Shown: one piece after another, positions 1 through 64,000 of the stretch
How the letters are laid out: every line of letters begins with the position of its first letter
Numbering within the stretch: position 1 is the first letter of the stretch
DNA from: a bacterium
GTDB lineage: Bacteria > Actinomycetota > Acidimicrobiia > Acidimicrobiales > Bin134
DNA: 64,000 bases
Reading direction: 5' to 3'
Assembly (NCBI GenBank): GCA_028819295.1
Contig: JAPPMA010000032.1
Location: forward strand, 1 to 64,000
The notes under the pieces: generated by a model
Seen by the model: the letters and a program-made list of their open reading frames with translations, nothing else
The model's database searches: none
What the model was told of the DNA's origin: nothing
Program-made: the position numbers and the translations under genes

Positions 1-22
1 AGGAACGCCGCTGCCGTCGCAA

Positions 23-54
23 TCCACGGCGCTAAACCCAAGACACACCACTAG
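23..54 (-). repeat. 32-bp dispersed repeat, copy A
   Basis: Read on the minus strand this begins CTAGTGGTGTGTCTTGGG and matches positions 48855-48886 (plus strand) at 31 of 32 bases. In both places the CTAG contains the TAG stop codon of a short or complete reading frame. Similarity ends abruptly on both sides. It could be the end of a mobile element or a shared 3'-end element; only these two copies were noticed in the window. Confidence 0.6.
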
Positions 55-164
55 CCACGTCCAACAAATTGGTTCGTGGCGTTGACGGCCGCCTCCGCCA
101 TTGCCGGTTCGGTGGCGAGATCGCCGGCGTCGTACGGCTCAATCTCCAGAAACAACCCTGTCAT
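51..164 (-). other. 37-codon reading frame, possible gene remnant
   Basis: An ATG-started frame on the minus strand (MTGLFLEIEPYDAGDLATEP...) ends in TAG inside dispersed repeat copy A. Its codon choice looks like coding DNA, but it has no recognisable partner and is very short. It may be the tail of a broken gene or a chance frame. The remainder of bases 165-285 is an AT-richer leader ahead of the toxin-antitoxin pair and includes the palindrome CTACGTAG at 213-220. Confidence 0.2.
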
Positions 165-285
165 CAACCCCTCATTTCCGCTGACCACCTGCTGTTTATG
201 CTGTTTGTATTTCTACGTAGTGCAATGTAGCGTTTTCCTTATGAAGTCGGTCGCAGAAGCATCGAGCACAGAAGAGAGGTGAGCT

Positions 286-708
286 GTGTCCCGTCCTACA
301 TCGTTCAGGCTTGATGAAAAGCTGCTAGAGCGGCTGGATGCCGAGAGTCGGGCCGCTTCCATGACAACCACGTCACTGGTGAGCTCGCTGCTCGATGAGG
401 GGCTGAAGACCCGAGAGTTCCCCGGTGTGGTCTACCGTCCCGGTCCTACTGGGCGACGAGCAGGGCTGGTAGGCGGTCCAGACGTGTGGGAAATCATCCG
501 CGACCTGCGGGGTTGGCCGGGCCGAGGCATGGAGCGCATCGAGCGTCTTGCCGAGGAACTCGAACTACCGGTGAGCATGGTCAGTTTGGCAGCAGATTTC
601 TATAGCGCCTTCCCCGAGGAGATCGACGCTCGCATCGAGGCGAATGAACAGGCTGCTGAGCAGATCCGCCGTCAGATAGAACAACGCGAGAACTTGCTGT
701 CATCTTGA
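286..708 (+). CDS. Ribbon-helix-helix antitoxin with DUF433-like C-terminus
   Basis: The 140-residue protein starts at GTG with a purine-rich ribosome site (AGAGAGGTGAG) just upstream. Residues 1-45 read as a ribbon-helix-helix DNA-binding domain (SFRLDEKLLERLDAESRA). The C-terminal half resembles the DUF433-type antitoxin domain (degraded -WEIIRDLRGWPG- and an alpha-helical tail). Its stop codon overlaps the TTG start of the next gene, so the two are translationally coupled. By family knowledge it would neutralise the PIN-like protein encoded next and repress its own promoter. The target of the toxin is unknown. Confidence 0.7.
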   Translation: MSRPTSFRLDEKLLERLDAESRAASMTTTSLVSSLLDEGLKTREFPGVVYRPGPTGRRAGLVGGPDVWEIIRDLRGWPGRGMERIERLAEELELPVSMVSLAADFYSAFPEEIDARIEANEQAAEQIRRQIEQRENLLSS

Positions 709-1052
709 GGTGGCTGATCGACGAGATGCTGCCGCCATCAACTGCGGACGAACTGAACGCACTGGGCCATGACGCCATCAGCGTCTCCGCAGTCGGGCTC
801 GCTGGAGCCGAGGATGAGTTGGTCTACGCCGAGGCCCTTAGACAGAGCAGAGTCGTGGTGACCGAAGACTTTTCAGACTATGCGGCCATCGCCGCCCTGC
901 GCCTCGCCAACGACGACCCCTGTGTGCCTGTGGTGATAGTCCACAAGTCCGACCATCCCCGCGGCGGCGCACTGGCTCACCACCTCGCCAGACACCTACA
1001 CCAGTGGGCCTCCGATAACCCCAACCCCTACCCCGGCCCCCACTGGCCCTAG
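705..1052 (+). CDS. DUF5615-type PIN-like toxin
   Basis: The 115-residue protein starts at TTG inside the stop region of the antitoxin gene. It opens with LIDEMLPPSTADELNALGHDA, the usual beginning of DUF5615 PIN-like proteins, and has a second acidic motif VVTEDFSDY near residues 50-58. Family members are predicted metal-dependent ribonucleases with Asp residues as ligands; here D6 and D55/D58 are good candidates. Pairing with a DUF433-like antitoxin is the usual gene order. Activity is inferred from family and context. Confidence 0.7.
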   Translation: MRWLIDEMLPPSTADELNALGHDAISVSAVGLAGAEDELVYAEALRQSRVVVTEDFSDYAAIAALRLANDDPCVPVVIVHKSDHPRGGALAHHLARHLHQWASDNPNPYPGPHWP

Positions 1053-1061
1053 GGGCTCCTA

Positions 1062-2327
1062 CTAACCCTCCGAGGGGACCTGGTAGCGCTTTACGTAGTG
1101 GGCGAACTGCTCGCGGACTTCGTCGGCATCCAATCCGAACTGGTCGAGGGTGTAGCGGTGTCTTCCGAAGCGGTCTTGGGGGTTTTCCTCCATCCAGGCG
1201 GCCATCCTGCGCCGTCCGAGATCGTCGAGCTCCATACCGAAGTGGCGGTAGATGCGCTCCACTGAGCCCACCGGGTCGTCCATGAGCTCGGCGTACTGGA
1301 GATCGAACACGGTGTCGTCTGAGCCCCGCTGGTCTCGGAACTCGGTGCCTGCCCTGATGCCGTGGAGGCACTTGTCCCGCCAGAGTCGGCCCACCCGGGC
1401 GAAGTCCACTTGGTCGGTGTTGGTGGCGTGGAGGGTGCAGTTGAGGCTGGCCACCGACCCCAGCACCTTGAGCGGGTCGCGGTGGGTCCACACCATCCGG
1501 GCATCGGGATACACGGCGTACACCGCGGCCATGTGCCACATGTGGCCCGGCGTCTTCAGCGCCCACCGCTGGGTCGGGATGGTGGATTGCAGCACCTGCA
1601 AGCACAGGCGGTGGAACTCATAGGCCGGCACCATGTCGCAGGTTTCGAACCAGGCGCCGTAGGAGTCGAACGTGCCCTGGGTCTCGAAATGGATCGACTT
1701 GAACTCCCCGCCCAGCAGCGTCACGCACTCGGTGGGCAGCGTGGCCGCCATCGGGTGCATGGCCTGCACGCTGGGGGCCAGCTTGGACAGCTGGCCCGAG
1801 CCCTTGACCGATTCGGCAATGCGGGGATCCTCCTTGTGGCTCGACAACGTGGGCGGCGGGGCCACTGCGGCCGATTCCCATCCAAGCAACGACCGGTTCT
1901 GCGGATCGAGGTCCAGCAAGTTGCTGAGCAGGGTGGTGCCGGTGCGGGGCAGACCGCTCACGATGATCGGGGCGGTGACCTGCTCGCGGGCCACATCGGG
2001 ATGGCTATTGGCCCAGTCCACCACCCGCAGCCGCATCTGAAGGGTGGAGTCGAGCAGGCCCCCCATGATCATCCGGCCCAGCTGGCTCAGATTTCCCTCG
2101 TTGTTGACCGAGTCCACCAGGATTTCGAACCCCTCCCGCCAGCCGTCGGGGCCGAAGTCGTCGAGCTTGGCCGACTCCTGGGCCTTCGCCACCAGAACAT
2201 CGGCGTTCAACCGTCCATGTGAGGGTCGAATACGGCGAACGGCACGGCCATAGCCGTTCAGCGCCCGCACCACCATCGGCAGCGACCTCTTGTCGGTGGC
2301 CCTGACGTCTCGCTTGGCCTCGCTCAT
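1062..2327 (-). CDS. Sulfotransferase family protein
   Basis: This 421-residue cytosolic protein carries the PAPS-binding loop ISGLPRTGTTLLSNLLDLDP around residues 125-144 and a 3'-phosphate-binding motif WTHRDPLKVLGSV around residues 280-292. Both are typical of the Sulfotransferase_3 group, expanded in actinobacteria. It would transfer a sulfuryl group from PAPS to a hydroxyl or amine; the acceptor cannot be read from sequence. The gene lies 33 bp downstream of an acyl-CoA dehydrogenase gene on the same strand, hinting at a lipid or sterol-like substrate, but that is inference. Confidence 0.85.
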   Translation of the reverse strand: MSEAKRDVRATDKRSLPMVVRALNGYGRAVRRIRPSHGRLNADVLVAKAQESAKLDDFGPDGWREGFEILVDSVNNEGNLSQLGRMIMGGLLDSTLQMRLRVVDWANSHPDVAREQVTAPIIVSGLPRTGTTLLSNLLDLDPQNRSLLGWESAAVAPPPTLSSHKEDPRIAESVKGSGQLSKLAPSVQAMHPMAATLPTECVTLLGGEFKSIHFETQGTFDSYGAWFETCDMVPAYEFHRLCLQVLQSTIPTQRWALKTPGHMWHMAAVYAVYPDARMVWTHRDPLKVLGSVASLNCTLHATNTDQVDFARVGRLWRDKCLHGIRAGTEFRDQRGSDDTVFDLQYAELMDDPVGSVERIYRHFGMELDDLGRRRMAAWMEENPQDRFGRHRYTLDQFGLDADEVREQFAHYVKRYQVPSEG

Positions 2328-2360
2328 GGTGGCGTAAGCAACCCCTCTTGTCCGACGCGC

Positions 2361-3446
2361 TCAGGCGGTGCCGGCGGCGAGGGCATCGCCGATGCGCAGG
2401 AGCTGGGCGGTAGCCCCGCCCAGCGACAGCTCCAGGTGCTTGGCCCACACGTAGTAACGCCACAGCGGGTAGTCGCGGTCCACTCCCATCCCGCCGTGGA
2501 GGTGCTGGGCAGCGTTGGCCACCCGCTGGCCGCCGTCGGCGGCCCAGTACTTGGCCACCGCCACCTCGGTCGATGCCTCCAAGCCCTGGTCAAGGCGCCA
2601 GCACGCTTGCAGGGCAGTGAGGCGGATGGCCTCGGTGTCGATGTAGGCGTCGCCCACCCGCTGGCCGACGGCCTGGAAGGTGGCGATGGGGCGGCCGAAC
2701 TGCTCCCGCTCGCTGGTGTAGGCCGCGGTCAGCCGCAGCGCCTCGCTCACCACCCCCACGGCCACCGCGCTCAGCGCCGCCGTGCATCGCTGCACCAGCC
2801 AGTCCACCGCCTCGGCCCCGGCACCCAGTCGATTAGCGGGTGCGTTCGACAGCACCACTTGGCCCTCAACCAGCCCCGACGTGGTCTGCTGAAGCACTAT
2901 CTCGACTTCAGAAGCCGACTTGTCCACCAGGAACAGCCCGACTTCATCACCCGCTGATGCGGCGACCAAGAGGCAGTCGGCCTGATCGGCGAATGGAACC
3001 ATCTCCTTGGTCCCGCTCAGCGTCCAATCATCGCCCGTGGCAGCCGCGGCGGCAGCCGGGTTGCCCGGATCGCGTCCCGGCTCCACCAGCGCGGGCGAAA
3101 CCAGCACCGAACCATCGGCCATGCCTGCCAGACACTGGTGGCCGGGGCTGAACTCGGCCAGCGCCATGGCCGCCACCGGGGCCAGGAAGGGCACCCGGGC
3201 CGTGGTTCGGCCGATCTCCTCCAACACCAGGCAGGTGGCCAGGAATCCCAGACCGCCTCCGCCGCATCCCTCGGGCAGGGACACGCCCACCAGTCCGGCC
3301 TCGCTCAGCGCCTGCCATGCTTGGTGGTCGTGAGCAGCGCCGTCGGCCTCCAGTTGCCTGTGCCGATCGGGGGTACACAAGTCGCCCAAAATCTGCCGGC
3401 TCAGATCGGCAACCGCCTGCTCTTGCTCAGAAAAGGAGAAGTCCAC
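2361..3446 (-). CDS. Acyl-CoA dehydrogenase
   Basis: The protein is a FAD-dependent acyl-CoA dehydrogenase of about 361 residues. It begins [20 protein letters not shown] and contains [15 protein letters not shown] in the N-terminal helical domain and [18 protein letters not shown] near the C-terminus, the standard flavin-contacting helix. The GTG at 3446 was chosen because family similarity begins there. A frame open further upstream would overlap the promoter region of the divergent glutamine cyclotransferase gene. The short length resembles the small subunits of heteromeric FadE enzymes, which pair with a second subunit; none is adjacent. Confidence 0.85.
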
Positions 3447-3493
3447 GGGTTCAGTGTGGCAGCCCTCTGGATTCGGAGCGCATTTGGGCCACA

Positions 3494-4627
3494 ATGATGC
3501 TCCTGTTCGTTCCACGCGCACTGAGCGCCACCGTCGGGCTGCTGGCCGTGATCGCGCTGATCGCCGGCTGCGGTGCCGACGCGCCTCCTACAGCGGCAAA
3601 TCCGGAGGCCACCGCGCCAGCCGAGAAGGCGGCTTCTTCGCCCACTGCTTCGGCTCGCCCCGCACTTGAGCAGACTCCGGCACCCAGCGCTGCCCCCCTC
3701 ACGGCAACGCCCCTCGCCCAACCCACCGCGCCGCCCCCATCCCCGACGCCGATCGACCAAACACCAACACCCGCCCCCGACGCCGAACCCAGAGCCGACC
3801 CAACGCCTACTGCCACACCGATCCCAACTGCTTCACCATCGGAGGCGCCCACCGCCCCGCCCACCGCCACCTCCCCCGAGCCCTCATCTCCGACGCCCAC
3901 CGCCACCCCGCAAGCCCAGGATCCCGCGTGGTTGGGAACGCTCGGCTACCGGGTACACGCTGTCTATCCCCACGACACTTCGTCGTTCACCCAGGGGCTG
4001 TTGTGGTTCGACGGCTTGGTGTATGAGAGCACCGGGCTGCGGGGGCAGTCTGTATTGCGAGCCGTGGACCTGCCCACCGGCCGCATCCTGCGGGAAGCCA
4101 CCGCCGCCCCCCAACACTTCGGAGAGGGCCTGGCCTTGGTCGACGACCAGCTCATCTGGCTCACCTGGCAAGCGGGCACTGCCGGGGTGTACCAGCGGAA
4201 CACTCTGGAGCAAACCGGCAGCTTCACCTACACCGGCGAGGGGTGGGGGCTGTGCCACGACGGCACCCGCCTGGTGATGAGCGACGGGTCGAGCACGCTC
4301 ACCTTCCGCCACCCCACCACGTTCGAGGTGCTGGGATCGGTTGCGGTATCCCAGGCCGACGGCAGCCCGGTTGCCCGGCTGAACGAACTGGAGTGCGTGG
4401 GCAACTACGTGTGGGCCAACGTCTGGCTCACCGACCGTATTGTGGTGATCGACCCGGCCACAGGCGCGGTTACCGCCGAGGCTGACATGGCCGGGATCAT
4501 CACCCCCCATCCGCAGTTGACCGATAGCAACAACGTGCTCAACGGCATCGCCTATCGGCCCGACACCGGCACCTTCCTGATCACCGGCAAGCGCTGGCCG
4601 GTGCTGTTCGAGGTCCGCTTTGAGTGA
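3494..4627 (+). CDS. Glutaminyl-peptide cyclotransferase, lipoprotein
   Basis: The start at ATG 3494 (or the next ATG) gives a lipoprotein signal with lipobox LIAGC. A Pro/Thr/Ala-rich spacer of about 100 residues follows, rich in PTPTATP-like units. The C-terminal domain of about 230 residues is the plant-type glutamine cyclotransferase fold: YPHDTSSFTQGL, FGEGLAL, LNELECVGNYVWANVW and LNGIAYRPDTGTFLITGKRW. Such enzymes convert N-terminal Gln of peptides to pyroglutamate. The spacer suggests the catalytic domain is held away from the membrane. The next gene starts inside its last codons. Confidence 0.88.
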   Translation: MMLLFVPRALSATVGLLAVIALIAGCGADAPPTAANPEATAPAEKAASSPTASARPALEQTPAPSAAPLTATPLAQPTAPPPSPTPIDQTPTPAPDAEPRADPTPTATPIPTASPSEAPTAPPTATSPEPSSPTPTATPQAQDPAWLGTLGYRVHAVYPHDTSSFTQGLLWFDGLVYESTGLRGQSVLRAVDLPTGRILREATAAPQHFGEGLALVDDQLIWLTWQAGTAGVYQRNTLEQTGSFTYTGEGWGLCHDGTRLVMSDGSSTLTFRHPTTFEVLGSVAVSQADGSPVARLNELECVGNYVWANVWLTDRIVVIDPATGAVTAEADMAGIITPHPQLTDSNNVLNGIAYRPDTGTFLITGKRWPVLFEVRFE

Positions 4628-5333
4628 TGACCCGCTGGTCGCGGGGGTGGACGCGGCCAAGGGAGGCTGGGTCATGGCGGTCGCCGGCACCACCCCGGGC
4701 TCGTCGGTGACGTTCTCGCTGTGGCCGTGCTTCGCCGACGCCTGGGCTGAGGCCCGGTCCCGTGAACTTGTGGCCATCGGCGTAGACATGCCCATCGGCC
4801 TGCCCGCCAAAGAGCTGCGCCGCTCCGACATCGAGGCCCGAGAGCTCCTCGGCCCCCGGCGCTCCTCGCTGTTCTGGACTCCGCCGCTATGCGTGCTCGA
4901 GGCGGCCGACCACGCGGAGGCCAACTCGTTGTCCAAGAGCACCACCGGCCGGGGCTTGTCGATCCAGGCATTTCACCTGCTCCCCAAAATGCGGGAGGTG
5001 CGGGAAGTGCTGACTCCCGACGACCTCGCCGCCGAAGCCCGGCCCCAAGCCGCCGAAGTCCATCCCGAGACCAGCTTCGCAGTGCTGGCTGGCCACCCCA
5101 TGGCCATGCCCAAGCGCCAGCCGGCAGGACAGGCTGAGCGCCTGGCCGCGCTGGCCCCTGAGTTCGACAACCTCGACGCGGCACCCGAACCCCCAACAGG
5201 CGCGACCATCGATGATCTGCTCGACGCCGCCGCCGCGGCCTGGACCGCCCGGCGCATGGCCGCCGGCACGGCGATGATCCTGGGCCAGGGCAAAGTCGAC
5301 GAAACCGGCTACCCGATGGCCATCTGGGCCTGA
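4620..5333 (+). CDS. DUF429 family protein (predicted RNase H-like)
   Basis: This 237-residue protein has the DUF429 beginning, LVAGVDAAKGGWVMAV, and the conserved IGVDMPIGLP segment with acidic residues expected to bind metal. The family is predicted to have an RNase H-like nuclease fold, but its biological substrate is not established. TTG at 4620 was chosen because it puts the conserved N-terminal motif at residue 7; it overlaps the stop codon of the cyclotransferase gene by 8 bp, implying co-translation. Confidence 0.75.
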   Translation: MSDDPLVAGVDAAKGGWVMAVAGTTPGSSVTFSLWPCFADAWAEARSRELVAIGVDMPIGLPAKELRRSDIEARELLGPRRSSLFWTPPLCVLEAADHAEANSLSKSTTGRGLSIQAFHLLPKMREVREVLTPDDLAAEARPQAAEVHPETSFAVLAGHPMAMPKRQPAGQAERLAALAPEFDNLDAAPEPPTGATIDDLLDAAAAAWTARRMAAGTAMILGQGKVDETGYPMAIWA

Positions 5334-5340
5334 ACTGAAC

Positions 5341-6363
5341 CTACGACAGCTCCGTATAGCCCGGGGTCTCCAGGTGGGGGGTCTTGAGGTAGACCTTGGC
5401 CTCGGGCGACCCCTGGAAGCGGCCGTGGCTCCACCGCACCTCCACATGTCCGTCCACATGCACGGGAGTGCCGGTGGCCTTGACAATCAGGTCGCCCCGC
5501 CACCGCACCACCGGCTGCACCCGGGCCTCGGGCCAGACATCGAACGACTTGAACGAGAACCGCTGGCGGAAGTCCCACGGGGTGTCCACCCGATAGCGCA
5601 CTGGACGGCGGCGGTGGTCGGTGCCCAGCACGAAATAGGGCGCGGGCTGAAGCCGCAATAGGCGCCACAACGCCTCCTCTCGGCGGGTGGCCCGATGGCC
5701 CAGCGCCTTGAGCCACCGCTCGGCGGAGGCCCGTGAAACCGCCACCGAGAACCAATGGGCAGCCTCGGCCAGAGGCTCGGGCCAGCGACGGGCAAAGGGC
5801 CGCTTCAGCCGCTTGTGCTGGTCGGCGTTCAGATCGGCGACCGATGGCGGCAGGTCGTCGAACCCCTCCTCGTGGCTGGCCAGGTACTCCCGGGCGGCCT
5901 GGTAGAGAGCCTGGTATTCGGCCAGAGCCACATCGGCGTACCAGTCCCCCGCCCCGGCTCGCCTCACCTCCAGCAGCCGCTCGAAGAGGTGACCGGGCGC
6001 CACGTTGTGCAGCAGCCTAGACCCGTACTTGCAGCTCACCAGATACACGTGGTCGATCCGCAGATCAGCCGGCGTCTGCTCATAGGAGGGGGCCTGGTGG
6101 GGACCCTTCCACTCCACCCGCTTCGGCTCCCTCTCCCGCAAACCGTCCTCAGCCACTGCGAAGGCCATGCCATTGGCCCAAGCCTCCTCGAACTGCACCT
6201 CGTGCTTGCCGTCGGCCCGAGCGGCGATCAGCTTGTCGTAGTGCCGGTACTCCACCCCCACCATCTTCGAGGGGCGGGCCGCCAGCGCCTCGTCCAGCGA
6301 CTCAAATCCGAGCATCCCCAGCCCGGTGACAATCTCGGTTATCTCGGTTCGAAGCGAAGCCAT
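5341..6363 (-). CDS. Conserved hypothetical protein, possible nuclease-like fold
   Basis: The ATG at 6363 gives a 340-residue protein; the longer upstream frame would run into the preceding alpha-2-macroglobulin gene. It has no signal peptide. The stretch RIDHVYLVSCKYGSRLLHN, preceded by a helix with EEAWANG, is reminiscent of a PD-(D/E)XK nuclease core (Asp, then xCK in place of ExK). The match is weak and the function is not assigned. The gene lies 28 bp downstream of the alpha-2-macroglobulin gene on the same strand, and its 3' end converges with the DUF429 gene. Confidence 0.6.
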   Translation of the reverse strand: MASLRTEITEIVTGLGMLGFESLDEALAARPSKMVGVEYRHYDKLIAARADGKHEVQFEEAWANGMAFAVAEDGLREREPKRVEWKGPHQAPSYEQTPADLRIDHVYLVSCKYGSRLLHNVAPGHLFERLLEVRRAGAGDWYADVALAEYQALYQAAREYLASHEEGFDDLPPSVADLNADQHKRLKRPFARRWPEPLAEAAHWFSVAVSRASAERWLKALGHRATRREEALWRLLRLQPAPYFVLGTDHRRRPVRYRVDTPWDFRQRFSFKSFDVWPEARVQPVVRWRGDLIVKATGTPVHVDGHVEVRWSHGRFQGSPEAKVYLKTPHLETPGYTELS

Positions 6364-6391
6364 TCCCACCCATCTTGGTCGCTGGAAAGGC

Positions 6392-9300
6392 TCATCGGTG
6401 GTTGTGTACGACCACCGTGTCGGCGGCGGAGCGGCCGAACACCTCGGGGGCGTATATCTCCTCGGCTTTGGCTGGGGGCACCGAGAAGGTGCCCAGGGTG
6501 GTGGCACGGACCACGTAGCTGTACTCGTGGACGCCGCCCCACAGGTATGACGAAATGGCCTCGGCTCGGTGGTCGCGGAGGTTCTGGTGCTCATACCAGG
6601 TCCATCTCCACCACGAGTCGCCGACAACACGCCGAGAGGTGTTGGCCTCGCCGGTCACCGCCAGCGCCGGATTGAGCGGCTCGAAGCCCGCCGGCAAGGG
6701 GTCGACCAGCGCCATGTTGGTCCTCCGGCTGTCGTTGACCATGGTCAGATTCACCCGCACCTCGGCGCCGGCCCGCACGTGCCACACGCCGTGGTCGTCG
6801 AGCCGGACGTCGCCGGGATCATCGATGGCCTCATAGCTGCGCTGCACCACGAAGCCCCGGTCGAGGGCTTCCAGCTTGAGATCGTCGGGGGCGTAGCGGA
6901 GCCCGAGCCGGTAGTAGAGGCGGCCCTCCCCGTCCTTTTGCACCACAAGGTTGGAGTCTCCAATCGCCAACAACTCCGCCATCGGCACCAGCGTCGATTG
7001 GCGATCGGTGCTGCGACCGGCGAACTCGTGCTGCGCCGCATAGAGGTCGCCAAGCCACACTCGGGCAACGAAGTCGGGGTCGCTGGCCTCGAAGGCGTCG
7101 AAGTAGCGGTTGAGGGCGAGCAGAATGAAGGAGTTCTCCTGCACATTGCTCCAGCGCCCCTTGATCTGATTGCCCAAAAGCCCGGCCACCACCTTGGGGA
7201 TCAGGTCCGACTCGGGCGCCATCGCGATCAGGGCATCCAACACGATGCCGTCGGTGCGGCGATCAGAGTGGAGGATCAGATAGGCGTCTTCGCCGTAGTC
7301 GGTGGCGAACGTGGCCGCCCCGGCGGTCTCGGTCACCCGGTTGTTGAAGACGCGTTCGAACTCCGCCTCGATCTCCTCATCGTCGACCAGGGGCCAGATC
7401 CAGGCCATCGCGTCCAAGCCCAGGTCTGTGCCCCGGCGGTTCCAGAGGCTTCGGGCGGCCTGGGAGTCCCGATCCCCGGCAAGCCCGCGCACATGGAGCG
7501 CGTAAGCCGTGAGCATGTCCCTGGTTTGCTGGCTGTAATCGCCCGGGATTCTGTTCTCGATGTCGCCGAGGTACCGAAGCCCGTTCTCCAATACGCCGTC
7601 GGAAACGGTGAACCCGTTGCCTTTCGCCGTCAACAGCGCGTGCATGGCCTGAATCGACGGATACGGCATCGACCCGGTTCGGCGCGACCACCAGCCGAAA
7701 CCGCCGTCGTGGAGTTGCAGCGCCTCTAGCTGAGCGATGTCGCGGCGAACCACCTCGTCGAGCTCGCCGGGGCTGCCGAGCCCCTCAGCATCGAAGGCGC
7801 CGAGCACGTCGCGAAGCGCAGAGAGGGCCAGAATGCGGCTTGCGTAAGCGTCGGAGCTCTCGTACCGGTACTCGGCGAGGTACAGCACGGCATCGGTAAG
7901 AGCTTGAAGGGCGGTGGACGAGGTGTTCACCTCAAGCCCACCGAATTGCGGAAACACCTCCACCGGGGCGACAATCGGCTGGGCCACCGCACCCTCATCC
8001 ACCACCCCATAGGTGGCAAACGCCTCACTGGTGGCCGGGGTGTACACGGGAAGGGCCACCACCTGGGCATCGGCGTGGCCGCCCGACACCGACACCGCCG
8101 CGGCACGGAGGCGGGCCGTGCCCGGGGAGATCGTGCGGGCCGGGAACCTGACCTCAACCCGGTCGTTGGCGGGCACCTCGATCCGGCGTCCCGGCGACCC
8201 TTCGAGTTGGAGGTTGGATGTCTGAACCACCACATCCACAGCCATGGCGGCATCGGTCTGGTTCTGCACCACGATCGGCAGTTCGAACTGGTCGCCGAAG
8301 TTCAAGAACCGCGGCGCCGAGGGCCGCACCTGGAGCGGCAACGTCGCCGTGATCGACGACTCGGCTGTTCCGAAGCGCTCTGCGCCGGCCACCGCCACCG
8401 CCATCACCCGGTATCGGGTGAGGTTGTCGGGCAAGTCGAACTCCACCACAACCCGGCCCCGGGCATTGGTGACCGCATTGGGGTCGAACAGAGCCAAGGC
8501 GTCGAGGTTCTGGCGGACATCGATCGGCGATCCGGCAGGATCAGCACCGCCATCCCCGCCGAAGTCGGCCTCGGCCATGTCGTCGGCTGCTTGGTCGAAT
8601 GCCATAGCCGAATCCTCGAACTCGGAGGCCTGAGCACTGGTTGCGGTAATCCTGGCCTGGCCTTCCCCGTCTTGGGTCTGGTGGCTCGCGTCTTCGAGCA
8701 ATATCTCGCTCCTGCTCCGCAACGTGTACAGGTACGCGTCCCAAGGGCGGTAGAAGATGTCGATCGGGTCCAACAGCTCGTAGCCCGAAAGGGCCAGCAC
8801 CGCCTCGTCCACCACCATCAGCAGCACGTCGGCACCCTCCACCGGCGCACCCCCGGCATCGCTCACCGCCACCTCGATGCTCGTGGCCGAGCCGGGCTCT
8901 GCCACCGCAGACGCAGGTGTGGCCACAACGTCGAGGACCCTCTTGTGGGGCGGTACCCGCAAGGCGACTCGGCCGGTGGCATGGGCGGGACGGGGCGAGG
9001 CGCCGGGCACAACGGCGCCGTCGGCGGCGGAGCGCTCAGTGATGGAGGCCAGGTCCACCTGCACGGCCAGCTCGGGAACATGGTCGTCGGTTATCGGGAT
9101 GCTGATCACCGCCGAGTGCCCGGCCACATCGAAGGTCCGGGTCTCGATGATCCTGCTGTGGGCGACGGTGACCAGCCCGGTGGCTGATTCAAAGGGCGAG
9201 ACAACCAGGATCTCGGCGGTGTCGCCCGCCTCGTACGCCTCAGAATCGGGAATAAGCTCCACTGCCTCGAGCCCGACGCCGCGACTCGGCGCGGAGTCGG

Positions 9301-12300
9301 CCCCGCCGGCCACCCATCGGGTCAGCTCGCTGCGGTTTATCCGCCCCGAGTCGTCGGCCACTCGGGCGTCGATCCGATAGCGGCCCCCGATTGCGGCCGC
9401 GAAGTCGCACGACACCGGCGCCTCGGCCGAGGTGGCCTCGCAGGTCTGCTCGTCCACCGCTGCTTCAACCCACTCGCCGTCGGTGAACTGGTAGACGATG
9501 CGTCCGACGGCTATCTCGAAGGGGCGGTTGGGCACCGCGTTGCCGTCGATGTCGGCCACCACCGCCTCCACCTCGAGCCCGTCTCCGGCCCTGACGAAGG
9601 CGCGGGCAGTGCGAAGGCCCACATACAGGCGGGCCGAGTGAACCAACAGGTCGGTTGAAGAAGCCCATTGCTGGCGATTCACGTCGAGCACCTCGGCTTG
9701 CGCCCTCACAGTTGAGGGGAGGTGGTCGGCGTCGCCCTCGAAATCGATGCGAAGAACGTGGCTGCCGCGGGCATCGGTGACCCCCGCCAAGGTCTCGGGC
9801 TCGAACTCAGCCCAGGGGTCGCCCGGCCAGTGGTCGCCGAAGTGCCACCAAGGCCGCCACACGCCGAACGTGAAGTCGCTCCAGTTGGGCGGCGAGTAGG
9901 TGGTCTGGCCGGTGGTTACGGTCCAGACCACCTCGGCATTCGGCAGGGGGCCCCCGGAGAAGTAGCCGGCATCCACGGCCACCTCTGCGGGCTCGTCCAC
10001 AAAGTACGGCCCGGAGGCCACAGTGCGAGTGGCCACCTCGAACTCAGGGCGGCGGAACCCCTGTATCTGGAAGTGGTGGGTGTGCCAGCCGCCGTTGTCG
10101 CCGGCGCGCTGGCTGAACTCTATCCAGGCGTGCCCCAGGTTCGACTGCTCGCTCAATCCCACCGCGAAGTCAAAACCGCCCAGCTTGTCCAAGCGGGTGG
10201 TGCCGTGGTCGAGACGGTTGCCGAAGGGGTCGTACACCTGATAGGCGATCAGTTCGCCATCGGGAAGAAACTCCAGGCCGCCGTCGCCGCTCAAGCCCAG
10301 ATTTCTGACCCAGCCCTTCAGCCTGAGCGTCTCGCCGGGCCGGTAAATGCCCCGATCGTCGGTGGTGTACCAGATACTCCTGTCGCGCTGCGGCTCTGGG
10401 CGCAAGTAGACGGGCAGCAGGGCTGTGTCGTCGCCCCGCGTTGCCGACACCAGATCGATGTGGGCCGACCCGGCGGTGGTGCGGACGAGCCCGCTCTGGT
10501 TGGTGCGGAAGGCCCCATCAAGCCCGCTGAGCCTTATCTCGGTTTCGGGCAGGGGATCGCCGGAGCGCAGGTCGGTGGCCCATGCCACGATGTCTTGGTG
10601 GTGGTTGACGATGTCGACGCCGATGTCGGTGTCTTGCACCCACATCACCACCGGCCGGCTCAGCCACAAGAGGTCTGATGTGTCTTCTTGCTCGCCGGCG
10701 CCCTCGACCACCGCGACAACATGGCCGTGCTGGCCGCGCAGCACTCTAGACAAGTCGATGGGAACCTCGACCAGATCACCATGGTCGATGCCGGTGTCAA
10801 CGGTCGTCTCGAAAGCCAGAGGCCACGGCGGTGCCAGAAGACTCGGCTCGAGGGGATCAGACCCGTACCAATGCCGATCCATGTCGCTCAAGTAGGCCAG
10901 GAACTGCCCATAGTCATCCGGCTCGACGCGATAGAGCCAAACCCGAAGCTGCTCCCACCGGCGCACGAGGACAGGCACCGTCTGGCGCGTGCCCAGCGGA
11001 TCGATGGTGGCGAAATCCCCCCCCTGTGATCGCAAGGACGGGCGGGCTTCTTCGATGGTGAACTCCACAGTTTGGGGCGACCCGAGGGTCTGGCCGAACT
11101 CGTCGCCCAGGGTGGCGGGGATCACCACCTCATAGACGGTGCCGCCCACGGTTGCGCCCCTGATCTCGAGCCAGCGCCCGCTCACCGAGATCGCCGCGTC
11201 GCGGAGCTGGGGGGTGATGGAGAACTCCGCGGCGTCAAGCGTGTCTGGATCGAGCACATTGGTGAATCGCACATCGAGCCCGTACCCCGGATGGCAGTCA
11301 TAGGTGGTTGGCTGGCAGCCTGCCTCTGAGATTCGCAGCGGCCCGTAGGTGCGGGCCGTCACAACCGGCGATTCCGAGCTGGTGTTCGGGCCTTCTGCCG
11401 AGGGCAGGCCGGGGCCGACCTGGATTCTGATCTCGGTGTCTGCCTCCAGCGGCGCCACTGGTCGGAACGCGAGCCAGGTTCCTTCCACCGCATGCTCGAT
11501 TCGGCGCTTGATGTGCTCGTCGGCTTCAATCTCATCGCCGGTCGCGAGGCGTATTGCCCGCCCCTGTCCTGAGGCGGAGAGCGTGATGGCCGCGAGCGCG
11601 GCGGCGGGTTCGATCCTCTGGTCGAAGGTCGCCAAGAACACCGGCTGAAGGTCGAGCGAGTCATGCCAGGGGGTGAGGTCCACCATGGTGGGCGGGGGCG
11701 TCTCGAACGTGAATCGCACCGCTTCGGCCAGTTCTGCTCCGGCTTGCGACCTCGTGCCCGCGGGAATTGCCACCTCATAGGCGGTGGCCATCGGCAGGCG
11801 GTCGAGAATCTCCGGGTCGTGCTCGAAGCGGAGCGTGCGAGTGCCTATCCACTGCCAGCGGCCCGGCAATGCCGGCGTGATGGCAACGGGCACATCGAGA
11901 GCATCGGTTTGGCCAACGGTGGCGAGCGGCACCATCGGCTGGTTGAACGTGACGCTGACAAAGGGGGCAATGCCCACCTCTCCCGAGGGCTGCACCCTCA
12001 AAACCTCCAACGGCCCCCGATCAACCGACGGCGCGAGCGAGTCCGGCCCGGCCGGGAAGCGATGCTCAATGGTCTCGCCGGTGCGGGGCGGGGCCAGCGA
12101 CTCGGGCGGCCGGCTGAACCCAACCCCGTCGCCCGCGCCATCGCCCCCATGCCAAGGCGGCAGCCGGTCGGTGACCGCTTTGATCTCTGCCTCATCGAGC
12201 GGCGCCCCTTCCACCTGGGCCACCTCTGGAAGGTCTCCGCCGGGTGTGGAGCCGCCCTGGCTCAGGCGAACCCTGAGCAGAGGCGCCTGATGAGGCTCCC

Positions 12301-12475
12301 CCCGGCTGGCCACCCGGATTGCGCCGGTTCCCCCGACGGCGCTGTCCTCGGCGGCACTGCCCCCGGTCCCGCTGTCGTCCACTCCCGCAGGCTCGTCCTC
12401 GCACGCGCCCACGGCGGCCAGCAGCACAAAAGCCAGTCCGGCGATGGCCAGACGCCTCAGAAAACTCACCATCAT
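6392..12475 (-). CDS. Bacterial alpha-2-macroglobulin family lipoprotein
   Basis: The 2027-residue protein starts MMVSFLRRLAIAGLAF and has a lipobox ending VGAC, so it should be anchored to the membrane. It carries Ig-like/MG domains (FNQPMVPL; FATFDQ-like segments), a bait/MG region with YTTDDRGIYRPGETL and RLKGWVRNLG, the A2M motif VVEFDLPDNLTRYRVMA, and a thioester-type helical domain with LQLHDGGFGWW. Family proteins trap attacking proteases at the envelope. At the thioester position the expected GCxEQ is replaced by YRYESSDAYASR, so no Cys-Gln thioester can form. The usual PBP1C partner is not adjacent. Confidence 0.88.
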   Translation of the reverse strand: MMVSFLRRLAIAGLAFVLLAAVGACEDEPAGVDDSGTGGSAAEDSAVGGTGAIRVASRGEPHQAPLLRVRLSQGGSTPGGDLPEVAQVEGAPLDEAEIKAVTDRLPPWHGGDGAGDGVGFSRPPESLAPPRTGETIEHRFPAGPDSLAPSVDRGPLEVLRVQPSGEVGIAPFVSVTFNQPMVPLATVGQTDALDVPVAITPALPGRWQWIGTRTLRFEHDPEILDRLPMATAYEVAIPAGTRSQAGAELAEAVRFTFETPPPTMVDLTPWHDSLDLQPVFLATFDQRIEPAAALAAITLSASGQGRAIRLATGDEIEADEHIKRRIEHAVEGTWLAFRPVAPLEADTEIRIQVGPGLPSAEGPNTSSESPVVTARTYGPLRISEAGCQPTTYDCHPGYGLDVRFTNVLDPDTLDAAEFSITPQLRDAAISVSGRWLEIRGATVGGTVYEVVIPATLGDEFGQTLGSPQTVEFTIEEARPSLRSQGGDFATIDPLGTRQTVPVLVRRWEQLRVWLYRVEPDDYGQFLAYLSDMDRHWYGSDPLEPSLLAPPWPLAFETTVDTGIDHGDLVEVPIDLSRVLRGQHGHVVAVVEGAGEQEDTSDLLWLSRPVVMWVQDTDIGVDIVNHHQDIVAWATDLRSGDPLPETEIRLSGLDGAFRTNQSGLVRTTAGSAHIDLVSATRGDDTALLPVYLRPEPQRDRSIWYTTDDRGIYRPGETLRLKGWVRNLGLSGDGGLEFLPDGELIAYQVYDPFGNRLDHGTTRLDKLGGFDFAVGLSEQSNLGHAWIEFSQRAGDNGGWHTHHFQIQGFRRPEFEVATRTVASGPYFVDEPAEVAVDAGYFSGGPLPNAEVVWTVTTGQTTYSPPNWSDFTFGVWRPWWHFGDHWPGDPWAEFEPETLAGVTDARGSHVLRIDFEGDADHLPSTVRAQAEVLDVNRQQWASSTDLLVHSARLYVGLRTARAFVRAGDGLEVEAVVADIDGNAVPNRPFEIAVGRIVYQFTDGEWVEAAVDEQTCEATSAEAPVSCDFAAAIGGRYRIDARVADDSGRINRSELTRWVAGGADSAPSRGVGLEAVELIPDSEAYEAGDTAEILVVSPFESATGLVTVAHSRIIETRTFDVAGHSAVISIPITDDHVPELAVQVDLASITERSAADGAVVPGASPRPAHATGRVALRVPPHKRVLDVVATPASAVAEPGSATSIEVAVSDAGGAPVEGADVLLMVVDEAVLALSGYELLDPIDIFYRPWDAYLYTLRSRSEILLEDASHQTQDGEGQARITATSAQASEFEDSAMAFDQAADDMAEADFGGDGGADPAGSPIDVRQNLDALALFDPNAVTNARGRVVVEFDLPDNLTRYRVMAVAVAGAERFGTAESSITATLPLQVRPSAPRFLNFGDQFELPIVVQNQTDAAMAVDVVVQTSNLQLEGSPGRRIEVPANDRVEVRFPARTISPGTARLRAAAVSVSGGHADAQVVALPVYTPATSEAFATYGVVDEGAVAQPIVAPVEVFPQFGGLEVNTSSTALQALTDAVLYLAEYRYESSDAYASRILALSALRDVLGAFDAEGLGSPGELDEVVRRDIAQLEALQLHDGGFGWWSRRTGSMPYPSIQAMHALLTAKGNGFTVSDGVLENGLRYLGDIENRIPGDYSQQTRDMLTAYALHVRGLAGDRDSQAARSLWNRRGTDLGLDAMAWIWPLVDDEEIEAEFERVFNNRVTETAGAATFATDYGEDAYLILHSDRRTDGIVLDALIAMAPESDLIPKVVAGLLGNQIKGRWSNVQENSFILLALNRYFDAFEASDPDFVARVWLGDLYAAQHEFAGRSTDRQSTLVPMAELLAIGDSNLVVQKDGEGRLYYRLGLRYAPDDLKLEALDRGFVVQRSYEAIDDPGDVRLDDHGVWHVRAGAEVRVNLTMVNDSRRTNMALVDPLPAGFEPLNPALAVTGEANTSRRVVGDSWWRWTWYEHQNLRDHRAEAISSYLWGGVHEYSYVVRATTLGTFSVPPAKAEEIYAPEVFGRSAADTVVVHNHR

Positions 12476-12649
12476 CTCCCATGCTTCCAGTTCGAGTAGC
12501 CGGTTGCTTACCGAGAATAGGACGACAGAGCACGCGGGAAAGTTCCACAAGCCCCCCGCCCAGTCGGAAAGCCGGCGATGGTGAAGGTGCGAAACCGCGT
12601 CCGATGATGGCATCCTTATGGGGTTCCCCTGAGCCCACTGCGGAGTGAG

Positions 12650-13129
12650 ATGACGTTCAAAAAAGGTGACAAAGTTGTCTACCCCCACCATGGGGCGGCA
12701 ACCGTCGTGAAGAAGGAGATGAAGGAGGCCTTCGGCGAGAAGACCGAATACTTGGTGCTTCGCATGGCCCACGGCGAGATGGTGCTCTCGGTGCCCGTGG
12801 CCAAGGCCGAAGAGGTGGGCATGCGGTGGCCGATCTCCACCGAAGATGTGGAAGACCTGTTCGAGGTGCTCCGCAAGCGCGACGTGCGAGAGCCGGCCAA
12901 CTGGAGCCGGCGGTTCAAGAACCACCAGGAGAAGCTCAAGTCGGGCGATGTCTACCAGGTGGCCGAGGTGGTGCGTAACCTGGCCCTGCGAGACCAGAAC
13001 AAGGGGCTGTCCGCCGGGGAGAAGAGCCTGTTCAACAAGGCTCGCAATGTGCTGGTGTCGGAGCTCAGCTTCTCGCTGAACGAGTCGGAGGAAAAGGTGC
13101 TCGACCGGCTCGAAGACGCTTTATCCTGA
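12650..13129 (+). CDS. CarD family transcriptional regulator
   Basis: The 159-residue protein has an N-terminal RNA polymerase beta-interacting domain (FKKGDKVVYPHHGAATV) and a helical C-terminal DNA-binding domain with EPANWSRRFKNH, containing the conserved tryptophan that stabilises open promoter complexes. The segment RDQNKGLSAGEK is also diagnostic. CarD is a general activator of rRNA and other promoters in actinobacteria. It is transcribed away from the alpha-2-macroglobulin gene, and the 174 bp between them should hold both promoters. A tRNA-Pro gene follows 38 bp downstream. Confidence 0.95.
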   Translation: MTFKKGDKVVYPHHGAATVVKKEMKEAFGEKTEYLVLRMAHGEMVLSVPVAKAEEVGMRWPISTEDVEDLFEVLRKRDVREPANWSRRFKNHQEKLKSGDVYQVAEVVRNLALRDQNKGLSAGEKSLFNKARNVLVSELSFSLNESEEKVLDRLEDALS

Positions 13130-13167
13130 CCCCGCTCGGCGATTCGCCCGCTACGCTGGGCCCACCG

Positions 13168-13242
13168 CGGGCTGTGGCGCAGTTTGGTCAGCGCACCTGC
13201 TTTGGGAGCAGGGGGTCGCCGGTTCAAATCCGGCCAGCCCGA
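13168..13242 (+). tRNA. tRNA-Pro (anticodon TGG)
   Basis: The acceptor stem CGGGCTG pairs with CAGCCCG, with A as the discriminator base. The D arm is GCGC...GCGC. The anticodon stem CCTGC/GCAGG encloses the loop TTTGGGA with anticodon TGG. The T arm has the GGTTCAAATCC signature. CCA is not fully encoded (only CC follows the discriminator). Confidence 0.95.
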
Positions 13243-13471
13243 CCCTATGGCGACGCCGTTCTGTCTGGCCGCGGTCCGCCGATACGCATAAGCGCCCCGC
13301 GCGCGCCGAAAGGGCCCCTCGCGCTCGCCGGTCCGGCGGCCGCTGCGCTGTGGTCGCAGGCACGGCTTCTTCGACTGTCCCGCGGGTCGTCCGGCCCCGC
13401 CACGAGCCCATTTGGCCAACCCGCGCTGTAGATGCATCCGCAAGACCGCAGATATAGTGGGAGTTAGTGCC

Positions 13472-13504
13472 TAGTTGACAGTCATCTGTTGACTGGGTAA
13501 CGTC
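13472..13504 (+). promoter_or_regulatory. Promoter with GntR-type operator upstream of the transporter gene
   Basis: TTGACA at 13475-13480 is separated by 17 bp from TAACGT at 13498-13503, a sigma-70-type promoter. The spacer and -35 region (GTTGACAGTCATCTGTTGAC) match the control region at 22927-22960 nearly base for base and share the GTTGACnGTCA half-site found ahead of the GntR gene. Bases 13243-13471, between the tRNA and this promoter, hold no gene I can support. Confidence 0.65.
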
Positions 13505-13553
13505 ATCTGTGTTGAGCGTGGGCTCGGCAAAGTAATCGAACTTGGGAGGGACC

Positions 13554-14717
13554 ATGAGACGGGTCTGGGTAAAGAAAGTCAAGGGGTCGCGCTGGCTGTT
13601 GGTGTTGGCGCTCTTGGCTATAACGGCGGTCTTTGCCGCAGGTTGCGGCGGAGATGATGACGACGACAGCGCTTCTCAGGGTGCGGTCCAGGAGCCCGCA
13701 GCTGAGGAGCCGGCGCCCGAAGAGCCAGCAGCGGAGGAGCCGGCGCCCGAAGAGCCAGCAGCGGAGGAGCCGGCGCCCGAAGAGCCAGCAGCGGAGGAGC
13801 CGGTTGAGCTCGCCGATGTCACCTATCAGCTGGGCTGGCTCGCTGACAATGGCGTACTCGGTGAGGTTGTTGCCAAGAGGATGGGTTGGTATGAAGAGGA
13901 AGGGATCGTTCTGAAGATCGATCCTGGTGGTCCGAGCATCGACGGAGTTGCCCAAGTAGCTTCTGGCCGAGCTCTCATAGGTCAATTGTCGTCCAGCCCG
14001 TCTGCGATGCTGGCGGTCTCGCAGGGCATCCCACTTCAGGTATTCGCGGTTGGAACTCCTGAGCATCCGTATGCGTTCTTCTCGAAGGGCGATACGCCAC
14101 TGGATTCTCCCCAGGACATGCGCGGTTTGGTTGTCGGAACGCAGGCAACGGGCGTGATCCTCGTTGAGGCCCTGCTTGCAGCCAACGGAATGACGCGCGA
14201 CGACCTGGGCAGCTTGGAGACGGTTGGGGGTGACATCACGCCGTTGCTGACTGATCAGGTCGATGTGTTCACGGGTTGGGTCACGAATGTGGGCCAGCTG
14301 AGCCAGGTGCCAGATCGAAACACTCTCCGGCTGTGGGATGCCGGGGTGCCTCTCTATGCCCACATCTACTACGCGGCTACTGACACGATTGGGAACAACC
14401 CGGAGGTCTTGGCCGGCTGGCTTCGGGCGACGGCGCGGGGATGGAAATTCGCTACGGAGAATCCTGAAGAAGCCGTGCAGATGTTGATTGACGAGTACCC
14501 CGATCTGGAGTTCGAGTCGCAGCTTGCCGGGGCTCAGATCCTGCTGGGCATAAAGGAAAACGCCGGCGTCGATGCGCTGGGCGGTTTCGGATGGTTTGAT
14601 CTCGATGTCTGGCAGGAACAGATTGATCGGTGGGACAACCTCGGCCAGTTCGATGCCGATGCCCCAGCGCTCGACAGCGTCGTGACTACTGCGATTCTCG
14701 AGGCCGCGGACAGGTAA
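13554..14717 (+). CDS. ABC transporter substrate-binding lipoprotein, NMT1/THI5-SsuA type
   Basis: ATG at 13554 sits behind GGGAGGG. The protein of 387 residues has a lipobox ending AAGC, an Asp- and Glu-rich linker containing three exact ten-residue repeats, and a periplasmic binding fold starting VTYQLGWLADNGVLGEVVAKRMGWYEEEGI. That opening is typical of NMT1/THI5-like proteins, which bind pyrimidines (HMP, FAMP), taurine or sulfonates. The cognate permease and ATPase are encoded about 7 kb away on the opposite strand (21275-22869). Proximity to a cytosine-type deaminase makes a pyrimidine-like ligand attractive, but this is inference. Confidence 0.88.
   Translation: MRRVWVKKVKGSRWLLVLALLAITAVFAAGCGGDDDDDSASQGAVQEPAAEEPAPEEPAAEEPAPEEPAAEEPAPEEPAAEEPVELADVTYQLGWLADNGVLGEVVAKRMGWYEEEGIVLKIDPGGPSIDGVAQVASGRALIGQLSSSPSAMLAVSQGIPLQVFAVGTPEHPYAFFSKGDTPLDSPQDMRGLVVGTQATGVILVEALLAANGMTRDDLGSLETVGGDITPLLTDQVDVFTGWVTNVGQLSQVPDRNTLRLWDAGVPLYAHIYYAATDTIGNNPEVLAGWLRATARGWKFATENPEEAVQMLIDEYPDLEFESQLAGAQILLGIKENAGVDALGGFGWFDLDVWQEQIDRWDNLGQFDADAPALDSVVTTAILEAADR
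13711..13800 (+). repeat. Three perfect 30-bp tandem repeats in the lipoprotein linker
   Basis: The unit CGGCGCCCGAAGAGCCAGCA plus ten further bases occurs exactly three times and encodes PAPEEPAAEE-type repeats between the lipid anchor and the binding domain. Perfect identity points to recent slippage, so copy number may vary between strains. Confidence 0.95.
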
Positions 14718-14749
14718 GCCTTCTTCCTTTCGAGATTCCCCTCCGCGCG

Positions 14750-14787
14750 CTGGGTGGGTGGAAGCTGTAGTGCTTCCGCCCACCCAG
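14750..14787 (+). terminator. Strong hairpin after the substrate-binding gene
   Basis: CTGGGTGGGTGGAAGC (14750-14765) pairs with GCTTCCGCCCACCCAG (14772-14787) over 16 bp with one G-T pair, around a 6-base loop. There is no T tract. It separates the transporter gene from the GntR regulator gene and probably ends or attenuates transcription, or protects the upstream message. Confidence 0.6.
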
Positions 14788-14851
14788 TCCGCCGCACCGG
14801 GGCAGACCGTGCACCTCGTCGGTGCCGTGTGGCACGATCTAAGAGAGATCG

Positions 14852-14864
14852 GTAGACAGTCAAC
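14852..14864 (+). promoter_or_regulatory. Putative GntR autoregulatory operator
   Basis: GTAGACAGTCAAC is a near-palindrome that differs at two bases from GTTGACTGTCAAC in the divergent control region at 22929-22941. It lies 30 bp before the GntR start codon, which suggests autoregulation. Confidence 0.5.
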
Positions 14865-14893
14865 CGGCAACCCAAAGGAGCAACCGGCAGCGC

Positions 14894-15649
14894 ATGCAAG
14901 ACACAGGTGTTAGGAAGTTGGCGTCGAGGACATCGCAACTCGCAGACCGTGTTCTCGATGCGATCCGCTCCGGGCAGTACAGGCCTGGCGATCAACTGCC
15001 GACAGAACATGCTTTGGCAGAGCGCTATGGCGTAAGCCGGGCAAGTGCTCGTGCCGCTCTCGGAATGCTCGCGGATCGGGGATTCGTTTACCGGCTCCAC
15101 GGGCACGGCACATTTGTGAGCCGTAGGTCAGCCAAGGTCCACACGCTGAACGAGGCTGTGAGCTTCGGCACGATGCTCACAGCTCAGGGACTCGAGTACG
15201 AGGTCCGTGTCCATGATGCGCAGATTGACTCCGCCGGGTTGGAGGTTGCGGGCGCCCTCGACTTGGAGTCAGCAGATGAGCTGCTGCTGAAGTTCAGGAA
15301 ATCGTTCTTGGTCGGATCCGATGCCTACATGCACAACGTGAATTCTGTTCCGCTGAGCGTCATTGGTGCCGACGCTGCCAAGCGGGCATGCGTGGATCAT
15401 GCGATGCTCGACCCGCTCGATCTGTTGATCGACTCGCATTCGGCGGCATCGACGGCGTACGTGCTTTCTACCTTGGAGCCTGTCGCTGCTCCCCTAATCG
15501 GGTATGAGGATCTGGATGTCGAGCAGGGCACTCCGTTCATCATGGTTACCGAGGTTGGTTGGACGGAGAAGGATCGCCCCATTTGGCATTCGGTTGAATT
15601 CCATTCGGCGAGCCCTCTGATCATGCAGGTCATGCGGGTCAAGTACTAG
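14894..15649 (+). CDS. GntR family regulator with UTRA domain
   Basis: The 251-residue protein has an N-terminal winged helix-turn-helix (QLPTEHALAERYGVSRASAR, then GFVYRLHGHGTFV at residues 57-76) and a C-terminal UTRA ligand-binding domain, as in the HutC subfamily. Such repressors dissociate when they bind a pathway metabolite. The gene follows the transporter gene and precedes the deaminase gene. Candidate operators occur ahead of this gene, the transporter gene and the divergent catabolic operon, so it is the probable regulator of the whole 13.5-23.9 kb island. Confidence 0.88.
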   Translation: MQDTGVRKLASRTSQLADRVLDAIRSGQYRPGDQLPTEHALAERYGVSRASARAALGMLADRGFVYRLHGHGTFVSRRSAKVHTLNEAVSFGTMLTAQGLEYEVRVHDAQIDSAGLEVAGALDLESADELLLKFRKSFLVGSDAYMHNVNSVPLSVIGADAAKRACVDHAMLDPLDLLIDSHSAASTAYVLSTLEPVAAPLIGYEDLDVEQGTPFIMVTEVGWTEKDRPIWHSVEFHSASPLIMQVMRVKY

Positions 15650-15722
15650 GCGCCAAGCCGCACTGGCGGCGCCGGGTTCAATGCCTCGGCCCGTCGGATG
15701 ATTGAAGGGTTGGAGTAAAGAA

Positions 15723-16166
15723 GTGTCCGACGAATTCTTGAAGGCCGCAATTGCTGAAGCGGTAATGGGGCGTGCTGAAGGCGGAGTGCCAATTGGTGCA
15801 GTCCTCGTCCACAGGAATGAGATCATCGGTCGGGGCAGGAATCGCCGGGTTCAGCTGGGAAGCGCCATCCGACATGGCGAGACAGACGCTCTTGAACAGG
15901 CTGGTCGCCAACCAGCTTCGGTGTATCAGGAGTGCGTGATGTACACCACACTGTCTCCCTGCGCTATGTGTACGGGCGCAATCCTGCTCTACGGGATCCC
16001 CAAGGTGGTGGTGGGAGAGAACACCACATTCCTGGGGGAGGAGGAGCTACTGAAATCGCGGGGGGTCGAATTAGTGGTCCTCGATGATGAAGAATGCAAA
16101 GGACTCATGAGGGAGTTCATTGCGAGCCATCCCCGGCTGTGGAATGAGGACATCGGCGAGGCGTAG
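15723..16166 (+). CDS. Cytosine deaminase-like enzyme of the fungal Fcy1 type
   Basis: From GTG 15723 (GGAG 8 bp upstream) the protein has 147 residues. The zinc site is HGE (H51, E53) plus PCAMC (C80, C83). Beyond the generic CDA fold it shares with yeast Fcy1 the segments GGVPIGAVLV, GSAIRHGETDALE, YTTLSPCAMCTGAILLYG, VVGEN and the tail LWNEDIGE. Length and C-terminus match Fcy1 (158 residues) rather than bacterial CodA, which is an unrelated amidohydrolase. Deamination of cytosine or a related aminopyrimidine is the likely reaction; the natural substrate in this island may differ. It ends 2 bp before the convergent ferredoxin gene. Confidence 0.85.
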   Translation: MSDEFLKAAIAEAVMGRAEGGVPIGAVLVHRNEIIGRGRNRRVQLGSAIRHGETDALEQAGRQPASVYQECVMYTTLSPCAMCTGAILLYGIPKVVVGENTTFLGEEELLKSRGVELVVLDDEECKGLMREFIASHPRLWNEDIGEA

Positions 16167-16168
16167 CT

Positions 16169-16480
16169 TCAGGGCAATTGTGGGGTGGCCGCAATCACCG
16201 GGTGGTCGTCGATTTCCCGGGCGGACCCACGGCCAGATTCGTCGAGTTGGTCGGTGGCCTCCTCGTTGATCGCGATGAACTCTTGTTCATCTGATGGCAC
16301 CCACCGCGATTTGTAGATGGCGTCGACCGGGCAAAGGCTCTCGCAGGCCCCGCAGTCCACGCAGGTGACCGGATCGATGTAGAACATTCGTTTCGAAGGG
16401 TGGATGCAGTCGACAGGACACGCTGTCATGCATGCGCCATCGACACAATCAATGCAGGGCGAGGTGATGACGTAAGGCAC
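16169..16480 (-). CDS. Ferredoxin, 7Fe/8Fe bacterial type
   Basis: The 103-residue protein starts MPYVITSPCIDCVDGACMTA and carries two cluster motifs: C9/C12/C17 with CPVDC, and CVDCGACESLCP. The pattern resembles FdxA-type [3Fe-4S][4Fe-4S] ferredoxins; an extra cysteine at position 12 could allow two [4Fe-4S] clusters. It is the last gene of the minus-strand catabolic operon and is a plausible electron acceptor or donor for the FAD oxidoreductase encoded upstream. The C-terminal 35 residues are an acidic extension. Confidence 0.9.
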   Translation of the reverse strand: MPYVITSPCIDCVDGACMTACPVDCIHPSKRMFYIDPVTCVDCGACESLCPVDAIYKSRWVPSDEQEFIAINEEATDQLDESGRGSAREIDDHPVIAATPQLP

Positions 16481-16483
16481 TGC

Positions 16484-17257
16484 TCACGACCCTGACCACG
16501 TCGGAGGCCGCTTTTCCCGAAATGCCGCTGGGCCCTCAATGGCATCGGCAGACGTCATCGACGCCCGAACTTCTGGAATGTCCACAAGGTTCGCCTCCCG
16601 TGCGCTCAGGTGCTGGGTCTGATTGACGAGAGCCTTGATGGCTACGAGCGAAGAGGGTGCGCACGACAACAGGACTTCGACCCACTTGCCGGTAGCCGCG
16701 TCGAGTTGGTCTGACGGCACCACCTCGTTGATGAAGCCCATCCGTAAGGCCTGATTCGCGTCAAACATGCCACCTGTCAACAACAGCTCCATAGCGCGTT
16801 TTCGCGGGGCGTGCCGGATGGCGTTCACAATTCCCCCATCTACTGGCAGGCGCCCAATTCTTGGCTCTACCAGGCCTATCTGCGCATGCTCGGCCGCTAC
16901 GGCGATGTCGCAGCCAAGGACCATCTCGAACCCGCCACCCACCGCGACTCCGTTTATCCGGGCGATGACCGGCTTGGTCATCGACGTCCGCAGCGCGATC
17001 CCGCCGAACCCATCGGGGTCTCTCGAGGCCCAGTAGTCGTGGCCATCGGGGTAGTTCTCATGGATGTCCGCACCCGCGCAAAATGACTGTTCCCCAGTGC
17101 CGGTGAGAACGACGATCCAAATTTCTGGATCGGCTTCAACGGTCTGCCAAGCATCGACGAGTTGGGCGTGGTGTACACTGTCGATTGCATTGCGACGGTC
17201 TGGCCGGTTGATGGTCACCGTCGCGACATGCCCCGACGTATGGAAATCGATTGTCAC
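16484..17257 (-). CDS. Enoyl-CoA hydratase/isomerase family protein
   Basis: This 257-residue crotonase-fold protein has INRPDRRNAID near the start, the oxyanion-hole segments SFCAGADI and NGVAVGGGFEMVLGCDIAVA, and a downstream VEPRIGRLPVDGG. In place of one of the two catalytic glutamates of enoyl-CoA hydratases, the VEPRIG segment retains a Glu, but the first catalytic position (GGGFEM) is also Glu-like, so hydratase or related lyase chemistry is possible. Its ATG overlaps the stop of the CoA-transferase gene (ATGA), so the two act together on a CoA thioester. Confidence 0.85.
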   Translation of the reverse strand: MTIDFHTSGHVATVTINRPDRRNAIDSVHHAQLVDAWQTVEADPEIWIVVLTGTGEQSFCAGADIHENYPDGHDYWASRDPDGFGGIALRTSMTKPVIARINGVAVGGGFEMVLGCDIAVAAEHAQIGLVEPRIGRLPVDGGIVNAIRHAPRKRAMELLLTGGMFDANQALRMGFINEVVPSDQLDAATGKWVEVLLSCAPSSLVAIKALVNQTQHLSAREANLVDIPEVRASMTSADAIEGPAAFREKRPPTWSGS

Positions 17258-18414
17258 GAGTCAATGCCTTCGTGTGTTGGATCAAACAGGCTATGGAGCC
17301 ACTCGTTGTCCGCTCCCAGCAGGGGAGCCGCTTGACCGGTTCTGGCTGGGGTATCAGACAGGTGGATCGGGGAGCCTGTATGCCTCTCGCGCTGCGGAGC
17401 GGCTGGACCGTCCACCTCGACGATCATTGGTGCCGAGTGGTCATCGGCGAGAGCCTCGCCGAGGGACCGGACTGGGGCGCAAAGGATGTCCACCGACTCG
17501 AGCCGAGACAGGTTCTCCTCGACCGTGTATTGGGCGGTGGCGGCCTCAATTAGCGAGTGCAGAGCGTCTTTGTTCGTCTTCCTTGACTCGATGTCGCTGA
17601 ACTTCTTATGTGCCGACAGGTCATCAATGTCGAGCGCAGTGCATATGTCGCGGAGCGGGTTTTCCTTGAAGGCCCCGACGATGACGATCTGGCCGTTTGA
17701 AGCATCAAAGACACTGGTGAGTGGCAGCGACGCCCAGTTGAGCTCTGGAGCGCCGACGAGTTCCATGGCTGCCTCCTGGTGCTGTAAAGCGATCATGGAG
17801 TCGTAGAGCGAAACCTCGACTTTCTGGCCTCGACCGGTTTTCTCTCGGGCAATGAGTGCCAGCAGGATTCCCTGTGCAAGGTGCATTCCGGCCCCGTAGT
17901 CGGCAATCGAGGTCGGGTAGATCGCAGTGGGATGAGCATCGTCAGCCTTGCGGAGCATGACACCGGAATAGGCTTGGGCGAGGATGTCTTGGCCCCCCTT
18001 GTGGACGTACTTGCCGCTAGGCCCGAAACCTGTTGCCTCAGCGTAGATGATCTTCGGGTTTACTGATTTCACGCTGCTGTAGCCGAGCCCGAGGCGCTCC
18101 ATCACGCCAGGGCGGAAGTTGTTGACGATGACATCGGAGACCTCGATGAGTCGTTGGAGTGTTGCTGCATCATCTTCGGATCGAGGGTCCAATTCGACGC
18201 TCTTCTTGTTGCGGTTGACGCTTGCAAACGGCGGATTGTTTGTTCCTGGTTCGTGGGGAAGCGAGCTTCGAAAGATGTCGCCGCTTCCCGGTCTTTCGAC
18301 CTTGATGACCTCTGCCCCGTAGTCCCCAAGGAGTTGGGTTGCTGACGCGCCCATGATTACCTGGGTGAAGTCGAGGACTCTGACGCCGTCGAGGGGAAGC
18401 GGAAGTGCTGTCAT
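17254..18414 (-). CDS. CaiB/BaiF family CoA-transferase
   Basis: The 386-residue protein has the class III CoA-transferase beginning GVRVLDFTQVIMGASATQLLGDYGAEVIKVERP. It also has NFRPGVMERLGLGY and the catalytic-Asp region PTSIADYGAGMHLAQGILLAL. It should move CoA from a donor thioester to a carboxylate, activating it. The tight operon with an enoyl-CoA hydratase and an FAD oxidoreductase indicates a CoA-dependent catabolic route. The start overlaps the stop of the upstream oxidoreductase gene by 4 bp. Confidence 0.9.
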   Translation of the reverse strand: MTALPLPLDGVRVLDFTQVIMGASATQLLGDYGAEVIKVERPGSGDIFRSSLPHEPGTNNPPFASVNRNKKSVELDPRSEDDAATLQRLIEVSDVIVNNFRPGVMERLGLGYSSVKSVNPKIIYAEATGFGPSGKYVHKGGQDILAQAYSGVMLRKADDAHPTAIYPTSIADYGAGMHLAQGILLALIAREKTGRGQKVEVSLYDSMIALQHQEAAMELVGAPELNWASLPLTSVFDASNGQIVIVGAFKENPLRDICTALDIDDLSAHKKFSDIESRKTNKDALHSLIEAATAQYTVEENLSRLESVDILCAPVRSLGEALADDHSAPMIVEVDGPAAPQRERHTGSPIHLSDTPARTGQAAPLLGADNEWLHSLFDPTHEGIDS

Positions 18415-19772
18415 TGCGTTGCCATCTGGGCTGAGTGGTCAACGACGGCCCTGAGGGAGGGGATGTCGCCGGGATCGGCGCCTCGGGAGCGCAAAGTCTG
18501 CTGGAGCTTGGAGACATCGATGTCCCGTAGGCCGCACGAGGATTGAGCTGCCATGGCGGCGGCGATTCCAGCGGCTTCACCCATCGCCATGCATGGTGGG
18601 ATCTCGCGGCTGAGCTTTTGTGCGTCAGGTTCCACCGAATAGTGCCGACCGGCGACCAGCAGGCCTTCTGTGTTTAGCGGGAGCAGAGAACGATACGGGG
18701 TGTAGTAGCCGCGGCCACGCGCAACGCTGTCGCTGAAATGATGCCGTTTGACCACGTCGTCTTTGGTGACTACGTAATCACCCCTGATGAGGCGGGTCTG
18801 GCGAACTCCCAACTGCGGTGCGACATCGACGAGAACGGCTTGTTCGAACCCGGGCATCCGGGCCCGTGCGAACTCGAGCAACTCGGCGACTCGACGCCTG
18901 CCTTCGGCGTTGGCGGCGGTCTGGTCGCCGGGGGTGAGGCCGTCGTAGCCGGTCATGTGAGGGGCGTTGCACCAAACGACCCCTGGGAGAGGCGTAAGCA
19001 GCCACCAGTGCTCCCATGCCCCACCGAGAATTCGCTTTGCTTCCCGGTCGAGTTCATAGGCGGCCCTAGGATCCTGACGGTCAAACGCCATCGCAGTGTG
19101 AGTGTCGACGTTGCCGAGGCGGAAGACTGTCGTGACGAGGTAAGACCCTTGGACGAATGGAGCGCCGGCGGTGAACGCGACGTCGGCGTCGCCACTGCAA
19201 TCTACGACGACGTCGGCGAGGAGGGCTTCGGGGCCGGTCTTGGTGTGGCAGATCACTCCAGTGACCTTGCCTCCCTCCATGATGGGCGAATGGAACGGTG
19301 AGTGGAGACGGAGCTCGACTCCGCTTTCATCGATCATGTCGTGTGATGCGGTCTTCCAGCCTTCTGGGTCAAAGGCAACGCTGTAGATGATCGGCTTGAT
19401 CTCTCCTTGCTGGTGGAAATCGATTGCTCCCCACCTCCGCCACTTTTCCCAGGAAACCTCGCTGAGGACTCGGTCTTCAGGTGGCGGATAGACCGCCAGG
19501 CCCATTACTTCGAGTCGATCGATCATCTCCTGCGCGATTCCGCGGACCGTGATCTCGTCCTCGTCAACAATGTCGTCAAGGACCAGCACCATGCCACCGG
19601 CTGCCATTCCGCCTAGGTGCGGGTATCGCTCGACGAGCGACACAGAAGCACCGCTTCGGGCGGCGGCTACCGCAGCCGACAGACCTGCTGGACCGCCTCC
19701 CACGACAACGATGTCCGGCCTTGATATGACTGGCGCTGTCGTGGCCTCTATCGAGATCGTGTTTGGTGTCAT
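18411..19772 (-). CDS. FAD-dependent oxidoreductase (FAD_oxidored type)
   Basis: The 453-residue protein has an N-terminal dinucleotide-binding motif DIVVVGGGPAGLSAAVAAARSG followed by VERYPHLGGMAAGGMV. This is the arrangement of FAD_oxidored (Pfam 12831) flavoproteins, related to fumarate-reductase-like and HdrA-like enzymes. A second FAD-contact region is LNTEGLLVAGRHYSVEP. A ferredoxin from the same operon could be its redox partner. The substrate is unknown; a dehydrogenation of an acid or N-heterocycle fits the neighbours. Confidence 0.85.
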   Translation of the reverse strand: MTPNTISIEATTAPVISRPDIVVVGGGPAGLSAAVAAARSGASVSLVERYPHLGGMAAGGMVLVLDDIVDEDEITVRGIAQEMIDRLEVMGLAVYPPPEDRVLSEVSWEKWRRWGAIDFHQQGEIKPIIYSVAFDPEGWKTASHDMIDESGVELRLHSPFHSPIMEGGKVTGVICHTKTGPEALLADVVVDCSGDADVAFTAGAPFVQGSYLVTTVFRLGNVDTHTAMAFDRQDPRAAYELDREAKRILGGAWEHWWLLTPLPGVVWCNAPHMTGYDGLTPGDQTAANAEGRRRVAELLEFARARMPGFEQAVLVDVAPQLGVRQTRLIRGDYVVTKDDVVKRHHFSDSVARGRGYYTPYRSLLPLNTEGLLVAGRHYSVEPDAQKLSREIPPCMAMGEAAGIAAAMAAQSSCGLRDIDVSKLQQTLRSRGADPGDIPSLRAVVDHSAQMATQ

Positions 19773-19821
19773 TTGGGCAATCTCCTTAGTTGGATGAGGG
19801 GATATCCGGGGCCGTCTCGGG

Positions 19822-21261
19822 CTACCAGCCCAGGTAGGTTGTCTTGGTCCATGTGTAAAAGTCCGTCGCTGTGGTTCCTTGCTCGCGATACGTCGCAGTG
19901 GAGGAGTCCTTGACGCCGCCGAATGGCACGTTCAGGTCGAGCCCAGTCGTTGGGCGATTTACCTTTACGACTCCCGTTTGCACTCGGCGCGAAAACTCCA
20001 GAGCCTCATCAATTTGCCTAGTGAAAATGGAAGCGACCAGGCCGTAGCGCACGTTGTCAGCGAGCTCAATCGCCTCGTCCAACTCGTCGGCTCGCAGAAG
20101 GGCAACCACGGGCCCGAAGATCTCCGCTTGCGCGGCTGTCGACGAGGGGTCCACTCCGGTGAGAACGGTTGGCGAGACGAAACAAGTGCCGTCATCCTTG
20201 TTTCCTCCGCAAGCGACGTCGGCCCCATCTGCCACCGCAGCATCGATCGCTCCACGTACCTTCCGGGCCTGTGCTGCGGACACAACGGGACCCATCGAGG
20301 AGGCGGGGTCAAGGCCAGAGCCCGGTGATATTGATCGCGCATGATCGACAAGCAAGCCCAAGAGGTCGCTCATCATGTTCGCCGGGCAGATGACACGGCT
20401 GGTAGCTGTGCATGCTTGGCCCGTGAGGCCGAACGAACTCTGGGCTATGGCCCGAGCGGCATCGTCCAGGTCGGCTGTGGGCCGGACCACAGTGGCGTTC
20501 TTGCCTCCCATCTCCAACTGCACCCGGCCACGACGCCCAGACACGGTTTCGTGGACCCTCCAGCCCACATCGGTGGAGCCCGTGAAGCTGACGGCTCCCA
20601 CGCGGGCGTCCGCTGCCAGGGCGTGTCCTGGGCAGGGTCCGTCGCCGTGTACGACGTTGAACACTCCGGGCGCTGCGCCGGCCGCTGCGAATGCTCTCGC
20701 TAGATGGTTGGCGCTCATTGGCGTTAGAGCAGCAGGTTTCAGGACGACCGTGTTCCCCGCCACGAGTGCGGGCGCAGCCTTCCAAGCAGGAATTGCCATT
20801 GGGAAATTCCAAGGAGTGATGAGCCCAGCGACGCCGACGGGGTGGCGAGTCACTCGCAGCTCAGTTTCGGAGTTGCCCCCAGCGAATAGATCGCCGCGGC
20901 TTCGCTGCCCTTCGCCAGCGAAGAAGTTCAAGACATCAATCGTTCGCTGAACCTCACCCAGTGCCTCGCTGAGAAGCTTGCCCTCCTCGCGGGTCATATC
21001 CTCGGCAATTGAATGGCGCTCTGCGGCTATGTGGTTGGCGGCCAATCGCAGGATTTCGCCACGCGCCGGCGCCGGTAGGTCTGCCCAATCGCTCTGCGCA
21101 GTCTCTGCTGCGTCGATCGCTGCTTTGATATCCGCTTCGTCCCCAGCGGGGCTCACCGCGACGACGTCTGTCGCGTTTGCGGGGTCATCTCGGGGGACAG
21201 ATGGTTCGCCCGACCACTCACCACCGATGTAGTGCAGTGCCTGTTTGGGGAGACTCGTCAC
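19822..21261 (-). CDS. Aldehyde dehydrogenase, alpha-ketoglutarate semialdehyde dehydrogenase-like
   Basis: The 479-residue NAD(P)-dependent enzyme has the LITPWNFPMAIPAWKAAPAL nucleotide-binding region, LEMGGKNATVV with the general-base Glu, and the catalytic Cys in LTGQACTATSR. The last motif and the C-terminal YREQGTTATDFYTWTKTTY resemble alpha-ketoglutarate semialdehyde dehydrogenases (YcbD-like). With the DapA-family gene encoded divergently, this could be a route ending in 2-oxoglutarate. That pairing is known from sugar-acid and hydroxyproline catabolism, but the upstream enzymes here differ. Confidence 0.85.
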   Translation of the reverse strand: MTSLPKQALHYIGGEWSGEPSVPRDDPANATDVVAVSPAGDEADIKAAIDAAETAQSDWADLPAPARGEILRLAANHIAAERHSIAEDMTREEGKLLSEALGEVQRTIDVLNFFAGEGQRSRGDLFAGGNSETELRVTRHPVGVAGLITPWNFPMAIPAWKAAPALVAGNTVVLKPAALTPMSANHLARAFAAAGAAPGVFNVVHGDGPCPGHALAADARVGAVSFTGSTDVGWRVHETVSGRRGRVQLEMGGKNATVVRPTADLDDAARAIAQSSFGLTGQACTATSRVICPANMMSDLLGLLVDHARSISPGSGLDPASSMGPVVSAAQARKVRGAIDAAVADGADVACGGNKDDGTCFVSPTVLTGVDPSSTAAQAEIFGPVVALLRADELDEAIELADNVRYGLVASIFTRQIDEALEFSRRVQTGVVKVNRPTTGLDLNVPFGGVKDSSTATYREQGTTATDFYTWTKTTYLGW

Positions 21262-21274
21262 TTGTCCTCCGGGC

Positions 21275-22087
21275 TCACTCAGGTTGCCAGCGAACGACTA
21301 GGCGTTCGAGCAGCGCAACGGCAGCAAAGAGAACGAGGGCAAGGATTGAAGCGAAAACCATGGTCGCGTACAGCAGAGAAGTTCGGAAGTTGAATGTCGA
21401 AAGGATGATGAGGGCTCCCAGTCCTTTGTCCGATCCGATCCATTCAGCGACGACTGCCCCGATCACCGATGCCGTTGATGCGATCTTGAGCGACGCGAAC
21501 AGGAAGGGGAGCGACTTGTATATTCGCAACTTCCAGAAGACCTCCCACCTGTTCGCGGAGAGCACTCGAAATAGCTCTAGAGACTGCGAGTTGACGGACT
21601 CCAGCCCTTCCACCATGTTCACCAAGGTGGGGAAGAATGAGATCAAGGCCGCTATGACCAGCTTTGGGGCCAGTCCATTGCCGAGCATGAGCACCAAAAC
21701 TGGCGCTATTGCAACGACCGGGATCGTGCGAATCACGATTACAACCGGGAGGAACATGCGGCGCAGAATGCGACTGTGGACGAACACGATCGCCAAGACG
21801 ATGGCGCCGCCAGACCCGATCAAGAAACCGCCGATACTCTCGATCGCGGTTGGTTTGGTATTCCGCCAAAGCGTGTCGAAGTCATTGTTGAGCGACTTCC
21901 AAACGTCGCCGGGTGGCGGTACGACATAGTTTGGGACGTCTCGGATCGTGATGATTGCTTGCCAGGCCGCAATTGTGACGACGAAGCCGAGAATCACCCA
22001 GAAGGCTGTTCGCAGATAGTAGTGCCAGGCTTTGCGCGGCGGTCGACTTGGCTGTCCTGTCTCGCTAAGGGTCGTCACAGGTTTCAT
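21275..22087 (-). CDS. ABC transporter permease, SsuC/TauC/ThiX type
   Basis: ATG at 22087 overlaps the stop of the ATPase gene by 4 bp. The 270-residue protein has about six membrane segments and the coupling motif SANRWEVFWKLRIYKSLPFLFASLKI, in the position of the EAA loop. Its family imports nitrate, sulfonates, taurine or thiamine precursors. It should work with the ATPase encoded upstream and the THI5-type binding lipoprotein at 13554-14717. Confidence 0.9.
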   Translation of the reverse strand: MKPVTTLSETGQPSRPPRKAWHYYLRTAFWVILGFVVTIAAWQAIITIRDVPNYVVPPPGDVWKSLNNDFDTLWRNTKPTAIESIGGFLIGSGGAIVLAIVFVHSRILRRMFLPVVIVIRTIPVVAIAPVLVLMLGNGLAPKLVIAALISFFPTLVNMVEGLESVNSQSLELFRVLSANRWEVFWKLRIYKSLPFLFASLKIASTASVIGAVVAEWIGSDKGLGALIILSTFNFRTSLLYATMVFASILALVLFAAVALLERLVVRWQPE

Positions 22088-22869
22088 GCGGATTCCAACG
22101 CCTTCCTTACTTGCGCTGCGATGGCCACGAATCCCGGCTCCTCGCGAAGGTCTGGCGCGCGGGGGTACTCGATCGGCACATCGATCTCGGTATGCACACG
22201 ACCCGGGTTTGCAGACATGACGATGACTCGTTGACCGAGAAATACCGCCTCGTCGATGCTGTGGGTTACGAAGACGATGGTCGTTCCGATTTCTGCCCAA
22301 ATGTTGAGGAGTTCGACGTTGAGTCGATTACGAGTGATGGCGTCAAGGGCGCCAAATGGTTCGTCCATGAGCAGAACCTGAGGTTGAGTCACCAGAGCCC
22401 GAGCGATCGAGACTCGTTGGCGCATTCCACCTGACAGTTCCTGGGGGTAAGCCTGGTGGCGGCCAGCGAGACCTACTAGGTCCAATAATTCGGCAGGATC
22501 CCTGGTCGGCCTGTCTCGGCTTGTTCTGCCGCCCACCTCCAGCGGGAGTTCGACGTTTTTGATTGCCGTCCTCCATGGGAGTAGCGCGGCATCTTGGAAG
22601 ACAAACCCGAGCTGGCGCGCTCGACGAGCCTGACTAGGAGGAGCGCCAAAAACAGACACACTCCCAAAAACTGGTTCGAGGAGATCAGCGATCAATCGGA
22701 GAAGGGTGGACTTCCCGCAGCCCGAAGGTCCGATAATCGTTGCGAACTGGCCGACTCCGATTTTTGCCGATACGTCCTTGAGGGCGGTGATGTCACCTTG
22801 GTCTGTGGCAAAGCGGACAGTGGCGTTCGCGACTTCGATCGCGGTATCTGCGTCTTGGTTGTCCATCAA
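22084..22869 (-). CDS. ABC transporter ATP-binding protein, SsuB/TauB/ThiZ type
   Basis: The 261-residue ATPase has Walker A GPSGCGKSTLL, Q-loop FVFQDAALLPWRT, signature LSGGMRQRVSIARAL, Walker B VLLMDEPFGALD and the switch His in FVTHSIDEA. It is the first gene of the minus-strand operon 22869-16169. Its promoter overlaps that of the divergent DapA-like gene, so import and catabolism are co-regulated. Confidence 0.93.
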   Translation of the reverse strand: MMDNQDADTAIEVANATVRFATDQGDITALKDVSAKIGVGQFATIIGPSGCGKSTLLRLIADLLEPVFGSVSVFGAPPSQARRARQLGFVFQDAALLPWRTAIKNVELPLEVGGRTSRDRPTRDPAELLDLVGLAGRHQAYPQELSGGMRQRVSIARALVTQPQVLLMDEPFGALDAITRNRLNVELLNIWAEIGTTIVFVTHSIDEAVFLGQRVIVMSANPGRVHTEIDVPIEYPRAPDLREEPGFVAIAAQVRKALESA

Positions 22870-22912
22870 CTCTCCGGGTCCTACTCCGCTTCCTCCAGCA
22901 CAGGGCGATTCT

Positions 22913-22960
22913 AGTGTACTCTAGGATAGTTGACTGTCAACTGTCAATTGGTGTAACGTC
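22913..22960. promoter_or_regulatory. Divergent promoters sharing a GntR-type operator
   Basis: Plus strand: TTGACT (22930-22935), 18 bp, TAACGT (22954-22959), driving the DapA-like gene. Minus strand: TTGACA (22940-22935), 16 bp, TACACT (22918-22913), driving the transporter/catabolic operon. Both -35 elements sit inside GTTGACTGTCAAC (22929-22941), an almost perfect palindrome followed by a second TGTCAA. The whole plus-strand block aligns with 13472-13504. A repressor bound here would block both promoters. Confidence 0.65.
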
Positions 22961-23000
22961 CCACCACGCTGCACCTTCAGCAGACCGCTCGAAAGCACAA

Positions 23001-23858
23001 ATGACCGATCCACAGCTCCCGCGGGTTCTTGCGCCTGTCGTCACTCCCTTCTTCTCAGACCTCGAAATCGACACGCCTCGATTCTTGGAGCACTGCGACC
23101 AACTCGTTCAGTCTGGTGCAGGACTCACCTTGTTCGGGACGAACTCTGAAGCTAACTCGCTATCGCTGAGTGAGCGTGGGGAGCTCTTGGGGGCTGTGCT
23201 CGCACACGGGATTCCGACCAAGCTCCTGATTGTTGGTACGGGCACGTGCTCAATTCCTGAGACGGTGGCTTTGACGGAGGAGGCCGTGCATGCGGGCTGT
23301 CCAGGTGTGCTCATGCTTCCGACCTTCTTCTACAAGAACCAGACGACTGCCGGAGTCGTTGCGTACTTCAGCGAAATAATCGAGCGCGTGGCCGACGGAC
23401 GCCTTCGTATCTACCTCTACAACATTCCGAGCTTGTCGGGAGTGTCGATTTCAACCGAAGTAGTCCGCCAACTCGCTGACCGATACCCGACGGCGATAGC
23501 AGGCTTGAAGGAGAGCTCGGGGGACTGGGCAACGACTCAGGTTCTGATGCAAGAGGCGGTAGAGAGGGGGCTGGACGTCTATGTGGGGTCCGAAAGGTTC
23601 CTATTGCAGGCACTGGCGGCAGGAGGTCGAGGTTGCATCAGCGCCACTGCGAATGTCAATGCCCGTGCGATTGTGGACTTGGCCGACAACCCAGAAAGAG
23701 CAGACGCCAATGACAAGCAGAGAGGCTTGGCTGCGATGAGGACAGCGTTCGAGAATTCTGGATCACTCATCTCGGTCGTAAAGGCGAATCTGGCACTCCG
23801 CTACGGGCACGACGGCTGGCGCCGGGTGCGCCCGCCCTTGCAGGCCATCAGCAGGTAA
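23001..23858 (+). CDS. DapA/N-acetylneuraminate lyase family protein
   Basis: From ATG 23001 the protein has 285 residues. A more upstream frame was rejected because the promoter lies inside it. The (beta/alpha)8 family signatures are APVVTPF at the start, FGTNSEANSLSLSERGELL in place of the GTTGE motif, YLYNIPSLSG with the conserved Tyr, and GLKESSGDW with the Schiff-base Lys. Members are pyruvate-forming aldolases, dehydratases or deaminases. The GTNSE variant argues against dihydrodipicolinate synthase. Linkage to the aldehyde dehydrogenase suggests a catabolic lyase. Confidence 0.88.
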   Translation: MTDPQLPRVLAPVVTPFFSDLEIDTPRFLEHCDQLVQSGAGLTLFGTNSEANSLSLSERGELLGAVLAHGIPTKLLIVGTGTCSIPETVALTEEAVHAGCPGVLMLPTFFYKNQTTAGVVAYFSEIIERVADGRLRIYLYNIPSLSGVSISTEVVRQLADRYPTAIAGLKESSGDWATTQVLMQEAVERGLDVYVGSERFLLQALAAGGRGCISATANVNARAIVDLADNPERADANDKQRGLAAMRTAFENSGSLISVVKANLALRYGHDGWRRVRPPLQAISR

Positions 23859-23864
23859 GACGCA

Positions 23865-24337
23865 GCATTATGGCCCAGCGCATCCCCAGCGGGACCGGCG
23901 CGGGCGCGCTGGGGGTTTTCCGGGGTGGCCGCATGGACAGCGAGCAGGTCGTCTACGGCTATCGGACCCCCTGCGTCTCCGACCTCGGCGGCGAGCCGGG
24001 TCGCAGCGATGTTTCCAAGTGCTTCGCGCGCCGCATCATCGTGGGGATCCCCGCCGTCCTCGGCCACCGCCTCGGCCCGGGCCACCCTCCGCAAAGACGG
24101 GGTCACACCTTCGATGGTGCTGGACCCGGCGCTCTCCGATCGTTGGAGCGCCCAGCCGACACGTCCGGCGAAACTGCCGTGCCTCTGCTCGAAGTCGGCT
24201 ATTGCCGCCTCAGCAGCGCTGGCGGCAGCGTCCCAGCGGGGAAGCACTGCCATGCCGGGGACCAAGAGCGGATCAGGGTGGTACGAGGCGAAAGTCCCGG
24301 GTGGATGGTCGAGTTTGCGGGCAGCGGTTCTGGACAT
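23865..24337 (-). pseudogene. Truncated Fic family protein relic
   Basis: The frame starting at 24337 encodes the N-terminal part of a Fic/DOC protein: FASYHPDPLLVP, then SSTIEGVTPSLRRV around residues 72-85 (the Fic_N motif SSxIEG that contacts the active site), and LLAVHAATPENP. After about RAGPAGDALG family resemblance stops, and the catalytic HPFxxGNGR domain is absent. The frame runs into the 3' end of the DapA-like gene. It is a C-terminally deleted remnant of an AMP-transferase gene. Confidence 0.65.
23884..23920 (+). terminator. Possible rho-independent terminator of the DapA-like gene
   Basis: CCCCAGCG (23884-23891) pairs with CGCTGGGG (23908-23915) around a 16-base GC-rich loop and is followed by GTTTTC. 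The same bases formed part of the Fic relic on the other strand, so the hairpin may be fortuitous. Confidence 0.4.
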
Positions 24338-24483
24338 CGGGGAAGCCGGCGCCGCCGAAGTCTGATGAACGGTGTAACGGGACGCCGATTGGTGCCCCGC
24401 CCCCCTCGAGAGCCAGCAGACAACAGCGGAGAACGCTGGTAGGTGAACCTCCCCGGGTATTGTCGGTGGGGCTGCGATGTGTG

Positions 24484-24489
24484 TATAGT
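24484..24489 (+). promoter_or_regulatory. -10 element for a leaderless vapB message
   Basis: TATAGT lies only 6 bp before the ATG at 24496 (or abuts the ATG at 24490). Transcription would begin at or next to the start codon, giving a leaderless mRNA. No Shine-Dalgarno sequence is present. Confidence 0.5.
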
Positions 24490-24495
24490 ATGTGC

Positions 24496-24723
24496 ATGGC
24501 TCGGGTGAATGTTTATCTGCCGGATGACTTGGCTGCGGTTGCGCAAGAATCCGGGCTCAACGTGTCGCGTCTCACTCAGGAGGCTCTACGCCGCGCTATT
24601 GAGACCCGGAGCCTGGATCTCTGGCTTGACGAGGTTGCTGCGCTTCCCCCCGCAGGAATCGAACTAGCGATCATCAAAGACGCTGTGTCGGAAGCGAAAG
24701 ACGAACTTGAACTCGGGCGGTGA
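24496..24723 (+). CDS. VapB-type antitoxin
   Basis: The 75-residue protein begins MARVNVYLPDDLAAVAQESG, a ribbon-helix-helix DNA-binding fold, and has an acidic amphipathic tail (VSEAKDELELGR) suited to wrapping the toxin. Two residues could be added if ATG 24490 is used. It overlaps the PIN toxin gene by 17 bp. The promoter architecture suggests leaderless translation. Confidence 0.75.
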   Translation: MARVNVYLPDDLAAVAQESGLNVSRLTQEALRRAIETRSLDLWLDEVAALPPAGIELAIIKDAVSEAKDELELGR

Positions 24724-25105
24724 AGCACTGGTCCTCGACGCATCGGCAATCGTTGACATGCTCTTGGAAGCCCCCACGACCGAAGCGATCCGCCAGCGGA
24801 TGCGAGGCAGCGAACTGCACGCCCCGGCACACTTCGACGCCGAAGTCCTGTCCGCCCTGGGACGTTTGCACCGCGACGGGCATCTGTCCTCCAGCGAGGT
24901 GTCCACACGGTTGAACTTGGTGCAGCGTCTGCCGATCCGCCGCCATGAACTGTCTCCCCTGCTCACAGGGGCTTGGAACCGACGCGGCAACCTCCGCCTC
25001 GTAGACGCTCTCTATGTCGAGCTCGCCGAGCAGCTTGACGCCCCGATCATCACCAGCGACGCACGTCTCGCGGCAACCGTTCCACGCGCCGAAACCCCCA
25101 TTTAG
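24707..25105 (+). CDS. VapC-type PIN ribonuclease toxin
   Basis: From TTG 24707, the 132-residue protein has the PIN order of acids: LVLDASAIVDMLLE (D11), HFDAEVLSALG (E46), RLVDALYVELAE (D99) and ITSDARLAA (D117). Family members cut tRNA or rRNA in a metal-dependent way and are blocked by the cognate VapB. The short overlap with vapB implies coupled translation with the antitoxin first. Confidence 0.8.
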   Translation: MNSGGEALVLDASAIVDMLLEAPTTEAIRQRMRGSELHAPAHFDAEVLSALGRLHRDGHLSSSEVSTRLNLVQRLPIRRHELSPLLTGAWNRRGNLRLVDALYVELAEQLDAPIITSDARLAATVPRAETPI

Positions 25106-25235
25106 CACAGACGTTCCAGAAAAACCACCACCCCACCGGTGTCGAGACGACCGCGGGTGCCCACCCACCTCCAGGCAACCGTCCCAACTAGAATCACTTT
25201 TGCCCATCAAACATCTGGAGCGGTGGAATAGGTTC

Positions 25236-25484
25236 ATGAGTGGGACATTTGCGCTTTCTGTGGAGGGTCGGGGGCGCGTGGTTATTCCGGCGGAGGTGCG
25301 GGAGCGGGCTGACTTGCGCGAGGGCACGCCGCTGATCCTCTTGGAGACCCCCGACGGGCTGGTGTTGCTGACCCGCGAGCAGATCCGCGCTCGGGTGCGG
25401 CGCGAGCCCTACGGGCTCGATCTGGTGGCCGACTTGCTGGCCGACCGGCGTCGAGCCGCCGCTCTTGAGGATGCCGAAGTGTGA
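25236..25484 (+). CDS. SpoVT/AbrB-type DNA-binding protein
   Basis: The 82-residue protein begins MSGTFALSVEGRGRVVIPAEVRERADLREGTPL, a swapped-hairpin AbrB domain, followed by an Arg-rich tail (RRAAALEDAEV). Such proteins are usually antitoxins to PIN toxins. Here the next gene, starting within its stop codon (GTGA), is an ATP-grasp enzyme, not a toxin. It may have lost its toxin or may regulate the ATP-grasp operon. Confidence 0.75.
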   Translation: MSGTFALSVEGRGRVVIPAEVRERADLREGTPLILLETPDGLVLLTREQIRARVRREPYGLDLVADLLADRRRAAALEDAEV

Positions 25485-26962
25485 GCACCACCGGGGACGC
25501 GGCTAAGGCAGGCAGCAGCCGCTATTTCGACGAGGCTGTCGACGAGCACGGGCACACTCGGGGCCACTATCGGCCGGTGCAGGAGTGGTTCGACCGGCTC
25601 TCGCCGGAGCAGGTGCGGGCCCTCGAGGAGCAGCGCAACGAGTCGTTCCGCCGCCAGGGGATCACCTTCACGGTGTACGGGGGCGACGAGGGCACCGAGC
25701 GCACCTGGCCCATGGACCTGTTCCCCCGGATCATCGACGCCGGCGAGTGGGCCATGCTGGAGCGGGGTCTGATCCAGCGGGTCACCGCCCTCAACCGGTT
25801 CCTCGACGACATCTATGCCGGCGAGCAGGCCATCATCGGCGACGGCATCGTGCCCCGCTGGCTGATCACCTCGTGTACCGGCTTTGAGCGCGAGGCGATG
25901 AACGTGGCCGTCCCGCTGGGCGCCCGCTGCCTGGTGGCCGGCATCGACCTGGTGCGAGACGCCGACGGCGGCTACCGGGTTCTGGAGGACAACCTCCGCA
26001 ATCCCAGCGGCATCTCCTACGTGATCGAGAACCGGGCCGCCATGACCAAGCTGCTGCCCGCCGCCTTCGCCGACCTGGCCGTTCGCTCGGTGGACCACTA
26101 CGGGCGCTCCCTGCTGCGGGCGTTGCGCTCCATCGCCCCGCCGGCCTGCGGCGACGAGCCCACGGTGGCGGTGCTCACACCCGGCATCTTCAACTCGGCC
26201 TACTTCGAGCACGCCTTTTTGGCCCGCAGCATGGGCGTGGAGCTGGTGGAGGGGCGCGACCTGGTGGTGGACGACCATGTGGTGGCCATGCGCACCACTC
26301 GGGGCTTGGAGCGGGTGGACGTGATCTACCGCCGCATCGACGACGCCTTCTTGGACCCGGTGGTGTTCAACCCCCACTCGACCCTGGGAGTGCCGGGGCT
26401 TATGGCCGCGGCCCGGGCGGGAACGGTGTCGATCGCCAACTCGGTGGGCAACGGGGTGGGCGACGACAAGGCGGTTTACGCCTACGCTCCCGACATGGTC
26501 CGCTACTACCTGGGCGAGGAGCCGATCATCCCCAACGCCGACACCTACCTGCTGTGGGAGGAGGACCAGCGGGCCGAGGTGCTCGACCGGATCGACCAGC
26601 TTGTGGTGAAGCCGGTGGCCGAATCGGGGGGCTACGGCATCGTGATCGGCCCCACCGCCACCGACGCCGAGCTGGCCGAGGCCCGAGCCAAGATCCTCGC
26701 CGATCCCCGCAACTGGATCGCCCAGGAGGTGGTACACCTGTCGCGGCTGCCGGCGTGGAGCGGCGAGGGCTTCGCCCCCCGCCACATCGACCTGCGCCCC
26801 TTCGTGCTGAGCGGCGAGCAGGTGGAGGTTATCCCCGGCGGGCTCACCCGAGTGGCCCTGCGGGAGGGATCGCTCATCGTCAACAGCTCCCAGGGCGGCG
26901 GATCCAAGGACACCTGGGTGCTGGGCGATTCCGACCAACTCGACCAGGCGGCCCCAAGCTGA
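25481..26962 (+). CDS. Circularly permuted ATP-grasp type 2 protein
   Basis: The 493-residue protein carries the DUF404/DUF407 signature: PMDLFPRIIDAGEW, VLEDNLRNPSGISYVIENR, GIFNSAYFEHAFLA and LVVKPVAESGGYGIVIG. Family members are thought to form amide bonds with ATP and nearly always occur with an alpha-E protein and a transglutaminase-like protein, as here. The product of this putative peptide-ligase module is unknown. Its TGA stop overlaps the ATG of a 13-codon relay frame generated by a 41-bp repeat. Confidence 0.9.
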   Translation: MSTTGDAAKAGSSRYFDEAVDEHGHTRGHYRPVQEWFDRLSPEQVRALEEQRNESFRRQGITFTVYGGDEGTERTWPMDLFPRIIDAGEWAMLERGLIQRVTALNRFLDDIYAGEQAIIGDGIVPRWLITSCTGFEREAMNVAVPLGARCLVAGIDLVRDADGGYRVLEDNLRNPSGISYVIENRAAMTKLLPAAFADLAVRSVDHYGRSLLRALRSIAPPACGDEPTVAVLTPGIFNSAYFEHAFLARSMGVELVEGRDLVVDDHVVAMRTTRGLERVDVIYRRIDDAFLDPVVFNPHSTLGVPGLMAAARAGTVSIANSVGNGVGDDKAVYAYAPDMVRYYLGEEPIIPNADTYLLWEEDQRAEVLDRIDQLVVKPVAESGGYGIVIGPTATDAELAEARAKILADPRNWIAQEVVHLSRLPAWSGEGFAPRHIDLRPFVLSGEQVEVIPGGLTRVALREGSLIVNSSQGGGSKDTWVLGDSDQLDQAAPS

Positions 26963-27060
26963 TGCTGGCCCGACATGCAAGCGAACCAGGACACCCAAGC
27001 TGATGCTGGCCCGACATGCAAGCGAACCAGGACACCCGAGCTGATGCTGGCCCGACATGC
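26957..27060 (+). repeat. 41-bp tandem triplication creating two relay micro-ORFs
   Basis: AGCTGATGCTGGCCCGACAT begins at 26957, 26998 and 27039. The 41-bp unit therefore occurs twice in full and a third time in part, with one base change. Each copy supplies TGATG. Micro-ORFs 26962-27003 and 27003-27044 both encode MLARHASEPGHPS, and each stop overlaps the next start. The third ATG (27044) is the true start of the alpha-E gene. The ancestral junction was presumably a single TGATG. Confidence 0.85.
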
Positions 27061-28063
27061 TGAGGACATGTTCTGGGCCGGGCGCTATCTGGAGCGGGCC
27101 GAGGACACCGCCCGGATGGTGCGGGCCACCCTGCTCAGCACCGTGGCCGAGAGCCCGGCCCAGGCCATCGACCGAATGCAGAACCTGATCCGCACCCTGC
27201 GGCTGAAAATGCCCACACCCTCCGAGGATGTGCAGACCATGGCCCAGAGCCTGGCGCCGTCACCGCCGATGCTGCGCAGCGAAGCCGGGCTGGGCATCGA
27301 CGTGCAAGCCGCGGCCTCGGCCTTGGTGGCCTCGCCCACATTGGCCGGATCGGTGGTGTTCTGCATCGGCCGGGCCCGGGAGAACTTCCGCTCCTTGCGA
27401 GACCAGATCCCGTCGGAACTGTGGGAGCAGGTCAACCAGGCCCACTTGCGGCTCCGACAGGAAGACTTCGCCGCGACGATGGAGCAAGACCCGTTCCAAA
27501 CCCTCGACTTCATCCGGGTGAGCTGCCAGTCGCTCACGGGGGTTATCAGCACCTCCATGTCCCAGGGGGAGGGCTACCGGTTTCTGGTGCTGGGCCAGAC
27601 GCTGGAGCGGGCGTTGATGACCTGCCGGCTGATCAGCGTCCGCTACCCCGAGCTCGACGGGTCGTCCTACGACGAGATGGCGCTCACTTTGCGGTCGGTC
27701 TCGGCGTTGGAGGCTTATCAGCGAGCTAGCCAGTCGTCGCCGGTGGGCTCGGACGTGGCCCGGTTCCTGCTGTTGGACGGCTCATTTCCCCGATCGGTGC
27801 TCTATTGCCTGCGAGCCAGCGAAGACCACGTCGAAGCGTTGGCCGCCAACGGTCGGCCCCCGCCTCTCCGACGTTTGGGCCAGCTCCGCTCCGAGCTGGA
27901 GTACGCTGACTTCGACACCATGGTGGCCGACCTGCCCCATCATCTGTCCACTCTGGAAGACGGGGTGCGGGATGTGGCCATTCTGGTGGGCAACCACTTC
28001 TTCCGCAACGCCGAGTCTTTCGATCTTCACAGCCAGGCCATCATGCCGGGGGTGTCGTCGTGA
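27044..28063 (+). CDS. Alpha-E domain protein (DUF403)
   Basis: From ATG 27044 the protein has 339 residues and begins MLARHAEDMFWAGRYLERAE, the conserved opening of alpha-E proteins (the Met-Leu-Ala-Arg start is conserved). It is all-helical, with FLLLDGSFPRSVLYCL in the C-terminal third. It is the obligate partner of the permuted ATP-grasp protein in many bacteria; its biochemical role is not established. Two micro-ORFs separate it from the ATP-grasp stop codon. Confidence 0.88.
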   Translation: MLARHAEDMFWAGRYLERAEDTARMVRATLLSTVAESPAQAIDRMQNLIRTLRLKMPTPSEDVQTMAQSLAPSPPMLRSEAGLGIDVQAAASALVASPTLAGSVVFCIGRARENFRSLRDQIPSELWEQVNQAHLRLRQEDFAATMEQDPFQTLDFIRVSCQSLTGVISTSMSQGEGYRFLVLGQTLERALMTCRLISVRYPELDGSSYDEMALTLRSVSALEAYQRASQSSPVGSDVARFLLLDGSFPRSVLYCLRASEDHVEALAANGRPPPLRRLGQLRSELEYADFDTMVADLPHHLSTLEDGVRDVAILVGNHFFRNAESFDLHSQAIMPGVSS

Positions 28064-28122
28064 GCACCGCATCGACTGGCTCCCCGTATTGCCGAACGCT
28101 CAGCCCCGGAGCCCCGTCGTGA
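28060..28122 (+). other. 20-codon relay frame between alpha-E and transglutaminase genes
   Basis: GTG at 28060 overlaps the alpha-E stop (GTGA). The frame encodes MSTASTGSPYCRTLSPGAPS, and its own TGA overlaps the GTG at 28119 that starts the transglutaminase gene. It has no family and may serve only to carry ribosomes to the next start. Confidence 0.4.
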
Positions 28123-29066
28123 AACTCGACATCTGCTATCGCACAAGGTTCGCGTTCGACGCCCCGGCGCGCGAGTCGCAGAACGAGATGCGGGCCTGCC
28201 CGGTCACCAACGAGCGCCAGCAGCTCCTGGGCTACCGGATCACGGTGGAGCCGTCGGCGAGAACGCTGTCGTTCACCGACTACTGGGGCACCCGGGTGGA
28301 CCAGTTCGGGGTCACCGATGCCCACACCGCGCTCGAGGTCACCGCGGAGGCCTCGGTGGAGACCCAAGACCCGCTGCCGATGTCGTCCGAGGTGCCGCTG
28401 GAGGCGCTGGACGCTCCTGGATTCCGCCATGGCCACAACGAATATCTCATCCGCACCCGCCACACCGGCTGGGACGACGCCATGGCCCGAGAGGGCCGAA
28501 GGCTGATCCAGGCCGAATCCACCGTGGTGGGGGCGGCGACGAGCATTCACCGGTATGTGGCCAACCGGCTGTCGTATCAGCCCGGCGCCACCGAGATCGG
28601 CGAGCCCATCACCGACATCGTTGCCAAAGGGGTGGGCGTCTGCCAGGACTACGCCCACCTGGCCGTGGCCCTGTGCCGAAGCGTCGGCATCCCGGCCCGC
28701 TATGTGTCGGGCTACCTGTTTTCCAGCGACGACCGAACCGGCAGCATCGACGGCGACCTGGTGAGGGTGCAGACCCACGCCTGGTTCGAGGCGGCCATTC
28801 CCGGCGCGGGCTGGCTGCCGCTCGACCCCACCAACCAACTGGCGGTGGGCCGCCAGCACGTCAAGATCGGCCACGGGCGAGACTACGACGACGTCCCGCC
28901 TCTGCGGGGGGTGTATTCCGGCCCGGGCCGCCCAGAAGTGGATGCGTCGGTGGAGATCCGCCGAATGGACCCCTCGCGCCAGCCCTCAACCCTCATGCGG
29001 CCCTCGCTGCTGGCCTCAGTCAAGGCCCCCCGCACCCGACAACAGCAGCAGCAACAACAGCAGTGA
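28119..29066 (+). CDS. Transglutaminase-like protein with poly-Gln tail
   Basis: From GTG 28119 the 315-residue protein begins VKLDICYRTRFAFDAPARES, a bacterial transglutaminase N-terminal domain. The catalytic core follows with Cys in KGVGVCQDYAHLAVALCR, His in VQTHAWFEAAIPGAGW, and Asp in PLDPTNQLAVG, a complete triad. Bacterial members of this fold are usually proteases or amidases. The extreme C-terminus is a run of eight glutamines after a basic stretch, encoded by mixed CAG/CAA codons. It is the third gene of the ATP-grasp operon and converges on the permease gene downstream. Confidence 0.88.
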   Translation: MKLDICYRTRFAFDAPARESQNEMRACPVTNERQQLLGYRITVEPSARTLSFTDYWGTRVDQFGVTDAHTALEVTAEASVETQDPLPMSSEVPLEALDAPGFRHGHNEYLIRTRHTGWDDAMAREGRRLIQAESTVVGAATSIHRYVANRLSYQPGATEIGEPITDIVAKGVGVCQDYAHLAVALCRSVGIPARYVSGYLFSSDDRTGSIDGDLVRVQTHAWFEAAIPGAGWLPLDPTNQLAVGRQHVKIGHGRDYDDVPPLRGVYSGPGRPEVDASVEIRRMDPSRQPSTLMRPSLLASVKAPRTRQQQQQQQQ

Positions 29067-29079
29067 GAACCGGGCCCCG

Positions 29080-29955
29080 CTAAATGCGGGCCTCGCGCAC
29101 GTCGAGGCGGCGGAGCATCTCGTCGCCCACGAAGTTCAGCGCCATGAGGGTGACGAACATCACCCCGCCGGTGATAAGGGCGATGTGGGGGGCATCCTCC
29201 AGCCTTCCCTTGCCGGCCGACAAGATGTTGCCCCAGGTGATGCTGGGCGAGCCCACGCTCACCCCGATGAACGACAGGCTCCCCTCGGCGATGATCACGA
29301 TTCCCATGGCCAAAAAGGCGATCGAGGCCAAGGCCGGCACCACATTGGGCAGCACTTCCCGGAACAGCAAGCGGGGCCATTTGGCCCCCATCATGTCGGC
29401 CACGGTCACGAACTCCCGAGCGGCGAACCGCAGTGCCTGGGCCCGGGCGATGCGGGCGATGGCCGGGATGGTCAAGATGGTCACCGCGATGGTCACGTTC
29501 AGGTAGCTCTGGCCCAGCATGGTCACGATGAACAGGGCGAACACCAGTGCGGGAAGGGCCAGCGCCACGTTCACCACGCTGCTGATTCCGAGGTCGATCC
29601 ACTTGCCGAAGTAGCCGGCCACCACTCCCAGCACACCGCCCACCACGATCCCGATGCCCACCGCCGGGCCGGCGATCGACAGCGACAGCCGTCCGCCCCA
29701 CACCGAGCGGGCGAACATGTCGCGGCCAAGCTGATCGGTGCCGAACCAGTTCGACCATGACGGCCCCTCTTCTGGCGGCCCGGACAGCGGCTTGTGGGGG
29801 TCGTCCAAGAATCCCAGCCACGGGGCCAGCACGGCGCTGGCCACCACCAGAATCAACCACCCCACCGACACCCACAGGGCGACGTTGTGGCGGCGTTGCC
29901 GGGGGGCGATGTCGGGCTGGGCGCCCGTAACGGCAGTGGTGGTGACATCGGTCAT
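29080..29955 (-). CDS. ABC transporter permease, DppC/OppC type
   Basis: The 291-residue protein has six predicted membrane helices, the FGTDQLGRDMFARSVWGG motif that marks DppC-type subunits, and the EAA-type loop ADMMGAKWPRLLFREVLPN. It overlaps the upstream DppB-type gene by 4 bp. Together they form the membrane channel of a peptide or nickel-type importer. No ATPase gene of the DppD/DppF type follows; the downstream neighbour is convergent. Confidence 0.92.
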   Translation of the reverse strand: MTDVTTTAVTGAQPDIAPRQRRHNVALWVSVGWLILVVASAVLAPWLGFLDDPHKPLSGPPEEGPSWSNWFGTDQLGRDMFARSVWGGRLSLSIAGPAVGIGIVVGGVLGVVAGYFGKWIDLGISSVVNVALALPALVFALFIVTMLGQSYLNVTIAVTILTIPAIARIARAQALRFAAREFVTVADMMGAKWPRLLFREVLPNVVPALASIAFLAMGIVIIAEGSLSFIGVSVGSPSITWGNILSAGKGRLEDAPHIALITGGVMFVTLMALNFVGDEMLRRLDVREARI

Positions 29956-30896
29956 TTTCGCCGCACCCGGGGGTCGAGCACCGAGTAGAGAAGGTCGACC
30001 ATCGTGGTCACCGTCACAAAGACCGCGGCGATCAGCGCCACCAGGGTTTGCACCAGCAGGAACTCCCGGGCCGCCACCCAGCTCACCAGCAGCGAGCCCA
30101 CGCCGTCGAGATCAAACAAGAACTCCACCACGATGGCGCCGTTCACCGCTTGGGCGGCCTGGATTCCGAAGATGGTCAGCAGCGTGAAGCTAGACGGGCG
30201 CAGCACATGGCGGATGAGCACATGGCGAACCGGCAGGCCTTTGGCCCGGGCAGTGCCCACAAAATCTTCCTGCAAGGTGCCGATCACGTCGGTGCGCAGC
30301 AGTCGCAGATAAACGGGCAGCAGACCGGCGGCCAGCGTTACCGAAGGAAGGAACATCACCTTGAAATGGGCCACCAGCCCTTCGGAGATCGGCTGGTAGC
30401 CGCTCAAGTCGAACCAGTCGAGCCTCACCGCGAACACCAAAATCAGCACCAGCCCGAGCACGAACACCGGGATGGACAAGAGCGCGAACGCCCCTCCGCT
30501 GGCGATCTTGTCGCTCACGCTGTTCTGCTTGTATCCCGACCACAGCCCAAGGGGAATGGCCGCGCCCAAAGCCAGGAACTGGGAGTAGACCAAAAGGAGC
30601 AGGGTTCGGGGCAGTGCGGTGTTTAGGGCCTCGCCGAACGAGCGCCCGGTGAGGTACGACTTGCCGAAGTCGCCGGTGAGCACGTCGCCGCCCCACTTGG
30701 CCCACTGCACGATGACCGGGTCGCCGAGGTTGCGGTCCCGCTCGCATTCGGCAATCTGCTCCTCGGTGGCCGCCCCGCCGAACGCGGCCACGCACGGGTT
30801 GCCGGGGAGCAGGTTCAGCATCCAGTAGAACAGCAGCGTTACGGCCAGCACCACCAGGGCAAGCTGGGCCAAGCGCGTTCCGAAGAACCGGAGCAC
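29952..30896 (-). CDS. ABC transporter permease, DppB/OppB type
   Basis: The 314-residue protein starts MLRFFGTRLAQLALVVLAVT and has the DppB-specific N-terminal helix, a large periplasmic loop (LLPGNPCVAAFGG...), and the coupling loop VGTARAKGLPVRHVLIRHVLRP. It is the second gene of the three-gene importer operon, 52 bp after the binding-protein gene. Confidence 0.92.
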   Translation of the reverse strand: MLRFFGTRLAQLALVVLAVTLLFYWMLNLLPGNPCVAAFGGAATEEQIAECERDRNLGDPVIVQWAKWGGDVLTGDFGKSYLTGRSFGEALNTALPRTLLLLVYSQFLALGAAIPLGLWSGYKQNSVSDKIASGGAFALLSIPVFVLGLVLILVFAVRLDWFDLSGYQPISEGLVAHFKVMFLPSVTLAAGLLPVYLRLLRTDVIGTLQEDFVGTARAKGLPVRHVLIRHVLRPSSFTLLTIFGIQAAQAVNGAIVVEFLFDLDGVGSLLVSWVAAREFLLVQTLVALIAAVFVTVTTMVDLLYSVLDPRVRRK

Positions 30897-30948
30897 TGGC
30901 CTCTCCTGCCCCTGGCCTTTTGGCGCCCCTCTTCGCCGAGGCCGGCCG

Positions 30949-32757
30949 CTACTGCTCGATCCAGGTCTCGGTCAAGAACACCCTGCCGCTGAACACCCTC
31001 TCGTGCCGCGCTCCGTCGGCAAGAGTGAGGTTGTCAACCCCATGCACATGGTCGTGGGTGGCAAAAAGCCAGTTGGAGTTGTAGAACCAGATGTAGTGGG
31101 CGCTCTCGCCGAACGCCCGGTTGATGTCCTCGGCCAGCTCTCTTTGCCGATCGGGGTCTGTGGTGGTCAGAACTTCGTCGAGTGCGGCGTCAATCGCCGG
31201 GTTGTTGATGCGGCCGAAGTTCAGTGCGATTCCCCGGCCGAACTTGCTGTGCCACCAAACCCGCTCGGCGGCCACGCCGAAGCCCTCGTGCTGGCGCCAC
31301 AGGAAAGCGGTGAAGTTGCCGAACACCGCGTTGGTGATCAACTCGGCCTGGTCTACCTGGGTGATGTTCACGTCGAGCCCGCATTCACCCCACATGGTGG
31401 CAATCAACTCGGTGCTGAGGAGGTTGGCCGGGTCGTTGGTGGTGCCCAAATCCACGTTGGTTACGCCCAAGCGGGCAATGGTGGCGCGACCGGCGCCGGG
31501 GTCGTAAGCCGGGAATCCGGTGTCGTCCAGATAACCGGGCGTGCCGGGCGAGAACGGGCCATCGTCCGGAGCCTGTCCATCCCAGCGAAGGGTGCTGTAG
31601 GTCTGCCGGTCGGTGCATTGGGCCAGCGCCCGGCGGAACTCCACGTTGTCGAACGGGGGTCGGGAGTTGTTCAACAACAGGTAGGTGGTTTCAGCGTAGC
31701 GATCTTCCTGCCAGAAGGTCTTGAACTCCTCGTTGTAGTCGTCGACTCTGAGCCCTTCGTTCACACTGCTGGCATCGAGGTCGCCCGACCGAAGCGCGGC
31801 ATACCGGGCATCGGTATCGGGGATGGGCCGGAAATCAATGCCATCGAGGTAGGGAAGCTGGCGTCCTTCGGCGTCGGTGCGCCAGTAGTTGGGGTTGCGC
31901 ACCATCCGGGTTACCTCGTTGTCAATCCACTCGTCCAGCATGAACGGGCCGGTGCCAATGGGGTTGCGTGCCGCGCCCTCGGCGCCCAAGTCGTGCATCG
32001 ACGGTGCCCCGAAATAGCCGATATGACTAGTCAAGAGACTGGGCAAGGCGGCATACGGTCTTCCGAACACCATCTTTATGGACACATCGTCCAAAACCTC
32101 GATTGCCTGGAGCTCCCAGTCGCTGACAAAGATGCCGGTGAGGGTGCCTTTGGCCTGCTCCTCGAAGTGCCGCTTCAGCGCGGCTGCGTCGGCTGGCGAC
32201 CCGTCGTGGAACTGGAGTCCTGGACGCAGGGTCAGAGTCCACTCGGTGAAGTCGTCGTTGGAGGTGAAGCTCTCCAGCAGGTTGGGGACTATCCGGCCGT
32301 CGTCACCCTCAACGGTCAGGGTGTCGTACAGGGCGCGGAACAGGATGTGGCCCGACACCGCAGCCTGGGCATTCACCGGGTTCAGGCCGTTGGTGGTCTC
32401 GGCTTCCAGCCCCACCACCAGGGTGCCCCCGTACTGGGGCTCCGGCGCGGCGGGTGGCGCCTCGGTGGCCACCGTCTCGGGCGCCGAGGCGTCCTCTGAA
32501 GTGCCCTCGCCTTGCTCGCCGCTACCATCGGTGCTGGGTTGGGCCTCGCCGTCGCCGTCGCCGCTGGGGGCAGAAGCATCATCTCCGCCCCCCCCCGAGG
32601 GCGCCTCGGGTGCGGCGGTCGCCTCAGCCGCCAAACCGCTGCCCCCGTCATCGTCGTCGTTGTTGCCTCCGCAGGCCGATGCCACCAGCACCAGCGCGCA
32701 CAGCAGAGCCAGCCACCGCCGCCGAGCTAGCTTCGAGGCCCGACAAGAATCAGCCAT
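30949..32757 (-). CDS. ABC transporter substrate-binding lipoprotein (SBP_bac_5)
   Basis: The 602-residue protein has a basic N-terminus, hydrophobic stretch and lipobox LVASAC, a long acidic Gly/Ser linker (residues ~30-105), then the family 5 binding fold. Recognisable segments are YGGTLVVGLEAETTNGLNP, WTLTLRPGLQFHDGSPADAAAL and RNPIGTGPFMLDEWI. These proteins bind peptides, glutathione, nickel chelates or oligosaccharides; the ligand is not predictable. It is the first gene of its operon, with GGGGGA before the start. Confidence 0.92.
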   Translation of the reverse strand: MADSCRASKLARRRWLALLCALVLVASACGGNNDDDDGGSGLAAEATAAPEAPSGGGGDDASAPSGDGDGEAQPSTDGSGEQGEGTSEDASAPETVATEAPPAAPEPQYGGTLVVGLEAETTNGLNPVNAQAAVSGHILFRALYDTLTVEGDDGRIVPNLLESFTSNDDFTEWTLTLRPGLQFHDGSPADAAALKRHFEEQAKGTLTGIFVSDWELQAIEVLDDVSIKMVFGRPYAALPSLLTSHIGYFGAPSMHDLGAEGAARNPIGTGPFMLDEWIDNEVTRMVRNPNYWRTDAEGRQLPYLDGIDFRPIPDTDARYAALRSGDLDASSVNEGLRVDDYNEEFKTFWQEDRYAETTYLLLNNSRPPFDNVEFRRALAQCTDRQTYSTLRWDGQAPDDGPFSPGTPGYLDDTGFPAYDPGAGRATIARLGVTNVDLGTTNDPANLLSTELIATMWGECGLDVNITQVDQAELITNAVFGNFTAFLWRQHEGFGVAAERVWWHSKFGRGIALNFGRINNPAIDAALDEVLTTTDPDRQRELAEDINRAFGESAHYIWFYNSNWLFATHDHVHGVDNLTLADGARHERVFSGRVFLTETWIEQ

Positions 32758-32792
32758 GACACGATCCCCCCATGTTCGTAGTTGTCGTCACG

Positions 32793-32955
32793 TTACTCCA
32801 GGCGGCAGATGCCTGCTCCCCGGCTCTCGCCCAGCCAAGCCGCCGCCAAGAAGGCCCGGCCCAAGAAGACCTTGGGGTGCTCTCCTCCCTCGGGGAGCGC
32901 GAGGTTGCTGTACCCGCTGTGGTTGACGGCCACGAGAGCGATCGAACACCGAGAA
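32793..32955 (-). other. Possible small gene or relic between dioxygenase-like and binding-protein genes
   Basis: A minus-strand frame of about 50 codons with strongly GC-biased third positions reads ...SIALVAVNHSGYSNLALPEG... and ends RGAGICRLE before TAA at 32795-32793. No ATG start is present (TTG is possible) and no family is recognised. The third-position bias suggests present or past coding. The rest of this gap holds only the 3' end of the gene at 32974-33966 and the leader of the binding-protein gene. Confidence 0.25.
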
Positions 32956-32973
32956 ACCTCCCGTCGCAAACGG

Positions 32974-33966
32974 TCAGAAGCGCAGTTCAGGCAACAGATA
33001 GGTGTTTCTTATCCGCTCCCCAAACTCAGGACTAGACAATGCGTCAGGCCCGTCAGGCACGACGACGCCCCGGCGGGCGCAGTCCTCGGCCATCGTGGCG
33101 ATCAGGGTGGGCTCGTCGAGATCGTCCAAATGCTGGTCGTAAACCTCAGCCTCTCCTGCATCGTCAAACACGAAGGCCTTCCAGGAAAGCGACACCCGCA
33201 CCTCGTCGAAACCATGGCGCACCGGTTCGCGGCCGGGCTCCTCGATGATCCACTGGCGATCGGGGGTCAGCGTGATGGCGGCTTCAAAGCCGTACTTGGC
33301 GTAGTCGGCCTCGGCGCCGATCGACTCCACCCGGTGGGGCATGTGGTCGTTGTCGCCCATCACGCCGTAGTTGTAGGGCGGCTTCACCGTCACCATGTCG
33401 CCGTCCCACCCCTCGGGCCAGTAGGTGAACTCCCCTCCCGTGCCCAGGTAGTACCAGCACACCGCGGTGGCGATCCGCACCCGCCAGCGGTCGAAACACC
33501 CAGAGTGCATCATGCAGTTGAGCAGCCAGGTGGGGTATTCGTCCCGGCCCACCCCCCGAAAGGAGGGTATGTCGGTGTGGCGGGCGTACTGGCCGCTGGG
33601 GGCGTTGATGTTCACATAGGTGAAATAGGGCCGCACCACCTCGGCGCCGTAGAGCTGGCGGGCGGCCTCGATGAACCGGGGGTTGTTGACGATGGTGTCG
33701 GCCCCCTCCACGGCCTGTTCCTCGGCCCCCCACGTCGTGCGGTAGACCGGCGGCACCCGGGGCTCGCCGTCGACCACGTCGACGAACGACGGCACGTCGC
33801 CGGTGCGGGCCCCGGCTCGCAGCGCGGCCCGGCTCTCCATGAACTCTGCGCCGGCCAGCGTCAGCGGATGGGGCGACTGGCGCTGCAAGATGCCCAGCAG
33901 CACATCGGGATCCTCCAGGGCCTGTTGCATGACGACCGGCGGTCGGGGCAGCGTCGTGGTGCGCAT
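32974..33966 (-). CDS. Putative Fe(II)/2-oxoglutarate-type dioxygenase-like protein
   Basis: From ATG 33966 the protein has 330 residues and no signal peptide. The segment FTYVNINAPSGQYARHTDIPSF contains an HxD pair (HTD), and DNDHMPHRVESIG follows about 90 residues later with a candidate distal His. This spacing fits the double-stranded beta-helix of Fe(II)/2-oxoglutarate oxygenases. The family is unnamed to me and the substrate is unknown. It is divergently oriented from the selenoprotein gene with an 79-bp intergenic region, so co-regulation is possible. Confidence 0.55.
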   Translation of the reverse strand: MRTTTLPRPPVVMQQALEDPDVLLGILQRQSPHPLTLAGAEFMESRAALRAGARTGDVPSFVDVVDGEPRVPPVYRTTWGAEEQAVEGADTIVNNPRFIEAARQLYGAEVVRPYFTYVNINAPSGQYARHTDIPSFRGVGRDEYPTWLLNCMMHSGCFDRWRVRIATAVCWYYLGTGGEFTYWPEGWDGDMVTVKPPYNYGVMGDNDHMPHRVESIGAEADYAKYGFEAAITLTPDRQWIIEEPGREPVRHGFDEVRVSLSWKAFVFDDAGEAEVYDQHLDDLDEPTLIATMAEDCARRGVVVPDGPDALSSPEFGERIRNTYLLPELRF

Positions 33967-34045
33967 CGCCACACAATACGGCACAAGATAGGGTGGATCG
34001 GAAGGGCTCGCCCGAGTCGCCCGGAGTCTTCCGCGAGGAGCTTCC

Positions 34046-34585
34046 ATGGAAACCACCACCATCTTGTTGCCTACTGGCGAGGTGAACGAGCCCGCTCAGC
34101 CGCTGGCCATTCGCAAGGACTCGCTGGCCGGCGCGACGGTGGGCATCATCGACAATGACATGTGGCGATCGATGGCGATCATGGCCGACGAGCTGTCCCG
34201 CCAGTTGGTGGACCGGGCCGGGGCGGCCGGGGTGGTCGTTAGGGCCAGCGGTCCGATGCACGGCGCCGATCCCGAGCAGTATCAGCAGGAGATGGAGGCA
34301 TTCCACGCCGAAGCCGACGCGGTGATCAGCGGTTTGGGCAATTGAGGCTCATGCACGGCGTGGTGTATCCACGCCAGCAGCACGCTGGAAGCCATGGGAA
34401 CCCCGGCGGTTGGCCTGGTGACCGAGCAGTTCCGGGGCTTGGCCGAGGCCACCGCCCGGGGCCTGCGGGTGGACAATCAGCCATTGATCGTGTTGCCGTC
34501 GGGCTACGACGAGTGGTCTGAGGATGACATCAGGGCCGACATCGCCTCCCGCCTCGACGACATCGTGGACGCTTTGGTGGCATGA
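34046..34585 (+). CDS. UGSC family selenoprotein (Sec at in-frame TGA)
   Basis: The frame from ATG 34046 meets TGA at 34343-34345 and then continues open in the same frame to 34585, giving 179 residues. The context is GLGN-U-GSC-TAW, the motif that names the UGSC (seleno)protein family, and homology-like sequence continues through the TGA (MGTPAVGLVTEQFRGLAE). A hairpin fitting the bacterial SECIS rule starts downstream of the TGA. The Sec100/Cys103 pair (UxxC) would be a redox centre like those in thiol oxidoreductases. Ordinary gene callers would split this gene in two. Sec machinery genes (selA, selB, selC, selD) are not in the window. Confidence 0.88.
34352..34379 (+). promoter_or_regulatory. 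Bacterial SECIS-like element
   Basis: GGCGTGG (34357-34363) pairs perfectly with CCACGCC (34369-34375) around the loop TGTAT. TGC (34352-34354) and GCA (34377-34379) extend the stem below a small internal loop. The apical loop begins 18 bases after the TGA and has G at its second position. Both features fit the published bacterial SECIS pattern (loop 16-37 bases after UGA, G in the first two loop positions). SelB would bind it to deliver Sec-tRNA. Confidence 0.8.
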
Positions 34586-34625
34586 CCCCGCGGGTGGCCA
34601 TTGCGGGCAGCCGGACAAGGATGAG

Positions 34626-35681
34626 ATGACTCAGCGGGTTGACGTCGACGGCGGAGTCGACGAGGTAGAGGCCTATCTGCGAGAGCGGGGCATGACCGAC
34701 GGCTTGCCGATCGTGCCCCCCACCCCCGAGCGGGTGGCCGCCGCGGTGGCCGCCTCCGGGCTGTCGGCCGACCAGGTGGTGAGCGATGTCCCCCCGCTGA
34801 ATGCCCCGGCCACCGTGGAGAAGATCGCAGTCAATGCGGTGATGGCCGGGTGCTCACCCGACGTGATGCCGGTGCTCATCGCCGCCATCGACGCCTTCTG
34901 CGATCCCCAGATGAACGCCCACGGCGTTCAGACCACCACCAACCCGGTGGGGCCGATGCTGGTGGTGAACGGCCCGATCCGCAACCGGCTGGGCTTCAAC
35001 TACGGGGCGGGGTGCTTCGGGCCGGGATCGCACGCCAACGCCACTGTGGGGCGGGCTCTTCGACTGGCCCTGGTGAACATCGGCGGGGCCATCCCCGGAG
35101 ATGTGGACAAGGCGCCGCTGGGCTGGCCGGGCAAGGCCACCTCGCTGTGCGTGGCCGAGAACGAGGAGGCCTCCCCGTGGCCGCCCTACCACACCGAGGC
35201 CGGGTTCGACGCCGACGATGATGTGGTGACGGTGCTGGCCGTGAACGGGATGTGGCCCATCACCGACATGCACCACGAGGCCGACCAGGTGCTGCACCAC
35301 GTGGCTCGGGGGCTGGCCATCAGCGGGCCGTGCGGGGGCCACGACGCCCCCAACCCCTTTCCGACCGTGCTGGTGATGAGCCCGGTGATCGCCGAGATGG
35401 TGGCCGGCGTGCTGCCCACCAAGCAGGAACTGCGGGAGCATCTCTTCGCCGAAGCCCGGGTGCCGCTCGACTTTTACCCCCCGTACCGGCACCAGCCCAC
35501 CCGAGACGTGCTCGAAGGGCTCGGCGTGGCCATTGAGAACGACCGGGTGCCCATCGTGCTCTCCCCCGACCACTTCGTGATCCTGGTGGCCGGGGGCGCG
35601 GGCGGGCTTCAGTCGGCAGGGCTGTCGTGCATGCTGGGCATGCCCGCGAGCCGGGCTGTCGCGACCGGCTCGGCGGCTTAG
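34626..35681 (+). CDS. Partner protein of the UGSC selenoprotein, function unknown
   Basis: The 351-residue protein starts at ATG 34626 after AAGGATG, 40 bp downstream of the selenoprotein. Notable segments are GMTDGLPIVPPTPERVAAAV, MAGCSPDVMPVLIAAIDA, NYGAGCFGPGSHANATVGRA and CVAENEEASPWPPYHTEAGF. Six cysteines are in conserved-looking contexts (AGC, AGCFGPG, LCVAENEE, GPCGGH, LSCMLG). I recall similar proteins beside UGSC genes, but they have no assigned reaction. A joint role with the selenoprotein in thiol or selenol redox chemistry, or in carbon-halogen or carbon-sulfur chemistry, is speculation. Confidence 0.7.
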   Translation: MTQRVDVDGGVDEVEAYLRERGMTDGLPIVPPTPERVAAAVAASGLSADQVVSDVPPLNAPATVEKIAVNAVMAGCSPDVMPVLIAAIDAFCDPQMNAHGVQTTTNPVGPMLVVNGPIRNRLGFNYGAGCFGPGSHANATVGRALRLALVNIGGAIPGDVDKAPLGWPGKATSLCVAENEEASPWPPYHTEAGFDADDDVVTVLAVNGMWPITDMHHEADQVLHHVARGLAISGPCGGHDAPNPFPTVLVMSPVIAEMVAGVLPTKQELREHLFAEARVPLDFYPPYRHQPTRDVLEGLGVAIENDRVPIVLSPDHFVILVAGGAGGLQSAGLSCMLGMPASRAVATGSAA

Positions 35682-35691
35682 CTGAAAGGAG

Positions 35692-35964
35692 CTAGTGGGC
35701 CTCGAGGCCGAGTTGCTCGAATATCTCGGCCCGGCGCTCCTCGTAGGTCTCCTCGTCCATTCCCCCAGACTGGTACTTCTCGCTCAGCAGGCGGAAATCC
35801 TCGTAAAGCTCGGCTTCTGACTTTCCGTTTGAGGAAGGCACCTCTACTTCTTCCTCGAAGGGAACCTCAAGCTTGCCGTGACGGCGGGCCTGCTTGGCCG
35901 CAGCCCGCTCGCGCTTGTTCTTCTCCCGCTGTCGCTTCTGAAAGCTCTCTGATCCTCGACCCAT
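35692..35964 (-). CDS. Small SHOCT-like hypothetical protein
   Basis: The 90-residue protein has a very basic N-terminus (SFQKRQREKNKRERAAAKQA), an acidic middle, and a C-terminus LLSEKYQSGGMDEETYEERR resembling the SHOCT motif (short C-terminal helix pair with a Gly turn). It resembles small conserved proteins that may bind nucleic acid, but the role is unknown. It converges on the UGSC-partner gene. Confidence 0.6.
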   Translation of the reverse strand: MGRGSESFQKRQREKNKRERAAAKQARRHGKLEVPFEEEVEVPSSNGKSEAELYEDFRLLSEKYQSGGMDEETYEERRAEIFEQLGLEAH

Positions 35965-36129
35965 GGCAATTCCTAGTCAAATGTTGTGTGCGCAGAAATG
36001 CCATTGTACGCCCTCCCCAGAGCCTCTTGGCACATTGCCAACCGGTGGCTGCAAGCGGTTGAGCGCTTAGCCGACCGCAGGCGCAGGGGGCCGGGCACCA
36101 CTGCGTTGACACCTTTAAAGAGGGAGCAC

Positions 36130-36415
36130 CCCAGGTCGCCTCTTGACCAACTCGCTTCTTGATTCCCGAAACTACGCTTTCCCACTTCTCATTTAGGGGT
36201 GCTGCACCGCGCTCTTGAGCGAAGATCAAGACATCCTCAACAAGCACTCGACCTGAGGGGATGTGCATTCCGCCCTTGTCCCGGCCAGTGCCCGAAAGAC
36301 GGGGATGGATATGCGGATACCAGACTTTCGAACCGTCATCCGGGTGCCAATGGAACTCAACAGCCAATTCTCCGTAACCCTGAAAGACGGCCGGGGCCAG
36401 TTCTCCGGTGTTCAC
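36130..36415 (-). pseudogene. Remnant of a small unknown protein
   Basis: A GTG-started frame at 36415 reads GELAVEFHWHPDDGSKVWYP, then HIPSGRVLVEDVLIFAQERG and NEKWESVVSGIKKR, like the HIP-[ST]GR-[VI] proteins found near toxin-antitoxin genes. Coding character fades after about residue 90, and the frame drifts on without similarity. Downstream and upstream (35965-36130 and 36416-36554) I see no intact gene. A plus-strand fragment at about 36440-36535 (DTDDARLVVLDPTSLPENAA) resembles a piece of a DUF499-type ATPase. The region looks like gene debris. Confidence 0.4.
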
Positions 36416-36554
36416 AATTGCCCCCGCTCACCCGCCGATGTGCCCGACACCGACGATGCCCGCCTCGTCGTGCTGGACCCGACCTCGCTCCCCGAAAACG
36501 CCGCCACCCCTGAAATTCTACGACAGCGCATTTGAAATCTAGGTCAGGCACCGC

Positions 36555-37505
36555 TCAGTCCGAGTAGTTGACTCCCGGCAGCACGCACAGCATTTCGAAC
36601 AGCAGGTTGGCGGCGCCAACGGCGGTGGCGCCGGTGGGGTCGTAGATGGGGGCTACCTCCACCAGGTCGCAGCCGACCAGGTCGAGGCCCTGGCAGCCTC
36701 GGATGATCTCGAGGGCCTGGGGCGCGGTGAGGCCGGCGATCTCGGGGGTGCCGGTGCCGGGGGCGAACGCCGGGTCGAGGGCGTCGATGTCGAAGCTCAT
36801 GTACACCGGTCCGCCGCCCACCTTCTCGCGCACCTCGGCCATGAGCGGTTCCAGCGAGCGGTTCCAGCACTCCTCCACCTGCACCACCCGGAAGCCCTGC
36901 TCGCGCGACCAGTCGAAGTCGTCGGCGGCATAGCCGGTGCCCCGCACGCCGATCTGGGCCACCCGGTGGGTGTCGAGCAGCCCCTCTTCCACGGCTCGGC
37001 GAAACGGGGTGCCGTGGGCGATGGTCTCGCCGAACATGTGCTCGTTGATGTCGGTGTGGGCATCCACGTGGACAACCCCCAGCGGCCCGTGCTTGCGCCG
37101 CATGGCCCGCATGATGGGCAGGGCGATGGTGTGGTCGCCCCCCATCGTCACCGCGATCACGTCGTGGCCGAGGAGCTCGTCGTAGAAGGCCTCGATGCGG
37201 GCCACCGCGTCGGCCAGGTTGTAGGGGTTGGTGGCCACGTCGCCGATGTCGTCGATGCGAAGGCTGTCGAACGGCGCCGCTCTCGTGGCCATGTTGTAGG
37301 GACGGATCAGCACCGACTCGTTGCGGATGCCCCTCGGGCCGAAGCGGGCCCCCGGCCGGTTGGACGTGCCGATGTCGATCGGCACGCCCACGACGGCGAC
37401 GTCGAGATCGGCCGCCGCCGACCGGCCGGGAAGCCGCATGAAGGTGGCGATGCCCGCGAAGCGGGGCATCTGATTGCCCCCGAGGGGTTGAGGCATGTCT
37501 GCCAC
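36555..37505 (-). CDS. Guanidinobutyrase / agmatinase-family ureohydrolase
   Basis: The 316-residue binuclear manganese enzyme has the metal-ligand motifs GGDHT (122-126), DAHTD (148-152) and SFDIDALDP (237-245). The start PQPLGGNQMPRFAGIATFMR, the IRPYNMATRAAPFDSL segment and the C-terminal CDLVEVAPIYDPTG...LLFEMLCVLPG match Pseudomonas guanidinobutyrase GbuA closely, as remembered. It should hydrolyse 4-guanidinobutyrate to GABA and urea. It is the last gene of the polyamine operon, 34 bp after potD, which fits a catabolic role. Confidence 0.85.
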   Translation of the reverse strand: MADMPQPLGGNQMPRFAGIATFMRLPGRSAAADLDVAVVGVPIDIGTSNRPGARFGPRGIRNESVLIRPYNMATRAAPFDSLRIDDIGDVATNPYNLADAVARIEAFYDELLGHDVIAVTMGGDHTIALPIMRAMRRKHGPLGVVHVDAHTDINEHMFGETIAHGTPFRRAVEEGLLDTHRVAQIGVRGTGYAADDFDWSREQGFRVVQVEECWNRSLEPLMAEVREKVGGGPVYMSFDIDALDPAFAPGTGTPEIAGLTAPQALEIIRGCQGLDLVGCDLVEVAPIYDPTGATAVGAANLLFEMLCVLPGVNYSD

Positions 37506-37539
37506 CTCAGTTCCTCCGTTCCCCAGCGGACCGGAGCGC

Positions 37540-38643
37540 TTACCCCTTGGCCTCGATGAAGGCGTCGGAGAACTTCACCTCGAAGTCGCCGGTGTCCTGG
37601 ATCTCCTCCAAGATCTCCACCGGGGCCACGCCAGGCGTGCTGAGGAAGTCTTGGAGGTCTTCATCGAGCCCGCCGAATGCGGCCGCGTTCGGGGTGGAGT
37701 AGTAGTTCCAGTTCGACAGAGCGGCGCCCTGCTCGGCGGTGAGCAGCCAGTTGATGAACGTGTGGGCCGTACACGGGCTGCCGGCGTCGAAGGGGATCGC
37801 CATGTTGTCGATCCAGCGGGTGCCGCCCTCGTCGGGCACGAAGTACTCGTAGCGCGACGGGTCGTCGGTCTCCAGGAACTGGGTGAACATATCGCCCGAA
37901 TAGCCGTGGGCGATCACCGTCTCGCCGGTGGTGAGGAACTCGTCGGCCGAGTCGGTGTTGAACGCCGCCAGACGGCCTCGGGCGCTGGCCACCAGATCGG
38001 TGGCCTCTTGAAGCTCGCCCTCGTCGGTGGAGTTCAACGAGTAGCCCAGATACTTCAGCGCTGCGCCGATCGTCTCCCTAGGATCGTTGAGCAGCGAGAT
38101 CGAGCCGCTGTGCTCGTCGGCGATGGCCGGATCGAAGATCAAACCCCAAGAACGGGGGAAGTCGGCGCCCAGCGCGGCGGTGTCCACCGCGATGCCGGTG
38201 GTGCCCCACTGGTAGGGAACCGAGTAGTCGCCCGCCGGGTCGTAGATCAGGTTCCGGAAATCGCCGGAGATGTTGGCGATGTTGGGGATGGCGTCCTTGT
38301 TGAGCGGCTGTACGGTCTCGCCGGCGATGAGGATGGCCACCATGTAGTCCGACGGCACGATCAGGTCGTAGCCCGAATTGCCGGCGGCCACAATGGGCTG
38401 CATGGCCTCGTTGGAGTCGTAGACGTCCATGGTGACGCTCACACCGAACTGCTCTGAGAACGAAGTGAGCTGCTCCTCGTCGATGTACTCGGCCCAGTTG
38501 TAGATGTTGAGGTTGCCATCGGTCTCGTTCACCTCGCAGTCGGCGATTGCACCTCCATCGCCGTCATCGTCGCCGCATGCTGCGGCTACCAGCGCAAAGG
38601 CCAGCAGCACTCCGAGCAGCCCGAACAGTCTTTTCTGTTTCAT
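37540..38643 (-). CDS. Spermidine/putrescine-binding lipoprotein PotD
   Basis: The 367-residue protein starts MKQKRLFGLLGVLLAFALVA with lipobox ending AAAC. The binding fold opens NLNIYNWAEYIDEEQL, the classic PotD/PotF signature, and contains PSDYMVAILI and YQWGTTGIAVD. It captures polyamines and delivers them to PotB/PotC. Its ATG overlaps the potC stop by 4 bp. Confidence 0.93.
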   Translation of the reverse strand: MKQKRLFGLLGVLLAFALVAAACGDDDGDGGAIADCEVNETDGNLNIYNWAEYIDEEQLTSFSEQFGVSVTMDVYDSNEAMQPIVAAGNSGYDLIVPSDYMVAILIAGETVQPLNKDAIPNIANISGDFRNLIYDPAGDYSVPYQWGTTGIAVDTAALGADFPRSWGLIFDPAIADEHSGSISLLNDPRETIGAALKYLGYSLNSTDEGELQEATDLVASARGRLAAFNTDSADEFLTTGETVIAHGYSGDMFTQFLETDDPSRYEYFVPDEGGTRWIDNMAIPFDAGSPCTAHTFINWLLTAEQGAALSNWNYYSTPNAAAFGGLDEDLQDFLSTPGVAPVEILEEIQDTGDFEVKFSDAFIEAKG

Positions 38644-39554
38644 TGGTTTATCCCCTCTTTGGGTTGGGTATTGGTATTGGGTTTGGCGGACATTGCTTGC
38701 CGGGCGGCGCGCAGCGACGGGCGCCCGCCCCGGCCGCTGAACTGCTGAAAGGCCAGCGACAAGGCCACCAGGAAGACCGATGCGGCCAGCATGAGCACCG
38801 AGGTGGCGTTTATCAGGGGGGTGACGCCCCGGCGGATGAGGCCGAACACGAACACCGGCAGGGTGGTGGCGCCCGGTCCGGCGGCGAACTGGGTGATGAC
38901 CACATCGTCGAGCGACAGGGTGAGGGCCAAAAGGGCGCCGCCGGCCACGCCGGGCACGATCTGGGGGAAGGTCACATAGCGGAACGTCTTCCACCGGGAT
39001 GCGTAGAGGTCGAGGGCGGCCTCCTCCAGCACCTCGCTCATCCCCGCCAGTCGGGCCCGCACCACCACCGACACGAAGCTGATGTTGAAGGCGATGTGGC
39101 TGATGGCGATGGACCCCAGTCCCTTTTGGACATCCCAGCCGAACACCGAGTCGAGAATTTCGAAGAACTCGGCGAAGAACAGCAGCATCATCACCGCCAT
39201 GGTCACGTCGGGGATGATGATGGGGAGATAGAGCAGGGCGTCGAACACCTTGCGGCCCTTGAACTTGAAGCGCTCCAGGGCCAGGGCCGCCAGCGTGCCC
39301 AGCACCACGGAGATGACGGTGGACAGCAGGGCCACCCGTACCGACACCCACACCGCGCCCTGGAGCTGGCTGTGCTCGACGAAATCCTGGTACCACTCCA
39401 ACGTGAAACCGCCCCACCGGCCCACGTTGCGGTCGTCGCTGAAGGAGAACACGATCAGCACGAAGATGGGGGCGAAGAAGAACAGGTAGACCAGCCAGGA
39501 GTGGGCCGTGAGCGCGATCTTGGTGGTGCCCCGGGGCTGGACGGTGCTGCTCAC
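38640..39554 (-). CDS. Polyamine ABC transporter permease PotC
   Basis: From GTG 39554 the 304-residue protein has six membrane segments and the EAA loop EEAALDLYASRWKTFRYVTFPQI. The GTG overlaps the potB stop (GTGA). The C-terminus extends about 30 basic residues past the last helix, ending NTNTQPKEGINQ. It forms the transport channel with PotB. Confidence 0.92.
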   Translation of the reverse strand: MSSTVQPRGTTKIALTAHSWLVYLFFFAPIFVLIVFSFSDDRNVGRWGGFTLEWYQDFVEHSQLQGAVWVSVRVALLSTVISVVLGTLAALALERFKFKGRKVFDALLYLPIIIPDVTMAVMMLLFFAEFFEILDSVFGWDVQKGLGSIAISHIAFNISFVSVVVRARLAGMSEVLEEAALDLYASRWKTFRYVTFPQIVPGVAGGALLALTLSLDDVVITQFAAGPGATTLPVFVFGLIRRGVTPLINATSVLMLAASVFLVALSLAFQQFSGRGGRPSLRAARQAMSAKPNTNTQPKEGINQ

Positions 39555-40462
39555 AGGTTCCGGCCCCCGGTTCGGAAGTACACCAGGGTGGCCACCAGCA
39601 TCACCGTCATCAGCACGAACGACAGCGACGCCCCTACCGGCCAATTCCTCGCCGTCAGGAACTGGGTGACGATGTAGGAGCCCAGTAGGGTGGTCTTGGC
39701 CCCGCCCAGGATCTCCGGTGTCACATAGGCGCCCAGGCTGGGAACGAACACCAGGATCGACCCGGCGATCACTCCCGGCATCGACAGCGGGAGCAGAACC
39801 CGCCGAAACGTCTGGAATCCCGACGCGTACAGGTCGCGGCTGGCCTCGACCAGGCTGAGGTCGATCCGCTCGATCGACGCGTACAGGGGCAGCACCATGA
39901 ACGGCAGGAATCCGTACACCAGCCCGATCACCACCGCCGAGGTGGTGAACAGCAGCTCCCGCTCTCCCAGGCCGAGGGCCTCGGAGATGTTGGTGAAGAG
40001 CCCGTCGTTGCCCAGCAGCACCCGCCACGCGTAGTTGCGGACCAGGAAGTTGGTCCAGAACGGGATCATCACGAACACCAGCATGAGGTTGCGGACCAGG
40101 GGGGTGCGGGTGGCTATGAAGTAGGCGAACGGATAGGCCACCACCAAGCAGATCAGCGTGGTGAGGACGGCCAGCCACAGCGACCGGAACAGGATGTCGC
40201 GCACGATGGGCTCGCCCAGCTTGCGGTAGGCGTCGAGGTTCCAGCCCGAGAGGTCGGTGCCGCCGAAGCGGTTCCGAGTGGCGAAAGAATAGATCATCAC
40301 GATCCCCAGCGGGACGGCGAAGAACAGCACCAGGTAGGCGTAGGCCGGGAGCGACAGCAGGAACCCCCGCCGGGAGGCAGCCCGCTCGGCCGCCTTCTCG
40401 AACTCGGGAGTGGCCACGGCCGCCTCCTCGATCCGTTCGGGCCGGTCGGCCACCACGGTCAT
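39551..40462 (-). CDS. Polyamine ABC transporter permease PotB
   Basis: From ATG 40462 (overlapping the potA stop as ATGA) the protein has 303 residues, six membrane segments, and the coupling loop LVEASRDLYASGFQTFRRVLLPLS. The segment IPFWTNFLVRNYAWRVLL is typical of PotB. The cytoplasmic N-terminus of about 45 residues is charged. Confidence 0.92.
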   Translation of the reverse strand: MTVVADRPERIEEAAVATPEFEKAAERAASRRGFLLSLPAYAYLVLFFAVPLGIVMIYSFATRNRFGGTDLSGWNLDAYRKLGEPIVRDILFRSLWLAVLTTLICLVVAYPFAYFIATRTPLVRNLMLVFVMIPFWTNFLVRNYAWRVLLGNDGLFTNISEALGLGERELLFTTSAVVIGLVYGFLPFMVLPLYASIERIDLSLVEASRDLYASGFQTFRRVLLPLSMPGVIAGSILVFVPSLGAYVTPEILGGAKTTLLGSYIVTQFLTARNWPVGASLSFVLMTVMLVATLVYFRTGGRNL

Positions 40463-41553
40463 GCCCGCACCACCGAGACCGCGTCGAGCGTCCACGACAC
40501 CGCCACCTCTTCGCCTGCGTAGGGGCGGTAGCCGCCGGGCTGGTTCTCGCGGCGGACTTCAAGGCGCACCCAGTCGAGCACCACCGTGTACACCAGCGCG
40601 TTGCCCAGATAGGTCACGCCCTCCAAGCGGCCGACCACCGATTGGTGATCAGCGGGCACTTCGTCGGGCGGGTGCATCCCGGCCCGCTCCGGTCGCAGGC
40701 ACACCGCCACCCTGGTGCCCACGGGAAGATCCGAATGGCCGGGAATGTGGACCCCGTTGGCCAGACACACCGTGTCGTTCGACACCACCGAGGCATCGAG
40801 CAGGTTGGTTTGGCCGATGAAGTTGGCCACGAATCGGTTCACCGGGTGCTCGTAGATCTCCGCCGGAGTGCCCACCTGGAGAAGCTCGCCCTCGTTCATC
40901 ACCCCGATCCGGTCGGCCATGGTGAGGGCTTCTTCTTGGTCGTGGGTGACGAACACGAAGGTGATGCCCACCTCGCGCTGAAGGGCCTTCAGCTCGCCCT
41001 GCATCTCTTGGCGCAGCTTGAGGTCGAGGGCGCCCAGCGGCTCGTCGAGCAGCAGCACCTTGGGCCGGTTGACCAGCGCACGGGCCAGCGCCACCCGCTG
41101 GCGCTGGCCCCCCGAAAGCTGTTGAGAGCGGCGCTGCTCCAAGCCCTCGAGTCGAACCAGGCTGATGGCCTCCAGCACCCGGCCGGCGATCTCATCCTTG
41201 GAAACTCGCTGCATCTTGAGCCCGAAGGCCACATTGGCCTCCACCGTCATGTGGGGGAACAGGGCGTAGTCCTGGAAAACGGTGTTGACCGGGCGCTTGT
41301 TGGGAGGCAGCGTGCCGGCCTCGTTGCCGAAGATCTTGAGGCTGCCCTCGGTGGGGAACTCCAGCCCGGCGATCATGCGCAAGGTGGTGGTCTTGCCGCA
41401 ACCCGACGGCCCCAGCAGGGCGAAGAACTCGCCGTCGGCGATCTCCAGGTCTACGTTGTCCACCGCCACCACCGAACCGAAGCGCTTGGTGATGGCCGAG
41501 AGCTCCACTGCGGCGGTCTGGTCGCTCACCGGATCATCCTCCCCGTCGCCCAT
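40459..41553 (-). CDS. Polyamine ABC transporter ATPase PotA
   Basis: The 364-residue protein has Walker A GPSGCGKTTTLRM, Q-loop VFQDYALFPHMTV, signature LSGGQRQRVALARAL, Walker B LLLDEPLGALD and a C-terminal TOBE domain (GHSDLPVGTRVAVCLRPERA). The start ATG overlaps the stop of the AsnC gene by one base (TGATG). A GTG eight codons in is an alternative start. It energises PotBC. Confidence 0.93.
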   Translation of the reverse strand: MGDGEDDPVSDQTAAVELSAITKRFGSVVAVDNVDLEIADGEFFALLGPSGCGKTTTLRMIAGLEFPTEGSLKIFGNEAGTLPPNKRPVNTVFQDYALFPHMTVEANVAFGLKMQRVSKDEIAGRVLEAISLVRLEGLEQRRSQQLSGGQRQRVALARALVNRPKVLLLDEPLGALDLKLRQEMQGELKALQREVGITFVFVTHDQEEALTMADRIGVMNEGELLQVGTPAEIYEHPVNRFVANFIGQTNLLDASVVSNDTVCLANGVHIPGHSDLPVGTRVAVCLRPERAGMHPPDEVPADHQSVVGRLEGVTYLGNALVYTVVLDWVRLEVRRENQPGGYRPYAGEEVAVSWTLDAVSVVRA

Positions 41554-42011
41554 CAGCCTGTGCCCCAGCTATAGGTCTGCTTGACGAGGCGCAGGTAGTT
41601 CAGCGTCTCCAAGGCAACCACTCCGGGGATGGCCCGGATGCGGCCGTTGACCACCGACATGAAAGCGTCGCTGTCGGGGCACACGATCTCGGCGATGATG
41701 TCGAACCGCCCGGCCACGATGATCACGTACTCGGCCTCATCGATCTCGCCGATGGCGTCGGCCACGCTCCGGGCGTCTTCCGACACGGTGACCCCCACCA
41801 GGGCCTGGTAGCCCAAGCCCAGCGCCACCGGATCGGTCACCGCCACCACCTGGATGACCCCCCGCTCGATCAGCCGGTTGACCCGCTGGCGGGTGGCCGC
41901 CTGCGACAGCCCGACCAGCGGCGCGATCTGGGCGTGGGGCAGCCGGCCGTCCACTTGCAGCTCGCGGATGATGGCCTTGTCGGTCTCATCGAGGTCGAAC
42001 ACCGCGGTCAT
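41553..42011 (-). CDS. Lrp/AsnC family transcriptional regulator
   Basis: The 152-residue protein has a winged helix (LDETDKAIIRELQVDGRLPHAQIAPLVGLSQAATRQRVNRLIERGVI) and an RAM/AsnC effector domain (ALGLGYQALVGVTV...GRFDIIAEIVC). It lies inside the polyamine operon between the aminotransferase and potA. It is the likely sensor of an amine or amino acid and may act at the inverted repeat between the aminotransferase and aldehyde dehydrogenase genes. Confidence 0.9.
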   Translation of the reverse strand: MTAVFDLDETDKAIIRELQVDGRLPHAQIAPLVGLSQAATRQRVNRLIERGVIQVVAVTDPVALGLGYQALVGVTVSEDARSVADAIGEIDEAEYVIIVAGRFDIIAEIVCPDSDAFMSVVNGRIRAIPGVVALETLNYLRLVKQTYSWGTG

Positions 42012-42026
42012 CGGTCCACCTGCCTC

Positions 42027-43385
42027 CTAGAACCGGGCCTGGGCCTCGGTCAGGGCGGTGCGAAGGATCTGGTTGATGCGGTCGAACTCGTCGGGACCGG
42101 CGATCAGGGGCGGCGAGAGCTGGATAACGGGCTCGCCCCGGTCGTCGGCTCGGCAGATCAGCCCCAGATCGAGGAGGCGGTTGGTGAGAAACCCCCGCAG
42201 CAGTGATTCGGCTTCCTCCTCGGTGAACGATTCTTTGGTGTCCCGATCCTTCACCAGCTCGATCCCGTAGAAGTAGCCCATGCCCCGGACCTCCCCGACA
42301 ATCGGGAGATCGCACAGGTCGTCCAACGCGGCCCGAAAGGCGGCCTCGTTGGCCATCACATGGTCGAGAAGGTGCTCTTTCTCGAACACGTCGAGGTTGG
42401 CCATGGCCACCGCACAGCTCACCGGGTGACCGGCAAAGGTGAACCCGTGCAAAAACGACTCGTCAGTGCCCACGAACGGCTCGGCCAACCGGTCGCTGGC
42501 AATCATCGCCCCCATAGGGGCGTAACCCGACGTCAGCCCCTTGGCGCAGGTGATGATGTCGGGCACGTATTCGAGCCGCTCAGAGCCGAACATGGCGCCC
42601 AGGCGACCGAAGGCGCAGATAACCTCGTCGGACACCAGCAGTATGCCGTGGCGATCGCAGATCTCGCGCACCCGGGCGAAGTAGCCGTCGGGCGGCACAA
42701 AGCACCCGCCGGCGTTTTGCACCGGCTCCAAGAACACCGCGGCCACCGTTTCAGGGCCGGCCCGCAGCACCGCCTGCTCGATGTCATCAGCACAGCCCAG
42801 CGTGCAGGCATCGCAGCCGGCGCACAGCCCGCAGCGGTACCTGTTGGTGTTGGCGGCATGGGAGACGCCGGGCACGAGCGGCTCGAAGGGGTCGCGCAGC
42901 GCCTTCAGCCCGGTGATCGACAGCGCTCCCATCGAAGTGCCGTGGTAGGAGAGGTCGCGGCTGACCACCTTGTTCCGCTGGGGCTGGCCGACCACCTTGA
43001 AGTACTGGCGGGCCAGCTTCCACGCCGACTCCACCGATTCCGAACCCCCGCTGGTGAAGAACACCCGGTTGAGGTCGCCGGGGGCGAACGCGGCCAGACG
43101 AGCGGCCAACTCCACCGCGCCGGGATGGGCATAGGTCCAGATCGGGAAGTAGCCGAGCTGCGATGCCTGACGCCCCGCGGCCTCGGCCAGCTCGTTGCGG
43201 CCGTGACCCACTTGGGAGACGAACAGGCCGGCCAGGCCGTCGAGGTACTGCTTTCCGTTGGCGTCCCACACGTAGCAGCCGTCGCCTCGCTCCATGATGC
43301 GCATGCGGTCGACCGCGCTGCCGATGCTGCTGAAATGACCCCACAAATGGCGGTCGGCCAGCGCAACCATCTCCTCGTGCTGCAT
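42027..43385 (-). CDS. Class III PLP aminotransferase, polyamine/omega-amino acid type
   Basis: ATG 43385 is preferred because AGGGGGG lies 9 bp upstream. The 452-residue enzyme has TSGGSESVESAWKLARQY, SDEVICAFGRLG (Asp253) and the PLP lysine in CAKGLTSGY (Lys282). Homologues transfer the amino group of putrescine, spermidine or beta-alanine to pyruvate. Residues 185-198 hold the unusual Cys set C-x2-C-x2-C-x2-C-x3-C. It heads the operon for polyamine import and guanidinobutyrate hydrolysis, so GABA or putrescine is a likely donor. Confidence 0.88.
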   Translation of the reverse strand: MQHEEMVALADRHLWGHFSSIGSAVDRMRIMERGDGCYVWDANGKQYLDGLAGLFVSQVGHGRNELAEAAGRQASQLGYFPIWTYAHPGAVELAARLAAFAPGDLNRVFFTSGGSESVESAWKLARQYFKVVGQPQRNKVVSRDLSYHGTSMGALSITGLKALRDPFEPLVPGVSHAANTNRYRCGLCAGCDACTLGCADDIEQAVLRAGPETVAAVFLEPVQNAGGCFVPPDGYFARVREICDRHGILLVSDEVICAFGRLGAMFGSERLEYVPDIITCAKGLTSGYAPMGAMIASDRLAEPFVGTDESFLHGFTFAGHPVSCAVAMANLDVFEKEHLLDHVMANEAAFRAALDDLCDLPIVGEVRGMGYFYGIELVKDRDTKESFTEEEAESLLRGFLTNRLLDLGLICRADDRGEPVIQLSPPLIAGPDEFDRINQILRTALTEAQARF

Positions 43386-43451
43386 CGAGGGCGCCCCCCT
43401 GCTTCGATTAGCGATCACCGATTTAACACCACAAACCGGCCTTGTGCAACC

Positions 43452-43486
43452 AAATCGGTTGTCTCAGATAACTCGACAACCGGTTT
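43452..43486. promoter_or_regulatory. Inverted repeat in the divergent polyamine control region
   Basis: AAATCGGTTGTC (43452-43463) and GACAACCGGTTT (43475-43486) are inverted with one mismatch, with centres 23 bp apart. A further half-site ACAAACCGG lies at 43431-43439. The site is midway between the divergent aminotransferase and aldehyde dehydrogenase genes and is a good candidate operator for the AsnC-type regulator. Confidence 0.55.
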
Positions 43487-43567
43487 TTGCTCGAACATGG
43501 GCTTGATTGTGCGGGTTTGGTGCTGCAATATGAGCAATGCAACAACGAGAGCGGGGGTAGCACGACC

Positions 43568-44989
43568 ATGCTGACGGACAACTACATCAACGGGAGATTC
43601 CAGCCGGCCATTGAGGGGGCGACCGACGAGGTGGTGAATCCAGCCACCGGGAAGGTGATCGGCGAGGTGGCGTCCAGCTCGGCGGCTGATGTGGACGCCG
43701 CGGTCCAAGCCGCGGCCGCCGCCTTCCCCGAGTGGTCGGCCAAAACCCCCCGGGAGCGCAGCGAGATCCTCCACCAGGTGGCCGACATCGTGGAGGAGAA
43801 CGTGGCCGAGCTGTCCGAGCTCGAGTGCGAGAACGTGGGCAAGCCGGTTTCGATCATCGAATTCGAAATGGACCAACTGTGCGACAACTGGCGGTTCTTC
43901 GCCTCCGCCGGGCGCTTCCTCGACGGCAAGGCCGCCGGCGAGTATCTCGAGGGCTACACCTCGATGGTGCGCCGCGACCCCATCGGGGTGGTGGGCTCCA
44001 TCGCCCCTTGGAACTACCCGCTGTTCATGGCCACGTGGAAGCTCGGCCCGCCGCTGGCGGTGGGCAACACGGTGGTGCTGAAACCCTCCGAGCTCACCCC
44101 CTACACCACTTTGCGGCTGGCCGAGTTGCTCGCCGACGTGCTTCCCCCCGGGGTGTTCAACGTGGTGTGCGGCCAGGGCCGAGCCGCCGGCGTGCCGCTG
44201 GTGCAGCACCCCGATGTGGCCATGGTGTCGCTCACCGGGTCGGTGGCCGCCGGAAAGTCGGTGGCCCAGGAGGCGTCGGACTCGCTCAAGCGGGTCCATC
44301 TCGAGCTCGGCGGGAAGGCGCCGGTGATCGTGTTCGACGATGCCGACATCGAGGCGGTGGTGGCCAATCTGCGCGACAACAGCTTCTACAACACCGGCCA
44401 GGACTGCACCGCGCCCTGTCGGGTGATCGCCGGGTCGAGGGTACACGACGATTTCGTGGCCCAGCTCACCGACGCCGCCGCCACCGTGGTCACCGGCGAC
44501 CCTGCCGACGAGGACACCGAGATGGGCCCGCTGGTGTCCGGCGGCCAACTCGACCGGGTGTCGGGGTACGTCGAGCGGGCGGCCGAAGCCGGCGCGGAGA
44601 TCACCATCGGGGGCGGCCCGCGCGACAGCGATGGCTACTTCTATCAGCCCTCGGTGGTGGTCGGGGTAGACCAGGCGTCGGAGATCGTGCAGCGTGAAGT
44701 GTTCGGCCCGGTCATCACCGTGCAGGCGGTGCCCGATGAGGAGACCGCTCTGGCCTGGGCCAACGACTGCGACTACGGGCTGGCCGCCAGCGTGTGGACC
44801 AACGACGTGGGCCGGGCCATGCGCATGGCCAAGGGTCTGCGGTTCGGCACCGTGTGGGTGAACGACCACATCCCGATCATCTCCGAGATGCCCCACGGCG
44901 GCTTCAAGCAGTCGGGCTACGGCAAGGACATGTCGCTCTACGCCCTCGACCACTACACCGAGCTCAAGCACGTCATGGTGAAGCACTGA
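43568..44989 (+). CDS. Aldehyde dehydrogenase, gamma-aminobutyraldehyde/betaine aldehyde type
   Basis: From ATG 43568 the protein has 473 residues. It has SIAPWNYPLFMATWKLGPPL, LELGGKAPVIVFDDADIEAV and the catalytic Cys in NTGQDCTAPCRV; the APCR context is typical of aminobutyraldehyde and betaine aldehyde enzymes. It should oxidise the aldehyde made by oxidative or transaminative deamination of putrescine to GABA. It is divergent from the polyamine operon and is followed by a PuuB-like oxidase. Confidence 0.88.
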   Translation: MLTDNYINGRFQPAIEGATDEVVNPATGKVIGEVASSSAADVDAAVQAAAAAFPEWSAKTPRERSEILHQVADIVEENVAELSELECENVGKPVSIIEFEMDQLCDNWRFFASAGRFLDGKAAGEYLEGYTSMVRRDPIGVVGSIAPWNYPLFMATWKLGPPLAVGNTVVLKPSELTPYTTLRLAELLADVLPPGVFNVVCGQGRAAGVPLVQHPDVAMVSLTGSVAAGKSVAQEASDSLKRVHLELGGKAPVIVFDDADIEAVVANLRDNSFYNTGQDCTAPCRVIAGSRVHDDFVAQLTDAAATVVTGDPADEDTEMGPLVSGGQLDRVSGYVERAAEAGAEITIGGGPRDSDGYFYQPSVVVGVDQASEIVQREVFGPVITVQAVPDEETALAWANDCDYGLAASVWTNDVGRAMRMAKGLRFGTVWVNDHIPIISEMPHGGFKQSGYGKDMSLYALDHYTELKHVMVKH

Positions 44990-45052
44990 GCTCAACGAAC
45001 TGGGCACCGCAAGATGGTGAAGCACTGAGCGGCCAAGTCTGGGCACCGGTGG
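44975..45052 (+). repeat. 39-bp imperfect tandem duplication at a gene end
   Basis: ATGGTGAAGCACTGAGC at 44975-44991 recurs at 45014-45030, and GGGCACCG at 45002-45009 recurs at 45041-45048, a period of 39 bp. The duplication copies the last codons of the aldehyde dehydrogenase (MVKH, stop) into the intergenic space before the oxidase gene. Confidence 0.8.
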
Positions 45053-45062
45053 GGTTCGACTC

Positions 45063-46442
45063 GTGAGCGACCGCTACCGGGACATTTCGTTTTGGCACGA
45101 CACCTGCCCGGGCTCGCTTGAGCCCCGTCCTTCGCTCGCCGGTGATGCCGATGTCGACGTCGCCATCGTGGGCGGGGGCTATACCGGGCTGTGGACCGCC
45201 TACTACCTGCTGTCCATCGACCCGTCGATTCGGGTGATGGTGATCGAGCGCGACATCGTGGGTTTCGGCGCTTCGGGCCGCAACGGGGGCTGGTGCGTGG
45301 GGGAGCTGGCCGCCGGGCCCGGGCGGCATGAGGCAGTGGCCGGCAACGATGCCGCCCGTCGGTTTCTCCACGCCCTGCACGATGCGGTCGACGAGGTGGG
45401 TCGAGTGGCCGAGCGGGAGGGCTTCGACTGCCAGTACGCCAAGGGCGGTGCCATCCGCTTGGCCCGCAATCGAGCCCATCTCACCCGCCAGCGGGAACAA
45501 GTCGAGCACTTCCACCGTGCCTACGGGCTGACCGACCACGACATGCGGATGCTCGGTGCCGATGAGGCCCGCACCCACTTGGCCGCCACCAGGGTGGTGG
45601 GCGGCATGTTCTTCGCCCACACCGCGGCCCTCCACCCGGCCCGGCTGGTTCGGGGGCTCGGCAGTGCCGTCGAGAGTCTGGGCGGCAAGATCGTCGAGGG
45701 CACGGCCGCCACCGCCATCGAGCCGAGCGCAGTTGCCACCGACCGGGGAGTTGTCAAGGCCGAGATCGTGGTACGAGCCCTAGAGGGCTATACCGGCACG
45801 CTGGAGGGGAACCGCCGGACATTGGCCCCGCTGTATTCGCTGATGGTGGCCACCGAGCCCATCGACGACACGCTCTGGGATGAGATCGGATTGAGCCACC
45901 GGCAGACGTTCACCGACGACCGCTTCATGGTCATCTACGGGCAGCGAACGGCCGATGGTCGGATTGCGTTCGGCGGACGGGGAGCCCCCTACAACTTCGG
46001 CTCAAGGATTGTCAGCTCGGTGGAGCAGAGATCGCGCACCCACGAACGAATCGCCGAAACCCTGGTCGAATTGCTGCCCATGCTCTCTGATGTTGCCTTC
46101 ACCCACCGCTGGGGCGGTGTGCTCGGCGTACCCCGCGACTGGTTTCCTTCAGTGGGCTTGGATCGAGGCCGGGGCATGGCCTGGGGCGGCGGCTACGTCG
46201 GCGAGGGGGTGGCCGCTGCCAACCTGGCCGGCCGAACCCTGGCCGAGCTGATCGCCGAGGCCGACTCGCCCCGCATCGACCTTCCCTGGGTGGGACACCG
46301 GTCGCGGCGATGGGCGCCCGAGCCGCTCCGGTGGCTGGGCATCAACGGGGCGTTGAGGATCATGGGCATCGCCGACCGTTCGGAGGCGATTACCGGCAGG
46401 ACTTCCCGCCTCGCCCGGATGATGCAGCGGATGCTGAGCTAG
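45063..46442 (+). CDS. FAD-dependent amine oxidoreductase, PuuB-like
   Basis: The 459-residue DAO-fold protein has the FAD motif VAIVGGGYTGLWTAYYLL preceded by FWHDTCPG, and GFGASGRNGGWCVGEL. Near the end come RWGGVLGVPRDWFPSVG and AWGGGYVGEGVAAANLAGRTL. These match gamma-glutamylputrescine oxidase-type enzymes. It would oxidise a primary or N-substituted amine to the aldehyde used by the dehydrogenase encoded upstream. The GTG start is 73 bp after that gene. The 3' end overlaps the convergent SDR gene by 4 bp. Confidence 0.85.
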   Translation: MSDRYRDISFWHDTCPGSLEPRPSLAGDADVDVAIVGGGYTGLWTAYYLLSIDPSIRVMVIERDIVGFGASGRNGGWCVGELAAGPGRHEAVAGNDAARRFLHALHDAVDEVGRVAEREGFDCQYAKGGAIRLARNRAHLTRQREQVEHFHRAYGLTDHDMRMLGADEARTHLAATRVVGGMFFAHTAALHPARLVRGLGSAVESLGGKIVEGTAATAIEPSAVATDRGVVKAEIVVRALEGYTGTLEGNRRTLAPLYSLMVATEPIDDTLWDEIGLSHRQTFTDDRFMVIYGQRTADGRIAFGGRGAPYNFGSRIVSSVEQRSRTHERIAETLVELLPMLSDVAFTHRWGGVLGVPRDWFPSVGLDRGRGMAWGGGYVGEGVAAANLAGRTLAELIAEADSPRIDLPWVGHRSRRWAPEPLRWLGINGALRIMGIADRSEAITGRTSRLARMMQRMLS

Positions 46443-47218
46443 TCGCCGACGATATCGAGGGAATACTCGTTGGCCACCTCTGGTTCGGGGGCGCACAACA
46501 AGAGCGACTCGATGCCGAACGTGGGAGCGGCAAACAGTGCGGCGAGGCAGGAGGCCAGGCCGTGGGCAACCTCGCTGGCATGCATGAGCCCGGTGCGGAA
46601 CCCTTGGCGCTGCCAGTGGGGAATGACGGCCTCAAAGTCTTCGCGGGTGAACGAATGGGCGAACTCGGAGGGCTCGGTGGGGCCCAAGATAACGGTGACA
46701 AACCGGCGGTTGCCCAGCAGCTCGGTTCGCCATCCGTCCATGGTGGCCTCCAGGGCCCGCTTGGAGGCGGCGTAGGGGACCAGAGAGTGGCGGGGCATCG
46801 AAGAGGCGTTCGACGACACCGCAACCACCACCGCATCTTCGCTGAGATGGGGAAGGGCGGCTTTGATGACCAGGTTCGGCCCATACGTGTTGACCCCGAA
46901 CACCGTCTGCCAGTCGTCCGCTGCCATCTCGGCCATCGGCGCCAAGGGGGACATGCCCGCGGTGTAGACGATGCCGTCGAGCCCGCCGAGCATTTTGGCG
47001 GCCTCGCCCACCCCTTGTTCGATGTTGGCCGGGTCCAGCACGTCGATAGCCACCACATGGCCGCCTCCGGCCTCGGCCACCGCCTCTTCGAGCGCCTCGC
47101 GGCGGCGAGCGGCGAATACCGCGTTGGCGCCGTTGCGCTGAAGGGCAATGGCAGTAGCCCGGCCCAGGCCCGACGAGGCGCCCACCACCAAGATCTTGCG
47201 CTCACTCAGGGCTTCCAT
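46439..47218 (-). CDS. Short-chain dehydrogenase/reductase
   Basis: ATG 47218 was chosen for its AAGGAGGAG site 4-5 bp upstream; it lies within the end of the SRPBCC gene. The 259-residue protein has LVVGASSGLGRATA (NADP-type Rossmann motif), IVYTAG, a catalytic Ser region VAVSSNASS and YAASK (Tyr and Lys). The substrate is unknown. Overlap with the SRPBCC gene suggests a shared function. Confidence 0.85.
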   Translation of the reverse strand: MEALSERKILVVGASSGLGRATAIALQRNGANAVFAARRREALEEAVAEAGGGHVVAIDVLDPANIEQGVGEAAKMLGGLDGIVYTAGMSPLAPMAEMAADDWQTVFGVNTYGPNLVIKAALPHLSEDAVVVAVSSNASSMPRHSLVPYAASKRALEATMDGWRTELLGNRRFVTVILGPTEPSEFAHSFTREDFEAVIPHWQRQGFRTGLMHASEVAHGLASCLAALFAAPTFGIESLLLCAPEPEVANEYSLDIVGD

Positions 47219-48008
47219 CTGCTCCTCCTTCACCTAGGGCGCCGGTCAGCCAATCCTGCCAAAGGGGTCCGTCCCGCTCTGCGGCCTCAGCTCCGTCGGC
47301 CCCGTAAAGGTACAGCCACACCGACGCCCTGGCGTGATCGCCGAAAGACTCCACCGCCACGAATGCGGTGCCGGGCGCGGGCTCGTCGAGCAGCAGGGCG
47401 ATCCGGTGCGGTCCGGCTTCTGCCACCGTGCCGGCCAGCGGGGGAGCATCAGGCGAGTTGGCTTCGATCCGCTCGCCCACCCCCGGGGCCGGCGAGATGC
47501 CCAGCGCGGTTGTGAGCCCGGCCCACTGCTCATCGCGTGAGCCTGCTCCCATGGCGGTGGGCAGCACCGAGACGGCTGTCTGGCCTCCGAAGTGCTCCAA
47601 GTGCAGCCCGAGGTTGGACATGAACAAGCCCCAGCCCTCCACCATGGCGTCATACTGAGCGTCCCACTCGTTGCCTTCGCCGAAGCCGGTATTCACCAGC
47701 CGCACCCTGCACCGGTCTTCGCCTGCGGGCGCCACAGTCCATTCGAAGGCCAGTCCGTCCACGCCCTCCCCGCCGTCGAAGCAAATCCGCCGTGGCGGCT
47801 CCCACACCGCCACCCGCCCGCGAATCTGCATCTCCGGCCCCGGTCCAAACGAGGCCACGGCCGCTCCACCGGCCCGCTCCTCAACGGTGTGGGGCACATA
47901 CCACGAGGAGATCCCCGGCCCCGTGGCCACCGCCCGCCACACCTCCTCAGGCGTCCCCGCTACCTCCACCTCCAACCCAATCGACCGCTCTTCAGCCATG
48001 GTGTTCAC
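47202..48008 (-). CDS. SRPBCC/AHSA1 domain protein
   Basis: The 268-residue protein begins GLEVEVAGTPEEVWRAVATGPGISSWYVP, an AHSA1-type START-like fold with a hydrophobic pocket, and continues VWEPPRRICFDG. A second half (about residues 150-268) looks like a diverged further domain. GTG 48008 or ATG 47999 could be the start. Such proteins bind lipids or hydrophobic ligands or act as transcriptional partners; here it is co-transcribed with the SDR gene. Confidence 0.75.
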   Translation of the reverse strand: MNTMAEERSIGLEVEVAGTPEEVWRAVATGPGISSWYVPHTVEERAGGAAVASFGPGPEMQIRGRVAVWEPPRRICFDGGEGVDGLAFEWTVAPAGEDRCRVRLVNTGFGEGNEWDAQYDAMVEGWGLFMSNLGLHLEHFGGQTAVSVLPTAMGAGSRDEQWAGLTTALGISPAPGVGERIEANSPDAPPLAGTVAEAGPHRIALLLDEPAPGTAFVAVESFGDHARASVWLYLYGADGAEAAERDGPLWQDWLTGALGEGGADGSPE

Positions 48009-48119
48009 ACTAGTGGGTGTCGCTGAGCAGGACCGTAGCCAAAATGCTTTTGTGACTACATTTGGGGACTATATTATTAGCAGTTGATGTGTGCTTCAAT
48101 CGGAACTACACTAAAATAA

Positions 48120-48455
48120 ATGGAAGTAATTATAATGGAACAAGAAATGTCAACCCTCGGCCAGCAAGCTCGCACGGTGGCGGCACGGGAATTCAAGACG
48201 CACTGTCTCCAGTTGATTCGCGAGGTCCAGGAAACCGGCCAAGAGATCATCATCACCCGCCACAAGAAGCCCGTCGCCCGGCTCGCCCCCGCCCAAAGGG
48301 AGTTCATCCCCTTGAGCGGAATAGACAAGGGGCGGCTCAAGATCTATGGCGACATCGTGTCATCAGTGTGGGACGACGAGTCATTCGACATGGAGGACAA
48401 TCCCGACAAGGTCCTCGATCCCGTTGCCTGGTACGAACGTCATGATAACGGTTGA
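48120..48455 (+). CDS. Phd/YefM-type antitoxin
   Basis: The 111-residue protein has the Phd fold (ARTVAAREFKTHCLQLIREV, then EIIITRHKKPVARLAP) and an acidic C-terminal tail that would embrace the toxin. Starts at 48120, 48135 and 48147 are possible. A consensus TATAAT at 48131-48136 lies 10 bp before ATG 48147, which favours a short or leaderless message from that start. The upstream 110 bp are unusually AT-rich for this window. It overlaps the toxin gene by 14 bp. Confidence 0.8.
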   Translation: MEVIIMEQEMSTLGQQARTVAAREFKTHCLQLIREVQETGQEIIITRHKKPVARLAPAQREFIPLSGIDKGRLKIYGDIVSSVWDDESFDMEDNPDKVLDPVAWYERHDNG

Positions 48456-48858
48456 CACTCACACATTGATTTGGCTGAGGTGTTCGGACGACCGGGTAGG
48501 CCGGCGCACCGAAGCCTTGCTGATCGAAGCCCAGTTTGAAGGAGAGCTAGCGGCCTCTGCCGCAGTGTTCACCGAGGCCACTCGATTGCATCTGAACGGA
48601 AGAGTCAACCTGGGAATGCCGCCGAGGGCGTGGGCGGACACCTGTACGGACAATGGCCTCCGGATCATCCCCGTCTCCGCCCGCATCGCCATCGAGTCGT
48701 CGATGCTGGGCACCTCGGGATTTCACGGCGACCCCTTGGACCGCCTCATCGCCGCTACGGCCGTCGTCGGAGGCCACAGCCTGGTAACCGCCGACCGCCA
48801 GATCGCCCAATGGGCCGAGCGCACCCGCCTCCTGAGCGTCATCGACCCCGCCCCCTAG
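48442..48858 (+). CDS. VapC-type PIN toxin
   Basis: From ATG 48442 the 138-residue protein begins MITVDTHTLIWLRCSDDRVG, with D5 as first metal ligand. It has E45 in VFTEATRL and GFHGDPLDRLIAATAVVGG with D94/D97 as further ligands, plus LVTADRQI. This is the type II PIN subclass paired with Phd antitoxins. Its TAG stop lies within dispersed repeat copy B. Confidence 0.85.
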   Translation: MITVDTHTLIWLRCSDDRVGRRTEALLIEAQFEGELAASAAVFTEATRLHLNGRVNLGMPPRAWADTCTDNGLRIIPVSARIAIESSMLGTSGFHGDPLDRLIAATAVVGGHSLVTADRQIAQWAERTRLLSVIDPAP

Positions 48859-48886
48859 TGGTGTGTCTTGGGTTTAGGGCCGTGGA
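48855..48886 (+). repeat. 32-bp dispersed repeat, copy B
   Basis: CTAGTGGTGTGTCTTGGG... matches positions 23-54 (minus strand) at 31 of 32 bases. It begins at the TAG stop of the VapC gene. Bases 48887-49007 show no gene. Confidence 0.6.
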
Positions 48887-49007
48887 GGGAGGAGTCCTGG
48901 GACACGAGAGCCGGGTGTCGGGCCTGGTCGCGGGCCTGTGAATTCCCGGCGGCCAGGAGGTGCCGTTTGCGCTCCGACTCGAACGTGCCGATGTACTTGG
49001 TCGGCGC

Positions 49008-51203
49008 TCAGTTGAACACTCCGGGGCAGTGAGTCCTGACCGCTTGGTCTCGGTTGAACTGTCTGGCCAGCGCATTTTGGCAGGCGGCGGACCGGCAGGT
49101 TTCTAGGCGCTCCAGCTCTTGGCGGATCGGGGTCCACCCCGACCACAGCGACTCTTGGGCCTGGGCCTCTGCGACGGTGAACGGCTCGGCGGTGTTCCAA
49201 GGCGCGTCGGGCAGTGTCCACCCCAGCGCAACGAGCACCCGCGCCCAGTTGCCGGCGTAGCCGGGCCGGTTCTTGTTGTTGTCGTGGTATCGCTTGACGG
49301 TGCCGGCGATGTTGCCGCGGGCGGTGCAGACTTGGGGTGTCGGCTGGTTTCGGGAGTAGTCGGTGACGGGGTCGGCCCGCTCCGGCCACGGCGTCGGGGC
49401 CGGTGTCGGCTCGGGGTCCGGCTCCGGCGGGGGGGCGGGCATGGTGATCTGAAGCGACGGGCCTTGATCGCCGTGGCCGCTGCCCAAATGGTGGGTGACG
49501 GTCCATGAGCTGGGGGCGTTGAACCGCGGGTAGCCGTCGTCGTGGTAGCGGTAGACCTCGAAGGTCTTGGGCTGGTTCCAGTCCGAAGAGTTGAACGAAG
49601 TCCAAGCGGCCTGGTGGTTGTGGCCCGACGGCGCCCGCCTCTGGTCGCGGCACCGCCACAAGCACACGCCCAGCGCCCTCTGCGCGTTGGCCGAAGCGGG
49701 CGGGAGCGAAACCCGCGCGTATACCGACACCGGCCCGCCCGGATCGCCGTTCAGCCTCACCGTGTAGGAGACGGCATCGCCCTCTAACAGCGTCGCGGAC
49801 GACTTAGACACGATGATGGCCTCGTCGTTGTCAAGAATCCGCACCGTGACCGACCCCGCGCTCTGAGACACCCGGTAGCCGTCGCCCGGCAGCAGCTCCA
49901 CGGTGATCTGCCCGTCGGGCTCCCAGGCGCCGTCGTCGACGGTGCTGAAAGACGCGTTGGTGTTGGTCCAGGTGCGCTCGCCCAGCAACCCGCTTTGCGC
50001 TGGTAGCACAAAATCTCCCTGTTGTGACACGCGGACGTTGACCGGCCCGGTGAACCCCTCGGGGCGCACTAGCCGAAACGCTGCGGACTGCCCCTCGGTT
50101 CTGTCGCTGGCGAATGCGGCGACGCTGACCACGGGCCGGTCATCGACTTCGGCTCGGGGCGCCACGACCACGGGCACGCTGAGCCGCCCCCTGGTCGATC
50201 CGCTGTCGGACATCGCCACTCTCCCCGCGGCCGACGGGGCGCCGACGCTGAACGTGAGCGCCGTCGCCTGCTGGGTGACGTTGTTGTCGCCGTCGCGCCG
50301 CTCGCGCACCGCCCCCAAAAGCCAGTGCTGCGCGTACAGCCTCGCGTTCTGGTGGCCGCTGCTGGCAAGGCTCACGCCGCCCGACAAGCTGAGCCGCGTC
50401 CACTGAGGCCCGTCGGCGGTGAACGTCAAAGTGAACTCGCCGCCCTCGGTCACCATCGGGACACAAGCGTTCCGCCCCGCATACGGGGCGTGCTGCTGGT
50501 GGTTGGCAGCCGGGCCGACATAGCGCACCGTGTACGCCACGCCGTCGCGGCGGGAGCCGGTGAAGGTCAGCGCCTGCTCGCCGCTGCAATCCACAAGCCC
50601 CGGAGTCCCGCCCCCCACCGGCGTGCCCGCTTTGCTGACACCGACAGCCCTGAACTTCAGCGTCGCCGAAGGGTTGCTGTTCCAAGTGGAAGCGGTGACG
50701 GAGTAGGTTCTGAAATAAGTACCGTCGGTGATGCTCCAGCCGGGCAGGCCCCCGGAGTCCTCGCCGCCCGAAGTCGTGGCGCGAATACCCGCCACAGACC
50801 TGTTAGCGCCCATGTCGATCACCAGGAAATAGTTGGTGGTCGCCGCCAGGTCGATGCCGGTGCTCGTGAACGTGAGCACCTGGTCGGAGTTGGAGACGGG
50901 GAAGCTGGAGGGGTTGGTCAGGGTGCCCAGCGAGCCGCCCGGAAACCCGCCCGACGACGAGTGGATGCTGGCGGTCAGATCCGAACTTGAGAAGTCGTTA
51001 GTGATATCGGAGAACTCCAATTCGACGCTGCGGAGGCTGTAGCCCGCGCTGTTGGCGCCGGTCGTGAACCCCTGGGCGTAGTCATTGCCCAAAGACGCGT
51101 GGGGTCCGTCTGACTGGCCCAAATTGCCGGTGAAGGTCAGCGCCGACTGCGCCAAAAGCGGCGACGCCGCCCCCAAACCGGCCGCGGCCACAGCCACAAC
51201 CAC
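49008..51203 (-). CDS. Large secreted beta-rich protein
   Basis: From GTG 51203 the 731-residue protein has a hydrophobic signal region (VVAVAAAGLGAASPLLAQS). A choice-of-anchor-like domain follows (YAQGFTTGANSAGYSLRSVE; SFPVSNSDQVLTFTSTGIDL), and later Calx-beta-like repeats (SVAAFASDRTEGQSAAFRLV; SVTVRILDNDEAIIVSKSSA). A Pro/Glu-rich linker leads to a Cys-containing C-terminal domain (AGNWARVLVALGW...CRSAACQNALARQFNRDQAV). It is probably extracellular and adhesive; no enzymatic motif was seen. Confidence 0.7.
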   Translation of the reverse strand: MVVAVAAAGLGAASPLLAQSALTFTGNLGQSDGPHASLGNDYAQGFTTGANSAGYSLRSVELEFSDITNDFSSSDLTASIHSSSGGFPGGSLGTLTNPSSFPVSNSDQVLTFTSTGIDLAATTNYFLVIDMGANRSVAGIRATTSGGEDSGGLPGWSITDGTYFRTYSVTASTWNSNPSATLKFRAVGVSKAGTPVGGGTPGLVDCSGEQALTFTGSRRDGVAYTVRYVGPAANHQQHAPYAGRNACVPMVTEGGEFTLTFTADGPQWTRLSLSGGVSLASSGHQNARLYAQHWLLGAVRERRDGDNNVTQQATALTFSVGAPSAAGRVAMSDSGSTRGRLSVPVVVAPRAEVDDRPVVSVAAFASDRTEGQSAAFRLVRPEGFTGPVNVRVSQQGDFVLPAQSGLLGERTWTNTNASFSTVDDGAWEPDGQITVELLPGDGYRVSQSAGSVTVRILDNDEAIIVSKSSATLLEGDAVSYTVRLNGDPGGPVSVYARVSLPPASANAQRALGVCLWRCRDQRRAPSGHNHQAAWTSFNSSDWNQPKTFEVYRYHDDGYPRFNAPSSWTVTHHLGSGHGDQGPSLQITMPAPPPEPDPEPTPAPTPWPERADPVTDYSRNQPTPQVCTARGNIAGTVKRYHDNNKNRPGYAGNWARVLVALGWTLPDAPWNTAEPFTVAEAQAQESLWSGWTPIRQELERLETCRSAACQNALARQFNRDQAVRTHCPGVFN

Positions 51204-51705
51204 CAGCGCGACGAAAACAGCTCTGAGCCCTCGCCTGCCCCTAACTAGGTGGGGGGGGGTTCACAGCACACACCAGCACAGACCGCGCTGCGCCCACCGC
51301 GTCCGAGCCCGCCCCCGCGGAAACCCCGCCCATGCCCACGCCTGTTCCTGCCGTCATTGCTTGCTCCCGTCTCGCGCACGTCTCGCGCACCAAGCGCACA
51401 TCAACCTGCGCGCATCCTACCACTCCGCGAACAGCACCCATTAACCCAAGCCCCCACCCCTGCCCCCGCAAGCCCGCGACCGAGCCGGCGGCGAGGACGC
51501 CGCGGCCGGCCGCAGCGGTTCGCGGGCGAGGCCATCGCCGACGTGCTGACGGGTGAATCTGTCACCGAGTCCCAGTAGCGTCGTCGCCGGTCGCGGCTCC
51601 GTACCAAGCCGTCCAAGCATCCACCACCGGGCGAGGTGCGACATGGGATCATTCCCAAGGGAGGCCGATCGCAGGCTCCCGTTCAGCATCGGCGAAGGAG
51701 GACTT
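51204..51705. other. 500-bp region without a supported gene
   Basis: It contains a run of nine G at 51251-51259, about 48 bp before the start of the secreted-protein gene (a C9 tract on its coding strand), in promoter or leader territory. The rest is GC-rich with no convincing frame. The methyltransferase frame is open upstream of 51706, but that part is probably untranslated. Confidence 0.5.
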
Positions 51706-52728
51706 GTGTCTGCTGCCAGAGATGACAGCCAACTCTGGTCGGTACACAGGGGAGACGCGCTCGACGCCTATGCCGTGTGGCCATCCCCCTCGGCCATAAT
51801 TTCGGATGGCGCATATGGGGTGGGGGGATTCCCCGGCGATCCGCGGACACCAGAAGATCTGGCCGAATGGTATGCACCCCATGTAGAGGCTTGGTCCAAG
51901 CACTCACTGCCATCTTCGACGCTGTGGTTTTGGAATACTGAGATCGGCTGGGCCACAGTTCATCCAGTCTTGGCTGAATTCGGCTGGGACTATGTTCAAA
52001 CGATCGTGTGGGACAAGGGCATCGGGCACATCGCAGGCAATGTGAATGGGGACACCATCCGCCGCTTTCCGGTGGTAACCGAGGTTTGCGTACTCTATCG
52101 ACGTCGCTTGGAATTCCCGACGCGAGATGGCGTGATGACGGCTCGGCAGTGGCTGCGGTATGAGTGGCAGCGGGCGGGTTTGCGCCTTCATCGGGCAAAT
52201 GAGGCGTGTGGGGTGGCGAACGCCGCCACACGCAAGTACCTCACCCAAGACTGGCTCTGGTATTTTCCACCACCTGACATGATGGAACGCCTGGTGTGCT
52301 ACGCCAACGAGCATGGTATTGCGGCTGGTGCCCCCTACTACTCCCTAGACGGTGTCGCGCCGGTCACGGCAGGGGAGTGGGCTGGGATGCGAGACCAGTG
52401 GAATCACACGCATGGCCTCACAAACGTGTGGTCAGCACCGCCGTTGAACGGGCAGGAGCGCTACAAGGGCAACGGGGTTCGCTCGGCGCCGCGCGTGTAC
52501 AAGCCTGGTCGCAACGCCGCTGTCCACCTCAATCAGAAGCCACTGGAGTTCATGCGCCGAATCATCAAGGCTGCTACCGAGCCAGGCGACGCCGTTTGGG
52601 AGCCCTTTGGGGGGCTGTGCAGCGCGGTTGTGGCTGCGGTGGAGGCCGGGCGACGCGGCTACGCAGCGGAGACGGTGGACCACTTTGCCGACCTGGCCAT
52701 TGAACGCCTCAGATCTGCTGAATCCTGA
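51706..52728 (+). CDS. Type II DNA methyltransferase (N6_N4_Mtase)
   Basis: GTG 51706 was chosen because AAGGAGGA lies directly upstream. The 340-residue protein has motif IV as SDGAYGVGGFPGD (a variant of S/DPPY, as in AvaI-type enzymes) near residue 30. The SAM-binding motif is in the C-terminal part, NQKPLEFMRRIIKAATEPGD followed by WEPFGGLCSAVVAA. Order of motifs is beta-class. It should methylate adenine-N6 or cytosine-N4 in the site cut by the endonuclease encoded 16 bp downstream. Confidence 0.85.
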   Translation: MSAARDDSQLWSVHRGDALDAYAVWPSPSAIISDGAYGVGGFPGDPRTPEDLAEWYAPHVEAWSKHSLPSSTLWFWNTEIGWATVHPVLAEFGWDYVQTIVWDKGIGHIAGNVNGDTIRRFPVVTEVCVLYRRRLEFPTRDGVMTARQWLRYEWQRAGLRLHRANEACGVANAATRKYLTQDWLWYFPPPDMMERLVCYANEHGIAAGAPYYSLDGVAPVTAGEWAGMRDQWNHTHGLTNVWSAPPLNGQERYKGNGVRSAPRVYKPGRNAAVHLNQKPLEFMRRIIKAATEPGDAVWEPFGGLCSAVVAAVEAGRRGYAAETVDHFADLAIERLRSAES

Positions 52729-52744
52729 CTACGCTCCAAGCTCG

Positions 52745-53545
52745 ATGAACAACCCGCCGACGCACCAAGTGGAGGTGCCTGCCCCAGAGCCTCCTCTCCT
52801 TGACCCGAACGACCCTCGGACCAAGCTGCGCGACCGCGTTCAAGGCGCCTTGCTGGCCTTGCCCGGCTATTTCGATTCGACCACCAACATCGAAGGGCTG
52901 GCTGCCACCGATCTGTTCTCCTTGAACACAGTGCTCGGAGCAACCATCGAAGTGCAGGTGGTGCAAACACTCAATCGAATGCGCGACGTCTGGGATCCAA
53001 ACGACGAATGGGCTCTGTACCGCTTTGACCGCCAAGCGCAGACATTTCCTGATGTGCTGTTCCGACGCAGGAACAGCTCTGGTGGACACGAGACTGCCCT
53101 CGGGGTTGAGTTGAAAGGCTGGTACATGCTGGCCAAAGAGCGCGAGCCCAGCTTTCGGTACCGTGTGACGCCGGGTGCTTGTACGGATTGGGATCTGCTG
53201 GTGGTGGTGCCATGGCATCTCTCCAACGTGCTTTCCGGAGTCCCTCGGGTTTCTACCCCGGCTTGCTGGTCGGCCAGGCATGTTGCTGACTACCGAAATC
53301 ACTGGTGGCGTCACATTCGCGAAACCGAGCAAGATCCCTCCATTGAATCACCCGCCCACGCTTCTCCATACATGGGCCGGGACAACACCTCCGACAAGCC
53401 TGCAAATGACGGTGGGGGAAATTTCGGACGAATCGCCCGTACTGGCATCATGGATGACTGGGTCCAAGAGATACTCGCAGATCCTTTGGCCGGCATCCCT
53501 GTTGATGCCTGGATCAGTTTTCTGAAGCAGCACGAGGCTAAGTAG
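52745..53545 (+). CDS. Type II restriction endonuclease, PD-(D/E)XK fold
   Basis: The 266-residue protein shows FPDVLFRR (Asp, residues ~101-108) followed by LGVELKGWYML (ExK), a complete PD...ELK nuclease core. EGLAATDLFSLNTVLGATIE provides the N-terminal acidic helix. Position immediately after a type II methyltransferase supports a restriction role. The recognition site cannot be read; the methyltransferase motif is reminiscent of AvaI-type systems. No strong ribosome site precedes the ATG at 52745. Confidence 0.8.
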   Translation: MNNPPTHQVEVPAPEPPLLDPNDPRTKLRDRVQGALLALPGYFDSTTNIEGLAATDLFSLNTVLGATIEVQVVQTLNRMRDVWDPNDEWALYRFDRQAQTFPDVLFRRRNSSGGHETALGVELKGWYMLAKEREPSFRYRVTPGACTDWDLLVVVPWHLSNVLSGVPRVSTPACWSARHVADYRNHWWRHIRETEQDPSIESPAHASPYMGRDNTSDKPANDGGGNFGRIARTGIMDDWVQEILADPLAGIPVDAWISFLKQHEAK

Positions 53546-53689
53546 CAATTGTCAGCGTGAATGGATGTGGGAAGTGCAATGATCGAGAAGTTGTCGCACA
53601 AGCGGGCGCCGATGAGCGGGCACCACCAGCAGGAGCTCGACGAGTTGCGTCGGCTGGCCTGCGACGCAGAAATCCTACCGATGATCTTC

Positions 53690-53900
53690 GCAGCCGGCGG
53701 GCAACCCAGCCCACCACCATGGCGTCGTATTGGGCCTGTGTGCAGCACTACTCCGGCGGCGAACCGCTCCCCGATCTGATCCCGCAGCCAGTTCAGGTGC
53801 CGGGCATCGAGGGAACCCCGCCCGGCACAGCCATGTCGAGGTAGTCCCGCAGATTTGCGCCATCGGAAGGGGGCGAGCCCATTTCGCCTCTCGCATGGGC
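53690..53900 (-). pseudogene. Decayed DUF4143/AAA ATPase fragments
   Basis: On the minus strand, GANLRDYLDMAV (middle of the family, the RDYLD motif) is followed after a frameshift by LDARHLNWLRDQIGERFAAG and VVLHTGP (the C-terminal nuclease-like part). The central portion is missing. This is a broken relative of the ATPase encoded at 53979-55253. The remaining gap (53546-53690 and 53900-53978) holds no supported gene. Confidence 0.65.
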
Positions 53901-53978
53901 AGGAGCCGGGCGACGATCTGGAGGGAGAAGAAGCGCTGCGGGCCGGCGCAGTCGATGGTCACCCCCACCGTCCGCAAC

Positions 53979-55253
53979 CTAAGCGCCGAGCAGCGCTGCG
54001 GGGATGACTCCGATGCCGTCTCGGCGGCGGTAGGCCTCGTTGCCGGTGCTGATGACTGCGGCGTCGAGCAGGTTGTCGCCGATCCGGTCCGTCAGCCAGC
54101 GCAGGTGCCGGACGTCGTCGTCGACGACGGCGGCAGCGAGCTTGACTTCCAGCGCGACGACGTTGCCGTCGCGTCGTTCGACGATCAGGTCCACTTCCTG
54201 TTCGCCGCCGCGGGTGCGCAGATGTGAGACGCGCGCTCGCGAGGCTTGCGCGTAGACGCGCACCGACTGGGCCACGAGCGACTCGAACAGGTGGCCCAGC
54301 AGCGTGCCGTCGCGTTGGGTCGCCTGCGGTGTGGCTACGCCGTCGAGCAGGGCCTCGGCATTGATGCCCAAGCTGCTCATGGCGAGCGCGGGGTCGGCGA
54401 GATGGTGCTTGGGCGATGCCGCCAAGCGGCGCAGGCGGCTGCGGGTGGGCAGCCAGGCCGGCAGTTCCTCGACAATCCACATTTGTTCCATGACGCGCCG
54501 GTATGCGGCGACGGTAGCCATCGACGGCGGGTCGCCGGCGCCCGGTGTGGCGGCGTCGCGTATCGAGGTGTAGGCGGCGGTCGTTGCGGTTGCGGCGGCG
54601 AATGCTTCCAGCCAGCGTCGCAGCGATGCGCGGTCTCGCACGCCGGTGCCGAGCTCGTCGATGTCGTGCTCCACAACACGGTCGAGGTAGCTGCCGATCT
54701 GGCGTTCCCGCAGGCCCCGGTCGAGTTCGCGGATGGCGGGAAAGCCTGACCGCTCGATCTCCAGCGCATAGTCGGAGAGCTTCATGGCCGAGCGGCCTGC
54801 CAATGGGGGCCGGCTGCCGCTCAGCAGTTCGGCCAGGCTGACCGTCGGTTCTGTGATGCCTCGTTCTGCCAGTGACATCGGGCGCATCCGCAGCGTGACG
54901 ATACGGCCGGCGCCCGAGTGCGTCGGCCGCGTCGCCGGAGCGGCTGAGCCGGTGAGCAGGAAGCGCGCCGTGCCAGGATCAGCGTCGACACGGCGCCGGA
55001 CCATGTCCCACGAGTCGGGATAGCGCTGCCATTCGTCGATCAGAATCGGGGGGCGGCCAGCGAGCAGGCGCTCGGGATCGCCCCGCACGACGGCCAGTTG
55101 CCTGCCGTCGTCGAGTCGGTGAACCGTGCGAGCACGCCGCAGGGCCGTCTCAGTCTTGCCCACAGCACGCGGCCCCTCGATGACCACCGCAGGCAGGCCG
55201 CCGGCGAGCATGTCCAGCTCCGTGTCCACGATGCGAGGCAGATATGCATCCAC
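53979..55253 (-). CDS. AAA ATPase with DUF4143 domain
   Basis: The 424-residue protein has Walker A VVIEGPRAVGKTETAL (residues ~23-38), Walker B ILIDEWQRYPDSW, sensor-like FLLTGSA, a winged-helix middle (YLDRVVEHDIDELG), and a C-terminal PD-(D/E)XK-like domain with EQEVDLIVER and VVALEVKLA. Such COG1373 proteins are widespread, often mobile and of unknown function. Three direct repeats with a 23-bp period lie 17 bp before the start codon, suggesting autoregulation. Confidence 0.85.
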   Translation of the reverse strand: MDAYLPRIVDTELDMLAGGLPAVVIEGPRAVGKTETALRRARTVHRLDDGRQLAVVRGDPERLLAGRPPILIDEWQRYPDSWDMVRRRVDADPGTARFLLTGSAAPATRPTHSGAGRIVTLRMRPMSLAERGITEPTVSLAELLSGSRPPLAGRSAMKLSDYALEIERSGFPAIRELDRGLRERQIGSYLDRVVEHDIDELGTGVRDRASLRRWLEAFAAATATTAAYTSIRDAATPGAGDPPSMATVAAYRRVMEQMWIVEELPAWLPTRSRLRRLAASPKHHLADPALAMSSLGINAEALLDGVATPQATQRDGTLLGHLFESLVAQSVRVYAQASRARVSHLRTRGGEQEVDLIVERRDGNVVALEVKLAAAVVDDDVRHLRWLTDRIGDNLLDAAVISTGNEAYRRRDGIGVIPAALLGA

Positions 55254-55269
55254 GCTGGCAAGTCTACGT

Positions 55270-55324
55270 ATCGGACGGCTCGAACTATGCGAATCGGACG
55301 GTCCCAGCTATATGGATCGGACAG
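55270..55324. repeat. Three iterons, 23-bp period, upstream of the DUF4143 ATPase gene
   Basis: ATCGGACGG occurs at 55270-55278 and 55293-55301, and ATCGGACAG at 55316-55324. The period is exactly 23 bp, about two helical turns, so a protein could bind all three on one face. They begin 17 bp before the start of the minus-strand ATPase gene. Confidence 0.7.
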
Positions 55325-55495
55325 TATGGCTGCGAAGCGGGCCGCGTTCTTGGAGGTATCGGATCGGCTGCGGCAGACGCGGTCGCCCCGACCGAGCATC
55401 GCGAGTCCATCCTGACGCCGGCCGACTGCACACGGACACGGTAACGGGCCACCCTGCTTCAACAACTCGAGCCGGCGCGGTAGCGGGTGCGCCGG

Positions 55496-55621
55496 TTAGG
55501 ACCACAGGGTGCTGATGGGAAGGGCCCATAATGCCCGCGGCCCGACTATCGACACGGCGGGAAGCTCAGCGAGATACTCGGCGATGAGTGGATCTACCAA
55601 CCGCTTGCGGTAAGTGCTCAC
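55496..55621 (-). pseudogene. Internally deleted DUF4143 ATPase relic (41 codons)
   Basis: GTG at 55621 starts a frame reading STYRKRLVDPLIAEYLAELP, then AVSIVGPRA, the usual N-terminus up to the Walker A loop of these ATPases. It continues directly into LWALPISTLWS and TAA, the usual C-terminus. About 380 residues between are gone, yet the junction is in frame. Three iterons lie 15 bp upstream. Confidence 0.7.
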
Positions 55622-55635
55622 CGCACCATACTACC

Positions 55636-55695
55636 GATTTTCGACACCCAGGAATGCTGATTTTCGACACCCTATGATGTCGGTTTTCGACACCC
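55636..55695. repeat. Three iterons, 23-bp period, upstream of the deleted ATPase relic
   Basis: GATTTTCGACACCC occurs at 55636-55649 and 55659-55672, and GGTTTTCGACACCC at 55682-55695, with a period of exactly 23 bp. The sequence differs from the 55270-55324 set, but number, period and distance to the start codon are the same. Confidence 0.75.
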
Positions 55696-55765
55696 AAGAC
55701 ACCCCGTTGCCGACAGCACATGAGTCGACACCACTGAGCTTCCCATCCCAGATTTCCGCGAAGGC

Positions 55766-56233
55766 TCAATAAAGGTTCAGACGACCATCCTCGAACCGGG
55801 CCGCCATTTCGATCTGAGCACCTCCGACTCCTTCATCGCGCACGCCTCCATCAAGGGTGCCGTCGGCAAACATGTCGTGAATGATTCCAGCCGCGGTGAT
55901 TACCACTCGGTTGCCCGCCTGCTCATTGCGCTCGATGTGGCCCTTCAGCGGTCTCCGGTACACCTGCCACACCCCGCGTAGGTCAGGGGCGCCGTCGGAC
56001 AGCGGCTCGTCGCAACCGGCCAGCACCAGCGGCGGCCACTCCCGCCACCGACCGGGGGGCGTTCGGACAATCGGCAAGTCGACCGCCTTGGTGGTCGCCG
56101 ACTCGAGATTCGCCGCCAACTCCGGCAGGAGGTAGTGCTCGCTTCCGACCGGGGGCTGGGGCGGCTGACGCCGCACACGAAGCGGTGCCGCCGCCATTGA
56201 ACCCAGAGCCTTCACCACATCGCCTATTCGCAT
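55766..56233 (-). CDS. Hypothetical protein with lipocalin-like tail
   Basis: The 155-residue protein has a central segment WPPLVLAGCDEPLSDGAPDLRG, followed by GVWQVYRRPLKGHIERNEQA and VVITAAGIIHDMFADGTLDGG. It is predominantly beta in the C-terminal half, like small lipocalin-type barrels described in actinobacteria as hypothetical proteins. No signal peptide, catalytic motif or clear partner was seen. Confidence 0.55.
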   Translation of the reverse strand: MRIGDVVKALGSMAAAPLRVRRQPPQPPVGSEHYLLPELAANLESATTKAVDLPIVRTPPGRWREWPPLVLAGCDEPLSDGAPDLRGVWQVYRRPLKGHIERNEQAGNRVVITAAGIIHDMFADGTLDGGVRDEGVGGAQIEMAARFEDGRLNLY

Positions 56234-56298
56234 CGCCGACTCCCCAAATCAATCGCGTTCAACACTGGCATTAGATATTGGCATCAATACTGGCCGAG

Positions 56299-56385
56299 GT
56301 GGGCGGCGATCGCGACGGCAACCCCAGTGTCGCTGTCGAAGTGCTCTGGCATCTGTGGGAGAACCGGGTTAGAGGGCTGCGTCGA
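56299..56385 (+). pseudogene. PEP carboxylase fragment
   Basis: The 33 bases at 56299-56331 match 57990-58022 of the downstream ppc gene at 31 positions. They encode VGGDRDGNPSV, the PEPC-specific GGDRDGNP motif. The frame continues EVLWHLWENRVRGLRRC, aligning loosely with EVLAFQRGRALRLL of ppc. No upstream or downstream ppc-like sequence is attached, so this is a relic. Confidence 0.5.
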
Positions 56386-56785
56386 TGCACTGCACCGGGC
56401 CGTCCCAGGCCAGCATGTCTCTGTCCAAGGTGAGCAGCGGGCACTCCTGGACAAGCGCGGTGGCCAGGATGAACCGGTCTGCGGTGTCATTGGTGGCCAG
56501 TCCCAGTTCCCCCAGTCGAGCGGCCTGCTCCGCTTCCAGCGACCCAAGAGGCAGGTCTCTGATCCCCGCGGCTGCCATTCGCAGCCGGAGAAGAGTCACG
56601 TTGGCCTCTACGGCCAACCGCCGTTTGGCTTGCAGCAGGGCCAGTTCCCAGTAGGTGATGGCGCTGACCACTGCCTCGCCTCGTCGAGACGCACGGTCAA
56701 CGCGTTGGATGGTCTGGGCCCCGAGTTTGCCGTCAGCCAGCCCCCAGCAGAAGCGGAGCACCACGTTTGTATCGAGTAGCAGCAT
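56369..56785 (-). CDS. VapC-type PIN toxin
   Basis: The 138-residue protein begins MLLLDTNVVLRFCWG (D5). It has E47 in AITYWELALL and NDTADRFILATALVQ (Asp99/Asp102 region) with TLDRDMLAW at the end, the standard PIN order. Its ATG overlaps the antitoxin stop by one base (TGATG). A metal-dependent RNase toxin of the Phd-paired class is expected. Confidence 0.85.
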   Translation of the reverse strand: MLLLDTNVVLRFCWGLADGKLGAQTIQRVDRASRRGEAVVSAITYWELALLQAKRRLAVEANVTLLRLRMAAAGIRDLPLGSLEAEQAARLGELGLATNDTADRFILATALVQECPLLTLDRDMLAWDGPVQCIDAAL

Positions 56786-57126
56786 CAGCCATCAGGCTCA
56801 GACGGGCCGACAACGAGGCTGGGCTCTTTCTCGTCCCAGCTAGCGAGGATCTCGTTGACCACCTCCTCATGGCTGGGCGATACGTCCGCTTCGTCGAAAT
56901 CGAACCCATCGGGTAGCGAGATGATGTCCCGGCAAAAGCCGAATAGCGACCCGGAGTATTCGGCGAGGGATGATCGGGGTGGTCGAACCTCAGCCACTGG
57001 CCGCCCGTTCTTGGTTATGACGATTTCTTGACCGTCCCTCACCGCCTCCAAGAGCGGGCCGCAATTGGCCCGGAACTCGCTGACCGGCACAGTGACCGCT
57101 GAAACGGGATCTTTGGCAAGCGCCAT
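56785..57126 (-). CDS. Phd/YefM-type antitoxin
   Basis: The 113-residue protein has VTVPVSEFRANCGPLLEAVR and EIVITKNGRPVAEVRPP, the Phd fold, and an acidic C-terminus with FDEADVSPSHEEV. A palindrome (57155-57170) lies 29 bp before its start and is a likely autoregulatory operator. It is divergent from ppc. Confidence 0.85.
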   Translation of the reverse strand: MALAKDPVSAVTVPVSEFRANCGPLLEAVRDGQEIVITKNGRPVAEVRPPRSSLAEYSGSLFGFCRDIISLPDGFDFDEADVSPSHEEVVNEILASWDEKEPSLVVGPSEPDG

Positions 57127-57154
57127 TGGGTCAGGCTAGCTGCTTTGCTAATTA

Positions 57155-57170
57155 TGTACAACAACGTACA
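57155..57170. promoter_or_regulatory. Palindrome between Phd antitoxin and ppc genes
   Basis: TGTAC-AACAAC-GTACA is a perfect 5+5 inverted repeat in an AT-rich segment. It is a candidate operator for the antitoxin and could also affect ppc. Confidence 0.5.
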
Positions 57171-57233
57171 GAATAGTTTGATGACAGAAGGTTGCACGCC
57201 TACTCCCAGTTGGTTCTCGGTACCTTGATACGT

Positions 57234-59957
57234 ATGGCTTCGGCTGACCACCTCGATCAAATCGACTCGGCGCTTCGCAACGACATCAGGCGGCTGGGCA
57301 ACCAGCTCGGCGATGCCCTGGTGCGACAGCACGGCCCTGAGTTGCTGGAGCGCGTCGAACAAGTGCGGGCCATGGCCCGGGGACTGCGACGCGACGAGGA
57401 GTCGGGAGCGGCCCTGGCCGAGGTGCTCGACGATGTGGATGTGGTGGAGGCCATCCGCCTGGTAAGGGCGTTCACGGTCTACTTTCACCTGGCTAACACC
57501 GCCGAGCAGGTCCACCGCATTGAGGATCTCAACGCCGGTGGCCTTGTCGGCAGCCTCCGCTTCGCTGACACGGTGGCCAAGCTCCGAGACCTTGGCATCG
57601 ATGCGGCTGAGATTGTGGCCGCCACCCGAGGTGCCGACCTTCGCCCGGTGTTCACCGCTCATCCCACCGAGGCTTCCCGCCGGTCGATTCTCGACAAGCT
57701 GAACGAGATCGCCGTTCTCATTGAGCGTCGCAGCGAGACCGGCGGCGGGCCGGCCGGCCGGGGCCGGATCGATCGCCGCGTCGACGAGCTCATCGACGCC
57801 ATCTGGCAAACCGACGAGCTTCGCCGGGAGCGGCCCGATCCTGTTGACGAGGCCCGCTCCATCCTCTACTTCCTCACCGAGATCGCCGCTGACGGGGTGC
57901 CCGAGCTGTTCGACGACGTCGATGCTGTGTTGCGATCGATCGGGGGCTCGCTGGACGGGCCCCAGGTGCCGGTGCGGTTCGGGTCGTGGGTGGGCGGCGA
58001 TCGCGATGGCAACCCCAATGTCACCCCCGAGACAACGCTGGAGGTGCTGGCCTTTCAGCGGGGACGGGCGCTGCGCCTGCTGGTGGCCGAGGTGGAAGAG
58101 TTGTCGTCGGAACTGTCGGTTAGCACCGCCGTTACCGCCATCACCCCTGAATTGCAGGCCCAGATCGAAGCCGACCGCGACGACTTTCCCGACGTGGTGT
58201 CCCGATTCAGCAAGTTGAGCGCCGGCGAGCCCTACCGGCAGCGCTGTTCGGTGATTCACCAGCGCCTGTTGGAAGCCGCCGCCCAGCCTCCCGGACCGAG
58301 GGCCTATGGGTCGCCCGCCGACATGGAGGCCGACCTGGCCGCCATGGCCCGCTCGCTCGAAGTCAACGGGGGATCGCTGATGGCCAGCGGCCGCTTGGCC
58401 CGGGTCCGGCGGATCCTGGCCATGGTCGGATTCCACCTCGCCACCCTCGACATCCGCGAGAACGCCGCGGCCCACCACGAGGCATTGGCGGAGCTGTTCG
58501 CCGAGTTGGGCACCGAATACCTGGCGCTCTCCCGTTCGGACCGCACCGCGCTGTTGGCCGCCGAACTGGAAAGCCGCCGGCCCCTGGCCCCTCCCGCGGG
58601 GTCGAGCGCCCAGGGCTCTCTGGCTCTGTTCGCGGCCCTGCGAAAAGCCTTCGACCGCCACGGCGACGGCGTGATCGAGAGCTACATCGTCTCCATGACC
58701 CACGGCGTTGACGACGTGCTGGCCCCCGCGGTGCTGGCCCGCGAGGTCGGCCTGGTGGACATCCCCGGAGGCGTCGCCCGAATTGGCTTCGTGCCGCTAT
58801 TCGAGACCATCGACGACCTCCGGGGGATCGGGCCCATGCTCCGGGAGCTGTTGGCCGCACCCGCCTACCGTCGCCTGGTGCAGCTCAGGGGCGACAGGCA
58901 AGAGGTGATGGTCGGCTACTCCGACTCCAACAAGGACGGCGGCATCACCACCTCGCAGTGGGAGATCCACAAGGCGCTGCGGGAGATCGCCGAGGTCTCG
59001 GCCGAGACCGGAATCAAGGTGGTTGTGTTCCACGGCCGGGGCGGCACCGTGGGGCGAGGGGGCGGGCCCACCAACGCGGCCATCTTGTCGCAACCAGCCG
59101 GGGTGGTGGCCGGAGCGATGAAGATCACCGAGCAGGGCGAGGTGATCGCCGACAAGTACGGCCTGCCCCGCCTGGCCCAGCGCAACCTGGATCTCGCCCT
59201 GTCGGCGGTGCTGGAGGCCACTCTCGCCCACCAGAGCCCCCGTCACGGCCGCGGCGGCATCGATGCCTGGAACGATGTCATGGAACTCATGTCGACCAGC
59301 GCCTATCAGGCGTACCGCAGCTTGCTCGACACCCCCGGCTTTGTGGAGTACTTCCAGGCCTCGACCCCCGTAGAAGAGCTGACCGCCATGAACATCGGCT
59401 CCCGACCGGCTCATCGTTCGGGATCAAAGGCTGGCATCGACGATCTCCGAGCCATCCCCTGGGTGTTCGGGTGGACCCAGTCGCGGCAGATCATCCCCGG
59501 CTGGTTCGGGGTGGGCACGGCTCTGGCTGCGGTTGACGAGGCCGGCAGCGAAGAACTGCTCCCGGCCATGTACGAAGGCTGGCAGTTCTTTCGCACGTTT
59601 GTCTCCAACGTGGAGATGACTTTGGTCAAGACCGATCTGGCCATTGCCGGGCATTATGTCAATCGCCTCGTCGCCCCTGAACTCCATCACTTCTTCAACA
59701 CAATTGTTGAAGAGCACGATCTCACCGTCGCCCACATCGCCAAGCTGACCGGCGGCGAACTGCTCGGCGATCTTCCGGTGCTCAAGCGGACCTTGGCCGT
59801 TCGTGATGCCTACCTCGATCCTATAAGCGTGCTGCAAGCAGAACTGCTGGCCCGTTCGCGGGCCCCACTGGGCTTGCAAGATGACAGCCGTCGCATTCAG
59901 CGGGCCCTCCTGCTGACCGTGAATGGAGTCGCCGCCGGCATGCGCAACACCGGCTGA
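57234..59957 (+). CDS. Phosphoenolpyruvate carboxylase
   Basis: From ATG 57234 the protein has 907 residues, normal for the bacterial-type enzyme. Catalytic regions are FTAHPTEASRRSI (His), WVGGDRDGNPNVTPE, VMVGYSDSNKDGGI and VFHGRGGTVGRGGGP. The C-terminus ends GMRNTG as expected. It fixes bicarbonate on PEP to give oxaloacetate, refilling the TCA cycle. It stands alone, divergent from a toxin-antitoxin pair. Confidence 0.96.
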   Translation: MASADHLDQIDSALRNDIRRLGNQLGDALVRQHGPELLERVEQVRAMARGLRRDEESGAALAEVLDDVDVVEAIRLVRAFTVYFHLANTAEQVHRIEDLNAGGLVGSLRFADTVAKLRDLGIDAAEIVAATRGADLRPVFTAHPTEASRRSILDKLNEIAVLIERRSETGGGPAGRGRIDRRVDELIDAIWQTDELRRERPDPVDEARSILYFLTEIAADGVPELFDDVDAVLRSIGGSLDGPQVPVRFGSWVGGDRDGNPNVTPETTLEVLAFQRGRALRLLVAEVEELSSELSVSTAVTAITPELQAQIEADRDDFPDVVSRFSKLSAGEPYRQRCSVIHQRLLEAAAQPPGPRAYGSPADMEADLAAMARSLEVNGGSLMASGRLARVRRILAMVGFHLATLDIRENAAAHHEALAELFAELGTEYLALSRSDRTALLAAELESRRPLAPPAGSSAQGSLALFAALRKAFDRHGDGVIESYIVSMTHGVDDVLAPAVLAREVGLVDIPGGVARIGFVPLFETIDDLRGIGPMLRELLAAPAYRRLVQLRGDRQEVMVGYSDSNKDGGITTSQWEIHKALREIAEVSAETGIKVVVFHGRGGTVGRGGGPTNAAILSQPAGVVAGAMKITEQGEVIADKYGLPRLAQRNLDLALSAVLEATLAHQSPRHGRGGIDAWNDVMELMSTSAYQAYRSLLDTPGFVEYFQASTPVEELTAMNIGSRPAHRSGSKAGIDDLRAIPWVFGWTQSRQIIPGWFGVGTALAAVDEAGSEELLPAMYEGWQFFRTFVSNVEMTLVKTDLAIAGHYVNRLVAPELHHFFNTIVEEHDLTVAHIAKLTGGELLGDLPVLKRTLAVRDAYLDPISVLQAELLARSRAPLGLQDDSRRIQRALLLTVNGVAAGMRNTG

Positions 59958-60091
59958 GGTTCTGAGCTTCAGTCGCACATTCCCAGGCGCCCGGCGACGA
60001 ATCCCGGCGTCGCAGGTACATTGTCACTGTGCTCCTCATCGGCTACCGCAAGCCCAAAGCCGAGATGCCCAAGCCAATCGAACTGTAGGCA

Positions 60092-61726
60092 GTGCCGGAC
60101 ATCAACTGCGTGACATCGCTATCACCGGCTTCTCGGTCCGGCCTGCTGGCCAGGCTGGGGAGCGAGCGGTTCGACCTCTTGATCGTCGGAGGGGGAATAA
60201 CCGGTGCGGGCGTGGCCCGCGACGCAGCCCATCGCGGTCTGCGGGTGGCGCTGGTTGAGAAGGACGACTTCGCCGCCGGCACGTCGTCGCGCTCGTCCAA
60301 GTTGATTCACGGCGGGCTGCGGTACTTGGCCATGGGCGAGGTCGGGATGGTGCGCGAGACCGCTCGTGAACGCCAGGCTGTACACCAGATGGCCCCGCAT
60401 CTGGCCGAGCCGTGCTGGATGGTGGTGCCCGCTCGCAACCGGGCCAGCCTGATGAAGTTTCGAGCCGGGATCAGCACCTACGAGAAGCTCGGGGCCGTCG
60501 AAGACGCCGACCGCAACCTCAGCTGGGATCGCGGCGCCCTCGCCGAGCACGAGCCCTGCCTGCGCCGGGACGAATTTCCCTGGGCGTGCGCCTACCGGGA
60601 GTATTTGACCGACGACGCCCGGCTGGTGCTGGCCGTGCTGCGCGACGCGGTGGGTGCCGGGGCCCAAGTGGCCGGCCGGCTGCCGGTGGTGGATGTGATC
60701 TGGGAAGGCAGGCAAGTAGACGGGGTGGTGGCGGCGTGCGAGGTGAGCGGTGATCGGGTGGAGATCCGCGCCGACGCAGTGGTGAATGCCACCGGGCCCT
60801 GGGTGGAGCGCTTAGCCCAATTCGAGGAAGAGGCCGCCACTGACCGGCTCCATCCCTCCAAGGGCGTGCACGTGGTGGTAGACGCCGCCCGGCTGCCGGT
60901 GCGGAACTTGGTGATCATGTCGACACCCGACAAGCGCAGCGTCTTCGTGCTGCCTCGGGGCGACGCGGTGGCCATCGGCACCACCGACACCAGCTACGAG
61001 GGCAAACAGCTCCTGTGGCCCGAGATCGAGCGGTCCGACGTGGCGTATCTGCTACAACCGCTCAAGCGCTACCTCGACGTCGAGCCGCTGGGTTTCGACG
61101 ACGTGGTGGCCGCTTGGTCAGGCGTGCGCCCCCTGGTGGCACAACAGGGTAAGGAGGCCACTGAGATCTCCCGCAAAGAAGAGGTATGGGTGGGAACCGG
61201 GGGCATGATCACCGTGGCCGGCGGCAAGCTCACCGGCTTTCGCACGATGGCCATGACGGTGCTGGTCTTTGTGGCTGAGCGGTTGGGTCGATCGCTGGGA
61301 TCAAGCCCGGGGCCCAACCCGATCCCCGGCGGCAACCTCTCATCGGAACTCGATGCCTGTGCCGCATCGGTAGTTACGGCCACTGGCGTCGAACGGCCGT
61401 TGGCCGACCGGTTGGTGCGGCTCTATGGGGACGAGGCCAGTCAGGTGCTGGCCTTGGGCCATCAACCAATCCTCCCTGGCGGGCGGGTGGTGGCCGGCGA
61501 GGTCGACTGGGCGGTGAAGGTGGATGGAGCTCTGACCCTTGAAGATCTGATCTATCGCCGCACCCGAGCCGCCTGGTACACGCCCGCTGAACGGGACGAC
61601 CTGCTCGCCCCGGCGGCGTCGCTGATGGGCGATCTGCTGGGGTGGGACGAGGCCCGCATCATCTCAGAGATCGATGCCGTTCGAGCCCGCTTCGCCAGCG
61701 AACTCGAATTCAAAGCGAACGCCTGA
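60092..61726 (+). CDS. Glycerol-3-phosphate dehydrogenase GlpD
   Basis: From GTG 60092 the 544-residue flavoprotein has DLLIVGGGITGAGVARDAA, the DAO-type FAD motif, and TSSRSSKLIHGGLRYLAMGEVGMV, a GlpD hallmark. YLTDDARLVLAVLRDA and the C-terminal DAO_C domain follow. It oxidises sn-glycerol 3-phosphate to DHAP at the membrane and passes electrons to quinone. Its stop overlaps the next start (TGATG). Confidence 0.93.
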   Translation: MPDINCVTSLSPASRSGLLARLGSERFDLLIVGGGITGAGVARDAAHRGLRVALVEKDDFAAGTSSRSSKLIHGGLRYLAMGEVGMVRETARERQAVHQMAPHLAEPCWMVVPARNRASLMKFRAGISTYEKLGAVEDADRNLSWDRGALAEHEPCLRRDEFPWACAYREYLTDDARLVLAVLRDAVGAGAQVAGRLPVVDVIWEGRQVDGVVAACEVSGDRVEIRADAVVNATGPWVERLAQFEEEAATDRLHPSKGVHVVVDAARLPVRNLVIMSTPDKRSVFVLPRGDAVAIGTTDTSYEGKQLLWPEIERSDVAYLLQPLKRYLDVEPLGFDDVVAAWSGVRPLVAQQGKEATEISRKEEVWVGTGGMITVAGGKLTGFRTMAMTVLVFVAERLGRSLGSSPGPNPIPGGNLSSELDACAASVVTATGVERPLADRLVRLYGDEASQVLALGHQPILPGGRVVAGEVDWAVKVDGALTLEDLIYRRTRAAWYTPAERDDLLAPAASLMGDLLGWDEARIISEIDAVRARFASELEFKANA

Positions 61727-63117
61727 TGGCCCTCATAGACGAACTCGCCAGCCTGCTGGGCGACAATCTTCTCCTCGACGACAAGGCCCGCCACAGCAGA
61801 GCCCGCGACACCTGGCCACGCTCCGAGTTCGACCAGTGGCAGGACCGGCTAGTGCTGCCGGTTGCGGTGGCGGTGCCGTCAAGCACTGAGCAGTTGTCTG
61901 CAACCGTGCAGTTGTGCCGGTCACACCGCGCCCCGATGATCCCCCGAGAAGCAGGATCGGGATGCGTGGGCGGTGTGCTGGCGTCAACCAACTCGGTGGT
62001 GATCAGCACCGAGCGCCTGAGCGGACTGCGGTGGCTTGACCCGGTGGACGGCCTGGCCGCATTCGGCGCTGGCACAATGGGCATCGACGCCGAGAACCGA
62101 GTGCGGGAAGACGTATTCACCATCGGACACTGGCCCCAGTCGATCGAGATCTCCTCGGTCGGCGGTTGGGTGGCCACCCGGGCATCCGGCCAGTACTCCA
62201 CCGCCTACGGCAACATCGAAGACATCGTGTATGCGGTTGAGGCGGTGTTGCCCGACGGGTCGATCTACCGGTCGCGCCCCACCCCCCGGGCATCGGCCGG
62301 ACCCGATCTGCGGGAGTTGCTGCTGGGCAGCGAGGGCACGCTCGGGATCATCACCGAGGTGACCTTCTCGCTGCGACCGCTCCCCGAACCGGGGGTGCGC
62401 CAGGCCTTCCACTTCGAAGACATGAGTGCGGGGATCGATGCGGTGCGCAGCGTGATCGTCCCCGGCTGGCGGCCCCCGGTGGTGCGCCTCTACGACGCCG
62501 GCGAATCGCGCCGCCACTTCCGCGACCACGTACCCAAGGGCCGCTGCATGGCCATCTTCTTGCATGAGGGACCGCCCGGACACGCCGCGCTGGAGGGCGC
62601 CGCGGTGGCAGAGCTGTGCCAGGCGGGCGGTGGAGAACAGGCCGACCCCGGTGTAGTGGATCACTGGTTCGAGCACCGCAACACGGTGCCGACTTGGACC
62701 GAGCTATTCGAACAGGGCCTAGTGGCCGACACCATCGAGGTGGCCACCGGCTGGCGCCATCTGGCCCACCTCTACACCGCGGTTATCGAAGCCATCAACG
62801 CGGTGCCCACGGTGATCGCGGCCACCGCCCACACATCACACGCCTACCAATCCGGGGCCAACCTCTACTTCACCTTTGTCGCCCAACCCTCAGATCCTGG
62901 CGAATACCAGTCGGTCCACGACGCCTGCTGGGCCGCGGCCATGCAAGCGGCCACTGACTGCGGTGCCGGCATCGCCCACCACCACGGCATCGGCCGCGTC
63001 CGCCGCCCCTGGATGACCGACGAGCTCGGCGACGCCGGCGTCAAAGTCCTGCGCTCCGTCAAGGCCGCCCTCGACCCCGACAACCTCATGAACCCCGGAG
63101 TCTTGATTCCAGACTGA
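61726..63117 (+). CDS. FAD-binding oxidase, alkyl-DHAP synthase-like
   Basis: From ATG 61726, the 463-residue VAO-type protein has a PP-loop region MIPREAGSGCVGGVLAS, SSVGGWVATRASGQYSTAYGNIEDI and GIAHHHGIGRVRRPW, the double-His motif typical of alkylglycerone-phosphate synthases, and ends DPDNLMNPGVLI. Co-translation with glpD, whose product is DHAP, supports a substrate related to acyl- or alkyl-DHAP. A glpD neighbour of this type is known in mycobacteria. Ether-lipid synthesis is possible but unproven. Confidence 0.85.
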   Translation: MALIDELASLLGDNLLLDDKARHSRARDTWPRSEFDQWQDRLVLPVAVAVPSSTEQLSATVQLCRSHRAPMIPREAGSGCVGGVLASTNSVVISTERLSGLRWLDPVDGLAAFGAGTMGIDAENRVREDVFTIGHWPQSIEISSVGGWVATRASGQYSTAYGNIEDIVYAVEAVLPDGSIYRSRPTPRASAGPDLRELLLGSEGTLGIITEVTFSLRPLPEPGVRQAFHFEDMSAGIDAVRSVIVPGWRPPVVRLYDAGESRRHFRDHVPKGRCMAIFLHEGPPGHAALEGAAVAELCQAGGGEQADPGVVDHWFEHRNTVPTWTELFEQGLVADTIEVATGWRHLAHLYTAVIEAINAVPTVIAATAHTSHAYQSGANLYFTFVAQPSDPGEYQSVHDACWAAAMQAATDCGAGIAHHHGIGRVRRPWMTDELGDAGVKVLRSVKAALDPDNLMNPGVLIPD

Positions 63118-63179
63118 CCACAATCGCTCCAGCCGTTGCATTCCGAGCCGCATCAGCAAGAAACCTTGACCCCTGAGAG

Positions 63180-63500
63180 TCATGCGACTTGGACTGCATC
63201 AGTGAGCTTGTCGGGAACATCGGCTGGGAACGACAACACGAGATGCCTGTCGAGCGCCGTCGCGACCCGGGCAAGTGTGTCGATCCGATTCTTCGCACCG
63301 CCACCCTCCTCAAGCCGAGAGATGACCGACTGAGTGGTGCCCATCCGGTCGGCAAGCTCTCGCTGGCTCAAGCCGGCTTCGGTCCGCAGTTCAAAGATGA
63401 GCTGTCCCAAATCAAGATCCTGCTCGATCCCGGCCCGCGTCTCGGCGGACGGCTCACCTTTGGTCTTCTTGATGTCTTCCCATCTGGACAGATTGGCCAT
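63180..63500 (-). CDS. HigA-type XRE antitoxin
   Basis: ATG 63500 has a GGGGG ribosome site. The 106-residue protein has a helix-turn-helix (GLSQRELADRMGTTQSVISRLEEG) after a helical N-terminal extension. It lies 11 bp after the toxin gene, the toxin-first order usual for HigBA. Confidence 0.85.
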   Translation of the reverse strand: MANLSRWEDIKKTKGEPSAETRAGIEQDLDLGQLIFELRTEAGLSQRELADRMGTTQSVISRLEEGGGAKNRIDTLARVATALDRHLVLSFPADVPDKLTDAVQVA

Positions 63501-63511
63501 CGTGCCCCCTT

Positions 63512-63847
63512 CTACGGATTGTACTTGGCGCATTCCTGAGCGATCTTTCGAGCCCGAGCAATTTCAGCCCGCTCGTTGTTTCGCTGTTTACGGAATGTTG
63601 TCAACAAGATGATGCGGCCATCGCCAGTGAATCTGTAGGTGATACGCCGAGCAGTTGAACCGAGTGTGAACCGGACTTCGAATAGGCCCTCGCCGAGACT
63701 TCGTGAGAACGGCATTCGCGCTCGAATCCCGAGTGAAGCGAGTCGGTCAACCACGGTCGCCGTCCGTTCCCATTCGGTATGGCTGAGCTCGTCGAACCAC
63801 TCGACGAGCTCATCGTGCGCCTCAATCTCAGCCACACAGAGCATCAT
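63512..63847 (-). CDS. HigB/RelE-type toxin
   Basis: From ATG 63847 the 111-residue protein has ELVEWFDELSHTEWERTATVVDRLA, then LGEGLFEVRFTLGSTARRITYRF and IILLTTFRKQRNNERAEIARA, the core of HigB-type mRNA interferases of the phage-derived Gp49-like group. Arg and Lys near FRKQ are the expected catalytic or RNA-binding residues. Its promoter region holds nested palindromes. Confidence 0.88.
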   Translation of the reverse strand: MMLCVAEIEAHDELVEWFDELSHTEWERTATVVDRLASLGIRARMPFSRSLGEGLFEVRFTLGSTARRITYRFTGDGRIILLTTFRKQRNNERAEIARARKIAQECAKYNP

Positions 63848-63855
63848 CGCATATA

Positions 63856-63882
63856 TGCGATAATCGCACAAGGGCGATTATA
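63856..63882 (-). promoter_or_regulatory. higBA promoter and operator
   Basis: TGCGATAATCGCA (63856-63868) is a perfect palindrome. ATAATCGC (63860-63867) is also inverted as GCGATTAT (63874-63881). On the minus strand TATAAT (63882-63877) is a consensus -10 lying inside the second arm. HigA bound here would shut its own promoter. Confidence 0.65.
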
Positions 63883-63906
63883 CGTGCCGTCTAGGGGGTT
63901 CGCAGC

Positions 63907-64000
63907 ATGGCCATGCCCATGCACCGTCCTGCCCGGCCCGACTGGCCTCGATGGGAGAAGAAGCGCTGGGCGTCCAGGGTGTCCATTCGGGAGTCTTCAA
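63907..64000 (+). CDS. Partial open frame at window edge
   Basis: ATG 63907 opens MAMPMHRPARPDWPRWEKKR and is still open at the end of the window (31 codons). The codons are GC-rich at third positions. Too short to assign. Confidence 0.25.
   Translation, partial: MAMPMHRPARPDWPRWEKKRWASRVSIRESS

Follow-up and report, generated by a model that had tools for sequence, protein, structure and literature searches.

Two short open reading frames follow each other here, separated by a TGA, which raises the question of whether the TGA ends one gene or is a sense codon within a single gene, and, if the latter, what kind of enzyme the product would belong to. In the window, the whole stretch of 64,000 nucleotides that was analysed, the frame opens with ATG at 34046, reaches the TGA, and continues without a shift to a second TGA at 34583-34585. 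Read through, the two apparent genes are one, and its product carries selenocysteine (Sec) at residue 100 and cysteine at residue 103 (U100 and C103). The original prediction held that frame, family-like sequence and GC bias all run through the TGA, and that is what we find. GC content by codon position is nearly equal on the two sides (0.66/0.45/0.85 before the TGA and 0.63/0.51/0.86 after it). In a Pfam profile search the joined protein scores 118 (118.3) bits against PF24696, its halves 46 and 52; the joined match spans positions 2-171 of the 172 of the profile and passes the gathering score of 25. Since both halves match, the similarity to homologues does not stop before the TGA.

UGSC proteins have been on lists of selenoproteins since 2008 or earlier (PMC2398784, PMC9312934, PMC13188914), and the gene described here is another member of that known family. 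It resembles the family (PF24696, NF041046, example ABI76733) in its whole-length match, in the UGSC motif and in the place of the Sec. It differs in being one of five divergent paralogues, in having a partner gene that is absent from the papers we found, and in its score in the NCBIfam profile search, where the UGSC_fam equivalog NF041046 gives 84.1 bits, below the curated cut-off of 125. Judged by sequence, the protein is thus a member of the broad UGSC family but stands outside the curated equivalog. On the opposite strand lies a divergent gene (32974-34062, minus strand, 362 aa as listed, no Pfam match) whose listed start overlaps that of the UGSC gene. Because in several congeners the aligned part starts no earlier than residue 20-33, the gene probably begins lower than listed, which would leave a shared promoter region near 33970-34045.

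Features of the locus, in positions of the window
Feature	Position	Strand	Details
UGSC-family selenoprotein gene	34046..34585	+	179 aa + stop, Sec at residue 100; PF24696, AlphaFold2 model
In-frame TGA read as Sec (U100, motif GLGN-UGSC)	34343..34345	+	Homologue column; Cys in genomes without selA
Bacterial SECIS hairpin	34352..34379	+	Core stem 34357-34363/34369-34375, loop 34364-34368, outer 3 pairs 34352-34354/34377-34379
Partner protein gene, 351 aa	34626..35681	+	Co-occurrence; AlphaFold2 pLDDT 93.7; conserved C76, C175, D25-G26-x-P28, R143, E178, W185

Does the organism have the means to insert selenocysteine? In the genome examined (3.56 Mb in 108 contigs, 95% complete), selA and selB are neighbours on one contig (C99), which also carries a tRNA-Sec with anticodon UCA, while selD is found on another (C65). 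All four matches pass the curated family cut-offs, and for tRNA-Sec, selB and selD only matches above the cut-off were counted, because many control genomes also match below it. The Sec system that had been expected is therefore present: selA, selB, selD and tRNA-Sec(UCA). The match of selD itself spans an in-frame TGA, so that the selD of this genome is probably a selenoprotein as well.

The homologues bear more directly on the TGA. The genome has four further UGSC genes, and each of the five contains exactly one in-frame TGA. In the genus, UGSC occurs in 19 of 22 genomes, with one TGA in every full match except a single copy in G005; we rejected that copy as a Cys form, as a run of N covers the site. 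Among 99 UGSC genes from 80 loci in many phyla, the TGA stands at the same column in 96; of the other three, one is a degenerate gene with CAG and two have a Cys codon, including one from the archaeon Natrialba. We also surveyed 148 genomes of the class. TGA-type UGSC genes occur in 43 of them, and selA is found above its cut-off in all 43; seven genomes have only TGA-free UGSC genes, and five of these seven lack selA (Fisher p ~1e-5, a value that overstates independence, as the genomes are related). All 16 TGA-free genes that were read in the class, some of them from genomes that also hold TGA copies, have TGC or TGT at the Sec position. This pattern of TGA versus TGC or TGT is a classic Sec/Cys exchange. 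An alignment of homologues had been proposed as a check on the reading, and its outcome is Sec (TGA), or Cys in Sec-less genomes, at exactly the U100 column.

As to the genomes of the genus that have no UGSC, the loss of selA was considered as the reason and rejected, since UGSC-less congeners keep selA; three congeners with small genomes (G002, G006 and G017; 1.8-2.2 Mb) lack UGSC and retain selA. In one congener with UGSC (G003) no selA was found, which is probably due to an assembly gap.

It might be argued that UGA is read in this organism as some other amino acid through a genome-wide change of the code. Only the in-frame TGA itself favours this idea, while TGA serves as the stop codon, in the expected place, of the UGSC gene and of other genes in the window, a tRNA-Sec(UCA) is present, and the residue that replaces Sec in Sec-less genomes is cysteine. 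In our opinion such a code change is extremely improbable.

The candidate SECIS hairpin had been described as a 7-bp stem with a 5-base loop 18 nt after the TGA, and this description is confirmed: the stem is GGCGTGG/CCACGCC, the loop TGTAT begins 18 nt past the TGA, and three more pairs form outside the stem. By stability the hairpin does not stand out (z = -1.98; 10 of 200 shuffles are equally stable), and an Rfam search of the window matched no SECIS family. The fixed position of the hairpin, together with its conservation, is stronger evidence for a SECIS than stability. Seventeen congeners share exactly this stem, while adjoining synonymous or third-position sites vary. Of 95 UGSC genes from distant relatives, 87 can form a stem of at least six pairs at the place of the hairpin; among 474 control stretches the figure is 66. 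The commonest distance from TGA to loop in the distant genes is 19 nt, and the best common geometry reaches a pairing of 0.90, against a maximum of 0.80 in 300 shuffles. Two pairs covary by switching between G-C and C-G (77/7 and 51/35), with third codon positions on both sides, and such covariation is not readily explained by protein coding.

It could still be maintained that translation ends at this TGA, leaving two separate small genes or a pseudogene, as the standard table 11 reading would have it, and the ordinary stability of this one hairpin agrees with that. Against it stand the TGA at one column in nearly all homologues, the Cys in genomes without selA, the codon bias that continues past the TGA, the conserved hairpin and the complete Sec machinery. 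We consider a true stop hardly credible, and we regard it as practically certain that the UGA at 34343 is a Sec codon.

What, then, does the protein do? The checks proposed with the original prediction and carried out here all favoured it. It spoke of an enzyme of unknown reaction, and this still holds; it overlooked the partner gene just downstream, the four paralogues and a relationship to the reductase subunits GrdB and PrdB. The AlphaFold2 model of the UGSC protein (pLDDT 94.6) consists of alternating strands and helices, with Sec100 immediately following strand 92-98, where helix 101-116 begins. The PDB structures that match it are of flavodoxin, Rossmann and receiver type (Foldseek E 2e-4 at best; nearly tied VIA Z values of 8.5-10), and no thioredoxin is among the matches listed; sequence searches of the PDB gave nothing useful. 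We rejected a family assignment from these structures, since the matches are generic and single out no specific relative. The fold is predicted to be flavodoxin/Rossmann-like, and by its strand-helix alternation and its matches the model seems not to be thioredoxin-like, although a thioredoxin-like fold has been proposed for UGSC (PMC2398784, PMC13188914).

A more specific lead comes from profile comparison. When 62 UGSC proteins were compared with ten Sec domains of GrdB/PrdB type, hhalign gave a probability of 94.9 with Sec aligned to Sec, and with the Sec masked the score was 46.4, against a maximum of 20.6 in 100 column shuffles. The similarity spans only about 78 columns and is mostly borne by GrdB, PrdB-like proteins alone giving a weak score of 24; the link is one of profile with profile only, as a search with the PF07355 profile did not match UGSC. 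In these alignments UGSC resembles the GrdB/PrdB Sec domain, Sec on Sec. The Sec of GrdB (glycine/sarcosine/betaine reductase, PF07355) lies in TST-UGT-TRCG and aligns to that of UGSC, and a downstream pattern, 'IEKxGIPxA ... PHPxGDP', is common to both, whereas UGSC lacks the N-terminal part of about 350 residues. With PrdB (D-proline reductase) UGSC shares a short Sec subunit, a UxxC motif followed by helix and strand, and a larger, in the case of UGSC putative, partner subunit. It differs from PrdB in being shorter and in its weak profile similarity to PrdB-like proteins on their own. Most genomes of the genus, though not this one as assembled, have a PrdB/GrdB-like selenoprotein with the motif UPLCTRTVC (for example, with the Sec codon at 1927 of locus L055). 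In genomes of the same class, some stretches hold GrdE-like genes together with GrdB homologues whose reading frame contains a TGA (TSTUGT or a similar motif).

The partner protein matches no family in Pfam or NCBIfam. It belongs to a widespread set of proteins of about 350 aa, with at least 564 confirmed relatives, for which neither database has a model. Relatives lie near all five UGSC genes of the genome, in a gene order that varies between paralogues. When the search started from the partner family, 97 of 110 partner genes at 80 loci have a UGSC gene on the same strand within 1.5 kb, upstream in 60 cases and downstream in 37, with a median gap of 86 bases. Six of the 13 exceptions lie less than 2 kb from the end of the sequence examined, and three have a UGSC gene just past 1.5 kb. 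Over 91 pairs, the pairwise distances in the two families correlate with r 0.81, where permutations reach at most 0.16, and swapping partners within a locus lowered the correlation in 1000 of 1000 trials. By this measure the two families co-evolve, and because such swaps always lower the correlation each UGSC seems to be matched to a partner of its own. Fusion of UGSC to a domain "Unknown_1" was reported in the GOS paper (PMC2398784).

With GrdE, the pyruvoyl subunit, the partner has no profile similarity (hhalign probability 0.12), and homology to GrdE or to the N-terminal part of GrdB was rejected at the sequence level (probability 0.1-0.4). Hence the substrate-activation chemistry of Grd and Prd is not simply transferable. 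Comparison of the partner model with solved structures gave no convincing fold match, and we claim no fold: a class I fumarase fold, which gave the best Foldseek rows, was rejected (E 6e-5, but TM 0.23 and rmsd 18), as was a chorismate mutase fold, whose best VIA Z of 6.4 covers only about 90 residues.

Beside the pairs in other genomes are genes for receptors of tripartite and dipeptide transporters, luciferase-like monooxygenases, amidohydrolases, LysR regulators and SelB, with no single neighbour conserved. Such neighbours suggest the catabolism of imported compounds. We propose that the Sec-decoded UGSC protein and the 351-aa protein form a two-subunit catabolic selenoenzyme of reductive cleavage, a proposal to which, taken as a whole, we give a little less than an even chance. 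SelB and tRNA-Sec would decode the UGA by means of the hairpin just downstream. UGSC would be the small Sec subunit, flavodoxin/Rossmann-like, in which a helix that follows strand 3 directly bears the Sec at its N-terminal end, and the 351-aa protein would be the large, substrate-binding subunit. U100 would attack a small substrate and bring about reductive cleavage of a C-X bond, on the model of D-proline reductase and glycine reductase (the glycine and proline reductases are reviewed in PMC13188914); C103 would then resolve the intermediate by forming a selenenyl sulfide, after which a thiol system would regenerate the enzyme. Paralogous pairs may serve different substrates. What the analysis shows is the Sec coding, the linkage to the partner gene, the predicted fold and the sequence relationship to GrdB/PrdB; the subunit contact, the substrate role and the chemistry of the pair are inferred. 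The shortness of the GrdB/PrdB similarity and its weakness towards PrdB-like proteins, the lack of likeness between partner and GrdE, and the generic fold matches weigh against the proposal.

One may instead see in UGSC a general thiol-disulfide or peroxide oxidoreductase, with UxxC acting like CxxC and the partner serving as a dedicated protein substrate or electron donor. The UxxC motif, with C103 in 96% of UGSC members, speaks for this, as do the thioredoxin-like fold and redox role suggested in PMC2398784. The predicted fold, however, alternates strand and helix and matches flavodoxins and response regulators, and a genome that carries several paralogous pairs among catabolic genes is better accounted for by substrate-specific enzymes. 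We think a general oxidoreductase the less likely of the two.

The linkage of UGSC to a partner gene, the flavodoxin/Rossmann-like fold prediction and the GrdB/PrdB resemblance go beyond the literature found: neither a paper naming the partner gene nor one describing a link between UGSC and GrdB/PrdB turned up in a search that had most subscription journals and all preprints outside its reach. We put forward, tentatively, a wider idea, namely that UGSC and its partner are a new class of two-subunit selenoenzyme, in which a GrdB-like Sec domain joined to a non-pyruvoyl substrate subunit, its fold as yet unassigned, would cleave bonds in imported small molecules reductively; paralogous pairs would define separate substrates, and the class would range widely over Chloroflexota, Proteobacteria, Acidimicrobiia and further phyla. 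Sec is found in most UGSC homologues, and Cys forms dominate only where the Sec machinery is missing, a distribution that suggests a reaction for which selenium is much better suited than sulfur. An obligate partner, together with homology that points to glycine and proline reductases, makes a testable two-subunit enzyme of what was an "unknown redox protein".
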